From contig JAGWNK010000001.1 of NCBI GenBank assembly GCA_028871345.1, forward strand, positions 124,001-188,000: a stretch of 64,000 nucleotides of DNA. Direction: 5' to 3'. The notes below the pieces were generated by a model. It worked only from the letters and a program-made list of their open reading frames with translations. It did not search any database and was not told the DNA's origin. The DNA is from Alphaproteobacteria bacterium (GTDB lineage: Bacteria; Pseudomonadota; Alphaproteobacteria; Micropepsales; Micropepsaceae). Position 1 is the stretch's first letter. Each line of letters starts with the position of its first letter. The position numbers and the translations under genes were made by a program. Shown here one piece after another: positions 1 through 64,000 of this stretch.

Positions 1-300
1 ATCATGCCCCCGCCGATGCTGGAGATGCTGAAGCCGGAATATGTCACGCCGGGCGTCGTGTTCCTGGCGAGCGAGGAGGCGCCGACAGGGGCGATCCTCA
101 CGGCGGCGGCGGGCGCCTTCGCCGCAGCGCGGATCGAAGAGACCGAGGGCGTTCATCTGGGGCACAAGGCCACCGCCGACGACGTCGCCGCCAACTGGGC
201 GAAGATCGCCGACTTCTCGAACGCGCGGCCCTACCTGCAAGGTAGCGAGCAGTCGCAGAAATTCTTCACCCGACTGCAGGAAAAGCCGGTGGTGGGCTGA
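1..300 (+). CDS. Short-chain dehydrogenase (SDR) C-terminal part, 5' end outside window
   Basis: This is an open frame that is already running at the first base and stops at 298-300. The visible ~99 residues (VTPGVVFLASEEAPTGAILT, then GVHLGHKATADDVAANWAKI) match the C-terminal end of the SDR family, in particular the bacterial relatives of peroxisomal multifunctional enzyme type 2 (3-hydroxyacyl-CoA dehydrogenase step of beta-oxidation). The catalytic Ser-Tyr-Lys centre and the nucleotide-binding TGxxxGxG lie upstream of the window, so neither activity nor cofactor can be verified here. The first ATG (position 4) is probably internal. The SDR assignment is fairly secure; the substrate is inference from family resemblance. 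Confidence 0.7.
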   Translation: MMPPPMLEMLKPEYVTPGVVFLASEEAPTGAILTAAAGAFAAARIEETEGVHLGHKATADDVAANWAKIADFSNARPYLQGSEQSQKFFTRLQEKPVVG

Positions 301-326
301 GTTCTACCAACCGAATAACGCGACTC

Positions 327-1091
327 TCAAGACCCCGAACGATCGTGCTTGGACTGCGCAGCGCCCCCCTGTTCTCCCTGACGAATAGGAGCGATGACCT
401 TCAGTATTTCCTGCACTCCATGTTTGCCCTGTGTGTAAGGACAGAATACGGGATTGAGATGTTCCTGATGGTCCTCAATGCAGACCTTCTCGTGAATACC
501 GAAGGCACTCACGAAAGTAGCCAGGAGCGAAAGTGCGAAACCTATGAGAATTAGAAAACGGATCGGCGCAAAAAGAAACCGCAGACCGAAAGCGCGCGCG
601 ATCTTCCAGCTCCAGGTTCGGCCCTTCGCGGCTATACGAAACTCAGGCATTTTCAGCCAGTCTGAGATTACGCTCTGGAGCCTTACTAAGGCGTCATAAT
701 CGAAATCACTGGCTTTTGTGTCCCTAACGTCCATCCAAAAGAAGAGTAAAGCCAGCAGACATCCTGCTGCTGACGCGATCAACGCAAACAGGGGCTGGCC
801 AACGGCATAGGCCTCGCCGAAGCCGGCCATGAGCGCGCCGATCACAAGCAAGAAGAAGCGCAGATGAATTACACGCTGAGCGCCGTGATATGTGAGATCC
901 TTCCAAACATGGTCCAACGCGGCGAAAGTGAGTTCTCGTTCCAAAAGATTCTTGTTCCCGACCTCGCCGGTTTTGGTGCCCGTGTCTTCGCCAGGATCGA
1001 TATCGGTGACTTCCGTAAGCGGTGTCTCCTCGCCGCTTACGTCACGGCGGTTTAGGACACGCAGTGGCGCGCTCCAGCCCCTCCGCACCAT
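327..1091 (-). CDS. Uncharacterised membrane protein, ~254 aa
   Basis: I do not recognise the family. The protein has a ~55-residue charged N-terminus, two adjacent hydrophobic segments (about residues 79-98 and 101-118, including FFLLVIGALMAGFGEAYAVG), a cytoplasmic-looking stretch with many Arg/Lys/Asp, a third hydrophobic segment (about 175-197) and a polar C-tail with two Cys. The ATG at 1091 is preceded by a GGGGGA ribosome site at good spacing. Base composition is visibly less GC-rich than the neighbouring genes, and the gene is isolated between the SDR end and an epoxide hydrolase, which suggests recent acquisition. The upstream 250 bases hold a short tandem repeat but no other gene. 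Confidence 0.55.
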   Translation of the reverse strand: MVRRGWSAPLRVLNRRDVSGEETPLTEVTDIDPGEDTGTKTGEVGNKNLLERELTFAALDHVWKDLTYHGAQRVIHLRFFLLVIGALMAGFGEAYAVGQPLFALIASAAGCLLALLFFWMDVRDTKASDFDYDALVRLQSVISDWLKMPEFRIAAKGRTWSWKIARAFGLRFLFAPIRFLILIGFALSLLATFVSAFGIHEKVCIEDHQEHLNPVFCPYTQGKHGVQEILKVIAPIRQGEQGGAAQSKHDRSGS

Positions 1092-1245
1092 TCACGATCC
1101 CCCAATGTCTGCCCCCCGACACTCTCGCGCCAACGGAAAGAGTTTTCAATTCGCAGTAGTAACACGCGTTCCGCTGGTAATGGCAACATGCACTGTCTGA
1201 AATCATTCCGAACAACGCCGTATTGACCTGACCATAAAGGTCTAA

Positions 1246-1287
1246 CTTTGATGTCGTGTCTAAAAGCTTTGATGTCGTGTCCAAAAG
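1246..1287. repeat. Two tandem copies of a 21-bp unit
   Basis: The unit CTTTGATGTCGTGTCYAAAAG occurs twice head to tail with one T/C difference. It lies in the gap between the membrane-protein gene (starting at 1091, minus strand) and the 3' end of the epoxide hydrolase gene. It may be an operator pair or a scar; nothing else marks its role. Confidence 0.6.
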
Positions 1288-1339
1288 GCGGCACATGCTT
1301 GAATGGGTTCACTCTCCTTCGTGGACATCAAACAGGATG

Positions 1340-2575
1340 TTATCGGACCCCAGGCGTGCGAAATCTGCGAAAGTATTCGCCGATGTCTTCGGCCAGGAGT
1401 TCCGGCTGCTCGGCGGCGAGGAAGTGGCCGCCCTTCGCCGCCGTTCCATAGGACAGGTCGGCATAGCCGCGCGCGGCGTATTCCGGCGGACAGAGTTCGA
1501 CCGCTTCGCGCGTCAAGAAGAGCCGCGCGGGAACTTCGATCCTGTCCTTGGCGTCGGCTTCCCGGCAATGCGCCGACTCGTAATACAGCCGCATGGATGA
1601 GCCGATCGTCTGCGTGAACCAGTAGATCGATACGTTGGTGAGCAGCTCATCCACCGTGAAGCGCGACAACACATCGCCGCCGCAATCGCTCCAGGCACGC
1701 CATTTCTCGATAATCCAGGCGGCCAGACCCGCAGGAGAATCGTTCAGCCCGAAGGCGAGTGTCTGCGGCCGTGTCCGCTGCTGGTGCCCGTAGGCGCCCT
1801 CGTCCAGTTCCCAGCGATCGACGAGATCGAGCCAGGCGCGCTCGGCATCCGACAGATCGGGCGCCGTCCTGTCGGCGACAAGGGCCGGCTGCATGGAGTG
1901 GATGGCCACGACACGATCGGAGCACCGCCGGCCGAGACGGTTGGTGATGCCGCCGCCGATGTCGCCGCCGTGTGCGGCAAAGCGGCGATAACCCAGCATG
2001 TCCATAAGCGCGGCCAACAGCGCGGTGATCCGCTCGCTGGTCATGCCGGACTGCGCCGGGCGCGCGGAGAAGCCATAGCCCGGCAGGGACGGCGCCACGA
2101 TGTCGAAGGCATCCTCGGCCCGGCCGCCATGGGCCGCGGGGTCGGTCAAAAGCGGTATGATCTTGGCGAATTCCGCCACGCTCGACGGCCAGCCGTGGGT
2201 GAGCAGCAGCGGCAGAGGATCGGGACCATTGCCTTTCACATGGATGAAATGGATGTCGTGGCCCTCGACATCGGCGATGAACTGGGGAAAGGCGTTGAGC
2301 CGTTCCTCCTCAGCGCGCCAATCGAAGCGGTCGCGCCAGTAAGCCACCAGATCCCGCATGAATCGGAGATCGGCGCCGTAGGCCCATTCGGCATCCTTGA
2401 GAGCGTCGATCCAGCGGGTCTTGCGCAGGCGGATGGCGAGATCGGACAGAGCATCGTCCCCGACCTGGATGCGGAACGGACGAATGTCCTGCGCCTTCGC
2501 CAAGGCCCCGTTGGTCGCCGCATACAGAGCCACGGCGCCCAGACCCATCGATTCCATGAAGAGCTTCCGGTTCAT
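1340..2575 (-). CDS. Epoxide hydrolase (alpha/beta-hydrolase fold), probably exported
   Basis: The 411-residue protein has the epoxide-hydrolase N-terminal domain (FRIQVGDDALSDLAIRLRKT, about residues 34-53) followed by an alpha/beta-hydrolase domain. The oxyanion-hole motif HGWP, the nucleophile elbow HGGDIGG with Asp as nucleophile, and the late histidine in KGGHFLAAEQPE are all present, so the catalytic set looks intact. Epoxide hydrolases of this type open epoxides to diols through an aspartyl ester. A hydrophobic start (GLGAVALYAATNGALA) after Asn-Arg-Lys resembles a signal sequence, so a periplasmic location is plausible. The gene is divergent from the CGNR regulator at 2659 with 83 bases between them, which suggests that regulator controls it. 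The substrate is unknown. Confidence 0.85.
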   Translation of the reverse strand: MNRKLFMESMGLGAVALYAATNGALAKAQDIRPFRIQVGDDALSDLAIRLRKTRWIDALKDAEWAYGADLRFMRDLVAYWRDRFDWRAEEERLNAFPQFIADVEGHDIHFIHVKGNGPDPLPLLLTHGWPSSVAEFAKIIPLLTDPAAHGGRAEDAFDIVAPSLPGYGFSARPAQSGMTSERITALLAALMDMLGYRRFAAHGGDIGGGITNRLGRRCSDRVVAIHSMQPALVADRTAPDLSDAERAWLDLVDRWELDEGAYGHQQRTRPQTLAFGLNDSPAGLAAWIIEKWRAWSDCGGDVLSRFTVDELLTNVSIYWFTQTIGSSMRLYYESAHCREADAKDRIEVPARLFLTREAVELCPPEYAARGYADLSYGTAAKGGHFLAAEQPELLAEDIGEYFRRFRTPGVR

Positions 2576-2627
2576 GACACCTCCAAAATGCTTTTTTGAC
2601 GGTGTCCTTGTCGTTTGGATCCATGTA

Positions 2628-2638
2628 ACTTGTCAAGT
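2628..2638. promoter_or_regulatory. Small palindrome in divergent promoter region
   Basis: ACTTG-T-CAAGT is a perfect inverted repeat, nested in a looser GTAAC...GTTAC pair, between the divergent epoxide hydrolase and CGNR regulator genes. It is a candidate operator for the CGNR protein. This is inferred from position and symmetry only. Confidence 0.35.
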
Positions 2639-2658
2639 GACATTTCACCGGTTACGAT

Positions 2659-3255
2659 ATGACCATGGTTGAAGCGGACGATTTTGTCGCCGGGGCGCCC
2701 TGCCTGGATTTCGTGAACACCGTCGGCGGCATCCGCAGCGGCGCCTGCAAGGACAAGCTCGAGAGCTATGACGATCTCGTGCGCTGGGCTGTGCTGGCGG
2801 AAACACTCGACAGGCAGGCTGGCGACAAATTGCTGGGCCTGGCGCACGCCCATCCCGACACGGCATTGCGCGTGCTGCGGCGGGCGAAGGAGTTCCGCGA
2901 GGCCCTGCACGCGGTGTTTGCCACGGCGTTGGCGCAACGTCCGCCGCCCAGAGGTGCGCTTGAAACCCTCCACGCGGAAATCCGCAATGCGCTGCCCCAC
3001 CTGCGCCTGTCGCGGGACGGTGCGCACTACGACTGGGATTGGGAGCCGCCAGACTCGCTCGATGCACCTCTGTGGGCTGTCGCGCGCGACGCGGGAAATC
3101 TTCTGACCTCGGACAAGATGAACCGTCTCGCCGAATGCGCCAGCGATACCTGCGGCTGGTACTTTCTCGATCTCAGCAAGAACCGTTCGCGGCGCTGGTG
3201 CGACATGCGCGATTGCGGCAACCGGGCGAAGGTGCGCCGCTACCGCGGCGGTTGA
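2659..3255 (+). CDS. CGNR zinc-finger / ABATE-domain regulator
   Basis: The 198-residue protein has an N-terminal ABATE-type domain (starting near DFVAGAPCLDFVNTVGG) and a C-terminal zinc finger with Cys pairs in ECASDTCGWYFLD and WCDMRDCGNRAKVRRY, the CGNR motif that names the family. Members are thought to be stress-linked transcription regulators, with the CGNR finger binding DNA. The start at 2659 or the second ATG at 2665 are both possible; neither has a strong ribosome site. Its divergent arrangement with the epoxide hydrolase suggests a local regulator-enzyme pair. The family call is secure, the target is inferred. Confidence 0.85.
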   Translation: MTMVEADDFVAGAPCLDFVNTVGGIRSGACKDKLESYDDLVRWAVLAETLDRQAGDKLLGLAHAHPDTALRVLRRAKEFREALHAVFATALAQRPPPRGALETLHAEIRNALPHLRLSRDGAHYDWDWEPPDSLDAPLWAVARDAGNLLTSDKMNRLAECASDTCGWYFLDLSKNRSRRWCDMRDCGNRAKVRRYRGG

Positions 3256-3502
3256 TCCACGTGCGGCAGACCAAAGCCGTGCGCCCCAATGCGTTGAGAA
3301 TGGTTAGCACTACTGTGAAGTTATCACTAGGGCGCTGATCCGAGATTTCAAGGCCTGACACCATGCTTACGCTGCATACCCAGCATCTGCTGCAGTGCAG
3401 CATCAAAACTATTGTCACCTCCCCATCGATGCCTATCTCAGGCGCGTCGCTGATTGACGGCGGTAACCGACCGAAGACCAGCGCAAACAAATGGAGAGGC
3501 AC

Positions 3503-3688
3503 ATGTCGAACACTTTGAAAGCAGGCGTCCTGACGATCGCCGTGCTGTTGGCCAGCGCCGTCGTGATGGCGAGTTCACTTAAGACCGCCCCGGCCCCGCA
3601 GTCCTACGAAAACGCCGCAGTCCAGCACACGGCGGACGCGCAGCCCATGGAAGTCGTGACGGTGGTTGGCACGAGGCGGGCATCCTAG
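3503..3688 (+). CDS. Small membrane-anchored protein with TonB-box-like C-terminus
   Basis: The predicted product is 61 residues. An N-terminal hydrophobic segment (GVLTIAVLLASAVVMASS) is followed by a polar stretch and the tail EVVTVVGTRRAS. I chose the ATG at 3503 rather than 3491 because GGAGAGG lies just in front of it. The tail resembles the TonB box of outer-membrane receptors; the BtuB-type receptor in this same window has ETIVVTATRT at its mature N-terminus. The next gene (3892) has the same architecture, so the two look like diverged tandem paralogues. No function is known to me; anchoring in the inner membrane with the tail in the periplasm is inferred. Confidence 0.6.
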   Translation: MSNTLKAGVLTIAVLLASAVVMASSLKTAPAPQSYENAAVQHTADAQPMEVVTVVGTRRAS

Positions 3689-3891
3689 GCCCGCCTCACC
3701 CCCAAGAACCTCGGAACAGTTCAGCGCTCCAGACAATGTCACGTCTCATGTGCGGATTGCATGCCGGTAATGTCGGGGTTCCTTGCGGAAAAGCATTGTG
3801 GCGTAAATGTGGCAGGCTTATCCTTCGCGCCTAAGTGGCTGGTAAACGCGTGTCGTTCCGAGCCGCGGACCAGCCTCACATGGAGAGCATC

Positions 3892-4095
3892 ATGGAGACG
3901 GTATCTGCGTGCCTGAAATCCATTGGCGCAGGTGTTCTGACCCTGATCGTGCTTGGTGGCCTCGGCTACTACGCCTACACCGCTTTGTTCGTCACGCCCG
4001 CCACGCACCGGGCGGACGAGTTTGCGGCCGTGCACACCAGCCCGCAACAGGCGCCCGAAAAGGTAACGGTTACCGGCGAGCGGAAGCCCTCGTAA
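3892..4095 (+). CDS. Small membrane-anchored protein with TonB-box-like C-terminus (paralogue of the 3503 gene)
   Basis: The product is 67 residues: a short amphipathic start, a transmembrane segment (GVLTLIVLGGLGYYAYTALF), a polar linker and the tail EKVTVTGERKPS. The ATG at 3892 is chosen because GGAGAG precedes it, the same arrangement as at the 3503 gene; an upstream in-frame ATG at 3880 is less likely. Shared features with the preceding gene are GVLT in the membrane segment, A-A-V-x-H-T in the linker and the V-T-V-x-G-x-R-x-x-S end. The gene converges on spoVR with only five bases between the stop codons. The role is unknown. Confidence 0.6.
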   Translation: METVSACLKSIGAGVLTLIVLGGLGYYAYTALFVTPATHRADEFAAVHTSPQQAPEKVTVTGERKPS

Positions 4096-4100
4096 ACGCG

Positions 4101-5585
4101 TCAGTCGGCGACTTCCTCAAGCACGACATCGTGGCCCCACAGAGTCTCGATGTGGCTGGTCACGAGATCCTTGGTGGTGTGATGAAGGGGCACGCCGCGG
4201 TGCATGTGGTGTTCCAGGAATAGCGTGCGATCACCCTTCAGATTAGCGTCCACAACCTGGATGTTGGGATCGGCCGTCCCGGCGTCGTACTGGCGCGCCA
4301 GCAGGGAGCGTACCCGGCGGTAGCCCTGCTCGTTGTGAATCGCCGAAACGCGAAACGTCGAATCTTCGGCCTTGTCGAACAGCGCGAAGAGCCGGAAGTC
4401 GCGCATCACCTTCGGCGACAGGAACTGCTCGATGAAACTCTCGTCGCGGTAATTCGCCCAGGCATCCTTGAGCGCCCCGACCCAGTCGCCCGAACCCGCG
4501 AAGCTTGGGAACCACTCGCGATCCTCCTCGGTGGGATGTTCGGCGATACGCCGGATGTCGCTCATCATCGCGTAACCGAGCGCATAGGGATTGAGACCGT
4601 TGTAGCGTGGATCGGAGAACTCCGGCTGGAACACCACCGAGGTGTGGCTGTGGAGGAATTCCAGCAGCGAGCCGTCGCTGATCAGGCCGCGGTCGAACAT
4701 CAGATTCATGATCGTGTGGTGGACGAAAGTGGCGCAGCCCTCGTTCATGACCTTGGTCTGGCGCTGTGGATAGAAATATTGCGCCAGATTGCGCACGATG
4801 CGCAGAGTCTCGCGCTGCCACGCCTTCAGCGTCGGTGAATTCTTCTCCAGGAAGTAGAGCAGATTCTCCTCCGGCAGCTTCATCTCTTCGCCGAAGTCGT
4901 CTTCGGCGTCGAGCGTGGGCGGCGAGGCCGGCGGATCGACGCCGGCCGGCAGCGTGCGCCACAGCTCGTTGTAGGCCTCCTCCTCGTACTCGGCACGGCG
5001 CCGGCGCTTTTCGAGGATCCGTTCGCGCGACGGTTTCGGCGGCCGGCGATAGCGGAACACGCCCTGATCCATCAGCGCATGGGCGGCGTCCAGCACGGCT
5101 TCCACCTCATCGCGGCCGTGGCGCTCCTCGCAGGCCGAGATATAGCGTTTGGCGAAGGCGAGGTAATCGAGGATGCCCTCGGCGTTGGTCCACTGGCGGA
5201 AGAGGTAGTTGTTCTTGAAGAAGTGGTTGTGACCGAAGGCGGCGTGCGCCATGACCAGCGCCTGCATCGTCATCGTGTTCTCTTCCAGGAGATACGAGAT
5301 GCAAGGGCTCGAATTGATCACGATCTCATAGGCGAGCGCCGAATAACCGGCGCGGTAAAGCGTGTCCTCGCGGGCGAAGAGCTTGCCGAAGCTCCAGTGG
5401 TTGTACATCAGCGGCATGCCGAGCGAGGAATAGGCGTCCAGCATCTGCTCGGAGGAGATCACTTCGATCTGGTTGGGATAGACGTCGAGCTTGAGATCGT
5501 TCAGGGCGATCTCCTCGATCGCCTTGTAGGTGCGGTCGAGCGTGGCAAAATCCCATTCAGCTTCGGAGAAAAGGAGATCGGTCAT
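4101..5585 (-). CDS. spoVR: SpoVR-family protein
   Basis: The 494-residue product matches the SpoVR/YcgB family along its length, starting with LLFSEAEWDFATLDRTYKAI and containing the conserved HNHFFKNNYLFRQWT and FVHHTIMNLMFDRGL blocks. The family was named for a Bacillus cortex gene, but in proteobacteria it is encoded with PrkA and YeaH and is linked to stationary-phase and nitrogen-stress responses. Here it is the last gene of that three-gene minus-strand set, about 155 bases after yeaH. The molecular activity is unknown. The ATG at 5585 is preceded by GAAGTAGG. Confidence in the family is high. Confidence 0.93.
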   Translation of the reverse strand: MTDLLFSEAEWDFATLDRTYKAIEEIALNDLKLDVYPNQIEVISSEQMLDAYSSLGMPLMYNHWSFGKLFAREDTLYRAGYSALAYEIVINSSPCISYLLEENTMTMQALVMAHAAFGHNHFFKNNYLFRQWTNAEGILDYLAFAKRYISACEERHGRDEVEAVLDAAHALMDQGVFRYRRPPKPSRERILEKRRRRAEYEEEAYNELWRTLPAGVDPPASPPTLDAEDDFGEEMKLPEENLLYFLEKNSPTLKAWQRETLRIVRNLAQYFYPQRQTKVMNEGCATFVHHTIMNLMFDRGLISDGSLLEFLHSHTSVVFQPEFSDPRYNGLNPYALGYAMMSDIRRIAEHPTEEDREWFPSFAGSGDWVGALKDAWANYRDESFIEQFLSPKVMRDFRLFALFDKAEDSTFRVSAIHNEQGYRRVRSLLARQYDAGTADPNIQVVDANLKGDRTLFLEHHMHRGVPLHHTTKDLVTSHIETLWGHDVVLEEVAD

Positions 5586-5603
5586 CCTACTTCTTCTCTG
5601 CTT

Positions 5604-5735
5604 CCCCTTGTGGGGTCGACACAGCGAGTGAAGCGAAGATGTGTCGGGTGGGGGGGAATGGACGAAGCGTTGTCCCCACCCGGCTCACTTCGTTCGCCGA
5701 CCTCCTCACGAGGGGGAGGCAGGAACCGCGGTTCA
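5604..5735. repeat. Intergenic hairpin-rich repeat-like sequence
   Basis: Between yeaH and spoVR there are two imperfect inverted repeats. One pairs CGACACA with TGTGTCG around 5617-5647; the other is a run ending CCTCCTCACGAGGGGGAGG near 5699-5717. Similar pyrimidine-rich/purine-rich blocks recur in the gaps at 36293-36350 and 38500-38550. This looks like a dispersed intergenic element that may shape the polycistronic message. No coding potential is seen. Confidence 0.4.
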
Positions 5736-5739
5736 TCAT

Positions 5740-7050
5740 CTACGCCTCCGCCTTTTTGAACAGTTCGCGGAAGACGGGGAATATGTCGGCCGGCTTGGAA
5801 ATGCGCTTGGTGGCGAAGTTGGGCCATACGTCCGCCACGGTGCGATAGGCGCGCCACAGCTCGGCGCCGGAATCCTCGGAGGCAAAGACCTCCATCTCGC
5901 GCTCGTCGAGAATCTCGATATAGGCGTAGTACTGGCACAGCGGCATGATCTCGGCGTTCAGCATCTCCACGCAACGCCGCGCGTCGCCCGACTGGGTGTA
6001 GCCGTCGGAAGCCTGGGCCGCGTAGATGTTCCAGTCCGAGGTGGTGTAACGCTCGCGCTGGATCTCGAGCATCTTGTCGAGCGCCGTGGAGACGATCGTG
6101 CCGCCGGACTGGCGCGAGTAGAAGAATTCCTGTTCGTCCACCTCCTGCGCATCATGGGTGTGGCGGATGAAGACGATGTCGACCTTCTCGTAGCGCCGCT
6201 TCAGGAAGAGGTGGAGCAGCATATAGAAGCGCTTGGCGAGGTCCTTCTCGCGCTCTCCCATGGAACCGGAGACGTCCATCAGGCAGAACATCACGGCCTG
6301 GCTGGTGGGCACGGGCTGCTCGGTGAAGGCGTTGTAGCGGACGTCGACGGGATCGATGAACCCCACCCATTTGCGGCGCGCGATCGCCTTGGCCAATTCG
6401 GCCTTCAGGGCGCAGATCCTTTCCCGCGTATCGTCGCTCTGCGGCTGCTCGCGCTCGAGGAGATCGAGTTGGTTCTGCAGTTCCTGGACGTCCTTGAGCT
6501 TGGGGCGGCGCATGGCCAGCCGGCGACCCTGGGCGTTGCGCATGGTGCGGATCAGGTTGATCTGGGTCGGAGATCCGGCGGTGGTGATGCCGGAGCGCTT
6601 CCAGGTCTTGTTCGGCGTCTCCTTCAGCGTGGTGCGCACCAGGTTGGGCAACTCGAGGTCCTCAAAGAAGATGTCGAGCACCTCGTCCTGGCTCATGACG
6701 AACTCGAAATCGTCCTCGCCTTCGGCGTAATCGGCAGCATCCTTGCCGCGACCGCCGCCTTCGCCGGAGCGCGGCTTCTTGATCTCGTCACCCGGCATAA
6801 ACTCCTTGTTGCCCGGCAGCACGAAATCCCGCTCGCCTGCCGCCTTGGGATCGAGGCGGAAACGCGGCTCCTTCGTGCCCTTGGTCGAGATCTTGATCTT
6901 GCGCTCCTTGGCGATGTCCGCCACGGCGGAATCCTTGAGCGACTTCTGCACGGCTTCGCGAATCTGGTTGCGCGCCCGCCGCAGGAAACGCTGGCGGTTC
7001 GCCAGGCTCTTGCCTTTCGGGTTCAAACGCCGGTCGATGAAATGAGTCAT
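5740..7050 (-). CDS. yeaH: YeaH/YhbH-family protein (DUF444, VWA-like)
   Basis: The 436-residue product starts MTHFIDRRLNPKGKSLANRQ, the family's hallmark, and carries a von Willebrand A-like core with the metal-site signature DVSGSMGEREKDLAKRF (around residue 250). A basic, Gly-rich stretch (about residues 78-105) separates the two parts. DUF444 proteins are encoded with PrkA and SpoVR and, in enterobacteria, YeaH forms part of the YeaG/YeaH stress signalling pair. The ATG at 7050 has a strong GAAGGAAGGG ribosome site. It follows prkA by 108 bases that contain another repeat-like sequence. Likely a cytoplasmic partner of the kinase; the biochemical role is unproven. Confidence 0.93.
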   Translation of the reverse strand: MTHFIDRRLNPKGKSLANRQRFLRRARNQIREAVQKSLKDSAVADIAKERKIKISTKGTKEPRFRLDPKAAGERDFVLPGNKEFMPGDEIKKPRSGEGGGRGKDAADYAEGEDDFEFVMSQDEVLDIFFEDLELPNLVRTTLKETPNKTWKRSGITTAGSPTQINLIRTMRNAQGRRLAMRRPKLKDVQELQNQLDLLEREQPQSDDTRERICALKAELAKAIARRKWVGFIDPVDVRYNAFTEQPVPTSQAVMFCLMDVSGSMGEREKDLAKRFYMLLHLFLKRRYEKVDIVFIRHTHDAQEVDEQEFFYSRQSGGTIVSTALDKMLEIQRERYTTSDWNIYAAQASDGYTQSGDARRCVEMLNAEIMPLCQYYAYIEILDEREMEVFASEDSGAELWRAYRTVADVWPNFATKRISKPADIFPVFRELFKKAEA

Positions 7051-7158
7051 GGCCCTTCCTTCGGGGCTCGCTGCGCGCGCTCCTCAGGATGAGTGCGGAT
7101 GTGTGTCATGGCGAGGTGCGACCCGAGCTTGGCGAGGGAAACCCCGAACCACATCCAG

Positions 7159-9102
7159 CTATCCCGCCTTGTTGACGCGCATGTACCACTCGACCAGGCG
7201 GCGGACCTGGCGCGAGGTGTAACCGCGCGCCAGCATGCGTTTGACGAATTCGTTGTGCTTGGTCTGGGTGTCCGAGTCCTTCTTCGACTCGAAACTGATC
7301 ACCGGCAGAAGATCCTCGACCTGGGTGAACATCCGCTTCTCGATCACGGAACGGATCTTTTCATAGGCGGTCCAGGCGGGGTTCTTGCCGTCGTGCTGGG
7401 CGCGGTAGCGCAGCGCGAACTTCACGACCTCATTGCGGAAGTCCTTCGGATTGGCGATGCCCGCCGGCTTTTCGATCTTCGACAACTCGTTGTCGAGCGC
7501 GTTGCGATCGAGCAGCTGACCGGTGTCGGCGTCCTTGAAGTCCTGGTCCTCGATCCAGGCATCGGCGTAGGAGATGTAGCGGTCGAACAGGTTCTGCCCG
7601 TACTCGCCATAGGATTCCAGATAGGCCTTCTGGATCTCCTTGCCTATGAACTCGGCGTAGCGCGGCGCGATCTCGGCCTTGATGAACTCGAGATACTTCT
7701 TCTCGACGTCGTCGGCGTACTGTTCGCGCTTGATGGACTGCTCCAGGACGTACATCAGGTGCACCGGATCGGCCGCGACCTCGCTGACGTCGTAGTTGAA
7801 CGTCTCCGACATCGTCTTGTAGGCGAAGCGCGTCGAGATGCCCGTCATGCCTTCGTCGATGCCGGCCTGATCCTTGTATTCCTGCAGCGTCTTGGCCTTG
7901 GGGTCGGTGTCCTTCAGCTTCTCGCCGTCATAGACGCGCATCTTGGAGGTGAGATTGGAGTTCTCGTGCTCCTTGAGGCGGGTCATGACGCAGAACTTCG
8001 CCAGCATCTCGAGCGTCTCCGGGGCGCACGGCGCGCCGTCGAGCTCGCTGGCCTTCAGGAGCTTGCGGTAGATCTGGGCTTCCTCGGTCACCCGCAGGCA
8101 ATAGGGAACCGTGATGACGCAGATGCGGTCGAGGAAGGCTTCGTTGTTGCGGTTGGCCTTGAAGACCGTCCATTCGGCCTCGTTCGAATGGGCAAGGATG
8201 ACGCCGGCGAAGGGGATGGGACCGAGCGTCTCGGTGCCGATATAGTTGCCCTCCTGCGTCGCCGTCAGCAGCGGGTGCAGGACCTTGATCGGCGCCTTGA
8301 ACATTTCGACGAACTCGAGCAGGCCCTGGTTGGCCCGGCACAATCCGCCCGAGAACGAATAGGCGTCAGGATCGTTCTGGCTGTAATGCTCGAGTTTGCG
8401 GATGTCGACCTTGCCGGCGAGCGAGGAGATGTCCTGGTTGTTCTCGTCGCCCGGCTCCGTCTTGGCGATCGCGATCTGGCGCAACTTCGAGGGGAAGACG
8501 CGCACAACCTCGAATTTCGAGATGTCGCCGCCGAACTCGTCCAGACGCTTGACGGCCCACGGGCTCATCACGCCACCGAGGCGATGCTTCTCGATGCCGT
8601 ATTTTTCCTCCAGGAGATTGGACAGCTCCGGCGACCGGAACAGCCCCAGAGGGGATTCGAAAACCGGACTGATATCCTCTCCCGCCTTGAGGACATAGAT
8701 CGGATGCTTCTCCATCATGTCCTTGAGCCGCTCGGCGAGCGAAGACTTGCCGCCGCCCACCGGGCCGAGCAGGTAGAGGATCTGCCGCTTCTCCTCGAGG
8801 CCCTGTGCCGCGTGCTTGAAGTAGCCCACGATCCTCTCGATCGTGTCCTCCATGCCGAAGAAGCCGTCGAAGGCGCGATACACCTTGATGGTACGGTTGA
8901 AAAACATCCGTCCGAGACGGGGGTCCTGCGACGTGTCGATCAGTTCCGCTTCGCCGATCGCGGCCACCATGCGCTCGGCCGGTGTCGCGTAGAGCATCTT
9001 GTCGTCGCGCGCGGCGAGCAGCCAATCCCGCAGCGACATTTGTTCAAAACGTTCCCTCGCATAGTCGCGAGCAAAGATGTCGAAGACATCGAGCGTACCC
9101 AT
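7159..9102 (-). CDS. prkA: PrkA-family serine protein kinase (YeaG-like)
   Basis: A 647-residue AAA-type kinase begins at the ATG at 9102 (GGAGAG nine bases upstream); the longer frame to 9183 lacks support and exceeds the E. coli YeaG length. Features are the N-terminal PrkA block (FDIFARDYARERFEQMSLRD), the P-loop GPVGGGKSSLAERL near residue 105, a conserved HSNEAEW segment and the C-terminal PrkA kinase domain. The family phosphorylates proteins on Ser/Thr and, in proteobacteria, acts in starvation and stress adaptation with YeaH and SpoVR. It is the first gene of the triad prkA-yeaH-spoVR and probably carries the promoter, in the ~590-base gap upstream. Confidence 0.93.
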   Translation of the reverse strand: MGTLDVFDIFARDYARERFEQMSLRDWLLAARDDKMLYATPAERMVAAIGEAELIDTSQDPRLGRMFFNRTIKVYRAFDGFFGMEDTIERIVGYFKHAAQGLEEKRQILYLLGPVGGGKSSLAERLKDMMEKHPIYVLKAGEDISPVFESPLGLFRSPELSNLLEEKYGIEKHRLGGVMSPWAVKRLDEFGGDISKFEVVRVFPSKLRQIAIAKTEPGDENNQDISSLAGKVDIRKLEHYSQNDPDAYSFSGGLCRANQGLLEFVEMFKAPIKVLHPLLTATQEGNYIGTETLGPIPFAGVILAHSNEAEWTVFKANRNNEAFLDRICVITVPYCLRVTEEAQIYRKLLKASELDGAPCAPETLEMLAKFCVMTRLKEHENSNLTSKMRVYDGEKLKDTDPKAKTLQEYKDQAGIDEGMTGISTRFAYKTMSETFNYDVSEVAADPVHLMYVLEQSIKREQYADDVEKKYLEFIKAEIAPRYAEFIGKEIQKAYLESYGEYGQNLFDRYISYADAWIEDQDFKDADTGQLLDRNALDNELSKIEKPAGIANPKDFRNEVVKFALRYRAQHDGKNPAWTAYEKIRSVIEKRMFTQVEDLLPVISFESKKDSDTQTKHNEFVKRMLARGYTSRQVRRLVEWYMRVNKAG

Positions 9103-9696
9103 CGAGACCAACTCTCCGTTGCGTCCGCACGCCCTCACGATCCTCATATCGTGTGCCACAGTCAGCGTGACAAGACGGATCACCTTATCGCGTAACGATT
9201 ATTCTCTCATTCCTCTCTTGAACCAAGGGTTAACCACCCGGCAGTTTTCAACGATTTTCCCCAAAGATTCCGTGCTCCGCGTGCGCGCAGGCGCCGGCGG
9301 CCGTTCCTGGATGCATCTTCCCATGTCATGTCGCAGGTGCCGCGCGCAACGGATTCGGCCTGACCGACGCGAGAAACTCTACGCTGATTTGCCTGCAATC
9401 CAAAGAGCATGGCTCCACATTGCGAGTGTCGCGTCACACAAAGGCCACGATTGCCGCGCGGCAGCATACGATGACAACGCGCGGCCACGTCGTGAGCTTC
9501 ATGACCGCGCGGAAAGGCAACTCGGCTTCCACGGGGGCAGGTTCCGCCTGTCATGTTGCGTCGGACGCAGCGCATGAACGGGTCCGTGTCGCATCGTGCG
9601 ATGTTGTCACACTGCGCCGCTCTTTTGCGGCGTTTTCTGGAAATTGGTTCCGCAGACATCTTGCAGGGCGTTCTTCTTCGCGCAAAGCTTCACGCC
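9103..9696. other. Intergenic region between prkA and GNAT gene
   Basis: About 590 bases with no convincing gene. Open frames on both strands here have no recognisable domain and no ribosome site. The region should hold the prkA promoter (left side, reading leftward) and the GNAT promoter (right side). I see no strong palindrome or terminator. Confidence 0.5.
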
Positions 9697-10245
9697 ATGA
9701 GCGACCTCGTGCTCCATGTCAGGCAGGCCCGGCAGGATGATGCCGCCGACATCGCGCAGGTCTACATTGCGTCCTGGCACGATACCTACCCCGGCGTTCT
9801 GCCCACCCAACTGCTGCGCGCAATGACGCCGAAGGGACAGACGACGCGCTGGGAAGCCGCGATCCGGGCCCAAGGCCGCGAAAGCGTGCTCGTCGCCGAG
9901 AATTCCCGCTACGGCGTCGTGGGTATGGCCAGCGCCGGCCCGGCACGCGACGCGGGCCTCGGCTTCGACGGCGAAGTGTACACGCTCTACGTCGACCCGG
10001 CCTTCTACGGGCGCGGCGCCGGACGCGCCCTGCTCAAGGGCGCCTTCCAGGCGCTGCGCAAGAAGGGCATGACCTCCTGCGTGATCTGGGCGCACGCCCG
10101 CAACAATGCACGCTTTTTCTACGAAGCGATGGGCGGCAGACTGATCGCCGAGCGCCAGGCGCAGCTCATGGGCGAGCTGGTGCCTGAAACGGCATTCGGG
10201 TGGAAAACCCTGGCGGTGGCCGAGCGCAGCCCCGTGTCCCGCTAG
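9697..10245 (+). CDS. GNAT-family N-acetyltransferase
   Basis: The start at 9697 gives MSDLVLHVRQARQDDAADIA, the typical beginning of a GNAT fold, and a 182-residue protein; the frame is open further upstream but that part is unlike the family. The acetyl-CoA binding motif A is seen in VDPAFYGRGAGRALLKGAF (R/Q-x-x-G-x-G/A), followed by motif B in NNARFFYEAMGG. These enzymes transfer acetyl from acetyl-CoA to an amine on a small molecule or protein. The substrate cannot be read from sequence. The stop overlaps the convergent sixA gene by four bases. Confidence 0.85.
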   Translation: MSDLVLHVRQARQDDAADIAQVYIASWHDTYPGVLPTQLLRAMTPKGQTTRWEAAIRAQGRESVLVAENSRYGVVGMASAGPARDAGLGFDGEVYTLYVDPAFYGRGAGRALLKGAFQALRKKGMTSCVIWAHARNNARFFYEAMGGRLIAERQAQLMGELVPETAFGWKTLAVAERSPVSR

Positions 10246-10769
10246 GTCTCTTCCTTCAAGTCTTTCGGGCGCACGAAAATGTCGAGCTCGCCTTCCTGGG
10301 CGTCGATACCAGCCCAGGTCGGCGAGGCGAAATCCATCACGGCCAGGGCACCCGTCGGATACTTGTCGTTCATCGCGTCGTAGAGCTTGCGCATCTTGCG
10401 GTCACTCGGCCTGCGGGCGAGCTGGTGAGCGCATTCTTCGAGGCCCGGATTGTGGCCGACGATCATCAGTGAGCCCACGTCCGGTGCCGCCCGGATCACC
10501 TCGATGATCGTCGAGGACTTGGCAAGATAAAGCTCGTCACGGTACTCGACCCCGGGCGGCGCCTCCAACTCCGGCAGCAGCAACTCCAGCGTCTGGCGCG
10601 TGCGCAGCGCCGACGAGCAATAGATCTGGTCGGGCGCATGCCGGCGCAGAAATCGGCCCATGCGCACCGCGTCAGCCCGGCCTTTCTGAGTCAAGGGCCG
10701 CTGGGCGTCGTCGACCCAGGGTTCGTCGGGGCTCGCCTTGGCATGGCGCAGGAGGAGGAGCCGCCTCAC
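10242..10769 (-). CDS. sixA: SixA-like histidine phosphatase
   Basis: The 175-residue protein starts at GTG 10769, overlapping the stop of the TerB-like gene upstream by four bases (GTGA), so the two are translationally coupled. It has the phosphoglycerate-mutase fold signature RLLLLRHAKASP with the catalytic RHG-type histidine, CSSALRTRQTLE and the second catalytic histidine in IVGHNPGLEECA. SixA enzymes remove phosphate from phosphohistidine in phosphotransfer proteins (ArcB in E. coli, PtsN-type systems elsewhere). The exact target here is unknown. The open frame runs far upstream, but only this C-terminal part is real. Confidence 0.85.
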   Translation of the reverse strand: MRRLLLLRHAKASPDEPWVDDAQRPLTQKGRADAVRMGRFLRRHAPDQIYCSSALRTRQTLELLLPELEAPPGVEYRDELYLAKSSTIIEVIRAAPDVGSLMIVGHNPGLEECAHQLARRPSDRKMRKLYDAMNDKYPTGALAVMDFASPTWAGIDAQEGELDIFVRPKDLKEET

Positions 10770-11176
10770 GCCGTCTGATACCGCGCGCGCGCCCCGCGCT
10801 CGAGGGCTGCGGCAACCAGGCGGTCGATGTCCAACGCATGGCGCAGGGTCTCGATGACGCGGATCTCCTCCATGGCGACCTTGCTGTCGGTCAATGCGAC
10901 CTCCAACGCCAGCCAATAGGCCGTCTCCCGCAGATGGTCCGGCAGAGCGTCGCGGACCAGAGCGAGCACCGTCGCCAGGCCGTCGCCTTCCTGGAGGATG
11001 GCGCTGCAATCGCGGGCCAGGGCCAAGAGACGGTCGCGGTCGAAGTCGTTGAAGACCGGCAGGCGGCGCGTCAGCTCGCCGATGGCCTGCAGCTCCTTCT
11101 CGCTCATCGAGCCGTCGGCCGCCGAGACGACAACCATGACATAAACGAGCGCGGCGTGATAACTGATGGTGTTCAT
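10766..11176 (-). CDS. TerB-like (tellurite-resistance fold) protein
   Basis: The 136-residue protein beginning MNTISYHAALVYVMVVVSAADGSMSEKELQAI has the all-helical TerB fold, with the acidic motif A-A-D-G-x-x-x-x-x-E typical of the metal-binding first repeat and a second one around ALTDSKVAMEE. TerB-like proteins are cytoplasmic; their role in the wider family is unclear. The start at 11176 is the first that gives a family-like N-terminus. It is divergent from metZ and coupled to sixA downstream. Confidence 0.75.
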   Translation of the reverse strand: MNTISYHAALVYVMVVVSAADGSMSEKELQAIGELTRRLPVFNDFDRDRLLALARDCSAILQEGDGLATVLALVRDALPDHLRETAYWLALEVALTDSKVAMEEIRVIETLRHALDIDRLVAAALERGARARYQTA

Positions 11177-11255
11177 CTTGGAAGCATGGCCAGCGGCTGC
11201 GGACAGGAATCTTAAGAAACTTGACGCACCGCGGCAAGGCGAGCCACAAGGGGGC

Positions 11256-12467
11256 ATGGCGACGCACAAGAAACCGGGCAATTGGCGGCCTCGCACCCAA
11301 GCGGTGCGCGGCGGTCAGATGCGCACGCCCTTCCAGGAAACGGCCGAGGCGCTGTTCATGACCTCCGGCTACGCCTATGAGTCGCCGGAGGAGCCGGAAG
11401 CGCGCTTCAAGGGCGAAGCCGAAGGCTTCACCTACACCCGATACGGCAATCCGACGGTCGCCATGTTCGAACAGCGCATGGCGGCCCTGGAAGGAGCGCC
11501 CTGCGCAAGGGCGACCGCGACCGGAATGGCGGCCGTCAGCTCTGTCTTCCTTGCAGCGCTGCGACAGGGCGATCATGTGGTGGCCGGCAAGGCGATGTTC
11601 GGCGCCTGCCGATATGTCATCGAGGATATCCTGGGGCGTTTCGGCATCAGCAGCACCCTGGTGGACGGCACCGACGTCGAGGCCTGGCAGCGCGCCGTCC
11701 AGCCGACGACGAAGATGTTCTTCCTCGAGACCCCGGCTAATCCGACGCTGGCGATCTGCGACCTGAAGGCCGTCGCGGCCGTCGCCGAGGGCTGCGGAGC
11801 CCGCCTGATCGTCGACAACGCCTTCGCCTCCCCCGCCCTGCAACGGCCGATGGAATTCGGCGCCCACATCGTCGTGCACTCCTCGACCAAGTACATCGAC
11901 GGGCAAGGCCGGGCGATGGGCGGCGTCATCCTGTGCCACGACGACTTCCTCAGGGACCATCTGCAGATCTATCTGCGCAATACCGGGCCTTCGATCAGCC
12001 CCTTCACGGCCTGGCTGCACATGAAGAGCCTCGAGACCCTGGCGCTGCGCATGCGGGCGCATTGCGAGAACGCCGAGATCATCGCCGACTTCCTGGCGTC
12101 CCAGAAAAACGTCCGGCGCGTGCTCTATCCTTTCCGTGACGACCACCCGCAGCACGCACTGGCCCGTTCCCAGATGGACGGCGGCGGCGGCGTCGTCACC
12201 TTCGAAGTCGAAGGCGGCAAGGAGGGCGCGTTTTCCGTGGAAAACGCGGTGAAGCTGATCGACGTCTCGAACAATCTCGGCGACACGAAGTCGCTCATGA
12301 CGCATCCGGCGACGACGACGCACCAGCGGCTCAGCCCGGAAGCACGCGCCGAGCTGGGCGTCAGCGACGGAATGCTGCGGATTTCCGTGGGTCTCGAAGA
12401 CCCGGCCGACCTCTGCGAAGACCTCGCACAGGCCCTGGCGCGGAGCGGCGCCCGCCATGCCCGTTAA
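11256..12467 (+). CDS. metZ: O-succinylhomoserine sulfhydrylase (Cys/Met metabolism PLP enzyme)
   Basis: The 403-residue PLP enzyme belongs to the cystathionine gamma-synthase family. Key sites are [20 protein letters not shown], the cofactor stretch [13 protein letters not shown], the aspartate in IVDNAFASP and the PLP lysine in [11 protein letters not shown]. The first ~25 residues ([20 protein letters not shown]) and overall resemblance fit MetZ, which makes homocysteine directly from O-succinylhomoserine and sulfide. The start at ATG 11256 is preceded by AAGGGGG. apaG follows 68 bases later. A role as cystathionine gamma-synthase or O-acetylhomoserine sulfhydrylase cannot be excluded from sequence alone. 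Confidence 0.88.
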
Positions 12468-12535
12468 CTGCGCGCGTTAACCCCCTCTCAAAACACGTAC
12501 TTGCGGGCCGGGAACACCGCCGAAATAATTGTGAC

Positions 12536-12928
12536 ATGTATGAACGAGTCACACGCGGCATCCGAGTGGCTGTGAAACCTGCCTACCGGGACGAGGAGTC
12601 CGATCCCGACGACGGGCAGTTCTTCTGGTCGTACACGGTGACCATCGAAAACAAGGGCACGGAAACCGTGCAGCTGGTGTCGCGTTACTGGCACATCACG
12701 GATGGCGAGGGCCACGTGCAGGAAGTGCGCGGCCCGGGCGTGGTCGGCGCCCAACCGGTGCTGGCACCCGGCGAGATGTTTCAGTACACGAGCGGCTGCC
12801 CCCTCACCACGGCGAGCGGGCATATGACCGGCCGCTATCAGATGCGCGCCGCCTCAGGGGAAGCTTTCGAAGCGGAAATTCCGGCCTTCATCCTGGAAAG
12901 CCCCTACGAGCGTCGTCAGCTTCACTGA
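12536..12928 (+). CDS. apaG: ApaG protein
   Basis: The 130-residue protein is a typical ApaG: an all-beta fibronectin-like domain, with [19 protein letters not shown] and the conserved [33 protein letters not shown] and YTSGCPLTT blocks. ApaG is linked in enterobacteria to cobalt resistance and magnesium efflux; its biochemical role is unsettled. The gene lies between metZ and folE, all on the plus strand, and its length is normal for the family. Confidence 0.93.
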
Positions 12929-13010
12929 ACGCAGGCCTGCCGAGAGATTTCCCCGGTTGATGCCCGTCAGCATCGGCGCAACACTGGCGGCATCCCAGGG
13001 AAAGGCGCCC

Positions 13011-13640
13011 ATGAACGACGTATCCGCTACCTGCACCCGAAAGATCAACTGCCAGCGGCCGTCACGCGAGGAGGCCGAAGAGGCCGTCCGCACGCTGTTG
13101 CGCTGGGCGGGTGACGACCCTTCCCGCGAAGGCCTGCGCGACACGCCGCAGCGCGTCGCCAGAGCCTATGAAGACTGGTTCTCGGGCTACAGCGAGGATC
13201 CCGAAGAATTTCTCGGCCGCACCTTCGAGGAGGTCCAGGGCTACGACGACATGGTCGTGCTCAAGGACATCCGCTTCGAATCCCATTGCGAGCATCATCT
13301 GGCGCCGATCATCGGCAAGGTCCACATCGGCTACCTGCCGAACAACAAGGTGGTCGGCATCTCCAAGCTGGCGCGCGTGGTGGACGTGTTCGCGCGGCGC
13401 CTCCAGGTGCAGGAAACGATGAATGCCCAGATCGCCCACTGCATCCAGCACGTGCTCGATCCCAAAGGCGTGGCGGTCGTCATTGAAGCGACCCATCAGT
13501 GCATGACGACGCGCGGCGTCCACAAGCCGGGCGTGACGATGGTCACATCGACCATGTCGGGCGAATTCCGCAAGAACCCGCTCACCAGGCGGGAATTCCT
13601 CAGCGTGATCGGCAATCCCTCGTCGAGCGTCGACGGGTAG
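13011..13640 (+). CDS. folE: GTP cyclohydrolase I
   Basis: The 209-residue enzyme converts GTP to dihydroneopterin triphosphate, the first step of tetrahydrofolate synthesis. Hallmarks are [20 protein letters not shown], the zinc-binding [30 protein letters not shown] and the second zinc cysteine in [12 protein letters not shown] use the ATG at 13011 (AAAGG upstream) rather than the longer frame from 12957, whose first 18 residues are not family-like. It acts in the cytoplasm as a homodecamer in known members. No other folate gene is adjacent. Confidence 0.93.
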
Positions 13641-13664
13641 AACACGGGACGTTCACAGAACCGC

Positions 13665-13711
13665 GTCATTCCCGGCGAACGCGAGCCGCGTCGCGGCTTG
13701 CCGGGAGTGAC
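13665..13711. repeat. 47-base hairpin after folE
   Basis: A nearly perfect inverted repeat: the outer arms GTCATTCCCGGC and GCCGGGAGTGAC differ at one base, and the inner arms AGCCGCG and CGCGGCT pair around a T. There is no following T-run, so it is more likely a REP/ERIC-like intergenic element than a simple intrinsic terminator, though it could still stop transcription from folE. Confidence 0.6.
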
Positions 13712-13829
13712 AGAGCTTTAATCAGAATTCCACTTGCTTCGCCGAAAGATCATCGTGATCGAGACGCCTTGATGGGCGACGCAGCTCCGGCATTGCCTCT
13801 CCCGCAAGGGGCGAGGGGATTCCTGCGCT

Positions 13830-14750
13830 CTATCCCCGACCGATCCGCGTCTGATCGATTTCGTGCACCGTGCCGCAGAACTCGCAGCGGGCGCGCAGGA
13901 CCCCGTCGGGGTCGGCGAGGCCCGCGCGTTCCTCGTCCGTATAGGTCCGCAGCACCGCCGCGATCCGCCGGGCATCGCAGTCGCAGCGAAAGGCGATGGG
14001 CTCCGCCGGCAGGACGCGCACTTCCTCCTGATTGAACAGCCGCCACAGCAGCGTTTCCGCGGCGAGCGAGGTGTCCACCAGCTCCAGATCCTCGACCGTG
14101 CGGGCGAGCATCGCCAGGCGGTCCCAATCGTCTTCGTGCCGCCGCGCTTCGGGCGTCGCCTGCAGCATCAGTCCCGCCGCCCGCCAAGCCGGCCCGGACG
14201 AACCTTTGGTGTAAACGGGCGCCGCCGCCAGACGCAGCAGCGTAGGCAACTGCTCGGACTGCTCGAAATAAGTCTCGGCCGACGCCGCGATGCCGTTGGG
14301 CGACAGCTCCACGATGCCCTGATAGGTCTGGCCGCCGCGCCTGGGCTCGATGGTGATCGCCAGCGAACCTTGGCCGGTCAGAAGCGCGAAAGACGGCCTA
14401 TCGCCCGATTGGGCGAAACGGGCGTCGTCGAGGCGGGCATAACCGCGGACACCTTTCGGCTTGCCGTCGCCGGCGCCGTAATAGTCGGCCGCGATCAGGT
14501 CGAGCGGGCCGTCGGACTTGGTCTGGGCCGTCAGGCGGCCGTCGAGCTTCAAGGCGGTGCCCAAGAGCGTCGCCAAAGCCAGCACTTCGCCCGCCACCTG
14601 GGCGGCCGGCTCGGCCAAGGCATGGGCGCTGAGCGCGCGCGCGGAAGAGGCATCCAGCCGGACCAGGCGGCCGCGGACGCCCGCGCCCACCACGTCGAAG
14701 GGCAAAACGAAGTCGCCCGCCGGGGCCAAGGTGTATGAGGAACTGTCCAT
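13830..14750 (-). CDS. hslO: Redox-regulated chaperone Hsp33
   Basis: The 306-residue protein from ATG 14750 is an Hsp33 homologue. The N-terminal chaperone domain includes LIAADYYGAGDGKPKGVRGY; the C-terminal redox switch has the zinc cysteines in FRCDCDARR (C-x-C) and RCEFCGTVHEID (C-x-x-C). In oxidising stress the cysteines form disulfides, zinc is released and the protein becomes an active holdase in the cytoplasm. All four cysteines are intact. A TTG-initiated longer frame (to 14786) is less likely. Confidence 0.92.
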   Translation of the reverse strand: MDSSSYTLAPAGDFVLPFDVVGAGVRGRLVRLDASSARALSAHALAEPAAQVAGEVLALATLLGTALKLDGRLTAQTKSDGPLDLIAADYYGAGDGKPKGVRGYARLDDARFAQSGDRPSFALLTGQGSLAITIEPRRGGQTYQGIVELSPNGIAASAETYFEQSEQLPTLLRLAAAPVYTKGSSGPAWRAAGLMLQATPEARRHEDDWDRLAMLARTVEDLELVDTSLAAETLLWRLFNQEEVRVLPAEPIAFRCDCDARRIAAVLRTYTDEERAGLADPDGVLRARCEFCGTVHEIDQTRIGRG

Positions 14751-15136
14751 GATCCAGCCATATAAGCGCGGACGGCGACAGATCAATGCGGACCGCCGGT
14801 CGTGAACCCAATTGTCGGGATGTAGTGGAAATGGGGATGGCAGCGGACCGCTTCAAGGGGTCGGCGAAAATATTTTTCCGGGGCGCGCGAGGCGAAGATT
14901 GCCCTGCCTCTTCAAGCCTCTACGCGATCGAAGCGGACGGATTTCCCGATTTCCCTTCAGACGCAGTCGCAGGTGGAGCGGAAAATTTTTGCCATCGTCC
15001 ACCGATCTAGCGCCGGGTCTCTGCCGTGCTGCATGCAGGACTGATTACGGAACAGGAGGGGCTGTTAGAGCGGCGATAGCGGAGGCGAAGCAGGCTAACT
15101 GTTGATGTAATGTCGCCACAGACGTGGGAGGGGCTT
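14751..15136. other. Intergenic region upstream of hslO
   Basis: About 385 bases between hslO (leftward) and a small membrane-protein gene (rightward). It must hold both promoters. I see no gene, no strong hairpin and no recognised riboswitch motif. Confidence 0.5.
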
Positions 15137-15454
15137 ATGGGGCTACTGACTTTTTTATGGCGCGCCATATGGACAGCCTGGACGGCATTTTGGGCAATCA
15201 TCGTAGTCGCCATCAGCGTTTCTCCAAGTGTCGCCAAAGCACATCTGTCTCAGTGGCTAAGGGTGTTGGGACTTACGGAGCCAGCAACACTTCTGCAGAT
15301 GCCCCATGTACATAGCGGGTGGGTGCTTGTCGCAATCGGAGTGGTTGCGACGTGCATCGGCCTGTACGTGCTCAATTACGTACGAATTTGGTTCATCATG
15401 AGAGCCTATGAACGAGGTGATTATGATGACCTTCTGACGCCGGACGACACTTAG
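15137..15454 (+). CDS. Uncharacterised two-pass membrane protein
   Basis: The 105-residue product has two hydrophobic segments, about residues 4-28 (FLWRAIWTAWTAFWAIIVVA) and 61-83 (GWVLVAIGVVATCIGLYVLN), and an acidic C-tail (YERGDYDDLLTPDDT). I chose ATG 15137 because GGGAGGGG precedes it by a few bases; the frame also has an ATG at 15110 with no ribosome site. I do not recognise the family. It stands alone between hslO and a possible small membrane-protein gene on the other strand. Confidence 0.6.
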   Translation: MGLLTFLWRAIWTAWTAFWAIIVVAISVSPSVAKAHLSQWLRVLGLTEPATLLQMPHVHSGWVLVAIGVVATCIGLYVLNYVRIWFIMRAYERGDYDDLLTPDDT

Positions 15455-15527
15455 GAGCATCGTCCGTGACGAAGTCCGCGGTCGCGGCGCGTCGTACCGG
15501 CCGGCACGCGTGCTTGAACGCGATCCG

Positions 15528-15737
15528 CTACCGCTCCGCCAGAAAATGAGACGCAGCGAGGCCGGCCAGCCAGACGAGCGCCGCCGGCGCCAACACAAAC
15601 AAGGCATCAACGAGGAGATAGGTCCGCCCGGCCAGCGTGTCCGCCGAAACGGCCAAGGTGGCGGCGCTGGCGAGGCCCCATGTGATCGCGGCAATGCAAC
15701 AGCAGTAGTAGATCGATTCTCCGAGCCGAGGTGGCAT
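15528..15737 (-). CDS. Small two-pass membrane protein, 69 aa
   Basis: MPPRLGESIYYCCCIAAITW opens a short protein with two hydrophobic segments (about residues 9-30 and 41-62) and the charged end SHFLAER. The ATG is preceded by GGGAGG at suitable spacing, and the frame shows the third-position GC bias of its neighbours. No family recognised. The three consecutive cysteines in the first segment are unusual. It could be an overpredicted frame. Confidence 0.45.
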   Translation of the reverse strand: MPPRLGESIYYCCCIAAITWGLASAATLAVSADTLAGRTYLLVDALFVLAPAALVWLAGLAASHFLAER

Positions 15738-15998
15738 GCGAATCCTCCCCCGAGGCTGCGACTGGTAATAGACCGCATGTTCAAGGCTGCGACAATAGAG
15801 CCGGGCGCGAGTCGGGGTGCTTTCTCGTCCGAAGACTTAACAGGCCAACCGGGCACGCTTCTTCCGGCTTCAGCAGTCCTGCAGGCGAACTGCTAACCCC
15901 ATGATTTTCCGTCACCGATGGCGCCGCGAGCGGCTCCGCAAAGGGCGAAGACGACTCTGTGCCTCCCGAGAAGCAGGGGATTCGCCAGGCGGCCCGCT

Positions 15999-16952
15999 TC
16001 ACAGCTTGCCCAGGCACCACATCAGAATGGCCTTCTGGGCGTGCAGGCGGTTTTCCGCCTCGTCCCACACCGCGGACTGCGAACCGTCGATGACGTCGTC
16101 GGTCACCTCTTCGCCGCGATGGGCCGGCAGGCAGTGCATGAAGATCGCACCTTCGGCGGCGCGCGACATCAGACGAGCATTGACCTGATAGGCCTTCAGC
16201 AGGTTGTGGCGCTTGGTGGAGTCCTCGTCGCCCATCGACACCCAGGCATCCGACACCACGCACTCCGCGCCCGCCACGGCCTTCTCGGGGTCGGTCCCGA
16301 AATGGACATCTCCGCCGTTGGCCTTCACCCAATGGCGCAGCACCGGCCGCGCCGACAGCTCGGGCGGCGAGGCGACGCGCAGCGTGAAGCCCATCTGCAC
16401 CGCCGCCTGGATCCAAGAGGCGCAGACGTTGTTGGAATCGCCGCTCCAGGCCACGACGCGGCCCTTGATGGGACCCTTGCGCTCCTCGAATGTCATCAGA
16501 TCGGCCAGGACCTGGCAGGGATGCGACAGCTTGGTGAGACCGTTGATCACCGGGATGCCGGCATTGGCCGCCAAATCCTGCACCATCTCGTGGTCGAGCA
16601 GGCGGATCATCACGGCATCGACATAGCGAGACAGGACGCGCGCCGTGTCGGCGATCGTCTCTTCGCGCGCCAGCTGCATCTCGCTGCCGGTCAGCATGAT
16701 GGTGGTGCCGCCGAGCTGGCGCATGCCCACGTCGAAGGAGATGCGCGTGCGCGTCGACTGCTTGTCGAAGATCATCGCCAGGACGCGGCCTTCGAGCGGC
16801 TTGTCCGCATCGGGAACGCCGTGGGCGAGACCCTTGCGGGCCGCCTTGCGGCGGCGGGCCTCGGCGATGAGCTTGGCCAGGGTCGTGCCATCGACGTCGG
16901 TGATGTCGAGGAAATGCCTGACCGTCCCGACCAGGTTCGCGGGGGAATTCAT
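15999..16952 (-). CDS. argF: Ornithine carbamoyltransferase
   Basis: The 317-residue enzyme joins carbamoyl phosphate and ornithine to make citrulline in arginine synthesis. The carbamoyl-phosphate loop is in [15 protein letters not shown], the HPCQ motif is in [12 protein letters not shown], and the ornithine-binding/catalytic HCLP is in [13 protein letters not shown]. All are intact. Its ATG overlaps the stop of argD by four bases, so argD and argF form a translationally coupled operon on the minus strand. Confidence 0.95.
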
Positions 16953-18142
16953 GCTGCTTCAATCTTCTTCTTGGCTTCGAACGATTTGGCGGCGGCCGAC
17001 AACATGGCCATCGCTTCGCGGACCTCAGCTTCTTCGATGATGAGCGGCGGCAGGAGCCGCACCACGTTGTCCCCCGCACCGACGACGAGCAGCCCCTCTT
17101 TGCGGGCGGCGGCGACGAACTCGGTGTTGGGTACGCGTAGCTTGAGGCCAAGCATCAGGCCCTGGCCGCGCGCCTCCTCGAACACCGTGGGATGATCGGC
17201 GAGAAGGCGGCCGAGCTGCTGGCCCAGGTAATTGGCGATGGCCTGCACATGCGGCAGGAACTCCGGCGCCTGAACGAGATCGAGCACGGCATTTGCGACC
17301 GCCATGCCCAGCGGGTTGCCGCCATAGGTCGAGCCGTGCGTGCCGGGCGTCATGCCTTTGGCGGCCTCAGCCGTCGCCAGGCAGGCGCCGATGGGATAGC
17401 CGCCGCCGATGGCCTTGGCGATCGGCATGATGTCGGGCGCGACGCCGAGCCATTCATAGGCGAAGAGCTTGCCGGTGCGCCCGACGCCCGTCGCCACCTC
17501 GTCGAAGATCAAGATGAGGCCGCGCCGGTCGCAGATCGCGCGCAGCCCGCGCAAGAAGTCCGGCGCCATGACGCGGATGCCGCCTTCGCCCTGGATCGGT
17601 TCCACCATGATGGCGGCGGTTTGGGGCGTGACCGCGGCTTCGACGGCTTTCAGATCGCCCGCCGCAATGGTGTCGAACCCCTCCATCCGCGGGCCGAAAC
17701 CCTCGAGGTATTTCGCATTGCCGCCCGCCGCGATGGCCGCCAGGGTGCGGCCGTGGAAGGCGCCTTCGAAACAGAGGATGCGGAACTTTTCCGGATGGCC
17801 GCTGACGAACTGGTAGCGGCGCGCCATCTTGAAGGCGCACTCGCAGGCCTCGACGCCGGAATTGGTGAAGAACGCCGTGTCGGCGAAGGTCAGTTCCGCG
17901 AGCCGCTTTGACAGCGATTCCTGGCCGGGAACCCGATAGAGATTCGAGGTGTGCCACAGCTTGCCGGCCTGCTCGGTCAAGGCGGCGACCAACTTGGGAT
18001 GGGCGTGGCCGAAGGCGTTGACAGCGATTCCGGCTCCGAAATCCAGGTATCGGCGGCCGTCCTCGGCGAAAAGGTAAGGACCTTCGCCGCGGACGAATGC
18101 GACATCCGCCCGATTGTAGGTTGGCAGCACCGACGGAAACAC
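16949..18142 (-). CDS. argD: Acetylornithine aminotransferase
   Basis: The 397-residue class-III PLP aminotransferase has the expected [20 protein letters not shown], the cofactor region [20 protein letters not shown] and the PLP lysine in [15 protein letters not shown], followed by [12 protein letters not shown]. Being directly coupled to argF it is best read as acetylornithine transaminase (possibly also succinyldiaminopimelate transaminase, as in many relatives). Its start at 18142 faces gcrA, with ~280 bases of shared upstream sequence between them. Confidence 0.92.
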
Positions 18143-18419
18143 TTTGACCTCCCGAGTCTAGGAATTGTGGATAACCCGCGTTCGCGGGCCGGGCTTTATC
18201 CGCTTTCTGTCCTCACGGCACAAGCGAACGCCCCGATCGGCCGTCATGCACAGGCCAGTGCGTTGGAATCCCGCGAAAAATGGATCGCGACGAGAAGCGC
18301 CGTCCGCGTGAGTCGGTTTCTGTGGACGAAGGAATGTGGCCACCCTGCAGGCCTTGTGCGTCCTAATGCAGCGGCTACTCTATGTAGTGCCCGCTGGACG
18401 GGTGAAAGGGGAGCACTTC

Positions 18420-18869
18420 ATGACCCAGGCGAATTGGACCGATGACCGAGTCGAGCAGCTCAAGAGCCTCTGGACCGAAGGCCTTTCGGCCAGCCAGATC
18501 GCGCGCGTGCTCGGTGGCGTGACCCGCAATGCCGTGATCGGCAAAGTTCATCGGCTGGGACTGGCCGGCCGGGCGAGCCCTTCGCGCGTCGAACGTCCCA
18601 GGCTGCCGAGCGCACCGCGCGTGTCGATCCGCTCGCACGTCCCGCCGCCGCCGGTGATCGAGGAAGATCCGCTGACGCTGGAAGACGGGAACTTTGCCAC
18701 CGTACTGACCATCAACGACCGCATGTGCCGCTGGCCGATCGGCGATCCGTCGGAAAACGAGTTTCATTTCTGCGGCCGCAAGCCGAAGTCCGGCTCGCCC
18801 TACTGCGAAGCGCATGCGCGCAAGGCCTATCAACCCCAGCAACAGCGCCGCGACAAGATGGCGAGCTGA
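18420..18869 (+). CDS. gcrA: Cell-cycle regulator GcrA
   Basis: The 149-residue protein starts MTQANWTDDRVEQLKSLWTE, the conserved helix-turn-helix of GcrA, with ASQIARVLGGVTRNAVIGKV as the recognition part. The C-terminal sigma-70-interacting portion has CRWPIGDPSENEFHFCGR and SGSPYCEAHARKAYQP. ATG 18420 follows AAGGGGAG. In Caulobacter GcrA binds methylated GANTC promoters and recruits RNA polymerase with sigma-70 to drive S-phase genes. Its presence marks the organism as an alphaproteobacterium with the CcrM/GcrA circuit. A proline-rich linker joins the two parts. Confidence 0.95.
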   Translation: MTQANWTDDRVEQLKSLWTEGLSASQIARVLGGVTRNAVIGKVHRLGLAGRASPSRVERPRLPSAPRVSIRSHVPPPPVIEEDPLTLEDGNFATVLTINDRMCRWPIGDPSENEFHFCGRKPKSGSPYCEAHARKAYQPQQQRRDKMAS

Positions 18870-18904
18870 TCGACGGCGCGCAAAGCCTTGTGCTAGGTTT
18901 GCGC

Positions 18905-19084
18905 ATGACAGAGCGCGCAGAAAAACCGAAGGCGAGACTCCCGCAGGCCAAGAGCGGAGTGGAGCGCAACGGCAAGGCGCCCGTGATCCGGGCGCCCGCC
19001 GACCCGCACGATCCCCTGCTGACCTTGTTGCGCGATACCTACGCGCAGAGGGCCTGCGAACAGCAGCGGACGCAGTACCGCTGA
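18905..19084 (+). CDS. Possible small basic protein, 59 aa
   Basis: An ATG at 18905 opens MTERAEKPKARLPQAKSGVE and ends four bases before the glutathione peroxidase start. The product is hydrophilic and basic with a short helix-like end (PLLTLLRDTYAQRACEQQRT). The tight spacing to the next gene supports a real coupled gene, but the ribosome site is weak and I recognise no family. Confidence 0.4.
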   Translation: MTERAEKPKARLPQAKSGVERNGKAPVIRAPADPHDPLLTLLRDTYAQRACEQQRTQYR

Positions 19085-19088
19085 ACGG

Positions 19089-19568
19089 ATGGCCACGGTC
19101 TACGACTTCTCCGCGAAGACGTCGGCCGGGTCGGAAGTATCGCTGGGCATGTTCCGCGGCCAGGTCCTGTTGATCGTCAACACGGCCAGCCGCTGCGGAT
19201 TCACGCCTCAATACGAAGGCCTGCAAAAGCTGCATCATGCGCTCCAGGTGCAGGGCTTCAGCGTGCTCGCCTTTCCCTGCAACCAGTTCGGCACCCAGGA
19301 GCCCGGCAGCGACGCCGATATCGGCCGCTTCTGCGCCGCCACCTACGCCGTGGATTTCCCACTGTTTGCGAAGATCGAGGTCAACGGGGCGAACGCGCAC
19401 CCGCTCTACCGGCACCTGAAGGCGCAAAGACGCGGCATTTTCGGAACCGGCCGCGTCAAATGGAATTTCACCAAGTTCCTGGTCGACCGCAGCGGCGCGG
19501 TCGCGGCCCGCTACGCGCCCGCCACCAAGCCGGACGCCCTGGAGGCGCCGATCAGGACACTGCTGTGA
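19089..19568 (+). CDS. Glutathione peroxidase family (thiol peroxidase)
   Basis: The 159-residue enzyme has the family's NTASRCGFTPQY with the peroxidatic cysteine, LAFPCNQFGTQEPG and KWNFTKFLVDRSG, which supply the Cys-Gln-Trp-Asn catalytic set. Bacterial members of this cysteine type usually draw electrons from thioredoxin and reduce H2O2 or organic peroxides in the cytoplasm. The stop codon lies inside the 3' end of phoB on the opposite strand (17-base convergent overlap). Confidence 0.93.
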   Translation: MATVYDFSAKTSAGSEVSLGMFRGQVLLIVNTASRCGFTPQYEGLQKLHHALQVQGFSVLAFPCNQFGTQEPGSDADIGRFCAATYAVDFPLFAKIEVNGANAHPLYRHLKAQRRGIFGTGRVKWNFTKFLVDRSGAVAARYAPATKPDALEAPIRTLL

Positions 19569-20256
19569 CGACGCTGTCCTCGAGGGCGTAACCGGCGGAG
19601 CGAACCGTGCGGATGGGATCCTGCGCTCCGGCAATGTTGAGGGCCTTGCGCAGGCGTCCGACATGGACGTCGACCGTGCGGGCCTCGACATAGACATCCG
19701 ATCCCCAGACGGCGTCGAGAAGCTGTTCGCGCGAGAACACGCGTCCGGGATGCTGGATGAGGTGATCGAGAAGCTTGTATTCCGTCGGGCCCAAATGCAC
19801 TTCCCGGCCGGAGCGGCGCACCCTGTGGGCGGCCCTGTCCATCTCGATATCGCCGACCACGACGACGTCTTCGGCCAGGCTCGGCCGGATGCGCCGCATG
19901 ACGGCGCGCAGCCGCGCCAGCAGCTCCATCATGGAGAACGGCTTGGTCAGGTAGTCGTCGGCGCCGGTATCGAGGCCGCGGATGCGGTCGCTCTCCTCGC
20001 CGCGGGCCGTCAGCATGATGATGGGGACGTTGCGCGTCTCCTGGCGCCCGCGCAGGCGCCGGCAGACCTCGATGCCGGAAAGCTGCGGCAGCATCCAGTC
20101 CAGAAGCACGAGATCGGGCTTCTCTTCGGCGGCGACGAGCAAGGCTTCCTCGCCGTCCTGGGCCTCGAGCACGCGGTAGCCTTCGCGTTCGAGGTTGTAG
20201 CGAAGCAGGGTGACCAGCGCGCCTTCGTCTTCCGCAACAAGAACGGAGGGTTTCAT
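19552..20256 (-). CDS. phoB: Phosphate response regulator PhoB
   Basis: The 234-residue OmpR-family regulator has a receiver domain with the phosphoacceptor Asp in LVLLDWMLPQLSG and conserved Lys in DDYLTKPFSMMEL, then a winged-helix domain (LGPTEYKLLDHLIQHPGRVF, VDVHVGRLRKALN). It follows phoU by three bases and phoR, so PhoB is the natural assignment: phosphorylated PhoB binds pho boxes and activates phosphate-starvation genes. Compared with the common alphaproteobacterial order, the pst transporter genes are missing between phoR and phoU. Confidence 0.92.
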   Translation of the reverse strand: MKPSVLVAEDEGALVTLLRYNLEREGYRVLEAQDGEEALLVAAEEKPDLVLLDWMLPQLSGIEVCRRLRGRQETRNVPIIMLTARGEESDRIRGLDTGADDYLTKPFSMMELLARLRAVMRRIRPSLAEDVVVVGDIEMDRAAHRVRRSGREVHLGPTEYKLLDHLIQHPGRVFSREQLLDAVWGSDVYVEARTVDVHVGRLRKALNIAGAQDPIRTVRSAGYALEDSVVTAVS

Positions 20257-20259
20257 GCG

Positions 20260-20976
20260 TCAGCCCTTCTCCTCGAATCGAACACTCGTCTGGCTGGTGG
20301 TGTCGGCCTTCGGCCGCTCGCTGGAGAGCATCCCGCCGGTCACCATGTGATAGACCACTTCGGCGATGTTGGTCGCGTGGTCGCCGGCGCGCTCGATGTT
20401 CTTGGCGATGAACAACAGATGCGTGCACAGACCGATCGTGCGCGGATCCTCCATCATGTAGGTGAGCAGCTCGCGGAACAGGCTGTTGTACATCTCGTCG
20501 ATGTCGCCGTCCTGGCGCCACACCATCTCGGCGGAGCCGGCATCGCGATCGGAATAGGCGTCGAGCACGAGCTTGAGCTGCGCCAGCGACTGCCCGCCCA
20601 TGCGCGCCAAGCTTTGCGTCAGGCGGATCGGCGGCTCGCGGTTGAGGACGATGGCGCGCTTGGCGATGTTCTTGGCCAGATCGCCGATGCGCTCGAGCTC
20701 GCTGGCGCACTTGATCGCCGCCAGGGTTTCGCGCAGATCGACCGCCATCGGCTGGCGCAGGGCAAGCACCTTCAGCGCCTGTTCCTCGACCTTCAGCTGC
20801 AGTTCGTCGACGCGCTTGTCGCCGGCGACCACGGCCTCGGCCCGCCCGGTATCGCGGCGCGCAATGGCATCGATGGCGTCGGCCAGCTGCGCCTCGGCAA
20901 GCCCTCCCATCTGGGCAACCGCAGAGGACAACGCCTCCAGCTGGTCGGTGAAGGCCCTTACCGTATGATCGGTCAT
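20260..20976 (-). CDS. phoU: Phosphate signalling protein PhoU
   Basis: The 238-residue protein from ATG 20976 has the two PhoU helical-bundle repeats with the metal-binding motifs in ASELERIGDLAKNIA and IAKNIERAGDHATNIAE. PhoU damps PhoR kinase activity when phosphate is plentiful and normally works through the Pst transporter. It sits between phoR (70 bases upstream) and phoB (three bases downstream). The first 18 codons of the longer frame to 21030 do not look like PhoU. Confidence 0.94.
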   Translation of the reverse strand: MTDHTVRAFTDQLEALSSAVAQMGGLAEAQLADAIDAIARRDTGRAEAVVAGDKRVDELQLKVEEQALKVLALRQPMAVDLRETLAAIKCASELERIGDLAKNIAKRAIVLNREPPIRLTQSLARMGGQSLAQLKLVLDAYSDRDAGSAEMVWRQDGDIDEMYNSLFRELLTYMMEDPRTIGLCTHLLFIAKNIERAGDHATNIAEVVYHMVTGGMLSSERPKADTTSQTSVRFEEKG

Positions 20977-21045
20977 CGCTCGGGTTCCGTCGCTCGCAGG
21001 TCCCGCCTCTGCATAGGCGCGAACCCGCATGGCTATGCGACAGTT

Positions 21046-22353
21046 TTATAACACTTCCGTGACAGACGCAGCCGCCGGCTTGCGGACGGCCGGAAGGTGG
21101 ATGGTAAACGTGCTGCCCTCGCCCACCCTGCTTTCGATATGCAGCCGGCCATTATGACGGTTGACGATGTGCTTCACGATGGCCAGCCCCAGCCCCGTGC
21201 CACCGCGTTCGCGGCTGCGCTTCACGTCGACACGGTAGAAGCGCTCGGTGAGCCTGGGGATGGCTTCGGGGGGGATGCCTTCGCCGTCGTCGCGGATGCT
21301 TGCGGTCACCATGGCGTCCAGCCCGCGCCGGCCCGTCGCCGAGGTCTGGCGCAGGACGATCTCCACCCGGCCCTTGTCGCGGCCGTACTTGATGGCGTTG
21401 TGGATGAGGTTCTGGAAGACCTGCACCAGCTCGTCGCGTTCGCCGACCACCTTCGGCAGCCCCTCGGCCGCATCGACGCAGATGGTGATGTCATCGGCCT
21501 TGGCCAGAGGCGACAGCGCGGCCACCACTTCGCGCACGATCGCCTCGACCGAGGCCTCGCCCTGCGGCGGCACATGCTCGTTCAACTCGATGCGGGTCAG
21601 CGACAGCAGATCCTCGATGAGCCGCCGCATGCGATCGGCCTCGACGCCCATGATTCCCAGGAACTTGTCGCGAGCTTCCGCGTCGTCGCGGGCGGGACCC
21701 TTCAGGGTCTCGATGAAGCCGCTGACGGCCGCCAGCGGCGTGCGCAATTCATGGCTGGCATTGGCGACGAAGTCGGCGCGCATCTGTTCGGCGCGCTTGA
21801 CCGCGGTGAGGTCGTGCATCAACAGCGTCGTCACCGCCTGGTCGGCCGCCACGCGCGCGGTATAGGCCTGGTAATGGCGTTCAACGGGCACGCGCAAGAC
21901 CACTTCCACCGAGACGGCCTCGCCTGTCGCGGAGGTCCGCGCCAAGGCCTCCAGCACGGTCGGCGTGCGCAGCAGCGAGGACACGTGCTTGCGTTCCAGC
22001 CCCACCCCGACCACTTCGCGCATCGCCGGATTGGCATAGAGCACGCGCCCTCCGGCATCGACCAGCATGAGGGCGTCGGGCAGGCGCTCGAGTACGTCGC
22101 GGGCCATGGGCGACAGGATGGGATCGGGGTCGTTGGCGGCCGACTTCGGGATGGCCGGACGCGGCCTCTTGCCCAGGGCACCCGCGATCACGAGAACCAC
22201 GAGCGCCGTGCCCATGGCGGCCCAGAAACCGCTGATGCCGAAACGCAGCACGAGCGCGCTGCCGGCGACGATCGCCGCGGCGCCGGCCCATAGGGCCTTG
22301 CGGAAAGCCTGATTCGGCTGGTCCACCATCGCGCGCTCTTGCCCGATTCGCAT
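21046..22353 (-). CDS. phoR: Phosphate sensor histidine kinase PhoR
   Basis: The 435-residue kinase has two N-terminal membrane segments (about residues 19-60), a PAS-like domain (LERLPDALMLVDAGGRVLYA), the H-box ASHELRTPLAAVSGF, and an ATPase domain with NLIHNAIKYG, DDGEGIP and [16 protein letters not shown]. It phosphorylates PhoB under low phosphate. The start could be 22353 or the next ATG at 22329. It is the first gene of a phoR-phoU-phoB run on the minus strand. Confidence 0.9.
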   Translation of the reverse strand: MRIGQERAMVDQPNQAFRKALWAGAAAIVAGSALVLRFGISGFWAAMGTALVVLVIAGALGKRPRPAIPKSAANDPDPILSPMARDVLERLPDALMLVDAGGRVLYANPAMREVVGVGLERKHVSSLLRTPTVLEALARTSATGEAVSVEVVLRVPVERHYQAYTARVAADQAVTTLLMHDLTAVKRAEQMRADFVANASHELRTPLAAVSGFIETLKGPARDDAEARDKFLGIMGVEADRMRRLIEDLLSLTRIELNEHVPPQGEASVEAIVREVVAALSPLAKADDITICVDAAEGLPKVVGERDELVQVFQNLIHNAIKYGRDKGRVEIVLRQTSATGRRGLDAMVTASIRDDGEGIPPEAIPRLTERFYRVDVKRSRERGGTGLGLAIVKHIVNRHNGRLHIESRVGEGSTFTIHLPAVRKPAAASVTEVL

Positions 22354-22398
22354 CCGGACATCTTATGCGCGGTTTTGTGACGTTCTGCGACGGTCGGC

Positions 22399-23205
22399 TC
22401 AGTCGCGGTTCATCAATTCGTTCATGTTCGGTACGGTTATGGCCGGGGTCAAGGGGGTTTCCACCCTTCCGTCACGGAGGAATGCCTGCGCCGCCGCGTA
22501 GGTCCGGTCAAAGGCCATGCGGGCAAGCCCGCCCCCGGCGGAAAGCCGGCGCACCCCCAGCGCCTTCAGTTGCTCCGCACCCGGAAGGCCGGTCCAGGCG
22601 AGCGCGTTGAACGGCAGTCCGACTTCGGGGACCATCCGGCCGATGGTTGCGCTATCCACCAAAGCCGGCACGAAGACGGAATCCGCCCCCGCCGCCTTGT
22701 ACAGCGCGGCTCGCCGGATCGTCTCGGCAAAAGCCGCCTCGCCTTCCTGGAGCTTGCGGATGTAGACGTCGATCCGGGCGTTGACCCATAGATCGATGCC
22801 CGCGCGCCGCGCAGCCAGCTTGGCCCGCTCGATCTTGGCGCCCAGGATTTCGGGCGACGCCGTGCCGTCTTCAAGATTGACGCCCACGGCACCGGCGCTC
22901 ACGACGCGGGCAATCGGCTCTTCAATCTCGGCGGCCGTGGCGGCGTACCCCGACTCGATGTCGGCCGAGACCGGCACGCGGACCAGCCGCGCGATCTCTT
23001 CGATCGTGGCGACTACCTTGGCGAAGGGGACGAACTGCCCGTCGGCATAACCGTGGCTCCAGGCGACCGCCGCGCTCGAGGTGGCGATGGCCCTGGCGCC
23101 GGCCGCCTCGACCACGCGCGCGCTGCCCGCATCCCAGGCATTGGGAAGGATCAAGAGATCCGGCCCCGCATGAAGATTCCGGAAGACCTTGTCCATGCCG
23201 CTCAT
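22399..23205 (-). CDS. Isocitrate lyase / PEP-mutase superfamily enzyme
   Basis: The 268-residue protein has the ICL/PEP-mutase barrel: LLILPNAWDAGSARVVEAAG at the start, the metal-binding PVSADIESGYA, GVNLEDGTASPE and INARIDVY-like WVNARIDVYIR. It lacks the KKCGH loop of true isocitrate lyase, so oxaloacetate decarboxylase, carboxyphosphonoenolpyruvate mutase-like or C-C lyase activity is more likely. ATG 23205 overlaps the stop of ogt by four bases, so it is translated with the DNA-repair genes even though the metabolic link is not obvious. Confidence 0.8.
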   Translation of the reverse strand: MSGMDKVFRNLHAGPDLLILPNAWDAGSARVVEAAGARAIATSSAAVAWSHGYADGQFVPFAKVVATIEEIARLVRVPVSADIESGYAATAAEIEEPIARVVSAGAVGVNLEDGTASPEILGAKIERAKLAARRAGIDLWVNARIDVYIRKLQEGEAAFAETIRRAALYKAAGADSVFVPALVDSATIGRMVPEVGLPFNALAWTGLPGAEQLKALGVRRLSAGGGLARMAFDRTYAAAQAFLRDGRVETPLTPAITVPNMNELMNRD

Positions 23206-23768
23206 GCCGATGCCTCCCGTGCAAACAGTCCCGTTCCGGCGTGGCGGGCTTCGTGCGCCAACAGCCACCTCTTGCGCTCAAGACCGCCGCCATAGCCGGT
23301 CAGCGAACCGTCGCTGCCGATGACGCGGTGGCAGGGAACAATGAGCGCCACCGGATTGGCGCCGTTGGCGAGCCCGACGGCGCGGACGGCTTTCGCTTCG
23401 CCGATCTGCCGCGCCAAGCCACCATAGCTGAGCGTCGAACCGGCCGGGATTGTGCGCAACGCATGCCAGACCTTCGTCTGAAACGGCGTTCCCCCGAAGG
23501 CAACCGCGAGACTGTCGATGATCCCGACCTCTCCGGCCATGTACGCCGCAATCGTCGAAGTGACGCCGAAGGGATCGCGATGCCCGACGAGGGGCGCGTC
23601 GCCGTAATGCGCGCGGATGTGCCGACGCCAGCGTTCTTCGCAATCGTACCATCCGAAGCTGCGGACATTTCCCCTGTCGTCGCAGACGATCTGCGCGACG
23701 CCGATCGGCGTGGAGATGGAGTCGAACAGGAGCCTGGCAATGTCAGCCACGGGCACGCTCCATGTCAT
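23202..23768 (-). CDS. ogt: Methylated-DNA--protein-cysteine methyltransferase
   Basis: The ~188-residue protein carries the suicide-acceptor motif ALIVPCHRVIGSDGSLTGYG with the acceptor Cys in PCHRV, and the DNA-binding helix FQTKVWHALRTIPAGSTLSY. It removes alkyl groups from O6-alkylguanine. I use ATG 23768, which overlaps the end of the Ada-AlkA gene by 26 bases; a GTG a few codons downstream is an alternative. The frame is open much further upstream but that part is only a shadow of the glycosylase gene. It completes the split Ada function: sensor domains upstream, transferase here. Confidence 0.9.
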   Translation of the reverse strand: MTWSVPVADIARLLFDSISTPIGVAQIVCDDRGNVRSFGWYDCEERWRRHIRAHYGDAPLVGHRDPFGVTSTIAAYMAGEVGIIDSLAVAFGGTPFQTKVWHALRTIPAGSTLSYGGLARQIGEAKAVRAVGLANGANPVALIVPCHRVIGSDGSLTGYGGGLERKRWLLAHEARHAGTGLFAREASA

Positions 23769-25209
23769 GCGTCCACAAATGCTGCGCGGCATAGGCCCGC
23801 CAGGGCCGCCAGGCCTCGGCCCGCGCCAGCAGCGCTTTCGGTGTCGGGCGTTGGCCCCGCCGTGCCACCGCCGGACTGCGCAGCAACGCAACATCCGCGG
23901 CCGGAAAGGCATCGCTGTCCCGCAAGAAACGCAGCGCCCAGTATTGCGCGGTCCATGGCCCGAAACCGGGCAGCGCCAGAAGCCGCAGGATCGTCTCTTC
24001 GAACGATCCGGCCATTTCGAGAAGCCCCGGCTCATCCACGACGGCATGGGCCAGCGCCAGCAGCGAGGCGCGGCGCGCGCGCGGCATGCCGAACGTCGCC
24101 AGATCCGCCGCGGCCAAGCGCTGTGGCGTGGGAAACAAAGCGGTGAGACGCTCATCGCCGGTGACCGCCGCGGAGAGCGACGGGGTCGTGCGGTTCACCA
24201 GATGACCGGCGAGCTTGCGCGCCGCCGCCACGCTCACCTGCTGGCCGAGGATGGCGCGCACCGCCAGCTCGAATCCGTCCCAACCGCCGGGCGCGCGCAA
24301 GCCGGGGCGCTTGGCGACCAGCGGCGCCAACGCCGTATCGATCGACAGGTGCGCGCCGATCGCCTGCACATCCGCGTCGAGATCGAACAGGCGGCGCAGC
24401 CGCGCCACGATGCCGAGAAAGGCGCGGACGTTCGGAAAGCGGATGGTCGCAGCAAGATGGCCGCGCCCGGGCGATACCGCGACGCTTCCCGCCTCGCCGT
24501 CGATCTCGATTGTCCGAGCATAGTGTCCGGCCTCGACCGCTTCGACGCCGACAATGGCGCGGGCGGCGAGAAATTCGAGCATGGCATCCCAATCGTAGGG
24601 CGGCCGATAGCCCAGCTTGACGGTGACTCCGGAATGGCGCGCCGATCTGCGGACCCGCAGCTCGCGCGGCGTGCGCCCATAGAGCTTGCGGAACACGTCA
24701 TTGAAGCGCCGGACGCTGCCAAATCCCGAGGCCTCGGCGATTTCCGCCATCGCCAGGTCGGTGTCCTGAATGAGCTGCTTGGCAAACAGGATGCGGCGCG
24801 TCTGCGCCACGGCGACCGGCGGCGCGCCGAGATGCCTGTCGAACAGCCGGCGCAGCTGTCTCTCGCCAACGCCGACGCGCTCCGCAAGGGCGCCGACGCC
24901 CGCATCACTGTCGCACCCGCCTTCGGCGATGAAGGCCAGGGCGCGCGACACCGTGTTGGAGGTGCCCCGCCAGGCGGCGGCATCGGGGGAGATTTCGGGA
25001 CGGCACCGCAAGCAGGGTCGGAATCCGGCCGCCTGCGCCGCGGCGGCGCTGGGAAAGAAGCGGCAGTTCTCGCGCTTGGGCGTGCGCGCCGGACAGATCG
25101 GCCGGCAGTAGATGCCCGTCGTCGAGACGCCGACAAAAAGGCGACCGTCAAAACGGCAATCCCGGGTCGACAGGGCACGAAAACAGACGTCGTCGCAAGG
25201 CAGTTCCAT
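23743..25209 (-). CDS. alkA: Ada metal-binding/AraC-type regulator fused to AlkA DNA glycosylase
   Basis: The 488-residue fusion (from ATG 25209) contains three parts. First is the Ada phosphotriester domain with four zinc cysteines (GIYCRPICPART, ENCRFF, RPCLRCRP). Next is an AraC-type helix-turn-helix (about residues 85-190, with ASGFGSVRRFNDVFRKLYGR). Last are the AlkA N-terminal domain and HhH-GPD glycosylase (FELAVRAILGQQVSVAAARK, LPGFGPWTAQYWALR and the catalytic Asp in AFPAADVALL). It would sense methylphosphotriesters, regulate transcription and excise 3-methyladenine. The Ogt acceptor domain is encoded by the next gene. This arrangement is known from other bacteria. Confidence 0.92.
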   Translation of the reverse strand: MELPCDDVCFRALSTRDCRFDGRLFVGVSTTGIYCRPICPARTPKRENCRFFPSAAAAQAAGFRPCLRCRPEISPDAAAWRGTSNTVSRALAFIAEGGCDSDAGVGALAERVGVGERQLRRLFDRHLGAPPVAVAQTRRILFAKQLIQDTDLAMAEIAEASGFGSVRRFNDVFRKLYGRTPRELRVRRSARHSGVTVKLGYRPPYDWDAMLEFLAARAIVGVEAVEAGHYARTIEIDGEAGSVAVSPGRGHLAATIRFPNVRAFLGIVARLRRLFDLDADVQAIGAHLSIDTALAPLVAKRPGLRAPGGWDGFELAVRAILGQQVSVAAARKLAGHLVNRTTPSLSAAVTGDERLTALFPTPQRLAAADLATFGMPRARRASLLALAHAVVDEPGLLEMAGSFEETILRLLALPGFGPWTAQYWALRFLRDSDAFPAADVALLRSPAVARRGQRPTPKALLARAEAWRPWRAYAAQHLWTHDMERARG

Positions 25210-25264
25210 GACCCGACTATGCCGCAAATCGCGACCGGCGTCTGGCCGTTTTCGGACGTGAATG

Positions 25265-27022
25265 TCAGACCGTGAACATCTTGCGCAACTCGACCTTCAT
25301 AAGCTTGCCGTTGGCGTTGCGAGGCAGCGGATCAGGCCAGAACAGCACCTTCACGGGAACCTTGAAGGCGGCGAGCCTGCCCGCCACATGGGCCCGCAGC
25401 TCCTCTTCGGTGACGCGCATGCCGGGTTTGACATGAACCACCGCGGCGGGTTCCTCGCCCAGCGTGCGATGCGGCATCGGCACGACGGCCGCGTCGATCA
25501 CGGCCGGATGCGCACACAGCGCGCTCTCGATTTCGATGCAGTAGATGTTCTCGCCGCCGCGGATGAGCATGTCCTTGGCACGATCGACAATCGTGCAGAA
25601 ACCCTCGGCGTCCAGACGCGCGAGATCGCCGGTGCGCACCCAGCCATCGACGAACGTGCGCGCGGTGTCCGCCGGCTTGTCCCAGTAGCCGCGCACGACG
25701 TTGGGGCCGCGCGCCCACAGCTCGCCGATCTCGCCAGCCGGCAGCTCGCGCCCGCCGTCGATGCTCATGATCTTCAGATCGCAAACCGGCGCGGCCGGGC
25801 CGCAGGAATCGGGGCGGTTGAGATAATCCTCGCCGCTGTGATGCGTGCAGACGGCGGAGGTCTCGGTCATGCCCCAGCCGTTGCCGGGAAGCGACCGGGG
25901 AAACGTCTCGCGGATCTTGCGCACCAGCTCGGGCGCCGACGGCGCGCCGCCGTAGGACAGCGTTTCGAGCGATGAAAGGTCGTATTTCGATCGTTGCGGA
26001 TGCTCCACCAGCTGCCAGGCGATGGTCGGCACGCCGCCGGCATGATTGACCTTCTCGCGCTCGATCAGCTGCATCGCGAGCTCGGCGTCCCATTTGCGCA
26101 TCATCACGATCTTGCCGCCGGTGAACATGGTCGGACCCATCACCGCAAACGCGCCCGTGGCGTGGAACAGCGGGATGGCGAGCAGCCCGACGCGCTGCGG
26201 CGCCGTCTTGGGATCGATCTGCGGTACCGGCTCGCCGCGGCGCAGGAAGTTGCGCAGGCCAGAAATCGCGTAGGCGAAGATGTTCGACAGCATGTTGCGA
26301 TGGGAGCCGACCGCGCCTTTGGCGGTGCCGGTCGTCCCCGAGGTGTAGAGAATCGTCACATCGTCGTCGCCGGAGAGCACGACGTCCGGCATGCTTCCCT
26401 GCGGGAGCGAACCCCAACCGGACGGCTTGCCGACGACATCCTCCAACGCGCGCGCCGGAGGCGGCGCCGCGCCCGGGATGCGGCTTGCATAGACGCGCCG
26501 CAAGTCCGGACAACGATCGACGATGGAGGCGATGCGCTCAAATCGCTCCGCGTCGGCAAAAACGAACCTGGCGCCGCTATCCCTGAGCCCGTATTCCAGC
26601 TCCTGTCCGCTCCACCAGGCATTCAGCGGCGTCACGATGGCGCCGGCCAGCGCCGCGGCGAAGAACACGACCGGCCACTCCGGAAGATTGCGCATGACGA
26701 GAGCGACACGGTCCCCGCGCTCGAGACCCTGCGCCTGCAGCTCGGCCGCCAGCGCCAGCGTCGCCCGGGCAAACGCTTCGTAGGTGACCCGCTCGCCTTC
26801 GTGGACGACGAATTCGCGGTCACCATATGAGCGCGCAATCAGGAACAGGTCCCGCAGCGTGGCCGGAGCGTGTTTCCAAACGCGGGTCTTCACGCCGCGG
26901 ATGAATACCTCGTCCATCTCAAAGGGAGAACCCGCCGCCGTGAGAAGGGCATGGGCCCGCGCGATCGAAATGGCCGGCCAAGGCTTTGCGTCCACAAGCA
27001 CCTCCAGCGTTCTCATTCCCAT
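25265..27022 (-). CDS. Class I acyl-CoA synthetase / AMP-dependent ligase
   Basis: The 585-residue adenylate-forming enzyme has the P-loop TILYTSGTTGTAKGAVGSHR, the GWGMTETSAV motif, GWVRTGDLARLDAEG and the C-terminal lysine region LPRNANGKLMKVELRK. These enzymes activate a carboxylic acid as acyl-AMP and load it on CoA; a medium- or long-chain fatty acid is the likeliest substrate, but it cannot be set from sequence. ATG 27022 follows AGAGGTGAAG; the frame continues upstream into the riboswitch region without support. alkA begins 56 bases after its stop. Confidence 0.87.
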   Translation of the reverse strand: MGMRTLEVLVDAKPWPAISIARAHALLTAAGSPFEMDEVFIRGVKTRVWKHAPATLRDLFLIARSYGDREFVVHEGERVTYEAFARATLALAAELQAQGLERGDRVALVMRNLPEWPVVFFAAALAGAIVTPLNAWWSGQELEYGLRDSGARFVFADAERFERIASIVDRCPDLRRVYASRIPGAAPPPARALEDVVGKPSGWGSLPQGSMPDVVLSGDDDVTILYTSGTTGTAKGAVGSHRNMLSNIFAYAISGLRNFLRRGEPVPQIDPKTAPQRVGLLAIPLFHATGAFAVMGPTMFTGGKIVMMRKWDAELAMQLIEREKVNHAGGVPTIAWQLVEHPQRSKYDLSSLETLSYGGAPSAPELVRKIRETFPRSLPGNGWGMTETSAVCTHHSGEDYLNRPDSCGPAAPVCDLKIMSIDGGRELPAGEIGELWARGPNVVRGYWDKPADTARTFVDGWVRTGDLARLDAEGFCTIVDRAKDMLIRGGENIYCIEIESALCAHPAVIDAAVVPMPHRTLGEEPAAVVHVKPGMRVTEEELRAHVAGRLAAFKVPVKVLFWPDPLPRNANGKLMKVELRKMFTV

Positions 27023-27118
27023 CTTCACCTCTGTGATGCAGCGGCGCAACGCCGCCGTGGCCTTGTCTCCACGTCGCGATTGACGATCCCACTGCCGGCG
27101 GTCTACGACTGCCTGCGC

Positions 27119-27257
27119 GTAAGGTTTAGGGAACGCGGTGCGATACCGCGGCTGCCCCCGCAACTGTGACCGGCGAGAACACGTCCCGATGCCACTGAAG
27201 CGATGCTTCGGGAAGGCGGACGAGAGACCAAGACCCGGAAGCCAGGAGACCTGCCTT
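27119..27257 (+). promoter_or_regulatory. Cobalamin (B12) riboswitch
   Basis: The RNA core is plain in order: GGGAACGCGGTGC, then ACCGCGGCTGCCCCCGCAAC with TGTGACC, CCACTG, GGGAAGGCGGACGAGAGACC, and the closing B12 box AGCCAGGAGACCTGCC at 27240-27255. It precedes a TonB-dependent receptor whose start is 160 bases downstream, the usual place for B12 control of uptake. Binding of adenosylcobalamin would lower expression. The boundaries are approximate. Confidence 0.95.
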
Positions 27258-27417
27258 GCGCCGTCGTCCTGTTTTCGGTCGGGGTGCGCCGGGGACTGCG
27301 GGGGAAACCGTCGCGACGACAATGTGGAGTCGTCGACGCGGGGTCCTGATGTTCGCAATCCTTTCGCAGCGCATAGCGTCCCGTGTGCCGGCTCTTGGCC
27401 AAGACCAGGAGAACGTC

Positions 27418-29322
27418 ATGCAAAAACTGTCATTCACCCTCTTCGCTGCCACCGCCCTGGCAACAGGCGCGCTGGCCGCGGAAACGCCGGAAACCATCGT
27501 GGTCACGGCGACGCGCACTTCCCAGCCGCTGGAGGTGACCGGGACCTCCCTGTCGATCGTCACCGCGCAGGATCTGCAGACCCAGCAGATCTCCATGGCA
27601 ACGGATGCCCTGGCGGAACTGCCCGGCGTCACCGTGGTGCGCAACGGCGGCGTCGGCCAGACGGCGGACGTCCTGATGCGCGGCGCGGAAGCCGGGCAGA
27701 CCCTGGTCGTCATCGACGGCGTGCGCATCAATGATCCCAGCGCCACCAGCGGCATCGCGCTGCTCGGCGACGTCCTGGTCAACGGTATCGACCGCATCGA
27801 GGTGCTGCGCGGCCCGCAATCGACGCTGTACGGCAGCGACGCCATCGGCGGCGTGATCAACATCATGACGACCCGCGGCGGCGACAGCCCTTACGCCGTC
27901 CGCGCCGAAGCCGAGGGCGGCTCGTTCGACACCTATCATGTGAACGCCGCGGCCAACGGGACCGTGGGGTCGGTGCAGTACGGCGCCGCGGCCGACTACT
28001 ACGGCACCAACAGCGTCTCGGCCGCGGATAGCCGCAACGGCAACCGGGAAGCAGACGGCTATCACCATCTCGGGCTCACGGGGAACGTGCGCTGGCTGGC
28101 CAGCGACGCGGTGAGCGTGGACGCGCGCATCTACTACACCAGGGCGCGCGACAGCTTCGACGGCTATCCGCCGCCCAACTACACCTTCCAGGACACCCAC
28201 GAATTCGGACGCAACACGCTGGTCGCCGCCTATGGCGGCGTGAACCTGTCGCTGCTGGACGACCGCTTCCGCAGCCGCTTCGCCGTCACCCGCACCGACA
28301 CCGACCGGCTGACCTTCGATCCCTCGTCCAGCCCCGAAGAGACCTTCTTTGCCCGCGGCGGCGCCACGCGGCTCGAATACCAGGGCATCTTCGAGGCCGA
28401 CAGCGCCAACGAGGTGACCTTCGGGGCGGAGAGCGAGACCACCACCCTCGTCACCCAGAGCATCTACGACAGCGCACCGACCTCCGGCAGCGACCGCATC
28501 AACGGATTCTACGCTCAGTGGCAGAGCACGCCGACGAACGGCCTGACGGTGACCGGCGGCGTCCGCTACGACGACGACCGGGAGTTCAAGGGCCATACCT
28601 CGGTCAAGCTGGCCGCGGCGTGGCAAGTGCTCGAGGCGACGACGCTGCGCGCCAACTACGGCGACGGCTTCAAGGCGCCCAGCCTGTACGAGCTGTTCTC
28701 CCAGTATTCCAATCCGGTTGCGGCGCTCAAGCCCGAGACGGCCCGCGGCTGGGAGGCCGGCATCGACCAGGGCCTGCTCGACGGCCGGCTCATGGCATCG
28801 CTCACCTATTTCGAGCGGCGCACCAACGACCAGATCGATTTCTTCTCCTGCTACGGCGTGACATCGCCGGCCTGCAGCCTGCGCGCGGCGGAAGGCGGCT
28901 ACTACTACAATGTCGACCGGTCGCGGGCGACGGGCGCGGAAGCGACGCTGGCGGCCCGGGTCACCGATGCTCTGACGGTGAGCGCCAACTACACCAACCT
29001 GACGGACATCGACCTTGCGACCGGGCTGCAGCTGGCGCGGCGCCCGCGTGACTCCGCCAACGTCACGCTGACCTGGCGGCCCGAGGCGGACGCCACACTC
29101 GGCTTCTCGGTCGATTACATCGGTACGCGCTACGACGATGCCGGACATTTCACGCCGCTCAGGGCCGCCACGCATGCCAACCTGTTCGCCTCGTACAAGG
29201 TGACGGAGGAGATCGAGCTCTTCGGCCGGATCGAAAACGTGCTGAACGACGGCGCCGAGCCTGTGGCAGGATACGGCACCCCCGGGCGGGCGTTCTATGC
29301 GGGGGTGAGGACGAGCCTCTAA
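27418..29322 (+). CDS. btuB: TonB-dependent outer-membrane receptor, BtuB-type
   Basis: The 634-residue protein begins with a signal peptide (KLSFTLFAATALATGALA), then the TonB box ETIVVTATRT, a plug domain (TDALAELPGVTVVRNGG, RIEVLRGPQSTLYGSDAIGG) and a 22-strand barrel region ending in the aromatic-poor VRTSL. ATG 27418 has AGGAGAA in front; the open frame upstream is the riboswitch. Together with the B12 riboswitch this marks it as the vitamin B12 importer. The rest of the uptake system (BtuCDF) is not in the window. Confidence 0.92.
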   Translation: MQKLSFTLFAATALATGALAAETPETIVVTATRTSQPLEVTGTSLSIVTAQDLQTQQISMATDALAELPGVTVVRNGGVGQTADVLMRGAEAGQTLVVIDGVRINDPSATSGIALLGDVLVNGIDRIEVLRGPQSTLYGSDAIGGVINIMTTRGGDSPYAVRAEAEGGSFDTYHVNAAANGTVGSVQYGAAADYYGTNSVSAADSRNGNREADGYHHLGLTGNVRWLASDAVSVDARIYYTRARDSFDGYPPPNYTFQDTHEFGRNTLVAAYGGVNLSLLDDRFRSRFAVTRTDTDRLTFDPSSSPEETFFARGGATRLEYQGIFEADSANEVTFGAESETTTLVTQSIYDSAPTSGSDRINGFYAQWQSTPTNGLTVTGGVRYDDDREFKGHTSVKLAAAWQVLEATTLRANYGDGFKAPSLYELFSQYSNPVAALKPETARGWEAGIDQGLLDGRLMASLTYFERRTNDQIDFFSCYGVTSPACSLRAAEGGYYYNVDRSRATGAEATLAARVTDALTVSANYTNLTDIDLATGLQLARRPRDSANVTLTWRPEADATLGFSVDYIGTRYDDAGHFTPLRAATHANLFASYKVTEEIELFGRIENVLNDGAEPVAGYGTPGRAFYAGVRTSL

Positions 29323-29323
29323 A

Positions 29324-30172
29324 TCAGCCGGCGCGCCGCAGGAGCTGAACGGGCCTGGCCTTGTAGAAGAGGCCGGGCGCGTTCTCCACCGGCGTGAAGC
29401 CGACGCCCACGCCCGCCACCGATTCCGCCGGCCCGACCAGCAGCGCCCCGTCGGGCGCCAGGATGTCGGCGATGCGGTCGATCACGGAGAGGCGCGTCTT
29501 CTGATCGAAGTACATCAGCACGTTGCGGCAGAACACGACGTCGAGGTCGGGCAGCCAGCCGAAGGAATCAAGCAGATTGAACTTGCGGAACGTCACCATG
29601 CGGCGCAGATGCGGCGTGATCCGCCAACTGTTGCCTTCCTGGGTGAAGCAGGTCAGCAGGCGGCGGATGGGAAGGCCGCGCTGCACCTCGAACTGGGAGT
29701 ACAGCCCCTCTTCCCCCCGCGCGATCATCTGGCCGTTGATGTCGGTGGCGTAGAGATCGATGGTCCAGCCCTCGGCCAGCAGCTTGCGGTCGTCGAGCAG
29801 CATCGCCAGCGAGTAGGCTTCCTGCCCCGCCGCGCAGGCGGCGCACCAGATCGACAGGCGCTTGGTGGAGGCGCGCGCCACCAAGAGCGACGGCAGCACG
29901 ATGTCGCGGAACTCGTCGAAGGTCTTGCGGTCGCGGAAGAAGGCGGAGTCGTTGGTGGTCATGGCCTCGATGACGGCCTGGACCAGGGCTTCGTGCCCGT
30001 GGCGCAGCTCGGCGAGGAGCGAAGCGGTGTCCTTGAAGCCGAAGCGGCGCATCACCGGCCCCAGCCGGTTCTCGACCAGGTGACTCTTCTTCTCGGTCAG
30101 CACGATGCCGGCCCGCCGCTGCATCATGGCGGCGAGATGGGCAAAGTCCTGATGCGGCGCGGAAGAGCCCAC
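29324..30172 (-). CDS. cheR: CheR-type protein-glutamate methyltransferase
   Basis: The 282-residue protein has the N-terminal helical CheR domain (GIVLTEKKSHLVENRLGPVM) and the SAM-binding domain with WCAACAAGQEAYSLAMLL (motif I, with Ala for the usual Gly-Ser start), LYATDINGQMIARGEEG and VVFCRNVLMYFDQ. It transfers methyl groups to receptor glutamates. The start is a GTG at 30172, three bases after the stop of the CheY-like gene. No receptors, CheA or CheW are in the window, so it is an orphan of the main chemotaxis cluster or serves another pathway with ChpT/CheY. Confidence 0.88.
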   Translation of the reverse strand: MGSSAPHQDFAHLAAMMQRRAGIVLTEKKSHLVENRLGPVMRRFGFKDTASLLAELRHGHEALVQAVIEAMTTNDSAFFRDRKTFDEFRDIVLPSLLVARASTKRLSIWCAACAAGQEAYSLAMLLDDRKLLAEGWTIDLYATDINGQMIARGEEGLYSQFEVQRGLPIRRLLTCFTQEGNSWRITPHLRRMVTFRKFNLLDSFGWLPDLDVVFCRNVLMYFDQKTRLSVIDRIADILAPDGALLVGPAESVAGVGVGFTPVENAPGLFYKARPVQLLRRAG

Positions 30173-30175
30173 GAC

Positions 30176-30541
30176 TTACATCAACCCCACTTCGGAGAAC
30201 TTCGCCTCGATGATGCTCTTGTCGAACGGCTTCATGATGTACTCGTCGGCGCCGGCGCCCAGCGCCTCGCTGATGTGGGAGACGTCGTTCTCGGTGGTGC
30301 AGAACAGCACGACGGGCACCGAGCCGTTCTTCTCGGCGCGCACGCTGCGCACGAATTCGACGCCGCTCATATGCGGCAGATTCCAGTCGAGCAGGATGAC
30401 GTCGGGCATGTTGCGCCGGCACAGCACGAGCGCCTCTTCGCCGTTGTCGGCTTCGACGGTGTGGAAGGCGAGTTCCTTGAGGATGCGGCAGGTGATCTTG
30501 CGGATCACGCGGCTGTCGTCGACAACGAGACACGTTTTCAT
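30176..30541 (-). CDS. CheY-like single-domain response regulator
   Basis: The 121-residue receiver domain has the acidic pair in LVVDDSRVIRK, the phosphoacceptor Asp in ILLDWNLPHMSGVEF and the conserved Lys in EYIMKPFDKSII. There is no output domain. It lies between chpT and cheR on the minus strand. In alphaproteobacteria such stand-alone receivers can be targets of chemotaxis kinases or of ChpT-type phosphotransfer; which applies here is not visible. Confidence 0.88.
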   Translation of the reverse strand: MKTCLVVDDSRVIRKITCRILKELAFHTVEADNGEEALVLCRRNMPDVILLDWNLPHMSGVEFVRSVRAEKNGSVPVVLFCTTENDVSHISEALGAGADEYIMKPFDKSIIEAKFSEVGLM

Positions 30542-30628
30542 GAACAGCCCGGTCGCTGCTTGATGCCGCCAAAGGGTAGCGGGTGAAAGTAAATGCCCGC
30601 TTTACCGCCTCAGGTTGAAATTGTCGTA

Positions 30629-31246
30629 TCAGCCCGCCACGATTTCGACTTCGCCTTCGCGCGCCGTCATCGTCAGCCCGGCGTTGAGGCCCTTGGCGAG
30701 ACGCGCCGTCAGTGCCGGCTGGACGCCGCGCGCGTCGTGGCCGTTCATCTCGCCGCCCTGCAGGCCGCGGTGGACGTCTTCGACGATGCGCGCGCCCTGG
30801 CCGCTGGCCACGATCTTGAACCCGAACGCCCCCGGCTCCGGATTCGTCTCGATCCGGACGCTGCCGCCGCGCGGCAGACAATCCGCCGCAATCAGCGCCG
30901 TGTTCATGATCAGCTTGGCCCAGTCCTTCGGCCAGTTGATGTGCGGTGCCTCCCACTGCAGCGAGACCTTGCCGCCGCTCAGCAAGCCGCTGACCAGGCG
31001 GCAGACTTCGCCCAAATCCAGTTCCGCCCCGGCGGAACCCGCCGCCCCGAAAGCGATCCGCATGAACTGCAATCGGGCCAGCGCCTGGGCCGCGCTGGAC
31101 GTGACAATCTTGAGCGCATCGGCCCGCATCGCTGCGTCACGCTCGTCCTCCAGGACCTCCAGCCCGTTGACCACGGCGCCCAGCGGCCCCACAAGATCGT
31201 GGCAGACCCGGCTGACGAGAAATGCCGAGAAGTCGAGGTCGTTCAT
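30629..31246 (-). CDS. chpT: Histidine phosphotransferase ChpT
   Basis: The 205-residue protein begins MNDLDFSAFLVSRVCHDLVG; the HDLVGPLGAV segment has the phosphorylated histidine on a two-helix dimer domain, followed by a degenerate ATPase-like domain (KLIMNTALIAADCLPRGGSV) without ATP motifs. ChpT passes phosphate from CckA to CtrA and CpdR in the cell-cycle circuit of Caulobacter and relatives. Finding it together with gcrA in one window strongly supports that circuit. cheY and cheR follow on the same strand. Confidence 0.93.
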   Translation of the reverse strand: MNDLDFSAFLVSRVCHDLVGPLGAVVNGLEVLEDERDAAMRADALKIVTSSAAQALARLQFMRIAFGAAGSAGAELDLGEVCRLVSGLLSGGKVSLQWEAPHINWPKDWAKLIMNTALIAADCLPRGGSVRIETNPEPGAFGFKIVASGQGARIVEDVHRGLQGGEMNGHDARGVQPALTARLAKGLNAGLTMTAREGEVEIVAG

Positions 31247-31317
31247 GGGTCTCCTGCGGGCTATGCGAGCGTGGCGGGAATTGGTTATCGTCTGATTTGC
31301 AGCTTAAGGAAAGCTTA

Positions 31318-31500
31318 ATGGGTTCGATGCTGGCGCCGGGACAATGGGTCGTGCTGGAGACCGCCCCCGACTGGGGACTGGGCCAGGTGCAGTCGGTGAC
31401 CGGCCACCGCGTAACCGTCAATTTCGAGCACGCGGGCAAGCAGCTGGTCCGCGATGACGTGGCGGGCCTGACGCCCGTCGAGGATCCGGAGGACCGATGA
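31318..31500 (+). CDS. DUF3553-type small protein
   Basis: The 60-residue product contains PGQWVVLETAPDWGLGQVQS and VTVNFEHAGKQ, the compact beta-rich DUF3553 pattern that resembles an SH3-like module. The ATG at 31318 follows AAGGAAAG; a second ATG three codons in (31327) is possible. It overlaps cysQ by four bases (ATGA), so the two are co-translated. In alphaproteobacteria this small gene is often found beside chpT. The function is unknown. Confidence 0.75.
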   Translation: MGSMLAPGQWVVLETAPDWGLGQVQSVTGHRVTVNFEHAGKQLVRDDVAGLTPVEDPEDR

Positions 31501-32315
31501 CCGAATCCCATGCCCACGCCGCCTCGCCCATGCTGCGGGCGCTCGCCACGATCGCCTATGACGCCGGCGCGATCGTGCTGGAGCATTACACCGAAGAGAT
31601 CACCGCGACGCACAAGGAAGACCTGTCGCCAGTGACCGAGGCCGACGTGCAGGCCGAGCGCTTCATCCTGAAGCGGCTGGCGCAACTGGCGCCGGGCATT
31701 ACCATCGTGGCCGAAGAAGACACCGCCGCCGGGCACGTCCCCAAGGTCGGCCACCGCTTCTTCCTGGTCGATCCGCTGGACGGCACCAAGGAGTTCGTCA
31801 GCCGCAACGGCGAGTTCACCATCAACATCGCCGAGATCGTCGAAGGCAAGCCGGTGCGCGGCGTCGTCTATGCCCCCGCCAAGGACCGCATGTTCTTCGG
31901 CGAAGTGACCTCGGGCGCCTATGAGAGCCCCGCCCCGCCGGGCGGTGCCCCCGATTTCGCCGAGGCCCGCCAGATCCAGGCGCGCGCGCCGGGGTCCGAC
32001 GGGCTGGTCGTCGCCATCAGCCGCACGCACAACGACAAGAAGACCGAGGAGTATCTGGCGGCCTACCGGGTGAAGAATTTCGTGGTCTCGGGCTCGTCGC
32101 TGAAATTCTGCCTGATCGCCTCGGGCGAGGCCGACCTCTATCCCCGCCACGGGCGCACCATGGAGTGGGACACTGCGGCGGGCCACGCCATCCTGGCGGC
32201 GGCGGGCGGCACGGTGACGACGCTCGACGGCAAGGCGTTCAACTACGGCAAGGTGGGCGAGAAGTTCGCCAACCCGTATTTCGTGGCGCGCGGCCTGGAC
32301 GGCAAAAGCCTTTAG
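31497..32315 (+). CDS. cysQ: 3'(2'),5'-bisphosphate nucleotidase CysQ
   Basis: The 272-residue enzyme is of the inositol-monophosphatase fold. The metal ligands are in TIVAEEDT and FFLVDPLDGTKEFV and in TMEWDTAAGHAIL. CysQ removes the 3'-phosphate from PAP, a by-product of sulfate assimilation, and so prevents toxic build-up. All metal-site motifs are intact. It is coupled to the DUF3553 gene. Confidence 0.93.
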   Translation: MTESHAHAASPMLRALATIAYDAGAIVLEHYTEEITATHKEDLSPVTEADVQAERFILKRLAQLAPGITIVAEEDTAAGHVPKVGHRFFLVDPLDGTKEFVSRNGEFTINIAEIVEGKPVRGVVYAPAKDRMFFGEVTSGAYESPAPPGGAPDFAEARQIQARAPGSDGLVVAISRTHNDKKTEEYLAAYRVKNFVVSGSSLKFCLIASGEADLYPRHGRTMEWDTAAGHAILAAAGGTVTTLDGKAFNYGKVGEKFANPYFVARGLDGKSL

Positions 32316-32805
32316 CGCTCGGTCCTTCGGCGCGGATGATTGGGCGGGGCGATTGAGACTCTCCTGCATGTCGTCTCCATCCCTTGATGGGCTTTGGTGC
32401 GATTCCACAACGCCTTGATCTTTGATGTTCGGAATTCGGTTTTTGGGGGGACCCCCTCCCTCCCCCTCTCTGATCGGCGCCGCGTCGATGGCGAGCGGAT
32501 CACTGGGCCAACGCCTGGGGTTTCTTTCGTGTAATCCGCAAGAAGCTCCATGGCCATCTCATCGCCTGTCGCCGCCACGCCGACGCATGACCCGGCCTAA
32601 ATGGGAAGCGGCGCAAAGCGTTTCAAGGCTATGCGACGATGCGAGCGCTGTCGGGAATGCACCTGATTGACGGGAGCGCATAGAGTCGACGGTGGAGATT
32701 GTCTTGCTTGGATGCCGGCCCAGGACTCACGGATTTGTTCTTGAAGCGACAGATAGCGGTTGGCAATTAAAATCGACTCTGACCCCGTTTCTTACCGTTT
32801 CTTAA
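32316..32805. other. Intergenic region with repeat
   Basis: About 490 bases without a convincing gene. It contains short C/G-rich runs near 32440-32470 and, at 32756-32791, the left copy of a 36-base repeat that recurs at 34212. A series of CCGTTTCTTA repeats lies at 32785-32820. Confidence 0.5.
32756..32791. repeat. 36-bp direct repeat, left copy
   Basis: This stretch, starting GCGGTTGGCAATTAAAATCG and ending CTCTGACCCCGTTTC, is identical to 34212-34247. The two copies flank the broken gene and the transposase module. The end TCTGACCCC is also the end of the inverted repeats around the transposase, so it belongs to the same repeat family. Confidence 0.8.
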
Positions 32806-33366
32806 TTACCGTTTCTTAATCGCTAGAAGACCCCATCCAACGTATGGGACCGCGCGACCTGCAACTCTGCCTATGGCATGACCAAGCGCTTCGCGGCCCA
32901 CTTTAGAACCAAGAAAACTACCCACTCGGCGCAATACTGTTGATGCAACGGATGTTCCACCGGTGCCGCCACTAATAGCAGCCCCCGGATATGGGAGCAA
33001 CCGTTGCCCCGACAACGTTATGAGTGAACCAATAGCTGTGAGCCCATACTGTTCGTCGATGCAATGCTCTAGACATTGGCCAAAATCCTTCGTTGGATCG
33101 GACTTCGCATCGTTGCAAGGTTTCGCAGAACTGAAAAACTGAGGCTTGCTTCCCGTGTCGTACTGGAGTGGGTTTGGAGTTACCGAGACAACAGGAGGTG
33201 GTGGCGGGTCGTCCTTTGGTTTATGGCCCGTTACGACAACGGTCTCGGTCGGTTTGGGCAGCGCAACAGGAGGTGGTGGCGGGTCGTCCTTTGGTTTATG
33301 GCCCGTTACGACAACGGTCTCGGTCGGTTTGGGCAGCGGGTCAGTACATTCTGGGGGTAATAGGGG
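32806..33366 (-). pseudogene. 5'-truncated gene with two tandem TonB-box-like repeats
   Basis: Reading the minus strand from the in-frame stop at 33367-33369 to the stop at 32806 gives ~186 residues with no ATG and no ribosome site. First come two near-identical 25-residue units (LPKPTETVVVTGHKPKDD followed by five prolines and VA). After these come a Cys-bearing segment (KPCNDAKSDPTKDFGQCLEH) and a Gly/Ala-rich, weakly hydrophobic end (GHAIGRVAGRAVPYVGWGLL). The upstream part, presumably a signal peptide, is replaced by transposon-linked sequence. The ETVVVTG core matches the tails of the small proteins at 3503 and 3892. The original role is unknown. Confidence 0.6.
33191..33339. repeat. Two tandem 75-bp repeats inside the truncated gene
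   Basis: Copy 1 runs 33191-33265 and copy 2 33266-33339, almost identical. The period of 75 keeps the reading frame, so each copy encodes one 25-residue unit of the minus-strand protein. Recent duplication is likely since even third positions are the same. Confidence 0.85.
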
Positions 33367-33379
33367 TCAGGGGGTAATA

Positions 33380-34164
33380 GGGGTCAGAGTAGATTTATTC
33401 ATCTCCCCGCGCCATTGTATCTCCCGCCTCGATGAGGGAACCAGCCATGGCGCGCCTTGGACGCTACTTTGTCGCGGATCAGCCGCTGCATGTCATCCAG
33501 CGCGGCAACAACCGCCAGGCCATCTTCTTCGACGACGGCGACTACGTACGCTATCGCGATTGGCTGGCGGAAGCCGCGACGGAATACGGCTGCGCCATCC
33601 ATGCCTATGTGCTGATGACCAACCACGTCCACCTGCTCGTGACGCCGGCGAAGAAGGACAGCCTGCCGCGCCTGATGCAGTCGCTCGGCCGGCGCTATGT
33701 GCGCTTCGTCAACCGGGCCTGGGGGCGCACGGGAACGCTGTGGGAGGGCCGCTACCGCGCCGCGCCGATCGACAGCGAGGCGCATTTCATCGCCTGCTGC
33801 CGCTACATCGAACTGAACCCGGTGCGCGCGGGCATGGTGCGCCAGCCGCGCGCCTATCCGTGGTCGAGCTATCGCGCGCATGCGCTGGGCAAGCCCGACG
33901 CGCTCCTCAGCGACCATCCGCTGCTGCGCTCCCTGGGGCGCGGCGCTGCCGCGCGGCAGGAGGCCTATCGCGCCCTGTTCCGCGAGGCGCTGGGCGAGAC
34001 GTTCCTCGCCGAGCTTCGCGCGGCGACCAACGGCGGCTGGGCGCTCGGCGGCCAGCAGTTCCAGCGCGCCATCGCCAAGGCCGCCAAGCGGCGGGCGGCG
34101 CCGCTGCCCAAGGGCCGGCCGGCCAAGGCGCGCGACCAGCGGCAGTTAAATCTACTCTGACCCC
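33380..34164 (+). mobile_element. REP-associated transposase (RAYT) module with inverted repeats
   Basis: GGGGTCAGAGTAGATTTA at 33380-33397 is the exact inverse of 34147-34164, and the two bracket one transposase gene whose stop codon lies within the right repeat. Further copies of the same GGGGTCAG/CTGACCCC motif lie just outside on both sides (33363, 34184, 34234). RAYT proteins process single-stranded REP hairpins and are usually single-copy and domesticated; here the setting suggests a mobile or recently mobile unit. Confidence 0.75.
33447..34160 (+). CDS. REP-associated tyrosine transposase (Y1_Tnp / IS200-like fold)
   Basis: The 237-residue protein has the HUH-type transposase core: an N-terminal strand with HVIQRGNNRQAIFFDDGDY, the metal-binding His-x-His in MTNHVHLLVTPA, and downstream KKDSLPRLMQSLGRRYVRFV with the candidate catalytic tyrosine, then GRTGTLWEGRYRAAPID and CCRYIELNPVRAGMV, all hallmarks of the RAYT subgroup. 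The C-terminal tail is basic (KAAKRRAAPLPKGRPAKARD). The frame is intact. I use ATG 33447; an upstream in-frame ATG at 33432 is possible. Confidence 0.92.
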   Translation: MARLGRYFVADQPLHVIQRGNNRQAIFFDDGDYVRYRDWLAEAATEYGCAIHAYVLMTNHVHLLVTPAKKDSLPRLMQSLGRRYVRFVNRAWGRTGTLWEGRYRAAPIDSEAHFIACCRYIELNPVRAGMVRQPRAYPWSSYRAHALGKPDALLSDHPLLRSLGRGAAARQEAYRALFREALGETFLAELRAATNGGWALGGQQFQRAIAKAAKRRAAPLPKGRPAKARDQRQLNLL

Positions 34165-34211
34165 ATTTTATTCTCATTTTATTCTGACCCCATTTTATTT
34201 TGCATTATTTT

Positions 34212-34247
34212 GCGGTTGGCAATTAAAATCGACTCTGACCCCGTTTC
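34212..34247. repeat. 36-bp direct repeat, right copy
   Basis: Identical to 32756-32791. It lies 48 bases beyond the right inverted repeat of the transposase module. Together the copies could be substrates or products of the transposase, or the ends of a larger unit. Confidence 0.8.
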
Positions 34248-34353
34248 CTTCTTCCGTTTTAGGCATTTTGGGCGGGTTCCGCGCGGGTGGAACCCGGCGG
34301 AACGGCCGGCGCCGCCCGCGCGTTTCCCAACGCAGACCGCGGGAACGCACCCC

Positions 34354-34551
34354 ATGCCGCTGATGAGCCTTATCGTCATCCTGATCGTCGTCGGCGTCGT
34401 GCTGTGGCTGATCAACACCTTCATTCCGATGGATCCGCGCATCCGATCGATCGTCAACGCCGTCATCGTCATCGCCGTGATCATCTGGCTGCTCCGGGTG
34501 TTCGGGCTGCTCGATACGTTGTGGAACATCCGCGTCGGGCGCCCCTATTAG
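34354..34551 (+). CDS. Small two-pass membrane protein (Thivi_2564-like)
   Basis: The 65-residue product MPLMSLIVILIVVGVVLWLI continues with INTFIPMDPRIRSIVNAVIV and a second hydrophobic helix. The pattern of helix, IPMD...IVNAV, helix matches a widespread family of small inner-membrane proteins sometimes labelled Thivi_2564. Their role is unknown. The ATG at 34354 has a weak ribosome site; the pattern match is the main support. Confidence 0.72.
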   Translation: MPLMSLIVILIVVGVVLWLINTFIPMDPRIRSIVNAVIVIAVIIWLLRVFGLLDTLWNIRVGRPY

Positions 34552-34566
34552 CGCGCGCCAACGCGC

Positions 34567-35055
34567 CTAGCCGGTCTTCGCGGGGATTTGCCGCTTGAGG
34601 TAGCGGTATTCGTGCCAGGTCAGGGCGATGACGACGAGGTCAAGGGCCGTCACCACCAGCAGCCACGGCGAATGGGTGCCGGCGTAGCGGTCGAGCTGGT
34701 AGGCGATGAACAGACCGAAGACGACAAGCGATACCGGATAATACCAAAGCCGCTCGCGCAGCAGGCCCGCGATCACCCAGAGCTTGATGAGGCCGTGCCC
34801 CAGGAGATAGACGGCGAGGAAATGCTGCGTGCCGAGCGACAGGCGCTGGGCGGCCTGCAGCAAGGCGTTGGCGATCACATCATGAGGGTCCTCCGCCAGC
34901 TCGCCCTGGGTGATCCGCGCCGCCACGGCCAAGAGGAACTGGTGCGTGGCAAAGAATGCGGCGATGCCGCCGGCGACCTCCGTCAGGGCGAAGAGGCCCT
35001 TGATCCAGACGCTGATGCGAAACAAGCGATGGATGCGCCGTTCGTATCTGTTCAC
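34567..35055 (-). CDS. DUF2127-family membrane protein
   Basis: The 162-residue protein from GTG 35055 (GGAGGCGG upstream) starts with NRYERRIHRLFRISVWIKGL and has four hydrophobic segments; LLGHGLIKLWVIAGLLRERL is the family hallmark. DUF2127 proteins are uncharacterised inner-membrane proteins. Frame extension to 35148 has no family-like sequence. It faces the gene at 34354 tail to tail. Confidence 0.8.
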   Translation of the reverse strand: MNRYERRIHRLFRISVWIKGLFALTEVAGGIAAFFATHQFLLAVAARITQGELAEDPHDVIANALLQAAQRLSLGTQHFLAVYLLGHGLIKLWVIAGLLRERLWYYPVSLVVFGLFIAYQLDRYAGTHSPWLLVVTALDLVVIALTWHEYRYLKRQIPAKTG

Positions 35056-35161
35056 GTTTTCCGCCTCCGCCCGCCGCGATGCCCCCAGGATAGAGCATTT
35101 CCGGGCGCGCCCCACTTTCACGCCCGCCCGGGTTCCGGCAACCCGCACGAATGATCTCGGA

Positions 35162-36196
35162 TCACGCGAGGCGCGCCGTGAAGGCGTCGAAGGCCGTCCA
35201 GAAGCGGGCGCGGATGGAGTCCTTCTCCATCAGGATCTCGTGCTGCGCGTCCTTCAGTTCGACATAAGCGGCGTGGGGAAGCTGCGCCGCGAAGCGACGT
35301 CCGACCTCGACGCGGGCGACGCGGTCGCGGCCGGCGCCGGCGTACAGCGCCGGCAGCCTGATCGCCTCGGCATAGCCAGGCGCAGCGATCGCGGCCATGG
35401 AGCGCCAGGCGGCGGCGATCCAGGCCCAGGTCGGCCCCGCCACGCGCAGCGACGGCCTGGCTGCGATGATCCTGCGGGTGCGGGCGTAGCGCGCGCGGTC
35501 GCTGGTGCAAAGCTGATGATCGAAATCGACGGTCAAGGGATCGCGATCCATGCCCCAGGCAAAATCGTCAGCCTGGCCCAAGGCGCCGTAGATCGCCGGC
35601 ACGGTGCGCACCATCCACAGCGGATAGCCGCGGGTCTGCAGCGCCAGCATCGGCGCCGTCAGCGCGGCGGCGCGAAAGTCGCCCGGCCTGTCGTGCAACC
35701 GGCGCAGCAGGATGTGCCCACCCATCGAATGGGCCAGCACAAGCGGGCGGTGCGCGATGGGCTTCACGACCTGATCGAGGAAGCTCGCGAGATCGTCGTC
35801 GTATTCGGCGAAATCGCGCACATAGATCTTCAAAGGATCGGGCAGCGGCCGGGCGCTGCCACCCTGGCCGCGCCAGTCGAAGGTGGCGACCGTGAAGCCG
35901 CGCGCCTTCAATTCGCCGATCACCTCGACATATTTCTCGATGAATTCGCCCTGGCCGGACAAGAGCACGCAGACGCCACGCGGCGAAGCCGCCTCGAACA
36001 CGGCGGTGCGCAGGCGCGTGCCGTCCCGGGCCGCGATGTATCTGGGCGCGAACGTCAGAATGGGAGACGGCGGCGATGGCGCAGGATTCGATGTGTCCGT
36101 GTGCTGCCCCGCGCGCAGCCCGGCGCGCTCTGGGCCCCAGGCGCCGAGCGCCGCGAAGGCCGCTCCGCCAACCACGACGGCCCGTCTGGATGCCAT
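35162..36196 (-). CDS. Alpha/beta hydrolase, monoacylglycerol-lipase-like
   Basis: The 344-residue protein from ATG 36196 (GGAGGGG just upstream) has a short hydrophobic start (RRAVVVGGAAFAALGAWGPE), possibly a Tat-like or lipoprotein-free signal, then the serine-hydrolase domain: FDWRGQGGSARPLPD, nucleophile elbow LAHSMGGHILLRR and the late His in KDAQHEILMEKD. It resembles lysophospholipase/monoacylglycerol lipases (PldB-like), which cleave acyl esters. The substrate and cellular side are inferred. It is followed by a DUF2127 gene on the same strand. Confidence 0.8.
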   Translation of the reverse strand: MASRRAVVVGGAAFAALGAWGPERAGLRAGQHTDTSNPAPSPPSPILTFAPRYIAARDGTRLRTAVFEAASPRGVCVLLSGQGEFIEKYVEVIGELKARGFTVATFDWRGQGGSARPLPDPLKIYVRDFAEYDDDLASFLDQVVKPIAHRPLVLAHSMGGHILLRRLHDRPGDFRAAALTAPMLALQTRGYPLWMVRTVPAIYGALGQADDFAWGMDRDPLTVDFDHQLCTSDRARYARTRRIIAARPSLRVAGPTWAWIAAAWRSMAAIAAPGYAEAIRLPALYAGAGRDRVARVEVGRRFAAQLPHAAYVELKDAQHEILMEKDSIRARFWTAFDAFTARLA

Positions 36197-36356
36197 ATCC
36201 CCTCCTCGCAGCGACGCCATCATAATCCATTCGCGGATCACGGGTTGGGATTGCGGCGCATTGCCGGCGATGGAAATCAGATGGCGAAGTGGCCCCCTCC
36301 GTCCCGCCCGCGCGGGCTCGACACCTCAACCGTAAACGGGGGAGGAAAGAAACACC

Positions 36357-36599
36357 TCACTGATCGTAGTGATGCCGGCTGGAATAGAAGACGAGCCACA
36401 TCAGGCCGCCGCCCAGGCCGATCGTGAACAGGATGCCCAGGGCCAGGAACAGCCAGCCCAGCCCGCTCATCGGCACCCCCGACAGGGCCGTCCAGGCGTG
36501 CACCGCGTAAGCGATCGCCACACCCAGGAAACCCACCAGCACCACGATGGCGATCCAGCCCCCCGGCCCCAGGCGGTTGTCCCTTTGACGCTCGGTCAT
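36357..36599 (-). CDS. Small two-pass membrane protein, 80 aa
   Basis: MTERQRDNRLGPGGWIAIVV opens a product with two hydrophobic helices (about residues 14-34 and 43-71) and the end FYSSRHHYDQ. Start, length and frame bias look genuine. I know no family function. A purine/pyrimidine-rich repeat-like sequence lies just downstream at 36293-36350. Confidence 0.6.
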   Translation of the reverse strand: MTERQRDNRLGPGGWIAIVVLVGFLGVAIAYAVHAWTALSGVPMSGLGWLFLALGILFTIGLGGGLMWLVFYSSRHHYDQ

Positions 36600-36779
36600 C
36601 CTTCGGCCTCTTCCCGTCCAACGCGCAGCGATACCATGGAGTTGCCATATTTGTTCTCAAGCTGTGGCGCAAAATTCATGCGGCGCGAACGATCGGCCCG
36701 GATAGGATGTCGCGCCGGCGGGGCATTTGAGCGATGATTCGCCCCGCAAGGCCGTCTGATTCGAGAGGAGTAAAGCTTG

Positions 36780-37352
36780 ATGTTGAGGCGAAAACTGCTT
36801 GCCACCGCCGTCGCCTTCGCGTTCGCCACCGCCCTCGCGGTGCCGGCCGGGGCCGAGCGCGAAGACGACGCCACCTACACCGAGCAGGAGATCACCCACG
36901 CCGCCGCCGACTTCTTCGGCGTCACCACCGAAGTCGCCGCCAAGGCGGTGCAGCACGTGTTCAAGGACCAGGGCCAGCCCGACGCCTACATCAAGGGCGA
37001 CGAAGGCTCGGGCGCCTTCGTGGTCGGCGCGACCTACGGCTCCGGCTGGCTGATCCGCAAGAATCACGATCCGCGCAAGATCTATTGGAAGGGGCCGTCG
37101 GTCGGCTTCGACGTCGGCGGCAACGCCTCCAAGGTGTTCACCCTGATCTACAATCTGCGCAGCGACCGGCGGCTCTATCAGCGCTTCCCCGGCGCCGAGG
37201 CGACGATCTATGTCGTCGCCGGCATCAGCGTGATGTACATGCGCTCGGGCGGCGTGACGCTGGCTCCGATGCGCACAGGCGTCGGCTGGCGCGCCGGCAT
37301 CAACGCGCAGTACCGCGTGTTCTCCGACCGGCGCGACTGGTTCCCGCTGTAG
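36780..37352 (+). CDS. eipA: DUF1134 (EipA-like) envelope protein
   Basis: The 190-residue protein has a signal peptide (LLATAVAFAFATALAVPAGA) and the DUF1134 domain, including DEGSGAFVVGATYGSGWL, KIYWKGPSVGFDVGGNASKV and GVGWRAGINAQYRVFS. EipA of Brucella is a periplasmic protein needed for envelope integrity; DUF1134 is confined largely to alphaproteobacteria. ATG 36780 is used (GAGGAG upstream); the TTG one codon earlier is less likely. Convergent with secF. Confidence 0.9.
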   Translation: MLRRKLLATAVAFAFATALAVPAGAEREDDATYTEQEITHAAADFFGVTTEVAAKAVQHVFKDQGQPDAYIKGDEGSGAFVVGATYGSGWLIRKNHDPRKIYWKGPSVGFDVGGNASKVFTLIYNLRSDRRLYQRFPGAEATIYVVAGISVMYMRSGGVTLAPMRTGVGWRAGINAQYRVFSDRRDWFPL

Positions 37353-37391
37353 GACCGGGCTGCGCCCCGCCCTTTGCGGGCGCGTGGACGC

Positions 37392-38330
37392 TCAGCCGCC
37401 GGTTTCGGCGGCGGGCGTCTCGATGCTGCCGGCGGGCTTGGGCAGATAGAGGAGCAGCGCGGCGGCCACGTAGGTCGACGACGCCGTGCCGATCACGATG
37501 CCGAACAGGATGGCGCCGGTGAATTCCTTGAGCGCCGGGACGAACAAGAGCAGCGGAATGATGGTGATGGCGGTGGCGGCCGAGGTCAGGATCGTCCGCG
37601 TCAGCATCTGGTTGGTCGACAGGTTGATCAGGTCGGTGAGCGCCATGCGCTTGTACTTGCGCCGGTTCTCGCGGATGCGGTCGAACACCACCACCGTGTC
37701 GTTGATCGAATAGCCCGCCAGGGTCAACAGCGCCGCGATCGAAGTCAGCGTGAAGTCCCAGTGCAGCACCGAGAACAGGCCTGCGGTCACCAGCACGTCG
37801 TGGCCGGTGCAGATCGCCGCCGAGATGCCGTACTGCCACTCGAAGCGGAACGCCACCCAGATGGCGATGGCGATGATGGCCAGAATCGTGGCGTTGACGC
37901 CGCTCTGGAACAGCTCGCCGGAAACCTTGGGTCCGATCACCTGGGTGTTGAGGAAGTCGTAGCCCTTGCCGAGCCGGTCCTTGATCACCTTGGCGACCGC
38001 ATTGCCGTCCTGGTTGGCCTTGGGCTGCACGCGGATGAGGACGCAGGAATTCACCGGCTTGTCGCAGGTGCCCCCGCCGATCGACTGGATCTGGAAATCG
38101 TTGAAGCCCAGCGCCGACACCTCGGAGCGCACACGCCCGACGTCGATCACCTGAGCCGCCTTGGCCTGAATCTGCACGCCGCCCGTGAAGTCGATGCCCA
38201 GGTTGAAGCCGTGGGTGGCGATCGAGATGATCGAGATCAGAAGCAGGATGCCGTCGAGCGCGAAGGCGTAATAGCGCGCGCCGATGAAGTCGATCTTGGT
38301 GGCTTCGGGAAGAAATCGCAGGAGAGGCAT
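37392..38330 (-). CDS. secF: Protein-export membrane protein SecF
   Basis: The 312-residue protein has six membrane segments and the SecF signatures FNLGIDFTGGVQIQ and, in the last half, SINDTVVVFDRIRENRRKY. SecF with SecD uses the proton motive force to help late stages of Sec-dependent export. ATG 38330 is preceded by GGAGAGG. secD is normally directly upstream but is absent; the ~330 bases before secF are non-coding, so secF is on its own here or secD lies elsewhere. Confidence 0.93.
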   Translation of the reverse strand: MPLLRFLPEATKIDFIGARYYAFALDGILLLISIISIATHGFNLGIDFTGGVQIQAKAAQVIDVGRVRSEVSALGFNDFQIQSIGGGTCDKPVNSCVLIRVQPKANQDGNAVAKVIKDRLGKGYDFLNTQVIGPKVSGELFQSGVNATILAIIAIAIWVAFRFEWQYGISAAICTGHDVLVTAGLFSVLHWDFTLTSIAALLTLAGYSINDTVVVFDRIRENRRKYKRMALTDLINLSTNQMLTRTILTSAATAITIIPLLLFVPALKEFTGAILFGIVIGTASSTYVAAALLLYLPKPAGSIETPAAETGG

Positions 38331-38618
38331 GAAGTTACCGGTCCGGAGGGCGCGCACACTTAACGGTATTGGGCGCAAGGAACAAGCGCCGCGACGGGGG
38401 GGCGAGACAAGCGCCGCGCCTGCGCCCGAAAGGAGAAGGGGTTCGCACGGCTCGCGCGCGAAGGAGAGTGGGTTCGTGGCCCGACCCCCACCCGATCCGG
38501 CCCCGCTCCGGGGGCCGGATCGACCTCCCCCCTTTAAAGGGAGGAACAGTCATGAGGCGACCACGGCTTTCCCGGCCTGCGACCGGATGGCTCACGGGTT
38601 TGGGCTGGACAGCCGCGT
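38331..38618. other. Intergenic region between secF and arsR
   Basis: About 290 bases with no supported gene. It contains imperfect palindromic, GC-rich blocks (for example GGCCCCGCTCCGGGGGCC near 38501-38518, and CCCCCTTTAAAGGGAGG near 38528-38544), similar in style to those at 5604-5735. It should include the secF promoter. Confidence 0.5.
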
Positions 38619-38640
38619 TATTTCGATATATCTGGAAATA
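38619..38640. promoter_or_regulatory. Candidate ArsR operator
   Basis: TATTTC and GAAATA form a 6-base inverted repeat with a 10-base AT-rich spacer, 24 bases before the arsR start. Such symmetry and position fit autoregulation by the ArsR protein encoded next. Inferred only. Confidence 0.5.
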
Positions 38641-38663
38641 TAGAAACCAAGAGAAGCCAAGGC

Positions 38664-39002
38664 ATGGACGCCGAGCCCGACAAGGATGTCACCCGCTACG
38701 CCGACATGATGGCGGCGATGGGCGCCGAGCCGCGGCTGAGGATCATGCGCCTGCTGCTGGCCGCGCACCCCGGCGGCCTGGTGGTGGGCGAGATCGCCGG
38801 CGAGCTGGCCATCCCCCTCTCCACGCTTTCCCACCACCTCGACAAGCTGAAGAGCGAAGGGCTGGTGGGCGTGCGCCGCGAATCGACTTTCCTGCGCTAC
38901 AGCGCCAACCACGATGCGCTGCAGGAGCTGCTCGGCTTCCTCTACGCCGAGTGCTGCTCGCGCAACAAAGTCGTCGAACCCCAGAAAATCACCTGCTGCT
39001 GA
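38664..39002 (+). CDS. arsR: ArsR-family transcriptional repressor
   Basis: The 112-residue protein has a winged-helix domain (LRIMRLLLAAHPGGLVVGEI, then SHHLDKLKSEGLVGVRRES). Cysteine pairs occur at the end (LYAECCSRN and QKITCC); in this subgroup C-terminal cysteines bind arsenite and release DNA. It lies 13 bases ahead of arsM and 24 bases after a palindromic operator candidate, so an arsenic-inducible operon is the natural reading. Confidence 0.9.
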   Translation: MDAEPDKDVTRYADMMAAMGAEPRLRIMRLLLAAHPGGLVVGEIAGELAIPLSTLSHHLDKLKSEGLVGVRRESTFLRYSANHDALQELLGFLYAECCSRNKVVEPQKITCC

Positions 39003-39014
39003 CCGGAGGAAACG

Positions 39015-39833
39015 ATGTCCGCAACCGACGTGAAGGAAACCGTCCGCCAGAAATATGCCGAAGCCGCACGGCGCGCCGCCGACTCGGACAAGTCCTGCTG
39101 CTGCTCGGGCAAGAAGACGCAAGTCGACGACGCCATCAGCAAGAACCTCTACGCGGACGCCGAGATTGGCGCGCTGCCCGAGAAGGCGGTGCTCGCTTCC
39201 CTGGGCTGCGGCAATCCCACGGCACTCGCCGAACTGAAGGCGGGAGAGATCGTGCTCGATCTCGGCTCGGGCGGCGGCATCGACGTGCTGTTGTCGGCGC
39301 GCCGCGTGGGTCCCACGGGCAAGGCCTACGGACTCGACATGACCGACGAGATGCTGGCGCTCGCCCGCGACAACCAGAAGAAGGCGGGTCTCGCCAACGT
39401 CGAATTCCTCAAGGGCGAGATCGAGGCGATCCCCCTGCCCGACCGCTCGGTGGACGTCATCATCTCGAACTGCGTCATCAACCTATCGGGCGACAAGGAC
39501 AAGGTGTTTCGCGAGGCCTACCGCGTGCTCAAGCCGGGCGGGCGTTTCGCCGTTTCCGACATCGTGGTGCGCGGCGAGGTTCCCGAACACATCCTGAAGA
39601 ACGTGCTGTTGTGGGCGGGCTGCGTCGCCGGCGCCCTGCAGGACGGCGAATACAAGCGCAAGCTCGAAGCCGCCGGCTTCACCGGCGTCGAGATCGAGGT
39701 TACGCGCGTGCACCAGGCCGAGAACGCCCGCGAGTGGTTCAAGGAACTCGGCGTCGATTTCGACTCCGTCGCGCCCTATGTCGACGGCAAGTTCGTCAGC
39801 GCCTTCATTCGCGCCACCAAGCCCAAGAACTAG
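39015..39833 (+). CDS. arsM: Arsenite S-adenosylmethionine methyltransferase
   Basis: The 272-residue methyltransferase has SAM motif I in VLDLGSGGGIDVLLSARRVG and the arsenic cysteines of ArsM: the KSCCCSGKK cluster at the N-terminus, one in ISNCVINLS and one in WAGCVAGAL. It converts arsenite to methylated forms in the cytoplasm. GGAGG precedes the ATG. It is the second gene of the arsR operon. Confidence 0.93.
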   Translation: MSATDVKETVRQKYAEAARRAADSDKSCCCSGKKTQVDDAISKNLYADAEIGALPEKAVLASLGCGNPTALAELKAGEIVLDLGSGGGIDVLLSARRVGPTGKAYGLDMTDEMLALARDNQKKAGLANVEFLKGEIEAIPLPDRSVDVIISNCVINLSGDKDKVFREAYRVLKPGGRFAVSDIVVRGEVPEHILKNVLLWAGCVAGALQDGEYKRKLEAAGFTGVEIEVTRVHQAENAREWFKELGVDFDSVAPYVDGKFVSAFIRATKPKN

Positions 39834-39842
39834 GAGGACGCC

Positions 39843-39980
39843 ATGCAAGCCTGCTGCCTGGGAAGCCCGCCGGACCTGGAAATCGGGACCGTCAACAAGA
39901 CCGTTCTCCTTGTCCTCACCATAATTTTTGCAGCCGGTACCTTCATCATCCTGGGGACCACGCTCGCGGTCTTGACCTAA
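39843..39980 (+). CDS. 45-aa membrane peptide downstream of arsM
   Basis: A perfect AGGAGG lies six bases before ATG 39843, ten bases after the arsM stop. The frame encodes MQACCLGSPPDLEIGTVNKT, then one hydrophobic helix (VLLVLTIIFAAGTFIILGTT) and stops at 39978-39980. The Cys-Cys pair near the start could bind arsenite or another thiophilic metal. It is too short for routine gene calling. I recognise no family; its place in the arsRM operon makes a role in arsenic handling likely but unproven. Confidence 0.65.
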   Translation: MQACCLGSPPDLEIGTVNKTVLLVLTIIFAAGTFIILGTTLAVLT

Positions 39981-40013
39981 CCGCGCGGCAGTTTGACGAT
40001 CGGGCGACTTGTT

Positions 40014-40086
40014 CTAGTGTCGTGGTTTCAAAGTTCGTCGCATTACCGATATCAGCCGCTTGGCGAACTTGGAACCACAGCACTAG
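40014..40086. repeat. Hairpin element 1 of a tandem pair
   Basis: A 73-base imperfect inverted repeat bounded by CTAGTG and CACTAG. The arms (CGTGGTTTCAAAGTTCG versus CGAACTTGGAACCACAG) pair with small gaps around a loop of ~26 bases. Confidence 0.7.
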
Positions 40087-40100
40087 GATTCAATATGTTG

Positions 40101-40175
40101 CTAGTGTCCTTTCGATTCCGAAATTCGCTGGAGACCGATATGAGGATGCGGCGAATTCCGCAATCGGGACACTAG
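40101..40175. repeat. Hairpin element 2 of a tandem pair
   Basis: A 75-base imperfect inverted repeat bounded by CTAGTGTCC and GGACACTAG, with inner arms ATTCCGAAATTCGC and GCGAATTCCGCAAT. Its size and ends match element 1, but the arm sequences differ. The join on the right, GACACTAGTGTC, is a perfect 12-base palindrome. A possible decayed third right end is at 50618-50642. Confidence 0.7.
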
Positions 40176-40203
40176 TGTCGGCGGAGGGGGCCGCCGAACG
40201 ACG

Positions 40204-40815
40204 ATGGAACACTTCGCCCATCATCTCATCGACCTGATCAAGGCCCATCCGGACCTGGCAGTGCTCATCATCGGCGGCACCGCGTTCGGCGAGTCCTTCG
40301 CCTTTCTCAGCCTGCTGTTTCCCGGCACCACGATCCTCATCGCCGCCGGCGCCTTGGTGCGCACGGGCGCCATCGATCCCGTCTCCGCCGCCGTGGCGGG
40401 CGCCGTCGGCGCCATCGTGGGCGACGCCATCTCGTTCTGGATCGGGCGCAAGTTCGAACCGGTGATCGCGCGCGCCTGGCCCTTCTCCAGGCACCCCGAG
40501 AGCCTCCAGAGCGGTTTCGCCTTCTTCAAGCGCTTCGGCTGGGCCAGCGTCTTCATCGGCCGCTTCTTCGGACCGCTGCGCGCCATCGTGCCGCTGGTCG
40601 CCGGCATGATGGAGATGCCGCTGCTGCCGTTCTACACCGCCAACGTCCTGTCGGCCGTGATCTGGGCGCCAGCCCTCGTGTTGTCGGGCTACCTGGTCTC
40701 GAGCACGCTGCTGAGCGGCCTGTCGATCGAGGACAAGCTGTTGATCGCGGTGCTGGCGGGCGCCGTGGTTGCCGCCATCATTGTCGTGGCACGCCGCGCC
40801 GCCCGCGTGCGCTGA
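40204..40815 (+). CDS. DedA-family membrane protein
   Basis: The 203-residue protein has the DedA pattern: an early re-entrant hydrophobic region (FLSLLFPGTTILIAAGALVR), the glycine-rich GAIVGDAISFWIGRKF, then FFKRFGWASVFIGRFFGPLR with the conserved basic residues and PLVAGMMEMP. DedA proteins sit in the inner membrane and support membrane homeostasis, with some acting as undecaprenyl-phosphate or phospholipid flippases. The twin hairpins lie directly upstream. Confidence 0.9.
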   Translation: MEHFAHHLIDLIKAHPDLAVLIIGGTAFGESFAFLSLLFPGTTILIAAGALVRTGAIDPVSAAVAGAVGAIVGDAISFWIGRKFEPVIARAWPFSRHPESLQSGFAFFKRFGWASVFIGRFFGPLRAIVPLVAGMMEMPLLPFYTANVLSAVIWAPALVLSGYLVSSTLLSGLSIEDKLLIAVLAGAVVAAIIVVARRAARVR

Positions 40816-41015
40816 GGCATTTTCCTAGCAATTGATGGCGCGATGGCGCGGCACGTGCCGTTGAATTCGAGGCCGCCATCTCGACCGGGCAAGCGTGGGC
40901 GTGTAGTTTTGCGGTTACTGACGGTCAACTTTGGCCGTGATTGCGCGACAACCGAGGAAATCGCCCGGCGAAAGGAACTACCGGTTTCGTCGCAGTTCAG
41001 CCTTGGCGGACTCGC

Positions 41016-41198
41016 ATGAGGAGCAAGAACAAGTATCCCAAGTGGGACAATCCGTATCTGAACCGCGCCGAAGAGATCAGGATCATTGCCGAGTCGCTGA
41101 AGGATCCGGAGTGTCGCGCCATGCTGTTCCGTCTCGCGGACACGTATGACGAAATGGCCCGCACCGTCTGCCACGATGCCGCATTCAAGGGGCACTGA
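41016..41198 (+). CDS. Small cytoplasmic protein, 60 aa
   Basis: MRSKNKYPKWDNPYLNRAEE begins a compact hydrophilic helical protein (EIRIIAESLKDPECRAMLFR, LADTYDEMARTVCHDA). Short proteins of this pattern are common as hypotheticals in alphaproteobacteria. The longer frame from 40941 lacks support. It ends eight bases before the convergent PDZ fragment. No function is known to me. Confidence 0.55.
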   Translation: MRSKNKYPKWDNPYLNRAEEIRIIAESLKDPECRAMLFRLADTYDEMARTVCHDAAFKGH

Positions 41199-41206
41199 AA
41201 GCGCCC

Positions 41207-41767
41207 TCAATCGACGGTGAGATAGAGGGCGTTGTCCCCGCGCCAGACACGAACCAGCAGCGGCTTGTCCTTCGGCCGGTTCTTCAACAATTGTGCCGCC
41301 TGATCGGGGCTCGAAACAGGTGCGCGGCCGAGATCCGTGATGATGTCTCCCTGCTGGATGCCGGAGGCATCCGCCAGACTGCCGGGCTGCACTTGTCCCA
41401 CATAAGCACCCTTGATCTTGCCCTGGTGGGGATCGCCGTTGGGAATCGGAGCCAGACCGAGTCCCAGCTTGCCCTGTCCGGAGCCCGGAGCAGGCGCATC
41501 CTGCGGGTTGGCTGCCACTTCCAGGGGCTGCAGCGTGACGTTGACGTCGCGCGGTCGCCCGTCGTGCAGGACGCTGACCGTCACCCTGGTACCCGGTCCC
41601 TGTTCCCCGATGGCGTTGCGCACCTCGCCGCTGTCGAGCAGAGGCTTGCCGTCGATCGCGACGATGACATCGCCCGCCTTGATGCCCACGGTGGCCGCCG
41701 GCGTGTTGGGACGGACATCCGCCACCGGGTCTCCGGTTACAACCTGACGGAGCTTCTGCCCGAACAC
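41207..41767 (-). pseudogene. C-terminal fragment of a DegP/HtrA-type protein (two PDZ domains, no protease)
   Basis: About 186 residues with two PDZ domains: VGIKAGDVIVAIDGKPLLDS in the first and ASGIQQGDIITDLGRAPVSS in the second, the arrangement at the end of periplasmic Deg proteases. The trypsin-like domain with its catalytic triad is missing, and there is no signal peptide; the only start candidate is a GTG at 41767 inside sequence belonging to another gene fragment on the other strand. It is best read as a beheaded remnant, though expression as an orphan PDZ protein cannot be excluded. Confidence 0.7.
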
Positions 41768-41929
41768 GAGTTCAACGTGGCGCGCGCCCTGGTCGGCACC
41801 GAAGGGACCTGCGTAGCGGTGCTGGAGGCCGACATCGGCCTGGTCAAGAATCCGCCCAAGAGGGCGCTGCTGGTGCTGGCGGCGGTGGGTCTCATCGCGG
41901 GCACGGTTCTGGTGGGCAGCCGGCGGTGA
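41725..41929 (+). pseudogene. Internal fragment of an FAD-linked oxidase (D-lactate/glycolate dehydrogenase type)
   Basis: The plus-strand frame over 41725-41886 reads RVSGYNLTELLPEHEFNVAR and ALVGTEGTCVAVLEADIGLV, a highly conserved stretch of the FAD-binding_4 region of large FAD/FMN dehydrogenases. Nothing of the protein is present before or after it; the remaining codons to the stop at 41927 are unrelated. It abuts the truncated N-terminal side of the PDZ fragment, so both were cut at one junction. Confidence 0.65.
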
Positions 41930-42034
41930 AAGAGCACGGCACGACGTCGATCGCCTTGCCGCCAGCTAAGTCAGCGGCACCGGACCAGGGTTCGGCGGGA
42001 GAAGCGGTGGAATCTGCCTTCCAGGCAAAGCGCC

Positions 42035-42547
42035 TCAGAACACCATGGTCGCGTTGGACTTCTCGGCGGCGGAGAGGAAGGTGACGACCCCGCCCACTTC
42101 GACCCCGTCGATCAGTTCTTCCTGCCTGATGCCCATCACGTCCATGGACATCGAACAGGCCACCAACCGCACGCCTTGTTCCCTTGCGCTGGCGATCAGC
42201 TCGGGCAGCAGCTTCACGTTCTTCTTCTTCATGACGTGCTTCATCATGGTGGTGCCCATTCCCATCATGTTCATTTTCGACAGTTTGAGCTTGTCAGGAC
42301 CTTTGGGCATCATGAAGCCGAACATCTTGGCCAGCAGGTCCTTGCCTTTCGAACTCGCCGGCTTGCGCAGGACGTTCAATCCCCAGAACGCGAAGAACAT
42401 GGTGACCGGGCTGTCCATGGCCGCCGCTCCGTTGGCGATGACGAACGCGGCAAACGCCTTGTCGAGATCGTCGGAAAACATCAGCAGCGTCTTGCCGTCG
42501 CAGACGTTCGCCTGTCCCGGCCTTGCATCTTCCATCGTCGTATCCAT
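42035..42547 (-). CDS. DsrE/DsrF/DrsH-like protein
   Basis: The 170-residue product from ATG 42547 belongs to the DsrE-like family (LLMFSDDLDKAFAAFVIANG, TMFFAFWGLNVLRKP, the Met/Lys-rich KLSKMNMMGMGTTMMKHV and VRLVACSMSMDVMGI). The cysteine in LVACSMSMDVMG is at the position used for persulfide carriage in such proteins (compare DsrE2/DsrE3 types). It closes an operon that starts with a TusA-like carrier; TusA and DsrE proteins hand sulfane sulfur to each other in known sulfur oxidisers. 35 bases separate it from hdrB. Confidence 0.85.
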   Translation of the reverse strand: MDTTMEDARPGQANVCDGKTLLMFSDDLDKAFAAFVIANGAAAMDSPVTMFFAFWGLNVLRKPASSKGKDLLAKMFGFMMPKGPDKLKLSKMNMMGMGTTMMKHVMKKKNVKLLPELIASAREQGVRLVACSMSMDVMGIRQEELIDGVEVGGVVTFLSAAEKSNATMVF

Positions 42548-42582
42548 CGTTTCAGGTCCCTTCACCGGTAAACCAGCATGCT

Positions 42583-43560
42583 CTAGCGGCCCGCCGACGC
42601 CTTTCGACGGCAGGCGGCCAAGGTGCTGGCAATGTCGTTGATGACGAGCCTGTTGCCGGCGGCCTTGCCAAGGTTCACCCAGCAGAACGGGCACATGGTC
42701 ACCACGTTTTTCCCCTCGGCTTCGAGTTGATCCACGCGATTTCCCGAAATTCGGTGCGCCTCGGACGGGAACAGCGACTCGATCGGTCCACCGCAGCAGT
42801 GCGTCGACTTGGCGGCCAGTTTCGGTTCGCGAACGGCGAGGCCCGCCGCCCGCAGCAGCTCGCGGGGTTGTTCGGCAATGTTCTCGTAGCGCGCATAGAC
42901 GCAGGAGTCGTGCACCACGACTTCCCCGTTCACCGGCGCCACGGCCTTCGGGTGCTTCTCAGCCAGCACTTCCAGGTAGTTCTGGACCTCGATGTCAAAA
43001 TCCTTGACGAAGTGCGGATATGCCCGGCGGAACATCTTGGTGGTATGCGGGTCCACCGTGATCAGGCGCCTGACCCCCAGCTTCTTCAGATGCGCCGCCA
43101 CACGACGGGCATGCCGGCCGAAGGCCTCGTCAAGTCCGTTGTCATAAAGAAGCGGGCCGGCGTAGAACTCGTCCTCATACAGATAACCGAACTCAATACC
43201 CGCGTCGCGAAGCAGCCCGACGATGTCGCGCAACACCTGGTTGGACCGTCGCGCCTTTTTCGGCGACGCGACCAGGCTCATGAAGAAGGACAGGCTTACG
43301 AGCTTGTTGACCAGGCGGCCCAGGCCGAAGAACCGGGTGAGAAACGAATTCTCGAGCAAGGCAAGCTGCGAGGACATCGCCTCGATGGCCGGCACCATCT
43401 GATACATGTGCCCGGTGTAGAGAACCGTCTCGCCGCCGCGCGGCAGGTCGAGCCCACGGGCCCAACCGGTCGCCGTCCGTTTCGACAGGGGCAGAACGCT
43501 GCCGCGCTGGCGCACGTTGTCGGCAAAAATTCCAAGGATGGGTGCAATCGGAATGGGCAT
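42583..43560 (-). CDS. HdrB-like heterodisulfide reductase subunit
   Basis: The 325-residue protein has one complete CCG-type cysteine cluster: VVHDSCVYARYENIA, THCCGGPIESL and VTMCPFCWVNLGKA. The equivalent region in the first half (GETVLYTGHMYQMVP) lacks the cysteines, so only one of the two non-cubane [4Fe-4S] sites of methanogen HdrB seems possible. This matters because the paired clusters cleave the heterodisulfide in the archaeal enzyme. It follows HdrC by nine bases. Bacterial HdrB-like proteins work on unknown disulfides or sulfur substrates; the cytoplasmic membrane face is the likely place. Confidence 0.85.
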   Translation of the reverse strand: MPIPIAPILGIFADNVRQRGSVLPLSKRTATGWARGLDLPRGGETVLYTGHMYQMVPAIEAMSSQLALLENSFLTRFFGLGRLVNKLVSLSFFMSLVASPKKARRSNQVLRDIVGLLRDAGIEFGYLYEDEFYAGPLLYDNGLDEAFGRHARRVAAHLKKLGVRRLITVDPHTTKMFRRAYPHFVKDFDIEVQNYLEVLAEKHPKAVAPVNGEVVVHDSCVYARYENIAEQPRELLRAAGLAVREPKLAAKSTHCCGGPIESLFPSEAHRISGNRVDQLEAEGKNVVTMCPFCWVNLGKAAGNRLVINDIASTLAACRRKASAGR

Positions 43561-43569
43561 GCGGTCTTC

Positions 43570-43875
43570 CTAAGTCAGGTCGAAGTCTTCCCGGGTGATC
43601 AGGCAACGCAGCGTGCGCATGTTCTCGGCGATGCGGACGCCCTGCGGACAGTTGGCTTCGCACATGCGGCACAAGAGGCAGGAGAAGATCTGCGGGATGC
43701 TGGCGCGGACTTCGTCTCCAAGACCCAGCATGGCCTCGCGGAACAGCTTGCGGGGAAGGATCTTGTAGCCCAGCGGACACAGCGCCGTGCAGGTGCCGCA
43801 GTGGAAGCACGAGCCCGCGTTGAATCCCTCCTCCTTCTTCAAGCGGGCCGCCAGGTCCGACGATACTCTGATCAT
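43570..43875 (-). CDS. HdrC-like 4Fe-4S protein
   Basis: The 101-residue protein has two classic ferredoxin motifs, CFHCGTCTALCP and CLLCRMCEANCP, spaced as in HdrC. It should pass electrons between HdrA and HdrB. It begins 19 bases after the small winged-helix-like gene and is followed directly by hdrB, so the two are one unit. Confidence 0.9.
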   Translation of the reverse strand: MIRVSSDLAARLKKEEGFNAGSCFHCGTCTALCPLGYKILPRKLFREAMLGLGDEVRASIPQIFSCLLCRMCEANCPQGVRIAENMRTLRCLITREDFDLT

Positions 43876-43894
43876 GTTGTCCCTCGTCGCCCTC

Positions 43895-44146
43895 TCACGG
43901 CCGCTTCATGAGCTCGTATTGGAAGTATCCGTCGGCGCCTGCGCGGCCGATCCCTTCGACCAGGCCATAGCGGCGCATCCCGAACAGCCAGACCATGACT
44001 TCCCGCGACGGGCAGCCGAGGATCTCGGCCAGTTCGGGAATGGTCTTCGGGCCCTGTTCCAGAAGATCTGCGATGCGGTCCCGCATGACCATTTCGTCCT
44101 GGGCGATATCGAGCATGTCGCGCAGTTGCGTCCGGGACTCGCTCAT
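43895..44146 (-). CDS. Small winged-helix-like protein in the Hdr operon
   Basis: The 83-residue product starts MSESRTQLRDMLDIAQDEMV and has a helix-turn-helix-like core (GPKTIPELAEILGCPSREVM, VWLFGMRRYGLVEGIG) resembling DprA/MarR-type wings. Its ATG overlaps the hdrA stop (ATGA), and hdrC follows. A conserved small 'hyp' gene at this place is known in bacterial sulfur-oxidising Hdr clusters; whether this is its counterpart needs alignment. Regulator, assembly factor or complex subunit are all possible. Confidence 0.7.
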   Translation of the reverse strand: MSESRTQLRDMLDIAQDEMVMRDRIADLLEQGPKTIPELAEILGCPSREVMVWLFGMRRYGLVEGIGRAGADGYFQYELMKRP

Positions 44147-45894
44147 GCCGGCACCGTTTCCTTGAGACTCGCATCGATCATGGCCACGATCTGGTCGTCG
44201 CGGTAACCCTCGATGACGATGGCGTCCTGCGGGCAGATCGGGACGCAGGCCCCTTCTCCCTTGCACGAGGACTCGATCACGGTCGCCACTTCCTTGTCGC
44301 CGTACAGCACGCGCTCGATCGCGCCATAAGGGCAGGCCTTGAGGCATTCGTTGCACCAGACGCACTTGCTGGTGTCGATCTTGGCGACGAGCGGCTCGAG
44401 GTCCACATAGCCTTTCTTCAGCAGGGCGCCGGTCCTGGCCACTGCCGCCAGGGACGACGCGACGCTCTCGGCCAGGTTCTTGGGACCTTGCGAAGTTCCC
44501 GCGATGCACACGCCGTCGATGGCGGTTTCGACCGGCCGCAGCTTGATGTGAATCTCGTTGTAAAATCCGTCCTTGCTCTTGGGTATCTTCAGCACGTCGT
44601 CGAGCGCGCCGTTCTTCCGGGGAACCATGCCGGTGGCGAGCACCACGAGGTCCGCGCCGATCTCCAGCTCTTCGTCGCCCAAGAGCGTGTCCTTGACCTT
44701 GACGGCGAGCCGGCCGTTGCGCTGTTCCACGCGCGGCGGATCGCTCGGATCCCAGCGCAGGAAAAGCGCCCCGTCGGCGCGCGCCTTGGCATACACGGTC
44801 TCCAGTCGCCCGTAGGTGCGCACGTCGCGATAGAGGTGGTATTGATTGATGGTCCGACCGAACTTCTTCTCATGTTCGTGCAGCAGGCTGCCGCTGAAGG
44901 CCGTGGCCATGCAGCAAAAGCGCGAACAGTGCGTGTTGGGCTCCGGGCAGTCTTCGCTTTCCGTCTGGCGGCTGCCGACACAGTAGATGAAGCCGACGTC
45001 CCGCACCGGAACGCCCCGGTAGGTCAGCGGGCCGTCGCCCTCCTCGAGCAGCTGGCGGAATTCCTTCAGCGTCACGACGCCGGGCAGGCCCCAGCCATAT
45101 TCGCCGTCGCGCGGCTCGTAGGGCGTAAACCCCGTGGCCACGACGATCGCCCCGACGTTGAGGGTAAGGTCCTTTTCCCCGCACAGACGGATCGTCACCG
45201 TGAAATCGCCGATATGGCCGCTCTTCGCCGTCAGTTCGGCATTGGTGTAGAGAACGACGTTCTCATGGTTCTTGACCTCTTTCAGCAGCTTCGCCACGAC
45301 CTCGGGGCCATGCTGATGGTCGGGGCCCATCCATCCGACCTGCGAAGTCCACCCCCCAGGCTCGTTTTCGCGCTCGATGACGAAGACCGACAGTCCCATT
45401 TCGGCAAGCGCGATGGCGGCGCGCATGCCCGCCACCCCTGCGCCGACGACCAGAACGCGCGGCTGGGTTTCGATGCGAAGCGGGGTGAGCGGATGGGTAA
45501 GGGCGCATTTGGCCACCCCGGCACGCACGATGTTGATGCCCTTCGCTGTCGCTGCCGCCTTGTCGCCGCCATGCACCCAGGAGCACTGCTCGCGCAGATT
45601 GACGTGCACATATTGGTAGGGATTGAGACCGGCGCGTTGCGCCATGGCGCGGAAGGTGAATGTGTGGAGTTTCGGGGAACAGGAGGCGATCACGAGACCG
45701 TCAAGCTTCCTGTCCTTGATCTCGTCGATCATTTCCTGCTGCGAAGCGTCCGAGCAGGCGAACAGATGGGTCCGCGCGACCTCCACATCCGCTTCGCCCG
45801 CCAGCGTCCGGGCGACATCCTTGACGTCCACATGATCGGAGATGTTGCCGCCGCAATGACAGACGTAGACGCCGATTCGCCGCTTGTTTGTCAT
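44143..45894 (-). CDS. HdrA-like flavin/iron-sulfur subunit
   Basis: The 583-residue protein starts with RRIGVYVCHCGGNISDHVDV, the HdrA N-terminal block, then an FAD site (LVVGAGVAGMRAAIALAEMG), the HdrA cysteine region in IYCVGSRQTESEDCPEP and HCSRFCCMATAFSG, and two C-terminal ferredoxin motifs (CVWCNECLKACP and CKGEGACVPICP). In methanogens HdrA is the electron-bifurcating flavoprotein. Its ATG overlaps the stop of the larger HdrA-GltD gene by four bases, pointing to a fixed-ratio complex. Cytoplasmic. Confidence 0.9.
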   Translation of the reverse strand: MTNKRRIGVYVCHCGGNISDHVDVKDVARTLAGEADVEVARTHLFACSDASQQEMIDEIKDRKLDGLVIASCSPKLHTFTFRAMAQRAGLNPYQYVHVNLREQCSWVHGGDKAAATAKGINIVRAGVAKCALTHPLTPLRIETQPRVLVVGAGVAGMRAAIALAEMGLSVFVIERENEPGGWTSQVGWMGPDHQHGPEVVAKLLKEVKNHENVVLYTNAELTAKSGHIGDFTVTIRLCGEKDLTLNVGAIVVATGFTPYEPRDGEYGWGLPGVVTLKEFRQLLEEGDGPLTYRGVPVRDVGFIYCVGSRQTESEDCPEPNTHCSRFCCMATAFSGSLLHEHEKKFGRTINQYHLYRDVRTYGRLETVYAKARADGALFLRWDPSDPPRVEQRNGRLAVKVKDTLLGDEELEIGADLVVLATGMVPRKNGALDDVLKIPKSKDGFYNEIHIKLRPVETAIDGVCIAGTSQGPKNLAESVASSLAAVARTGALLKKGYVDLEPLVAKIDTSKCVWCNECLKACPYGAIERVLYGDKEVATVIESSCKGEGACVPICPQDAIVIEGYRDDQIVAMIDASLKETVPA

Positions 45895-48626
45895 TGCCGC
45901 CCTCCCGACCGTTCGAGATAGGCCGCCGCCTGGGTCGCCGCCGCGCCGGAGTGCAGCACGGTGTCGGGGATATCCATCACGCCGATCGTGGTGCCCGCCA
46001 CGAAGAGGCCATCGACGTTCGTGCGGGCCGGTTCGCTGATGGGATCGACCTCGCGCACGTAGCCGAAATCGTCCGCCGCCAGCTCTCCGCCCTTGTAGAG
46101 GGAAAACACGTCGGTATTGGGCAGGAAGCCGACAGTCAGGACCACGAGGTCGTGTTCGCGGATCTTCCGGCCGCCTTCGCCCAGCATGTCTTCGTAGTGC
46201 AGAGCCAGATTGCCGTTGGCAAGCTGCTCGATGCGCGCAACCTTGCCCTTGACGAATTCGATCCCCATGTCCTTGGCTTGCTCGTAGAATTCGTTATAGC
46301 CCTTGCCGAAGGCGCGAACGTCGATCATGTAGATGGTGATTTCGGCCATCGGCAAAGCGCCCATGGCGAGCTGCGCCTGCTTGATCGCGTACATGCAGCC
46401 GATGCGGCAGCACAGCGGATTACACACCGTCTCGTCGCGCGAGCCGACGCACAGGATGATGGCGATGCGCTCAGGCTCCTTGCCGTCCGAGGGCCGCAAT
46501 ACGGCATTGTAGGGTCGAGTCGGCGCCAGCAACCGGTCCATCTGCGGCCCGCTGATCACGTCGGGGAACCGGCCGTATCCCAAGAGCTCCTTGGTCGCGG
46601 GATCGAGGATCTTGAAGCCGGTCGAAACCACCACCGCGCCCACATTGAGCGACAGGGGCGTCGGCTTCTGCGCGAAGTCGATGCATTTGGGGGCGCAGAC
46701 GCTGACGCATTCCATGCACTGGGAGCACTCCGCGCAGTTCATGCAGCGCTGGGCCTCCTGCCGCGCCTCCGCCTCCGACATCGCCTTCTCGTAGCATTCG
46801 AAGGTCTTGCGGCGTTCGTCGGGCGGCAGCGCCGGTTGGGGAACGGGGCGCCGCTCCACGAAGCGCTTCGCTTCTTCGAGCACGGCCGCCTTGCCGGTCT
46901 TGTCCAAGACGCCATCGAACGGCACGTCGAGCGGCTCGCCCTTCAGGCGACGGTCGATGTAGAACGCCGCCCGGCGTCCTTGCGCGACGGCGTTGATGAT
47001 CATCGTGGGCGCCGTCACGCAGTCCCCGCAGGCAAAGACATCGGGATCGGCCGTCTGCAGGGTCTGCGGGTTGGCGACCAGAAGGCCTTTGCCGTTCTTC
47101 ATTTCGGCGGGGAAATCGGTGGTGGACGGCGCCAGGCCGATGGCGAGAACCGCCACGTCGGCGGGAACCGTTTTCTCCGAGCCTTCGATCGGAACCGGGC
47201 GACGGCGGCCGCTCTCGTCCGGGGCACCCAAGACCATGCTGATGCATTCGACGGCGACGAGCTTGCCGTCCTTGCCGATGAACCGCTTGGGCGTGCTCAT
47301 GAGCATGAGCTCGACGCCTTCTTCTTCGGCCCCCCGTATTTCCCAGTCGTGCGCCGGCATCTCCTGGCGCCCGCGCCGATAGTTGATGATGACCCTGCCG
47401 GCTCCCATGCGGATGGCGGCCCTGGCCGGGTCCATGGCCGAATTGCCGCCGCCGATGACCATGACGGTCTTGTTCTTCACGTCGGGCAGCTTCCCGACAT
47501 TGACGTCATGCAGGAATTGCATGCAGCCCACGACGCCATCCAGATCACGACCTTCGATGTCCAGACTGTTTTCGTCCGAGGCGCCGGTCGTGATCAGGAC
47601 GGCGTCGAATCCCTGCCGTTTGAGCTCCGGCAAAGAGGTCACCCGGTGACCGGTCCTGATCTCGACGCCCAGCGCCGTCACGTTCTTGATGTCGCGGTCG
47701 ACGACATCCTTGGGAAGGCGGTAGGCCGGTATGGCGGTGCGCAGCATGCCGCCCGCCTCCCTTTCCGCCTCGAAGATCGTCACCTGGTGGCCGAGACGCG
47801 CGAGGTAGAAGGCGGCGCTCAGTCCCGCCGGACCGGAACCGACGATCGCGACGCGCGTCTCCAGTTGGTTCTCGACCGGACCGTATTCCGGTTCGGGGTG
47901 CTCGGCATAGTAGCGGTCGACCATGAACCGCTTGATGGCGCGGATGTGAACCGTGCCCTCCTTCTCGCCGCGCGTGCAGTCTGATTCGCACGGCGCATAG
48001 CAGGCCCGCGCCAAACTGCCCACCAGAGGCGCATTTTCGAGATGCAGGGCGAACGCCTCCTTGTAGCGGCCCGCCCTGACCAGCGAGACGTAGCCGCTCG
48101 CCTTGACGTTGGCCGGACAGGTGAAGGTGCATGGCGCCTCGCCGCGCCGTTGGATCACGGCCTTCTTGGGCACCGCCTGCGGAAAAGCGATGTGGGCCGC
48201 CCGGCGCGTGACCAGGCCGTAGTTGTACTCGTCCGGAATGGCGACCGTGCAGATTTCTTCGCACTTGCCGCACCCTGTGCAGGCGTCGAAGTCGACAAAG
48301 CTCGCTTTCTTGTGCAACTCCACGGCAAAGGAGCCGTCGGAGTTGCGCGCGATGGCGTCGACCTCGCTGTAGGTCATGAGCTGCACGTTGGGGTGATGCG
48401 AAACCGACGCCATTTTCGGCGTCACGATGCAGCTGGCGCAATCGAGCGTCGGAAACACCTTGCTGAGGAGGATGGCCCGCCCGCCGACGCTGGCGTTCTT
48501 GTCCACCAGCAGAACGCGGTAGCCCATGTCGCCCATCGACGCCGCGGTTTCCATGCCGGCGACGCCGGCGCCGACAACCATCACGTCGTAGTCGAGAAGA
48601 CGTCCATCGGCGTCAGGCTTCAACAC
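45891..48626 (-). CDS. HdrA-GltD fusion: FAD/NAD(P)H/iron-sulfur oxidoreductase, 911 aa
   Basis: Domains in order are as follows. An HdrA-type FAD site (VMVVGAGVAGMETAASMGDM) leads with FPTLDCASCIVTPKMAS. A ferredoxin motif CTGCGKCEEIC follows (about residue 117). A glutamate-synthase small-subunit module then begins with GltD-type cysteines (CTFTCPANVKASGY, ACYAPCESDCTRGE), its FAD site VAIVGSGPAGLSAAFYLARL and its nucleotide site VMVIGGGNSAMDPARAAIRM. Another cysteine cluster (CMNCAECSQCMECVSVCAPK) leads back to an HdrA C-terminal part with LCVGSRDETVCNPLCC. So a GltD domain is spliced into the middle of an HdrA. It probably links the Hdr complex to NAD(P)H. It overlaps the MvhD-like gene by 14 bases. 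Confidence 0.88.
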   Translation of the reverse strand: MLKPDADGRLLDYDVMVVGAGVAGMETAASMGDMGYRVLLVDKNASVGGRAILLSKVFPTLDCASCIVTPKMASVSHHPNVQLMTYSEVDAIARNSDGSFAVELHKKASFVDFDACTGCGKCEEICTVAIPDEYNYGLVTRRAAHIAFPQAVPKKAVIQRRGEAPCTFTCPANVKASGYVSLVRAGRYKEAFALHLENAPLVGSLARACYAPCESDCTRGEKEGTVHIRAIKRFMVDRYYAEHPEPEYGPVENQLETRVAIVGSGPAGLSAAFYLARLGHQVTIFEAEREAGGMLRTAIPAYRLPKDVVDRDIKNVTALGVEIRTGHRVTSLPELKRQGFDAVLITTGASDENSLDIEGRDLDGVVGCMQFLHDVNVGKLPDVKNKTVMVIGGGNSAMDPARAAIRMGAGRVIINYRRGRQEMPAHDWEIRGAEEEGVELMLMSTPKRFIGKDGKLVAVECISMVLGAPDESGRRRPVPIEGSEKTVPADVAVLAIGLAPSTTDFPAEMKNGKGLLVANPQTLQTADPDVFACGDCVTAPTMIINAVAQGRRAAFYIDRRLKGEPLDVPFDGVLDKTGKAAVLEEAKRFVERRPVPQPALPPDERRKTFECYEKAMSEAEARQEAQRCMNCAECSQCMECVSVCAPKCIDFAQKPTPLSLNVGAVVVSTGFKILDPATKELLGYGRFPDVISGPQMDRLLAPTRPYNAVLRPSDGKEPERIAIILCVGSRDETVCNPLCCRIGCMYAIKQAQLAMGALPMAEITIYMIDVRAFGKGYNEFYEQAKDMGIEFVKGKVARIEQLANGNLALHYEDMLGEGGRKIREHDLVVLTVGFLPNTDVFSLYKGGELAADDFGYVREVDPISEPARTNVDGLFVAGTTIGVMDIPDTVLHSGAAATQAAAYLERSGGRQ

Positions 48627-49023
48627 GCTTCAGCTCCTGTTGAAAATTGTTCATATGCGCGACGAAGTTATCGGCGCATACGGAACAAAGGCCCGCCATC
48701 TTCAACCGCTTCGGGCTGATCCCGTGCTCTTTCAGGAGTGTCTGGGCCCGAGACACGAGCGCGCTGGTGCGGCTGGTGCAATCGGGAAGATAGGCGCAGT
48801 CGCCTCCGCAGGCGGCGATGAACACGCCATCGAAACCGTGCTGCAGGGCGCGAACGATCCATGAAGGCTTGACGCCGCTCGAGCACGGCAAAGGGACGAC
48901 CTGCACTGCCGTCGAATAGTGCAGGTGCGCACTGCCCGCCCTGTCGATCCCCGGATCCGAAATGGAATTGGTCGAGAACACCAGGATGCGCGGATCACGC
49001 GATGTCGTACCGCCTGACGTCAT
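48613..49023 (-). CDS. MvhD-like iron-sulfur protein
   Basis: The 136-residue protein has cysteines arranged as in MvhD/FrhD: VVPLPCSSGVKPSWIVRALQ, FIAACGGDCAYLPDC and GLCSVCADNF. MvhD carries a [2Fe-2S] cluster and connects HdrA to a hydrogenase or other donor in methanogens; in bacteria it is part of many Hdr-like and Qmo-like complexes. Its ATG overlaps the TusA stop by one base (TGATG). No hydrogenase is present, so the GltD module of the next gene is the obvious partner. Confidence 0.87.
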   Translation of the reverse strand: MTSGGTTSRDPRILVFSTNSISDPGIDRAGSAHLHYSTAVQVVPLPCSSGVKPSWIVRALQHGFDGVFIAACGGDCAYLPDCTSRTSALVSRAQTLLKEHGISPKRLKMAGLCSVCADNFVAHMNNFQQELKRVEA

Positions 49024-49274
49024 CACTTGCCTCGCCTGACGAACACTCGCCAGTAGCCGGCTTCCTCGAGGTTGCCGAGATATTCGTGCCCGACCTTCTT
49101 GGCCCACAGCGGAATATCCTCGTTGGTCCCGCGATCGGACGACAGGACTTCCAGGACCCCTGTCACCGGGACCCCGGCCATCGCGCGTTTGGCTTCGAGC
49201 AAAGGGCCGGGACACGCCGTGCCCCGAGCGTCGACGGTCTTGGTTGGGTTCAGCGTTTTCAGATCAATTGTCAT
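49023..49274 (-). CDS. TusA-like sulfur carrier protein
   Basis: The ~83-residue protein has the persulfide-bearing Cys in the signature TACPGPLLEAKRAM (CPGP). TusA proteins carry sulfane sulfur to acceptors, including Hdr-like and Dsr-type sulfur-oxidation systems. It is the first gene of the Hdr operon. A GTG three codons upstream (49283) is an alternative start. The last part reads WAKKVGHEYLGNLEEAGYWR, typical for TusA relatives that lack the rest of tRNA thiolation. About 85 bases upstream is a palindromic operator candidate. Confidence 0.9.
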   Translation of the reverse strand: MTIDLKTLNPTKTVDARGTACPGPLLEAKRAMAGVPVTGVLEVLSSDRGTNEDIPLWAKKVGHEYLGNLEEAGYWRVFVRRGK

Positions 49275-49664
49275 GTCACTCACTCTTGCCGGCTTGGCGT
49301 TGTGGAGTCCGTTTCAGTTTTCCCGGACGCGCGTCGGTCGACGTCTGCGACTTGTCGCGCACTCATATTCATACTTTCGAATATTCATACACCCAAATAA
49401 CACGACCACACCCATGCACATCGTCGCAGACCTGAGGCCTGCGCGGCGGATGCGACGATTTCGGCAGTTCAGTTTGAGTGCGAATTGCGGGCGCGTTTGC
49501 GCGAGTTCCGCAGCAGGTGAGCGCGCGCCTTGGACCGACACTCTTTGTACGTAGTTATCCTGACGACGGCGCTGCCGGTCCATGCGGCGCGGCACTTTCG
49601 CGAACGGTTCCTGTCGTCCTGCATCCAGCGCCCTTACCGTGTCACGAATGTCTGCGCCGGCGGC
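49275..49664. other. Intergenic region between the regulator and tusA
   Basis: About 390 bases. The left third holds the tusA promoter and operator (AT-rich patch at 49360-49420). The rest encodes nothing convincing on either strand. Confidence 0.5.
49367..49382. promoter_or_regulatory. ATTC-N8-GAAT operator candidate before the tusA-hdr operon
   Basis: ATTC-ATACTTTC-GAAT sits in an AT-rich patch 93 bases before the tusA ATG, and its right half is itself in the palindrome GAATATTC (49379-49386). The same ATTC-N8-GAAT form occurs at 50676-50691. This is the operator form I recall for SqrR/BigR-type persulfide sensors, and such a regulator is encoded at 49665. Confidence 0.7.
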
Positions 49665-50102
49665 TTAGGATACTTGGCGCTCTCTTCGCGACCGAAGCCT
49701 TGCCGGTGCACTTGCGACATGGGGTCGCTCGGCGCGTTTCGGTTCACCCTCCTTCGCCGCACGCCGGACAGATCGCGCGTCCGGAGTCGCGGCGCAATAA
49801 TGCTTGTGGAGCGTCAGAAGCAGGTCCGTGACGATCGTGCTGTTCAGCGAATAGTAGATGTTCTGGGCGACGCGGTGCGTGTTCACCAGTTCCCGGTGGC
49901 GCAAAACCATCAGGTGCTGGGACAGGGCCGATTGACGCAGTCCCGTGACGCGCTCCAGTTCGCCGACCGTCTTTTCACCGCTGACGAGCTGGCAGACGAC
50001 CAGCAGGCGCCATTTGCTGCCGATGATGCGCAGAAGCGCCGATGCGCGCTCGGCATTGCGCTCCAGTACTTTGAGATCGGAACTAAGTCTCGGCGATGCC
50101 AT
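49665..50102 (-). CDS. ArsR-family regulator of the SqrR/BigR (persulfide-sensing) type
   Basis: The 145-residue protein from ATG 50102 (GGGAGC upstream) has the winged helix LLVVCQLVSGEKTVGELERV, then LRQSALSQHLMVLRHRELVN. Two cysteines stand out: Cys37 in VVCQLVSGEK and Cys103 in HKHYCAATPD. Their spacing of 66 equals that of the redox pair in Rhodobacter SqrR (Cys41/Cys107), which forms a tetrasulfide on reaction with sulfane sulfur and leaves the DNA. A long Arg-rich tail follows. Together with the two matching operators this makes a sulfide/persulfide-responsive repressor of the neighbouring operons likely. The metal ligands of arsenic sensors are absent. Confidence 0.85.
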   Translation of the reverse strand: MASPRLSSDLKVLERNAERASALLRIIGSKWRLLVVCQLVSGEKTVGELERVTGLRQSALSQHLMVLRHRELVNTHRVAQNIYYSLNSTIVTDLLLTLHKHYCAATPDARSVRRAAKEGEPKRAERPHVASAPARLRSRRERQVS

Positions 50103-50671
50103 GTCGTGCTCCCGCTTCCGCCCGGGCTGCGGCCCGAGATCCCTCAATAATGAAATTCCACCTTCAGAGCCAGTACTTAACGGTATTGCGGCGCCGGTCG
50201 GCCGCGGTTCTCCTAGCAGATGCCGATGTTGGCGCGAGCCAGCCCTGCGCGGGAAACCGTCATCGCCGTTGATCTCCTCGCAGCGAATCATCTTGTGCGG
50301 GCCGAGCGCCGTCGCTTCCGCAAACCGAGCGCGATGCCCAGCGGATATTCTCCCGCCAGCGGACCGCTGAATGTGTTGCGAACCTTCCCCGCGGACCGAC
50401 GCGCTGATGCTAAGTCGCGCTCTCGCGGAATTCATAAGGCACTGAGGCGCGCCGACTGAACCAAGACCATGACACGCTCGTGTTGCGCCTTCACTTGTTC
50501 ATCACACGTGAATCCGAACAGTGGGCGCGCGCCACTTGTTGCCCGTGGATCGCAATAGCGCGGGACGTCGTTCGATCACGGAGTGCGGTCGAAGGACCGC
50601 GCGACAAAACGCTCCCTAGCGGAACTTTTCATCGGACACTAGAAGAAAAACTGCCGTCATTCAGATAACTC
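50103..50671. other. Intergenic region upstream of the regulator
   Basis: About 570 bases with no supported gene. It must hold the promoter of the SqrR-like regulator. At 50618-50642 there is a sequence resembling the right end of the hairpin elements at 40101-40175 (it ends CGGACACTAG), possibly a decayed copy. Confidence 0.45.
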
Positions 50672-50695
50672 TAATATTCGAACATTCGAATATTA
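50672..50695. promoter_or_regulatory. 24-bp perfect palindrome, operator of the plus-strand operon
   Basis: TAATATTCGAA-CA-TTCGAATATTA has perfect 11-base arms around a two-base centre and contains ATTC-N8-GAAT at 50676-50691. It lies 40 bases before the ATG of the 50735 gene, just where a repressor would block the promoter. It matches the form of the 49367 site, so one regulator probably controls both. Confidence 0.8.
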
Positions 50696-50734
50696 CGGTT
50701 GTATTTGACACGACCGTGAGGAGCAAGTGACCTG

Positions 50735-51046
50735 ATGAGTCCGGCACACCGCGTCCTGCTGCAATTCGCCGGTCTGCTGCTCTCTTGGTTGCTTCTGAAC
50801 GGTACGCAGGCCGCCGATGCCGCCGCATCGATGATCGGTCTCGTCGCCGCCGTCGCGGTCGCCCTGGCTGTGGCGGGCGGTCTCTGTCTCCTGGTGCAAT
50901 GCTCGACGCGAAGCACCATCGCTGCGGCGCTGACCAGCATCAACCTTTTCACCAAGAACCTTGCCAAAGCCATTTCGACGCCCGTCAACGACGGCCGCCT
51001 GGATGGCCAAGCGCGGGTTCGCCGGACACAAACGAGAGAACCATGA
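50735..51046 (+). CDS. Small membrane protein, 103 aa, first gene of putative sulfur-responsive operon
   Basis: The product has two hydrophobic segments (about residues 8-28 and 33-56, the second being ASMIGLVAAVAVALAVAGGL) and a polar tail (NDGRLDGQARVRRTQTREP). GAGGAG lies 13 bases before the ATG. It stands between the perfect palindrome and the FadL-type gene, 11 bases from the latter. I recognise no family. Cys-51 and Cys-56 lie at the end of the second membrane segment. Confidence 0.65.
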   Translation: MSPAHRVLLQFAGLLLSWLLLNGTQAADAAASMIGLVAAVAVALAVAGGLCLLVQCSTRSTIAAALTSINLFTKNLAKAISTPVNDGRLDGQARVRRTQTREP

Positions 51047-51057
51047 AGGGGAATCAG

Positions 51058-52347
51058 ATGAGAAAAGCGGCGTTGTTGTCGGTGGCGGCAGCAGCTCTTG
51101 CCTGCGGATCGCTGGCAGTATCTGCCCAGGCGACCGAAGGCTATTTCATGCCCGGGTACAGCGCCCCGCAAAAGGCCATGGCGGGCGCTGGCGTCGCCAA
51201 TCCCGAGGACGCCATGGCGCTGGCGACCAATCCTGCCGGCATCGTCGCGGTTGGAGAGGAATTCGAAATGGGCGTTTCCCTGTTCACGCCCGACCGAAAA
51301 TACACGGCAACGGGCCCCGGTTTCGTCGCTCCAGGCGGCATGAATTCGGGAAGCGTGGCGAGCCGCAACAAATTCTTCCTGGTACCGGGCATGGCCTACA
51401 ACCAGCCGATCGATGACCACTCGTCGTGGGGTGTGGCGATGTACGCCAATGGCGGCATGAATACCGACTACCCCGCCGTCGCCAACGCGAGCTGTCCGAC
51501 CGGCTATTCCGGCGTGTTCTGCGGCGGCAAGACCGGCGTGAACCTGAACCAGATGTTCGTTTCGGTCGGCTATGCCTGGCAGTCCGGCAAACTGTCGCTG
51601 GGCATCGCACCGACGGTCGTGCTGCAGATGTTCAGCGCCAACGGCCTGGCGCTGTTCGGTATGTACGGCCTGTCGTCCGATCCCGCCAACCTCAGCGACC
51701 GCGGCATTTCCTACTCCTATGGCGGCGGCCTGCGCGCCGGTGCGATCTGGGCGGTGACCCCGGACCTGCGACTGGCCGTGAGCGGTTCGACGCCGATGTG
51801 GATGACAAAGTTCACGAAATACAAGGGATTGTTTGCCGGCGGCGGTTCATTCGACATCCCCGCCAGCGTCACGGCAGGCGTGGCGTGGGATGCCTCGTCC
51901 GACCTGACCCTGATGTTGGACTACAAGCATATCTTCTATGGGGGCGTCGAGTCGGTCTCCAATTCGCCCGAGAACGCCGACTTCTTCGGGAAGGACGACG
52001 GACCGGGCTTCGGTTGGGAAGACGTCGACGTGATCTCGTTCGGCACCGCGTTCAAACTGACTCCGGATTGCACCTTGCGCGCCGGATACGCCCACAACAA
52101 CAACCCGATCGACCAGGACGACGTGACGATGAACATCCTGGCGCCCGGTGTGGTGACGGACCACTTCTCGGCGGGCCTCAGTCACAGGCTCGGCGAGCAC
52201 TCCATCCTCGACTTCGCCGCGATGTATGTGCCGTCGCATTCGGTAAGCGGCATCGAGATGACGCCGATGGGACCCAACCCGTATCGCACGATCAAGCTCT
52301 CGATGAGCGAGACCGACTTCACGATCGGATATCGCTACCAGTTCTGA
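51058..52347 (+). CDS. FadL/OmpP1-type outer-membrane transporter
   Basis: The 429-residue protein has a signal peptide (RKAALLSVAAAALACGSLAVSA) and then the family's N-terminal hatch-like sequence with MAGAGVANPEDAMALATNPA (the NPA motif), many amphipathic strands, and the aromatic end TDFTIGYRYQF typical of outer-membrane barrels. FadL proteins let hydrophobic molecules pass the outer membrane. ATG 51058 has AAGGGG upstream; ATG 51043 is an alternative. Placed behind a putative persulfide-responsive operator, it may take up a hydrophobic sulfur compound (inference). Confidence 0.88.
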   Translation: MRKAALLSVAAAALACGSLAVSAQATEGYFMPGYSAPQKAMAGAGVANPEDAMALATNPAGIVAVGEEFEMGVSLFTPDRKYTATGPGFVAPGGMNSGSVASRNKFFLVPGMAYNQPIDDHSSWGVAMYANGGMNTDYPAVANASCPTGYSGVFCGGKTGVNLNQMFVSVGYAWQSGKLSLGIAPTVVLQMFSANGLALFGMYGLSSDPANLSDRGISYSYGGGLRAGAIWAVTPDLRLAVSGSTPMWMTKFTKYKGLFAGGGSFDIPASVTAGVAWDASSDLTLMLDYKHIFYGGVESVSNSPENADFFGKDDGPGFGWEDVDVISFGTAFKLTPDCTLRAGYAHNNNPIDQDDVTMNILAPGVVTDHFSAGLSHRLGEHSILDFAAMYVPSHSVSGIEMTPMGPNPYRTIKLSMSETDFTIGYRYQF

Positions 52348-52420
52348 TATGCGCAGATCTGGAGAGATGTAGCCGCGTCTCTCCAGATCGGCCTCACCTC
52401 AAATGGAAGGGGAATTCTTC

Positions 52421-52804
52421 ATGCAGCGGGGAAAACTGTTCGCCGTAGCCTTCATGGTTGCGGCGATCGCCGGCGCTGCGCCGGCAAGCGCCGCCGATAT
52501 GAAAGCGATGGTCGGCACGTGGAAGTGGACCGATTACACGATCCAGGTCAAGGAATGCACGACGAACCCGGCAGGCGCCGGCTTGTGCGCCACGGTCGTC
52601 GCCGGGCCAAAGAACGTCGGCATGGAGATGTTCCGCTCGAAGCTCGAGGCAAAGCCGGACGGCAGCTTCGTCGGCAAGATCGGCCATCCTGCTTCCGGCG
52701 AAACCTACAACACCAAGATGACGATCGCCGGAGACGTCTGGCACATGAACGGCTGCACCGACGCCGGCGTCTGCGCCACGGGCGACTTCGTCCGGCAGAA
52801 ATAG
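52421..52804 (+). CDS. DUF2147-like exported protein
   Basis: The 127-residue product has a signal peptide (LFAVAFMVAAIAGAAPASAA) and then MVGTWKWTDYTIQVKECTTN, a lipocalin-like beta pattern as in DUF2147. Mature cysteines occur in VKECTTN, GLCATVV, NGCTDAG and GVCATGD, which may form two disulfides in the periplasm. ATG 52421 is preceded by GGAAGGGG. It is read together with the FadL gene, 73 bases upstream. Function unknown. Confidence 0.75.
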   Translation: MQRGKLFAVAFMVAAIAGAAPASAADMKAMVGTWKWTDYTIQVKECTTNPAGAGLCATVVAGPKNVGMEMFRSKLEAKPDGSFVGKIGHPASGETYNTKMTIAGDVWHMNGCTDAGVCATGDFVRQK

Positions 52805-52818
52805 CGCGGAGGCGTGTC

Positions 52819-53169
52819 TTGAAGCAGACCATGCTTGACCTGATGGTCAAAATGATGCCGCTGATGATGCCGCTCGTCTATGTGGCAGGCGTGCTCCTGG
52901 TGACCGCGGTGCTGTCGCTCGCGGTCCACCTTACGTCCGACAGGGCGGGTGGCATCGCCCGCTTCGCGGCGTGGCTCCTGGCGGCAATGGGCGTGTTCTT
53001 CCTCGCCTGCCAGGCGGCCGGGATGTGGCTTGGCGCGACACCATCGATCAACTTCGGCGATTCTGCGAAATTCGAGTTCGACCTGAAACCGTTCTGGCAG
53101 GTCGGACTCGCGATGCTCATTCCGGGCACCTTGATCGGCTGGCTCGCCGGGCACGCCAGGCACGACTAG
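52819..53169 (+). CDS. Uncharacterised membrane protein, 116 aa
   Basis: Three hydrophobic segments are seen (LMMPLVYVAGVLLVTAVLSL, FAAWLLAAMGVFFLACQAAG and VGLAMLIPGTLIGWLAGHAR). I use the TTG at 52819, which has GGAGGC seven bases upstream; ATG 52831 is the conservative choice. It starts 14 bases after the DUF2147 gene and ends the plus-strand operon. I do not recognise the family. Confidence 0.6.
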   Translation: MKQTMLDLMVKMMPLMMPLVYVAGVLLVTAVLSLAVHLTSDRAGGIARFAAWLLAAMGVFFLACQAAGMWLGATPSINFGDSAKFEFDLKPFWQVGLAMLIPGTLIGWLAGHARHD

Positions 53170-53543
53170 CGATGCGAACCAATGTGACGCCGTCGGGCGT
53201 TGGCGACCCGTCCGCCCATGCCGCCGGCGCGGTTCCGGTATTCATGCCGTGAGGAACAGGCTTGGACAGCGCTGACGGCGACTGTTCGGCCACAAGCGCC
53301 CGGCGCAGTTATGACCGAATGTTCCGGCGGCGCGCCGCGGATCGCACCGTTTCGTTCGGCGCGGCGAACTTTCCCGCAACAACAAAAAAACGCTGCACTG
53401 CAGCGATCGACGCGCCTGACAGCGTTGGCATCGCGATCGACCCGCACCGGAACCGACAGACGCACCATTGTGGCAATCAGCCTGAACGGCAAGGGGCGCC
53501 AACATCGTGTAGCGTCTGAATCGCAAACGGATGGAGAGGCACG
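53170..53543. other. Intergenic region upstream of amtB
   Basis: About 370 bases with no supported protein gene. It contains a terminator-like hairpin oriented to the minus strand (53384-53405) and presumably the amtB promoter. No glnK gene is present in it. Confidence 0.5.
53384..53405 (-). terminator. Intrinsic terminator-like hairpin on the minus strand
   Basis: CGCTGC-ACT-GCAGCG on the plus strand (53391-53405) is preceded by seven As, so on the minus strand it reads as a six-pair GC-rich stem followed by seven Ts. All flanking genes are on the plus strand, so it would end an unannotated minus-strand RNA starting in or before amtB's leader. Confidence 0.5.
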
Positions 53544-54758
53544 ATGTTGCATCTCAATACAGGCAATACCGGATTCATGTTGCTGTGTTGCAGCTTGGTG
53601 ATGCTGATGACGCCCGGGCTCGCATTCTTCTATGGAGGCCTGGTGGGCCGCCGCAACGTCCTCACCATCATGATGCAGTCCTTCGTTTCCATGGGGTGGA
53701 CCACCGTCATCTGGTTCGTCTGCGGCTACTCGCTGTGCTTTTCCGGCGGGGCCGGCGGGGTGATCGGCGATCTCAACCTCGCGTTCCTCAAAGGCGTCAC
53801 GCTGACCACGCCTTCTCCCAATCCCGGCATTCCACTGATCGTGCACATTGCCTACCAGATGATGTTCGCCATCATCACGCCGGCACTGATCACCGGCGCC
53901 TTTGCCAATCGCGTCACCTTCAAGGCCTATCTTGTGTTCCTGACGCTGTGGCTGCTGCTGGTGTATTTCCCCTTCGTGCACATGATTTGGGGCGGCGGCC
54001 TGCTGGCGCAGTGGGGCGTCCTCGATTTTGCCGGCGGCATCGTGGTGCATAACATCGCGGGAATGGCGGCCCTGGCATCGGTCCTCTACGTCGGGCGCCG
54101 CAACGTCGTGGACGGCGGTGCGCACAGCATCCCGCTCGTTGCCTTGGGTACGGGCCTGTTGTGGTTCGGCTGGTACGGCTTCAATGCCGGCAGCGAGTTC
54201 AGCGTCGATTCCGTCACCGCCGTGGCATTCCTCAACACGGACCTGGCCGCATCGTTCGGCGGCATCGCCTGGCTGGCCGTCGGCTGGTGGCTGGAGAAGC
54301 GCCCGTCGTTCCTCGGTCTCATGACGGGCGCGGTCGCGGCCCTGGCGACCATCACGCCGGCGGCGGGCTACGTCTCGCCGCTGAGCGCGGTGTTCATCGG
54401 TATCGCCGCGGGCGTGGTCTGCTACTTTGCCGTGGCCCTCAAGAATCGGCTGCACTGGGACGATGCGCTCGACGTGTGGGGCGTGCACGGCGTCGGCGGC
54501 GCCCTCGGCGTGGTCCTGCTCGGCGTGTTCGCCACGACCGCCTTCAATGCGCAAGGCGCCGACGGACTGGTCGCCGGCAACTGGTCCTTCTTCGGCAAGC
54601 AGATCGTGGCGATCCTGTTCTCTTCGGTGTGGGCCTTCACCTTCACCTATGGGATGCTGTGGCTGATCGACAGGTTCACCCCGGTCCATGTGCACAAGGA
54701 CGCCGAGGAGACAGGTCTGGACGAGGCACTGCACGGAGAGCGGGCCTATCTGACGTGA
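53544..54758 (+). CDS. amtB: Ammonium transporter
   Basis: The 404-residue Amt-family channel has 11 hydrophobic segments. Hallmarks are TPGLAFFYGGLVGRRNVL, the first pore histidine in GGIVVHNIAGMAALAS and the second in DVWGVHGVGGALG. Ammonium is taken up across the inner membrane. There is no signal peptide extension, and no glnK neighbour, which is unusual because the PII protein GlnK normally precedes amtB and gates it. The C-tail (VHVHKDAEETGLDEALHGER) retains the pattern used for PII binding. Confidence 0.94.
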   Translation: MLHLNTGNTGFMLLCCSLVMLMTPGLAFFYGGLVGRRNVLTIMMQSFVSMGWTTVIWFVCGYSLCFSGGAGGVIGDLNLAFLKGVTLTTPSPNPGIPLIVHIAYQMMFAIITPALITGAFANRVTFKAYLVFLTLWLLLVYFPFVHMIWGGGLLAQWGVLDFAGGIVVHNIAGMAALASVLYVGRRNVVDGGAHSIPLVALGTGLLWFGWYGFNAGSEFSVDSVTAVAFLNTDLAASFGGIAWLAVGWWLEKRPSFLGLMTGAVAALATITPAAGYVSPLSAVFIGIAAGVVCYFAVALKNRLHWDDALDVWGVHGVGGALGVVLLGVFATTAFNAQGADGLVAGNWSFFGKQIVAILFSSVWAFTFTYGMLWLIDRFTPVHVHKDAEETGLDEALHGERAYLT

Positions 54759-55151
54759 TCGGGACTGCGCGCAGGCGCCGGTGAAAAAAGGGCTGCGGCG
54801 CGCGGGCTCCACTTTTGTCCCAAACGTGTGGCTCGCCGCGAGCGCGACGGGCTCGGGATCAGCCCGTGTGGCGGCCGCACGCAGGTCCGACGCGACCGGC
54901 GAAAGCGAGGGCGCCGCCGCTCGCGGTCGTGTGCAACTTGCTGATTTGGATAAATTTTCTTGGCGCTCCCAACCGGAATCGAACCGGTGTTTCAGCCTTG
55001 AGAGAAGGCTAAGGCCGCCTTTTTGCGTTCGCGGTTGTTCGCAAATGTACGCGTATTTTCAGGTACTTGACTTTACATAGGTCATAGTTGTTTACATTCG
55101 TTCGTCCACGCATATTGGACAAATATTGGACAAAAAATCGAGGCTGGTTTC
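54759..55151. other. Junction between chromosome and island
   Basis: About 390 bases between amtB and the integrase. The tRNA 3'-end fragment at 54961 marks the probable left boundary of the island. AT-rich sequence follows from 55020 to 55140, where the integrase promoter should be. Confidence 0.5.
54961..54992 (-). other. tRNA 3'-end fragment, probable attachment site
   Basis: On the minus strand this reads as variable-loop end, T-arm with CCGGTTCGATTCCGG, acceptor half TGGGAGC, discriminator G and CCA. The TAACA-like part before the T-arm and the acceptor half resemble alphaproteobacterial tRNA-Glu. No D-arm or full anticodon arm can be folded from the sequence on the 5' side, so it is a remnant or duplicated end, as left by integrases that use tRNA 3' ends. 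The intact tRNA would be at the far end of the island. Confidence 0.65.
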
Positions 55152-56582
55152 GTGGCACGTACCGTCCGAGACGCGGTTCTGAGCAGTCGCACGGCGCGCG
55201 CCCGACTGCAGCCCAGCGGCAAGCCGTATTACAAGGCCATCGACGCCGGGCTGCACCTTGGCTACCGGAAAGGGAAATCCGGCGGGAAGTGGGTGGTGCG
55301 CTGGTATGTCGGAAAGCGCGACTACCGAGTCGAGACCATCGGCGTTGCCGATGACGTCATTGATGCGAACGGCACCGACGTCTGGAGCTTCGCACAGGCG
55401 CAGTCCGAAGCCCGCACGATCTTTCTCGCGCGGCAGCGCGAACAATCGGGCGTTCCGACCAAGTCCGGGCCTTATACGGTGCGCAAATGCCTTGAAGAGT
55501 ATCTCGACTGGCTGGAGAACAACCGCAAGTCGGGCCAGGATGCGCGCTACAAAATCAACGCCTTCATACTGCCCGAGTTTGGCGACATCGACTGTGCCAA
55601 GCTGACAGCACACAAGATCCAAAAATGGCACGAGGAATTGGCCAAACAACCAGCTCGTATTCGCTCCAAGCTGGGCAAGTGCCAAAAATTCCGCGCCCCG
55701 CCAACTGATGACGATACGCGCCAGCAGCGGCGGGCAACGGCCAACCGCGTTCTCACCACTCTGAAAGCTGCGCTCAACCGCGCTTGGTCTGCGGGTAAGA
55801 TCGCCTCGGACGATGGCTGGCGCCGCGTGCGGCCTTTCGGTGAGGTCGATGCTGCGCGGATGCGCTATCTCAAGATCGATGAGGCGAAGCGGCTTATCAA
55901 TGCAAGCGCCCCCGATTTCCGGCAGCTCGTCCAGGCGGCACTCACGACCGGCGCTCGCTATGGCGAATTGGCGGCACTGAATGTGGAGGACTACAACCCT
56001 GACAGCGGTACACTGCTGATCCGCACGAGCAAGAGCGGCCGACCCCGCCATGTTGTGCTGGCCGAAGAGGGAATAGCGCTGTTTGGCGCCCTAACCGCCG
56101 GGCGCGCCGGAACGGCAGCAATGCTTGCCAAATCAACCGGCGGCCGTTGGAAGGCCGCGCACCAACTTCGGCCCATTGCCGACGCCTGCAAGGCGGCGAG
56201 AATCCGCCCCATCATAAACTTCCACTGCCTCCGCCATACTTATGCCAGTCACGCGATCATGAATGGCTGTCCGCTTATGGTCGTGGCGAAAAACCTGGGG
56301 CATGCCGACACGCGAATGGTCGAGAAGCATTATGGGCACCTTGCGCCTTCCTTCGTCGCGGACGCGATACGGGCTGCCGCACCGCAATTTGGCATCAAGG
56401 TGGAAAGTAAGGTCACGCCGCTAGGCAAACCTGGCCAAAGCAGCACAAAGGCCCAGGACGGCAAACCGGTTTCGCGCCCAGTTAATCGACATCCGGTTTT
56501 GGAATCGCGCCAAGTTCCAGGAACATCGGCAACGGCTCTGGGCGGTCGCCGAGTTGGCCTGAGGCTGCCTCCAAGGGAATGA
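55152..56582 (+). CDS. int: Tyrosine site-specific integrase
   Basis: The 476-residue phage-type integrase has an Arm-type N-terminal domain (LGYRKGKSGGKWVVRWYVGK), a core-binding helix domain and the catalytic domain with the Arg in TTGARYGELAALN, Lys in IRTSKSGRPRHVV, His-x-x-Arg in NFHCLRHTYASHAI, His in NLGHADTRM and the nucleophile Tyr in VEKHYGHLAPSF. All five positions are intact. The start is a GTG at 55152. The C-terminal ~55 residues extend past the usual end and overlap the toxin gene on the other strand by 101 bases. It would integrate the island at the tRNA end ~160 bases to its left. Confidence 0.93.
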   Translation: MARTVRDAVLSSRTARARLQPSGKPYYKAIDAGLHLGYRKGKSGGKWVVRWYVGKRDYRVETIGVADDVIDANGTDVWSFAQAQSEARTIFLARQREQSGVPTKSGPYTVRKCLEEYLDWLENNRKSGQDARYKINAFILPEFGDIDCAKLTAHKIQKWHEELAKQPARIRSKLGKCQKFRAPPTDDDTRQQRRATANRVLTTLKAALNRAWSAGKIASDDGWRRVRPFGEVDAARMRYLKIDEAKRLINASAPDFRQLVQAALTTGARYGELAALNVEDYNPDSGTLLIRTSKSGRPRHVVLAEEGIALFGALTAGRAGTAAMLAKSTGGRWKAAHQLRPIADACKAARIRPIINFHCLRHTYASHAIMNGCPLMVVAKNLGHADTRMVEKHYGHLAPSFVADAIRAAAPQFGIKVESKVTPLGKPGQSSTKAQDGKPVSRPVNRHPVLESRQVPGTSATALGGRRVGLRLPPRE

Positions 56583-57009
56583 AACCGAACTTCTCATAGA
56601 AGCCTACGGCCTCGGGCTTTGCGTCGACCACGACTCCACAACAGCCCAAATCACCGGCCATTTTGCGGGCGAGCGTGAAAACGGCGCGCATGAGCACCAA
56701 CGCGATTCCCTGACCCTGTTTGCGGTTGTCGACCGCCAACCGCGCCAGACGAAGGACGGGTATGGGATAGGCAGGCAGGCGCTTGCGCTTTGCTTCCGAC
56801 AGCCGTGCTGTCGTCAACTCGGAGGCGGCCACTGTTGCGAAGCCAACGATTTCCCTGTCGTCCGCCACGGCCACATAGGTTGTGCCGATATGATGGCGAA
56901 ACTGGTTCTGCCCCGCATAGCGGTGAAAGAAGCGATCGAGATCAATATTGCCCGACTGGAATTTTGTCCGGTCATCGGCCGCCTCAAGCCGCCTGACGGC
57001 GACCGTCAC
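56482..57009 (-). CDS. GNAT toxin of a type II toxin-antitoxin pair
   Basis: The 175-residue acetyltransferase has the pattern of TacT/AtaT-like toxins: FFHRYAGQNQFRHHIGTTYV, the acetyl-CoA site ARLAVDNRKQGQGIALVLMR (Q-x-x-G-x-G form) and VGFYEKFGFIPLE. Such toxins acetylate charged tRNAs and block translation. It begins with a GTG that overlaps the antitoxin stop (GTGA), the usual coupling. Its 3' end runs 101 bases under the integrase gene on the opposite strand. Confidence 0.88.
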   Translation of the reverse strand: MTVAVRRLEAADDRTKFQSGNIDLDRFFHRYAGQNQFRHHIGTTYVAVADDREIVGFATVAASELTTARLSEAKRKRLPAYPIPVLRLARLAVDNRKQGQGIALVLMRAVFTLARKMAGDLGCCGVVVDAKPEAVGFYEKFGFIPLEAASGQLGDRPEPLPMFLELGAIPKPDVD

Positions 57010-57287
57010 AGGTCCGCACCGCCTCTGTTCGACATGAGTGCCCGCACAGCTTTGGTCGGCTTTCGCGGCTTCGCCAGCAGATCAGTGACCTGGGCAAACG
57101 AGGTGTCGCTCAACTCGAGCTGCGGCGGGATGATGATATCGGCTGGCAATTCGCGCAGTGCCTGTAGGTGATGCAAAAGAGCCTGCTCCACAAGCGCGCC
57201 CTTCTTCACGCCATGAGCATCGCTGTAGCGTTCGACCAGTTCTTTCGTTTCTTCTGAGATATGGGCGGAAATCTGTGTGTCAGCCAT
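57006..57287 (-). CDS. Antitoxin partner of the GNAT toxin (ribbon-helix-helix type)
   Basis: The 93-residue product from ATG 57287 starts MADTQISAHISEETKELVER, a ribbon-helix-helix-like DNA-binding domain (YSDAHGVKKGALVEQALLHH), with a C-terminal segment (LELSDTSFAQVTDLLAKPRK) that would wrap the toxin. It is translated just ahead of the toxin. A palindrome at 57300-57317 before its start is the natural operator for autorepression. Confidence 0.85.
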   Translation of the reverse strand: MADTQISAHISEETKELVERYSDAHGVKKGALVEQALLHHLQALRELPADIIIPPQLELSDTSFAQVTDLLAKPRKPTKAVRALMSNRGGADL

Positions 57288-57299
57288 CGTGGACCTCAA

Positions 57300-57317
57300 C
57301 TCTACAAAACTGTAGAG
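57300..57317. promoter_or_regulatory. Palindromic operator of the toxin-antitoxin operon
   Basis: CTCTACA-AAAC-TGTAGAG has perfect 7-base arms, 13 bases before the antitoxin ATG. The position and symmetry fit binding by the ribbon-helix-helix antitoxin. Confidence 0.7.
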
Positions 57318-57391
57318 ATTTCTACCTATTATTGCAAGCCAAATCTGATCCGCGGAAAGGCCCACCGCGCAAGACACGGCTAGGACGCTGG

Positions 57392-57628
57392 CTACATGTC
57401 GCCTTTCGCCAGCAGCTTGAGCAGCGAGGGCACCCTAACAAGTCGCCGTCGACCAATTGTAAGCGTATCAACAGCCCCACCGCCGATGAGTTGGTAAAGC
57501 TTGGTCCGCCCCAGGCCAACCGCACTGCAGGCCTCCTTGACCGTGCATGTCGGCCGTTCGGCGAACGGGACTCTGGAGGCGATCAGGTCGCTCGGACGTT
57601 TCGGCAAGGGGTGCGCCGCCGTGGGCAT
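57392..57628 (-). CDS. Excisionase / AlpA-type DNA-binding protein
   Basis: The 78-residue product has a MerR-like winged helix of the excisionase family: CTVKEACSAVGLGRTKLYQL, then IGRRRLVRVPSLLKLLAKGD. Such proteins bind attachment sites and steer the integrase to excision. It lies between the toxin-antitoxin pair and the relaxase on the minus strand. Confidence 0.85.
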   Translation of the reverse strand: MPTAAHPLPKRPSDLIASRVPFAERPTCTVKEACSAVGLGRTKLYQLIGGGAVDTLTIGRRRLVRVPSLLKLLAKGDM

Positions 57629-58140
57629 TGGGTTGTTGCTAACTCATCTCTGCTGGACATTTCCGTCGAATAATCCAGGCTCCAATTCCTTCCGCATGAC
57701 GACCTCGTACGTGTACAGACGATACCGGTTGAGTTTGAATCGCCGCAAGCGGAAGTCAATCCCCGCGCTGCTGCCAGAGGATGCCAATTGCCGCCACCGA
57801 GCGCATCACAGCGTAGCCGTGCGTAGTGCAGCGCAGCCGAGCGTAAGCATGGCGGTGAAAATATTTATTTACGCACCGAACTTCTTGCGGAACTTTGGAA
57901 AGGCGAAGCCGCAGAGATGAATGTGCTTTGGCAACCGTTCTAGGTTTCGCTTCACGATCTTCGGTTGGCCCCAGCCACAATCGTCCTTCGGAGCATCCCA
58001 AGCCCCAGCCGGGCCGGAGAGGCGCTCGGTCAAGCCCCGCAGCCCGAAGGGGCGCGCAGCGCGGGCTTGAGCGAGCGCCGCGGCCCGGCACGCTGGTGAA
58101 GCTCCGAACGTCACCCGAAACCGTTCAGCACGCCAGAGCG
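57629..58140. other. Island region between excisionase and relaxase
   Basis: About 510 bases. Open frames on both strands exist but show no family and no ribosome site. One minus-strand frame (57869-58114) ends with a Lys/Phe-rich stretch that could be a decayed gene. Nothing further is supported. Confidence 0.45.
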
Positions 58141-60216
58141 CTACATGCTGATCCCGAGGCTGCGATCACGCTGGCGGCCGAAGTTCCACTGCACGTCACG
58201 GCCGCGAACCCATCCACTAATCTCGCGGCTCTTCTCACGTTCCAGATCGGGCCGCCAAGGCACGAGTGCAAATTCACGGGAATGGCGCTCAACAAGCGCG
58301 TATTTGCCGCTCACAAGCTCGACGGCGCCTCTGTAGCGGCCGGAGAGGTGTTCGCCCTCTTTGGGCATGCGGAAGGTGCCACCACGCTCCTGGGCGATCT
58401 GCGCGCCCTTCTCGCCGATCTCGCGATCGGCCAGCGTCGTCATCAGGTTTTGAGGATAGAACACCCGGCCGTCTTGCTTGCGGGCCAAGCCTTGTTCCAC
58501 CAACCACTCCTGACGGCGGACCAGTGCATCATGCAATTCCCGGCCAAAGCCGGCGTCCCGCAACGCCCGCGGGCTTTCGCTAAGCAGCTCCTGGTCGAGG
58601 AAGGTGGCTGCCCTGGCGTCCACCAGCGTATCGAGGTCGGCGATGGCGATCACGCGGACGGCGAGCTGGCGGTTGTGCTTGGCCTCATGCGCTTTGACCC
58701 GTTCCAGGAAGTCGTCGGGGACGCGCCACATGGTGTCGCTCACTCGCTCGACGATACCGGCACGCTCCAGCGTTTCGAGCCGCCTGAGATGTTCGTTGTA
58801 GTAGCCCGGCCTGCCCCGTCCTTCGTCACGTGCGACGGAGGAATCAATAATCGGCTCATAAGCCCCGCCGTTCTCCCGGGCGTAGTCGGCAATGTTGTGG
58901 TCCGCGTGCCGGACCTCCGGCGTGGCTCGGCCTAAGCCCACGAGATCACCGATCTTGACGCCCTCGGCATTGTGCTGTGGCATCTCGGCGTAATGCACGC
59001 GGCCGTCAGCGCCGTCCACCAGCACATGCACCCGGTCGGTCATCTCGTTAAGTGCCAGCCCCTTGCCGATGACCCGGCCCGGTATCCAGCGCTGAATGTC
59101 GGGGCCATGGTGAATGGCGAACTCGCTCACGCCGCGTTCAACACCAAACTCACGCATCTCACGATGCATGGTCTTGATGATGTCGCCCCGCTCGCCCATC
59201 GCCCGGAGCGTCCGCTCCAGGTTCGGCGACAGCGTCCACTGGCCGGTCTCGGCCTCCTTCGCCAACCCCATACGCTCCAGCTTCTTTAGCCGCTTGAGGA
59301 GGCGATAGCGCTGGGCATCGCCGAATGTCCCTTCTTCCTGGCTCAGGCGGGTGTCCAACTCCAGCTTCTCGCCGCCCTGCTGCACCAGCTCCCGGTCGAG
59401 CCGGGTGAAGCGTTCCTGGTCCACCTCCCGGTCGAGCTGCTGCTGGACCTCCAACTCGCTCTGCAGGCCCAGGTCCCGGGTAAGTATCTCGCTGGCGCGA
59501 TAGCGGATGCCGTGCGCGATGTAATCACCCGCGATGTTCAAGGTCTTGCCGTCGTCGGTGACGCCGCGCACCACGACATGGCTGTGGGGGTGACCGGTAT
59601 TGTGGTGATCGACCGCCACCCAATCGAGTTCGGTATCCAGGTCCTGTTCCATCTGGGCCATCAGCTCGCGCGTGAAGCTGCGCAAGTCGCCGATCTCGAT
59701 CCCGTCCTCCGGCGCCACGATGAAGCGGAACTGGTAGCGGTCGTCCTCACCGCGGTCCAGGAACGCATTGCCGTCAGCGTGCTCCAGGTCACGGCCGTAG
59801 AGCCGTCCTGGCTCACCCTCGCGGCTGACTCCGTCGCGCTGCAGATAGCGCACATGCGCGTACCCTGCCCGGCTCTGCGGTCCCCGCAGCTTCACGACGC
59901 GCGCCTTCACCACCACCCGCCGCATCCGCATCCGCTGGCCGCTGTTGCTGTCAAACTTCCAGCCGTTGTCGACGGGAAAGGTCCTGACGATCTTGGCGCC
60001 GCGACCACGCGCGTTGAACCGGCCGGTCCGCGGCTTGCCATCGCCACGCTTGCCACGCGCCAGCCGCCGGGGATTGCCACCCGCTTTGGCGACAGCCCGC
60101 ATGAGCTGACGGTGGAACGAACCGACCTGTCGAGCAGACCGCTCGGCGCTACTGCCCGTATCGGCGCGCGGCTTGCCCAGCTTGGGCTCGAAGAGATCGT
60201 ATTGCTCGTCAGACAT
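58141..60216 (-). CDS. VirD2-type relaxase / mobilisation nuclease (DUF3363)
   Basis: The 691-residue protein from ATG 60216 has a basic N-terminal region (NPRRLARGKRGDGKPRTGRF), the relaxase domain with the metal-binding histidines in DWVAVDHHNTGHPHSHVVV, and a long DUF3363 C-terminal part (RYRASEILTRDLGLQSELEV, then several helix-rich blocks). Such enzymes nick at an origin of transfer, so the island could be mobilised by a conjugative system. No mating-pair genes are in the window. The 14-codon extension to 60249 needs a GTG start and is less likely. Confidence 0.9.
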   Translation of the reverse strand: MSDEQYDLFEPKLGKPRADTGSSAERSARQVGSFHRQLMRAVAKAGGNPRRLARGKRGDGKPRTGRFNARGRGAKIVRTFPVDNGWKFDSNSGQRMRMRRVVVKARVVKLRGPQSRAGYAHVRYLQRDGVSREGEPGRLYGRDLEHADGNAFLDRGEDDRYQFRFIVAPEDGIEIGDLRSFTRELMAQMEQDLDTELDWVAVDHHNTGHPHSHVVVRGVTDDGKTLNIAGDYIAHGIRYRASEILTRDLGLQSELEVQQQLDREVDQERFTRLDRELVQQGGEKLELDTRLSQEEGTFGDAQRYRLLKRLKKLERMGLAKEAETGQWTLSPNLERTLRAMGERGDIIKTMHREMREFGVERGVSEFAIHHGPDIQRWIPGRVIGKGLALNEMTDRVHVLVDGADGRVHYAEMPQHNAEGVKIGDLVGLGRATPEVRHADHNIADYARENGGAYEPIIDSSVARDEGRGRPGYYNEHLRRLETLERAGIVERVSDTMWRVPDDFLERVKAHEAKHNRQLAVRVIAIADLDTLVDARAATFLDQELLSESPRALRDAGFGRELHDALVRRQEWLVEQGLARKQDGRVFYPQNLMTTLADREIGEKGAQIAQERGGTFRMPKEGEHLSGRYRGAVELVSGKYALVERHSREFALVPWRPDLEREKSREISGWVRGRDVQWNFGRQRDRSLGISM

Positions 60217-60781
60217 GCGATGAGTGTTCGGCCGCCCTGACTCGAACACAAGCGCGATCGCGGCTTTCCAGAGTGGCTTATCTCAACCACGAACGCTCGC
60301 GAACAACGTGCCGCCAAAATGCCGCCAACCGCACGACAGGCGTCCCACTATGCCGCCAAAGCAACTCTTCTTACCATCAAACAAATCCGCGACAGCGCCA
60401 CACGCGAGGCCACTCGCTTTATCTTGCACTTACACTCCCTTCGATACTGCCACTCATATCCGTGCGGTCGAGAATGAAGAAAGGTGAACAATGGCGAACC
60501 AGCGCGAAATCAACTGCACTCCCGAAGAAATCCAATAACGCTCAGCAGGAACCGACGGTGGTTTCTGGTATGTCATGGCGTGCTGCGATGGTCTGATCGC
60601 TCGAAGATTCGCGGCAAAGCGCTTCAAACATGATCGAGATTTGCAGAAGTTGGCGACCGAACGGGGCCCTTCTTGAGCAGGCCTACCGTCGCAAACATCT
60701 CTAACGATGGGATATATTTTATGCCAAACCGCTGCCCTCAAACCGCAAAATGCATGGCAGTACGTATGAGAAAATCGCGCT
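60217..60781. other. Region upstream of the relaxase, possible transfer origin
   Basis: About 565 bases with no supported gene. TGCCGCCAA occurs three times in 50 bases (60309, 60320, 60351). Short direct repeats just before a relaxase gene suggest, but do not prove, an origin of transfer. The right half is less GC-rich and encodes nothing clear. Confidence 0.4.
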
Positions 60782-61474
60782 TCAATCCGGCGCGCGCAGG
60801 CGATAACCGACGCCTTGTTCGGTCAAAAGCAGACGTGGCTGTTCCGGGTCGGCTTCGATCTTCTGGCGCAGCGTGCGGATGTAGATGCGCAGTTGCTGGA
60901 CGTCGGCGTCCGGGCTCCACAACTCGTGCAGGATGTGCTTGTGGGTGACCACCTTGCCGGCGTTGGTGACGAGCAGCCGCAGCAAATCATATTCCCGCGG
61001 CGTGAGCTTGACCTCTTCGCCGCGCACCGCGACCAGCCGACGTACAAGGTCGACGGAGAGATCACCGCTCTTGAAGATCGGGCGCTCGCCGGCCTGCTGC
61101 AGACGATGACGGACGGCCGCGCGGATGCGGGCCAGCAACTCGTCGATCCCGAACGGCTTGGTAACATAATCATCGGCCCCCATGTCGAGGGCCCGCACCT
61201 TGCCGGCTTCATCGGATCGCGCCGAGAGCACCACAATCGGGATAGCGTTGCCGGATTCGCGCACTTGCCGGACGACCTCGAAGCCGTCCAACCCCGGCAT
61301 TCCAAGGTCGAGAACAACAGCATCGAACGTTGCCGCACGTAGCTTTTCCAACGCTGTTGCACCATCTGCCGCCTCGGTCACCTGATAATGTTGGGCCGTC
61401 AGGCTGGTCTGCAAAAAGCGGCGAATGGGTGGCTCGTCATCAACAACAAGGATGTGGGGAGCGGTCGTTGTCAT
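60782..61474 (-). CDS. kdpE: KdpE response regulator
   Basis: The 230-residue OmpR-type regulator has the receiver Asp in [15 protein letters not shown] and Lys in [14 protein letters not shown], followed by a winged helix ([20 protein letters not shown] and [20 protein letters not shown]) with the KdpE-specific [13 protein letters not shown]. With KdpD it activates the kdp potassium-pump genes. Its ATG overlaps the kdpD stop (ATGA). Confidence 0.93.
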
Positions 61475-64000
61475 GCGTCGTGATCCTGTCCGTCGGGCCC
61501 GGACACCAGCAGGTGGACGATGAATGCAGCGCCGCGCCGATCCCGGCGGTTTCCGGCGACGATCGTCCCTCCCATGGCCTCCATGAAGCCCCGGCAGATT
61601 GCCAGGCCAAGGCCGGTGCCGGCGCGCCGGCGATCGCCAGCCTGGACACGATAGAACTTGTCGAAAATGCGCTCCAGGTCGGATTCCGGTACACCCGGAC
61701 CTTCGTCCCGCACTTCAATGCGCGCGCGGTCACTCTCGCGCCGGGCGACGACCTCGATGTTGGTTCCGGCAGGCGCATACTTTCGCGCATTGTCCAGAAG
61801 GTTGAAAAGAACTTGCTCGAACAGGACCGGATCCATGCGCACGAGCGGCAAATCCCGCGCGATGTCGACGCTGACATGATGCTGTGCGAGCACACCGGCG
61901 GTGCGCCGCAGAGCGCTTCCAACAACGTCGCCCATATCGATGACCTCAAGCCGCGGCTGAATGGCCCCGGACTCCAGGCGTGTCATGTCGAGCAGGTTGG
62001 CGATGAACCGGTTGAGGCGCTCGGCCTCCTCCTGGATCATGGCCAGCAGCTCATCCTGAGAGGCATCGTCAAGTGTCATTCGCTGAGAGCGCAAGCTCGT
62101 GGCTGAGCCCAGAATGGAGGCCAGAGGGGTGCGCAAGTCGTGCGAAATCGAGGTCAAGAGGGCAGCCCGCAAGCGTTCCGTCTCGGCCGTCAGCTTGGCG
62201 CGGTCGATATCGGCAACCAGGTTGATGCGCTCGATGGCGAGCGCCGCCTGATCGGATAGCGCATCAAAGAGGCGCTTCTGGTCGGGTGTCAGCAAGGGCC
62301 CGGCGCGATCTGAATCGAGGCCGATGACACCCACAAGACCGCGGCCGGTGCGCATCGGCAGGAAAAACCGCTTGGCGCCGGGCAGTGTATCGGCGCCACG
62401 GCCCGCGGGGCTGGCATGTTCCCATACCCATTTGGCGGCCGCCATGTCGGCCTGATCCAGTTCGTCTTCGGGCGGATAACCGGCGCGGACCGCCACGGTT
62501 TCACCGTCGGGCAGAAGAATGACGACACGCACCTTCAGCATATGGGCAATCTGGTAAGCCGTGGCCCACAACAGGTCATCCAGGGAGAACACAACTGCCA
62601 GCTTGCGGCTGAAGAGATAGAGGTTCTCCGTCATGGCCGCTCTGTCACGTGTCAGCACCGCATGCGCGCGCACGCGGGCGGCCATGTTGCTGGCCACGAT
62701 GGCGACGAAACCGAAGAAGAACACGTTCACGACATTGGCCGGGTCGGCGATCGTGAAGGTGTAAAGCGGCGGCAGGAAGAAGAAATTGTAGGCCAAGGCG
62801 CTGACCACCACTGCCAGCAGCGCGGGCCACAGACCATAAGTGATTGCGCTCATGAACACGGCGGTGAGGAACACCAGACCGATATTGGACGGCCCGATCC
62901 GGAAATATTGCAGCGCAAGCCCCACCAGCAGAGCCACGCCAACCATCATCACACTGCCCAAATGGCTGGTGGGATTGAGTGCGGCTTCCAAAGCTGCCTC
63001 GAAGCGCTGTACGCTGAGGGATTTTGCGGTTTCACGACCCTTCATTGCCCGCGTCAGCTGATCGGGCACGACGTGCACCGCAATGCCGCCGGCCCGCCGG
63101 ATGATCTCGAAGGTCGTGGAGCGGCGCATCAAGGTCGACCACCACGAGCGGTGGGTGGTGGATGTGACGATGTGGGTGAAGTTGTGGGCGTGGGCGTAAT
63201 CCACAATGCCTTCGGCCACGTTCGAGCCCGGTACGGTGATGGCCTGACCGCCAAGTCGTGTCGCCACGCGCAGTGCATCGGCGATGCGGTCGCGCTCGGC
63301 ATCGGTGAAAGTTTGCGCGGTCGGCGTTTCCACATAGACGGCCGCCCAGGCCGCATGCAGCCGCTCCGCCAGACGGCGGCCATAACGCACAAGCGCGGCC
63401 CCGCCGGGACGTTCGTTGATGCGCACCAGCACGCGCTCGCCGGCTTCCCAGGGACCCTGGATGGCGTGCGAGCGCATGTAATTGACCATCTGCTCGTCCA
63501 CGCGTTGGGCGGTGCGGCGCAGCGCCAATTCACGCAATGCTGTGAGATTGCCCGGGACGAAGTAGTGTTGCGTCGCCCGCTGCGCCGCGTCGGGGAGATA
63601 GACCTTACCTTCCTTGAGACGCTGGATGAGGTCTTCCGGTGTCAGGTCCACCACTTCCACGTCGTTGGCGCGGTCGAGGATGGAATCGGGCACGGTTTCG
63701 TTGACACGCACCCGCGTGATCCGCGCCACCACGTCGTTCAGACTTTCCAGGTGCTGAACGTTGAGGGTGCTGTAGACGTCGATCCCGGCCGCGAGGATTT
63801 CCTCCACATCGAGATAGCGTTTGGGATGTCGGCTGCCTTCCACATTGGTGTGGGCCAGTTCGTCAACCAGTACGAGCCTGGGCTTGCGCAGCAGGATCGC
63901 GTCAAGATCCATTTCGGCCAGCACGTGCCCCCTGTAGGGCATGCGCTTCTTGGGGATATGCTCGATGCCCTTGGTCAGCATCTCGGTTTCGACACGACCA
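61471..64000 (-). CDS. kdpD: KdpD sensor kinase, N-terminus beyond window
   Basis: The visible 843 residues run off the right edge; the frame continues as [20 protein letters not shown], inside the KdpD N-terminal domain. Parts in order are the end of the KdpD domain ([20 protein letters not shown]), a universal-stress-like domain, four membrane helices (DUF4118; for example [20 protein letters not shown]), a GAF domain, the H-box [13 protein letters not shown], and the ATPase domain with [11 protein letters not shown] and [18 protein letters not shown]. KdpD senses potassium limitation and drives KdpE. kdpFABC is expected upstream, to the right of the window. Confidence 0.94.

Follow-up and report, generated by a model that had tools for sequence, protein, structure and literature searches.

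An intact operon of eight genes (tusA, mvhD, hdrA-GltD, hdrA, wHTH, hdrC, hdrB, and dsrE) lies on the minus strand of the 64-kb window, the whole stretch of DNA analyzed here, and may encode an Hdr complex that is supplied by TusA and DsrE, linked to NAD(P)H, perhaps bifurcating, and variable in its terminal module. That the eight products make up one Hdr-type complex, which would move electrons between TusA/DsrE-bound sulfane sulfur and NAD(P)H and would reach a third partner by way of the variable terminal module, is given a tentative probability of about 0.4. Neighboring genes overlap by 1, 14, 4, and 4 bases or are separated by gaps of 19, 9, and 35 bases, and these coordinates bear out the original prediction of eight genes on one strand that mostly overlap or lie at most 35 bases apart; the predicted arrangement with TusA first, a DsrE-family protein last, and Hdr-like subunits between them is likewise confirmed by profile matches. 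The operon and its surroundings contain the following features:

49023–49274, minus strand: tusA, a sulfur carrier of 83 aa with a CPGP motif (PF01206, 75.8 bits)
48613–49023, minus strand: mvhD-like [2Fe-2S] electron-transfer protein, 136 aa, free-standing (PF02662, FlpD/MvhD, 103.2 bits)
45891–48626, minus strand: hdrA-GltD, type III HdrA layout, 911 aa, GTG start
44143–45894, minus strand: hdrA, 583 aa (HdrA2 profile, 469.8 bits; cut-off 1100)
43895–44146, minus strand: wHTH, a small acidic winged-helix protein of 83 aa
43570–43875, minus strand: hdrC, two [4Fe-4S] motifs, 101 aa (HdrC profile, 51.7 bits; cut-off 160)
42583–43560, minus strand: hdrB-like, 325 aa (CCG profile, 44.7 bits)
42035–42547, minus strand: dsrE of the DrsE_2 kind, sulfurtransferase-like, 170 aa (PF13686, 198.5 bits)
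49665–50102, minus strand: ArsR-type regulator, BigR-like, upstream of the operon (70.9 bits; cut-off 155)
51043–52347, plus strand: OMPP1/FadL outer-membrane protein (PF03349, 77.9 bits)
42033–53170, no strand: span of DNA shared with the congener G061, in five matching pieces

By their domain content, the two HdrA-type proteins are complementary halves. The 911-aa HdrA(GltD), which scores 422.7 bits with the HdrA2 profile (cut-off 1100) and 457.4 bits with the GltD-type NAD(P)-binding profile (cut-off 516), matches PDB 5odc_A over residues 15–160 and 633–905 with GltD sitting between them, so that GltD is inserted at the inserted ferredoxin domain as in type III HdrA, and, of the domains of methanogen HdrA, the N-terminal one and the ferredoxin domain at the C-terminus are missing. 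In the 583-aa HdrA, compared with the same structure, an N-terminal domain and a ferredoxin domain at the C-terminus are present, the inserted ferredoxin domain is not, and Glu takes the place of one Cys of the last cluster. The equivalent of Lys409, a residue tied to flavin bifurcation, is kept in HdrA(GltD) at 30/30 loci, with Asp instead of Glu at the 356 position (30/30 loci), and both bifurcation-linked residues are gone from the second HdrA in 11/11 aligned sequences, the host protein having Phe at the 409 position and Arg at the 356 position. HdrA(GltD) of locus L030, broken in its contig, was omitted from the tree and the residue alignment, and that of L032, also broken, was aligned in part. 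The NAD(P) motif of HdrA(GltD) is readable at 28/30 loci, with a YRR form at 19 and a CLE form at 9, probably an NADPH type and an NADH type, respectively. The Lys and Glu pair is, however, retained in 12/12 QmoA/QmoB references and is therefore no proof of bifurcation; the coupling to NAD(P)H, possibly by bifurcation, suggested at the outset is favored by the NAD(P)H module with its nucleotide motif and by the bifurcation-type Lys, and the Asp in place of Glu counts against bifurcation.

A single HdrB and a single HdrC had been predicted and one of each is present, but that prediction missed both the single cluster site of HdrB and the exchange of HdrC-HdrB for a QmoC-like protein. The cluster cysteines of the operon HdrB are those of the second CCG site only (C220, C255, C256, C290, and C293, invariant in 16 members), against two CCG cluster sites in methanogen HdrB, and the modeled fold is HdrB-type despite the one cluster site. 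Foldseek on the HdrB model returns racemases as well, with TM-scores near 0.3. Across the 30 loci at which the gene set occurs, the terminal module is HdrC-HdrB at 20 and a QmoC-like membrane protein at six, and contigs end at the remaining four. The QmoC membrane subunit is absent from the host operon, and the QmoC-like proteins score 165.7–206.9 bits with the QmoC profile (cut-off 300; four of six scanned). Because the QmoC-like form leaves the operon without a CCG site, the sulfur chemistry cannot need HdrB there. Genome G489 carries both terminal forms, and in G486 HdrCB is on a different contig from the remainder of the operon.

The 30 loci belong to 29 genomes, scattered over distantly related bacteria: the host, its congener G061, ten Pseudomonadota MAGs, and 17 from the class to which Kiritimatiellales belongs (the class of G487, hereafter the G487 class). 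The order MvhD-HdrA(GltD)-HdrA-wHTH is constant wherever the contig extends, and the TusA motif DARGTACPGP is unchanged in 13/13 aligned rows; the conservation of gene order elsewhere, on which the prediction of a distinct gene set depended, was thus found. The host genome is given as 99.94% complete, 15 of the loci are all from MAGs, in which gene absence is weak evidence, and the large genome searches scored the best 3 to 5 first-look candidates per genome. Host and G061 are alike over an 11.1 kb block, with no match outside it in the 19 kb compared; the regulator gene of G061 is 84% identical and placed as in the host, and the OMPP1/FadL gene is 79% identical in G061 and has relatives of 23–26% identity at seven loci of the G487 class. 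The regulator contains two Cys residues 66 residues apart, a spacing that we take to be like that of BigR/SqrR. Plasmid-borne copies were considered and rejected, the sole matching plasmid record being a Flox-type HdrABC set of Ilyobacter (37.6%). In the open-licence PMC texts searched, including PMC12142623, PMC6397845, PMC10504309, PMC6067878, and PMC8528874, the gene set is not described, and biochemistry on any of its members was likewise not found in that literature.

Judged by sequence, the cassette corresponds to no known complex among those compared. In a 43-sequence tree covering HdrA-type proteins from 11/30 loci, with 6 QmoA, 6 QmoB, 5 sHdrA, and three methanogen rows as references, the operon HdrA and HdrA(GltD) each form their own clade (support 100/100), and both clades are separate from the QmoA, QmoB, and sHdrA references. 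Of the HdrA and HdrB trees originally proposed, the HdrA-type tree was run, and the distinctness of the gene set stands on its conservation and on HdrA-type proteins that group with neither sHdrA nor QmoA or QmoB. The three methanogen rows do not group together in this tree, and the operon HdrA clade, whose branches are long, falls with them on one side of the midpoint. The type III HdrA of methane-metabolizing archaea has GltD beside an inserted ferredoxin domain and has been proposed to use NAD(P)H (PMC12054007). The operon HdrA(GltD) is likened to it by layout, not by tree, and differs in lacking the N- and C-terminal domains, in having a complementary second HdrA, and in its linkage to TusA/DsrE. 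Qmo, whose usual partner is AprAB, resembles the operon in its two HdrA-type subunits, MvhD, and HdrCB or QmoC-like membrane subunit, but the operon has a free-standing MvhD (fused to the QmoB C-terminus in L137), a GltD insertion, a winged helix, TusA/DsrE, and separate clades, and AprA is not above cut-off in the host, where the best match reaches 24.4 bits against a cut-off of 641.75. Similarly, sHdr-LbpA combines HdrA/B/C proteins with TusA, DsrE, and an ArsR-type regulator, but its syntenic orders, shdrC1B1A-H-C2B2 in type I and C1B1A-H-B3 with etfAB in type II (PMC11582611), are seen neither in the window nor in the relatives, and the operon contains GltD and MvhD as well as an 83-aa winged helix where sHdr has a gene of 288–289 aa. 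The electron-path modules MvhD, HdrA, HdrC, and HdrB are shared with MvhAGD-HdrABC (PDB 5odc) and Flox-Hdr, whereas the operon splits the HdrA functions over two proteins, has a one-site HdrB and a built-in NAD(P) module, and contains neither hydrogenase nor FlxABCD genes. The YTD cluster also unites TusA and DsrE in one sulfur-handling gene set, with a YedE gene and hypotheticals and without Hdr subunits (PMC12998232); YedE is absent from the eight genes.

The 83-aa winged-helix protein matches PF21476 alone, under its cut-off, and its AlphaFold2 model (pLDDT 87.8) has winged helices as Foldseek matches; the pI is 4.5–5.6 in 14/14 members computed. It is proposed, from the model, to be a structural or allosteric subunit. 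That it is the gene that follows sHdrA (by its position, sHdrH) was dismissed on length (83 aa vs 288–289 aa in L170–L172); the stretch searched behind sHdrA contains no frame of at least 60 aa in L168 or L169. Kinship with DsrD was also rejected, since DsrD (1wq2_A) is Foldseek rank 47 among many winged helices and is found neither among the 50 rows of a second Foldseek look nor among 18 profile-search hits for wHTH; a common predicted fold is all that is shown.

Sulfur genes adjoin several of the loci, including those for a type III SQR, DsrC, and a second DsrE at L122, persulfide-reductase/rhodanese/TusA/DsrE fusions at L117, L118, and L120, and a YeeE-type Sulf_transp gene at L037. The ten Pseudomonadota MAGs are sulfur oxidizers by their marker genes, with RuBisCO in 10/10 (117–466 bits, the lowest being contig-end fragments), DsrA above 320 bits in 9/10, and SoxB above cut-off in 8/10. 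Carriers of the G487 class have no RuBisCO match (0/17) and no DsrA (0/4 tested) or SoxB (0/8 tested) above cut-off, so that the case for an oxidative direction is at its weakest in that class. The host has a RuBisCO match of 69 bits, a 43-bit DsrA profile match under cut-off, and no SoxB or DsrC match above cut-off; that AprA, DsrA, and SoxB are all missing above cut-off had been overlooked. AprA is above cut-off in 5/16 carriers tested, and one further carrier has fragments of it that score under cut-off. DsrC was rejected as a universal partner, as it was found in 14/29 carriers and is missing in the host and G061. Within the G487 class, a post hoc count places DsrC in 4/6 genomes with the QmoC-like form vs 0/10 with HdrCB only (Fisher 0.008, uncorrected; G1076, whose locus is cut, was omitted, and G489, having both forms, was counted as QmoC-like).

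The complex that we infer from these observations would be built on a heterodimer of HdrA(GltD) and HdrA, each supplying parts missing from its partner. The NAD(P) site, the flavin of bifurcation type, and the inserted ferredoxin domain would come from HdrA(GltD), and the N-terminal domain and a ferredoxin domain at the C-terminus from HdrA. The electron path within MvhAGD-HdrABC gives a frame for assigning the branches. By analogy, a mid-potential electron pair would enter at MvhD; the high-potential branch would be formed by HdrC-HdrB, replaced in some relatives by the presumably quinone-reactive QmoC-like subunit, and the low-potential branch by GltD, which occupies the place of ferredoxin reduction in methanogens. 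In such a bifurcating enzyme, the acidic wHTH would serve as an allosteric or structural subunit rather than a DNA-binding regulator. In the Pseudomonadota carriers, the complex may run oxidatively, with one share of the persulfide electrons going to NAD(P)+ and the other to a quinone or a disulfide, and NAD(P)H would then form with no need for reverse electron flow. Taken in full, with TusA/DsrE persulfide as mid-potential donor, NAD(P)+ as low-potential acceptor through GltD, and a disulfide or the quinone pool as high-potential acceptor through HdrCB or the QmoC-like module, this sulfane-sulfur-driven bifurcation is unlikely.

A reductive direction is credible, if somewhat unlikely: the operon would then encode an NAD(P)H-dependent sulfane-sulfur/polysulfide reductase, with electrons passing from HdrA(GltD) and HdrA to HdrC-HdrB and on to TusA/DsrE persulfide, releasing sulfide as detoxification or as an electron sink, and bifurcation would reduce a second acceptor. 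This direction is consistent with the lack of a RuBisCO match in the G487 class (0/17) and the match of only 69 bits in the host, with the host lacking SoxB, AprA, and DsrC above cut-off and having a DsrA-profile match of 43 bits, and with the persulfide-reductase fusions beside L117, L118, and L120, such a fusion having been assigned to intracellular sulfur reduction (PMC7887784). The RuBisCO, DsrA, and SoxB genes of the Pseudomonadota MAGs speak against it, as do the QmoC-like versions, which point to the quinone pool.

It is improbable that the operon is a divergent sHdr that alone oxidizes protein-bound sulfane sulfur to sulfite in place of sHdr-LbpA. Its TusA, DsrE, and two-Cys ArsR-type regulator, which are also sHdr partners (PMC11582611), and the absence of Sox, Dsr, and Apr matches above cut-off from the host would suit that role, but the operon HdrA proteins fall outside sHdrA in the tree, there is one HdrB and one HdrC instead of C1B1-C2B2 or B3 with EtfAB, the three loci at which the gene behind sHdrA could be read have 288–289 aa there vs 83 aa in the operon, and HdrB has one cluster site and is swapped out at six loci. 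Very improbable is a Qmo-like adaptor that only shuttles electrons between NAD(P)H, a quinone or soluble carrier, and a separate enzyme served by TusA/DsrE, since, for all that the combination of two HdrA, MvhD, and HdrCB or QmoC-like subunits is that of Qmo apart from the separate MvhD, the operon HdrA proteins form their own clades, AprA, the usual partner, is above cut-off in a minority of the carriers tested (5/16) and not in the host, and G479 holds a QmoAB-HdrC-HdrB set on its AprA contig in addition to the eight-gene-type operon.

Compact and transferable, the cassette unites an NAD(P) site and a flavin of bifurcation type with a sulfur relay in a single operon, and it might enable cells to pass electrons either way between NAD(P)H and sulfur. 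It bears on the handling of cytoplasmic sulfane sulfur in bacteria without Dsr or sHdr and on the means by which NAD(P)H is made in sulfur lithotrophs whose donors have too high a potential, and its natural variants, with HdrCB or a quinone-type membrane subunit and with two nucleotide-motif forms, make both questions directly testable. The cassette can also serve to flag a possible sulfur trait where surveys of Sox, Dsr, and Apr would score a bacterium as sulfur-inert.

The original prediction of an eight-gene operon beginning with tusA and ending with dsrE is borne out, as all eight genes are intact on one strand and their names agree with the Pfam and NCBIfam matches. Neighboring genes are joined by four overlaps (1, 14, 4, and 4 bases) and three gaps (19, 9, and 35 bases), and in order of operon position they are:

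49274-49023, minus strand, tusA, intact, position 1
49023-48613, minus strand, mvhD, intact, position 2
48626-45891, minus strand, hdrA with a GltD insertion, hdrA(GltD), intact, position 3
45894-44143, minus strand, hdrA, intact, position 4
44146-43895, minus strand, small winged-helix gene (wHTH), intact, position 5
43875-43570, minus strand, hdrC, intact, position 6
43560-42583, minus strand, hdrB, intact, position 7
42547-42035, minus strand, dsrE, intact, position 8

The operon is genuine, recurs in other genomes, and belongs to none of the described complexes tested; its component parts are of known kinds. The two HdrA-type proteins score 422.7 and 469.8 and HdrC scores 51.7, well below the methanogen family cut-offs of 1100 and 160, respectively. 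In a tree of 43 HdrA-type sequences (IQ-TREE, LG+C20+F+G4, GltD removed) covering 11 of the 30 operon loci, HdrA (11 rows), HdrA(GltD) (10), QmoA (6), QmoB (6), and sHdrA (5) were each separated by a single branch with 99–100% support, while the three methanogen rows did not form one group. The QmoA and QmoB references were read from loci L137, L173, and L175-L178 and the sHdrA references from L168-L172, all named by layout and similarity; IQ-TREE warns of a long branch between one type II half and the HdrA clade, and that join was therefore left unused. Genome G479 carries both this operon and a QmoAB-HdrC-HdrB set, the latter on the same contig as AprA, and the two are therefore not alternatives of one gene set.

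The operon is conserved but rare, with a total of 30 loci in 29 genomes. In the order of the host, an HdrB-like match of some sort occurred in 16 of 96 genomes, of which only the host (100%) and its congener G061 (87%) had full-length matches, the remaining 14 being partial (22–37%). In its class, 8 of 385 genomes matched at E 1e-20, the seven outside the host being partial (31–36%) and inside longer frames, and in its phylum an HdrA-like match at 1e-15 was found in 45 of 398 genomes, the best after the host being 38% identical. Scanning a collection of named genomes yielded 32 pattern matches and 15 loci, every one in a MAG, from Hyphomicrobiales, Roseiarcus, Rhodocyclaceae, Sterolibacterium, Rhodoferax, Thiobacillaceae, other betaproteobacteria, Kiritimatiellales, Pontiellaceae, and one Verrucomicrobia MAG. 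The order of the Sterolibacterium MAG (399 genomes, 1e-50) gave no match beyond that MAG itself, and the class of a Kiritimatiellales MAG gave matches in 17 of 240 genomes at 1e-130. Wherever the contig reaches, the order tusA-mvhD-hdrA(GltD)-hdrA-wHTH is constant. The position of dsrE is downstream at three places (the window, G061, and locus L030) and upstream at the other loci where it is seen; its product is far more variable, with 27–36% identity to that of the window in the eight other Pseudomonadota loci having DsrE and 48–54% at L040-L044.

Matching DNA between the host and G061 spans 11.1 kb (window 42033-53170, five pieces), with no other match in the 19 kb compared and unmatched flanks. 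Besides the operon, this span has genes for an ArsR-type regulator, a FadL-type outer-membrane protein, and two small proteins, and it looks like a transferred island carrying the regulator and porin; ArsR-type regulators and FadL-type proteins are also near the operons of relatives. A further ArsR-type regulator adjoins a methyltransferase gene at window 38664-39833, which Pfam places only in general methyltransferase families and which we take to resemble arsenite methyltransferase. Within the operon, identity to the host is 80% for TusA and 76, 87, and 78% for HdrC, HdrB, and DsrE, and 61, 57, 54, and 53% for MvhD, HdrA(GltD), HdrA, and wHTH, so that the G061 operon (L045) is a mosaic of a 53–61% block and 76–87% surroundings. 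G061, though a congener of the host, branches first in both HdrA clades, and the simplest reading of these sequences is that the mvhD-hdrA(GltD)-hdrA-wHTH block was exchanged as one unit. The movement of wHTH with the HdrA proteins, its place inside the operon, and its acidic character (14 of 14 members computed) argue for a subunit or allosteric partner rather than an ordinary repressor.

The gene after wHTH varies: HdrC and HdrB follow at 20 loci, a QmoC-like protein at six (L042, L044, L099, L113, L114, and L122), and the contig ends at four (L031, L032, L040, and L123). The QmoC-like protein combines an HdrC-type N-terminus with a membrane part, and the five uncut copies (369–386 aa), each replacing HdrC-HdrB, are:

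L042:12013-13143, QmoC-like membrane protein
L044:12787-13905, QmoC-like membrane protein
L113:6228-7388, QmoC-like membrane protein
L114:11744-12871, QmoC-like membrane protein
L122:11329-12438, QmoC-like membrane protein

Four of the six were scanned with the QmoC profile and scored 165.7–206.9 bits (cut-off 300). Both terminal forms occur in one genome, G489, at one locus each (L043 and L044). Among 16 genomes of the class holding Kiritimatiellales, a post hoc pattern was seen, with DsrC in four of six QmoC-like genomes and in none of 10 HdrCB-only genomes.

Aligned with the methanogen HdrA structure (5odc_A), the 583-aa HdrA covers the N-terminal, flavin, and C-terminal ferredoxin domains and skips the inserted ferredoxin domain. 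The 911-aa HdrA(GltD) has neither the N-terminal nor the C-terminal domain but covers the flavin domain and the ferredoxin insert, inside which GltD lies; the two are therefore complementary halves. The lysine checked in HdrA(GltD), a bifurcation feature according to PMC12054007, is present at 30 of 30 loci, with Asp at the glutamate position in all 30, while HdrA (11 of 11 aligned) has Phe, Tyr, or His at the lysine position and Arg or Asn at the glutamate position. The pair alone does not imply bifurcation, since QmoA and QmoB references have both residues (12 of 12) and sHdrA references have the glutamate (5 of 5; lysine in 1 of 5). In the last cluster of HdrA, one cysteine is replaced at 28 of 29 readable loci. 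The second nucleotide motif of GltD has a YRR form at 19 of 28 readable loci and a CLE form at the other nine:

L043, L044, L114, L117-L121, and L123, CLE-form GltD motif

We take the YRR form to be NADPH-like and the CLE form NADH-like, and a coenzyme switch within the family is possible. In HdrB, five invariant cysteines (16 aligned members) form one cluster site, and the predicted structure (pLDDT 78.9) best matches EtfD, LutA, and HdrB.

Genes for a type III SQR, DsrC, and a second DsrE follow the operon in a row at L122:12605-14694, the SQR scoring 640 bits against an NCBIfam model whose name refers to a selenoprotein subtype; SQR genes also stand beside the operon at L040 and L123, and a YeeE-type transporter adjoins it at L037. 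A few kilobases from the operon at three loci is a gene for an 820-aa protein in which CoA-disulfide/persulfide reductase, rhodanese, TusA, and DsrE are fused, similar to a fusion mentioned in PMC7887784:

L117:14294-16756, 820-aa fusion
L118:1265-3727, 820-aa fusion
L120:14551-17013, 820-aa fusion

Among the carrier genomes, AprA exceeded its cut-off in 5 of 16 tested (a sixth had sub-cut-off fragments), DsrA in 8 of 16 (a ninth had a fragment), SoxB in 8 of 20, and RuBisCO in 12 of 29; DsrC was found in 14 of 29. The Roseiarcus MAG has a DsrA gene on the operon's contig, ∼9 kb away from the operon. Over-cut-off AprA, DsrA, and SoxB and RuBisCO above 100 bits were confined to the ten Pseudomonadota MAGs, and the host therefore has the operon but, among the markers tested, none for a known sulfur-oxidation route. 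Two of the 12 RuBisCO matches, those of the host (G000:C18:112397-113146) and G061 (G061:C83:47196-47870), are weak at 69–75 bits, and these are perhaps a RuBisCO-like protein. Outside the operon, the host has CCG domains in two frames, and no match to any of the eight proteins of the operon was seen around them (L001 and L004).

In the solved complex, MvhD is the entry and HdrC-HdrB the exit. By analogy, the operon product would carry out a three-way exchange in which sulfane sulfur and NAD(P)H are two of the partners and a disulfide or quinone is the third. A sulfur link is likely because tusA is next to mvhD wherever the contig reaches, and an NAD(P)H link is likely because the GltD motif, in two forms, is kept at 28 of 28 readable loci. 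PMC12054007 has ferredoxin reduced at the inserted ferredoxin domain and proposes that GltD there allows HdrA to use NAD(P)H as a mid-potential partner, whereas here GltD and NAD(P)H are placed on the low-potential side. Flavin bifurcation by the complex is possible. As for direction, oxidation is favored in the Pseudomonadota MAGs, and reduction is at least as likely in the other carriers and in the host.
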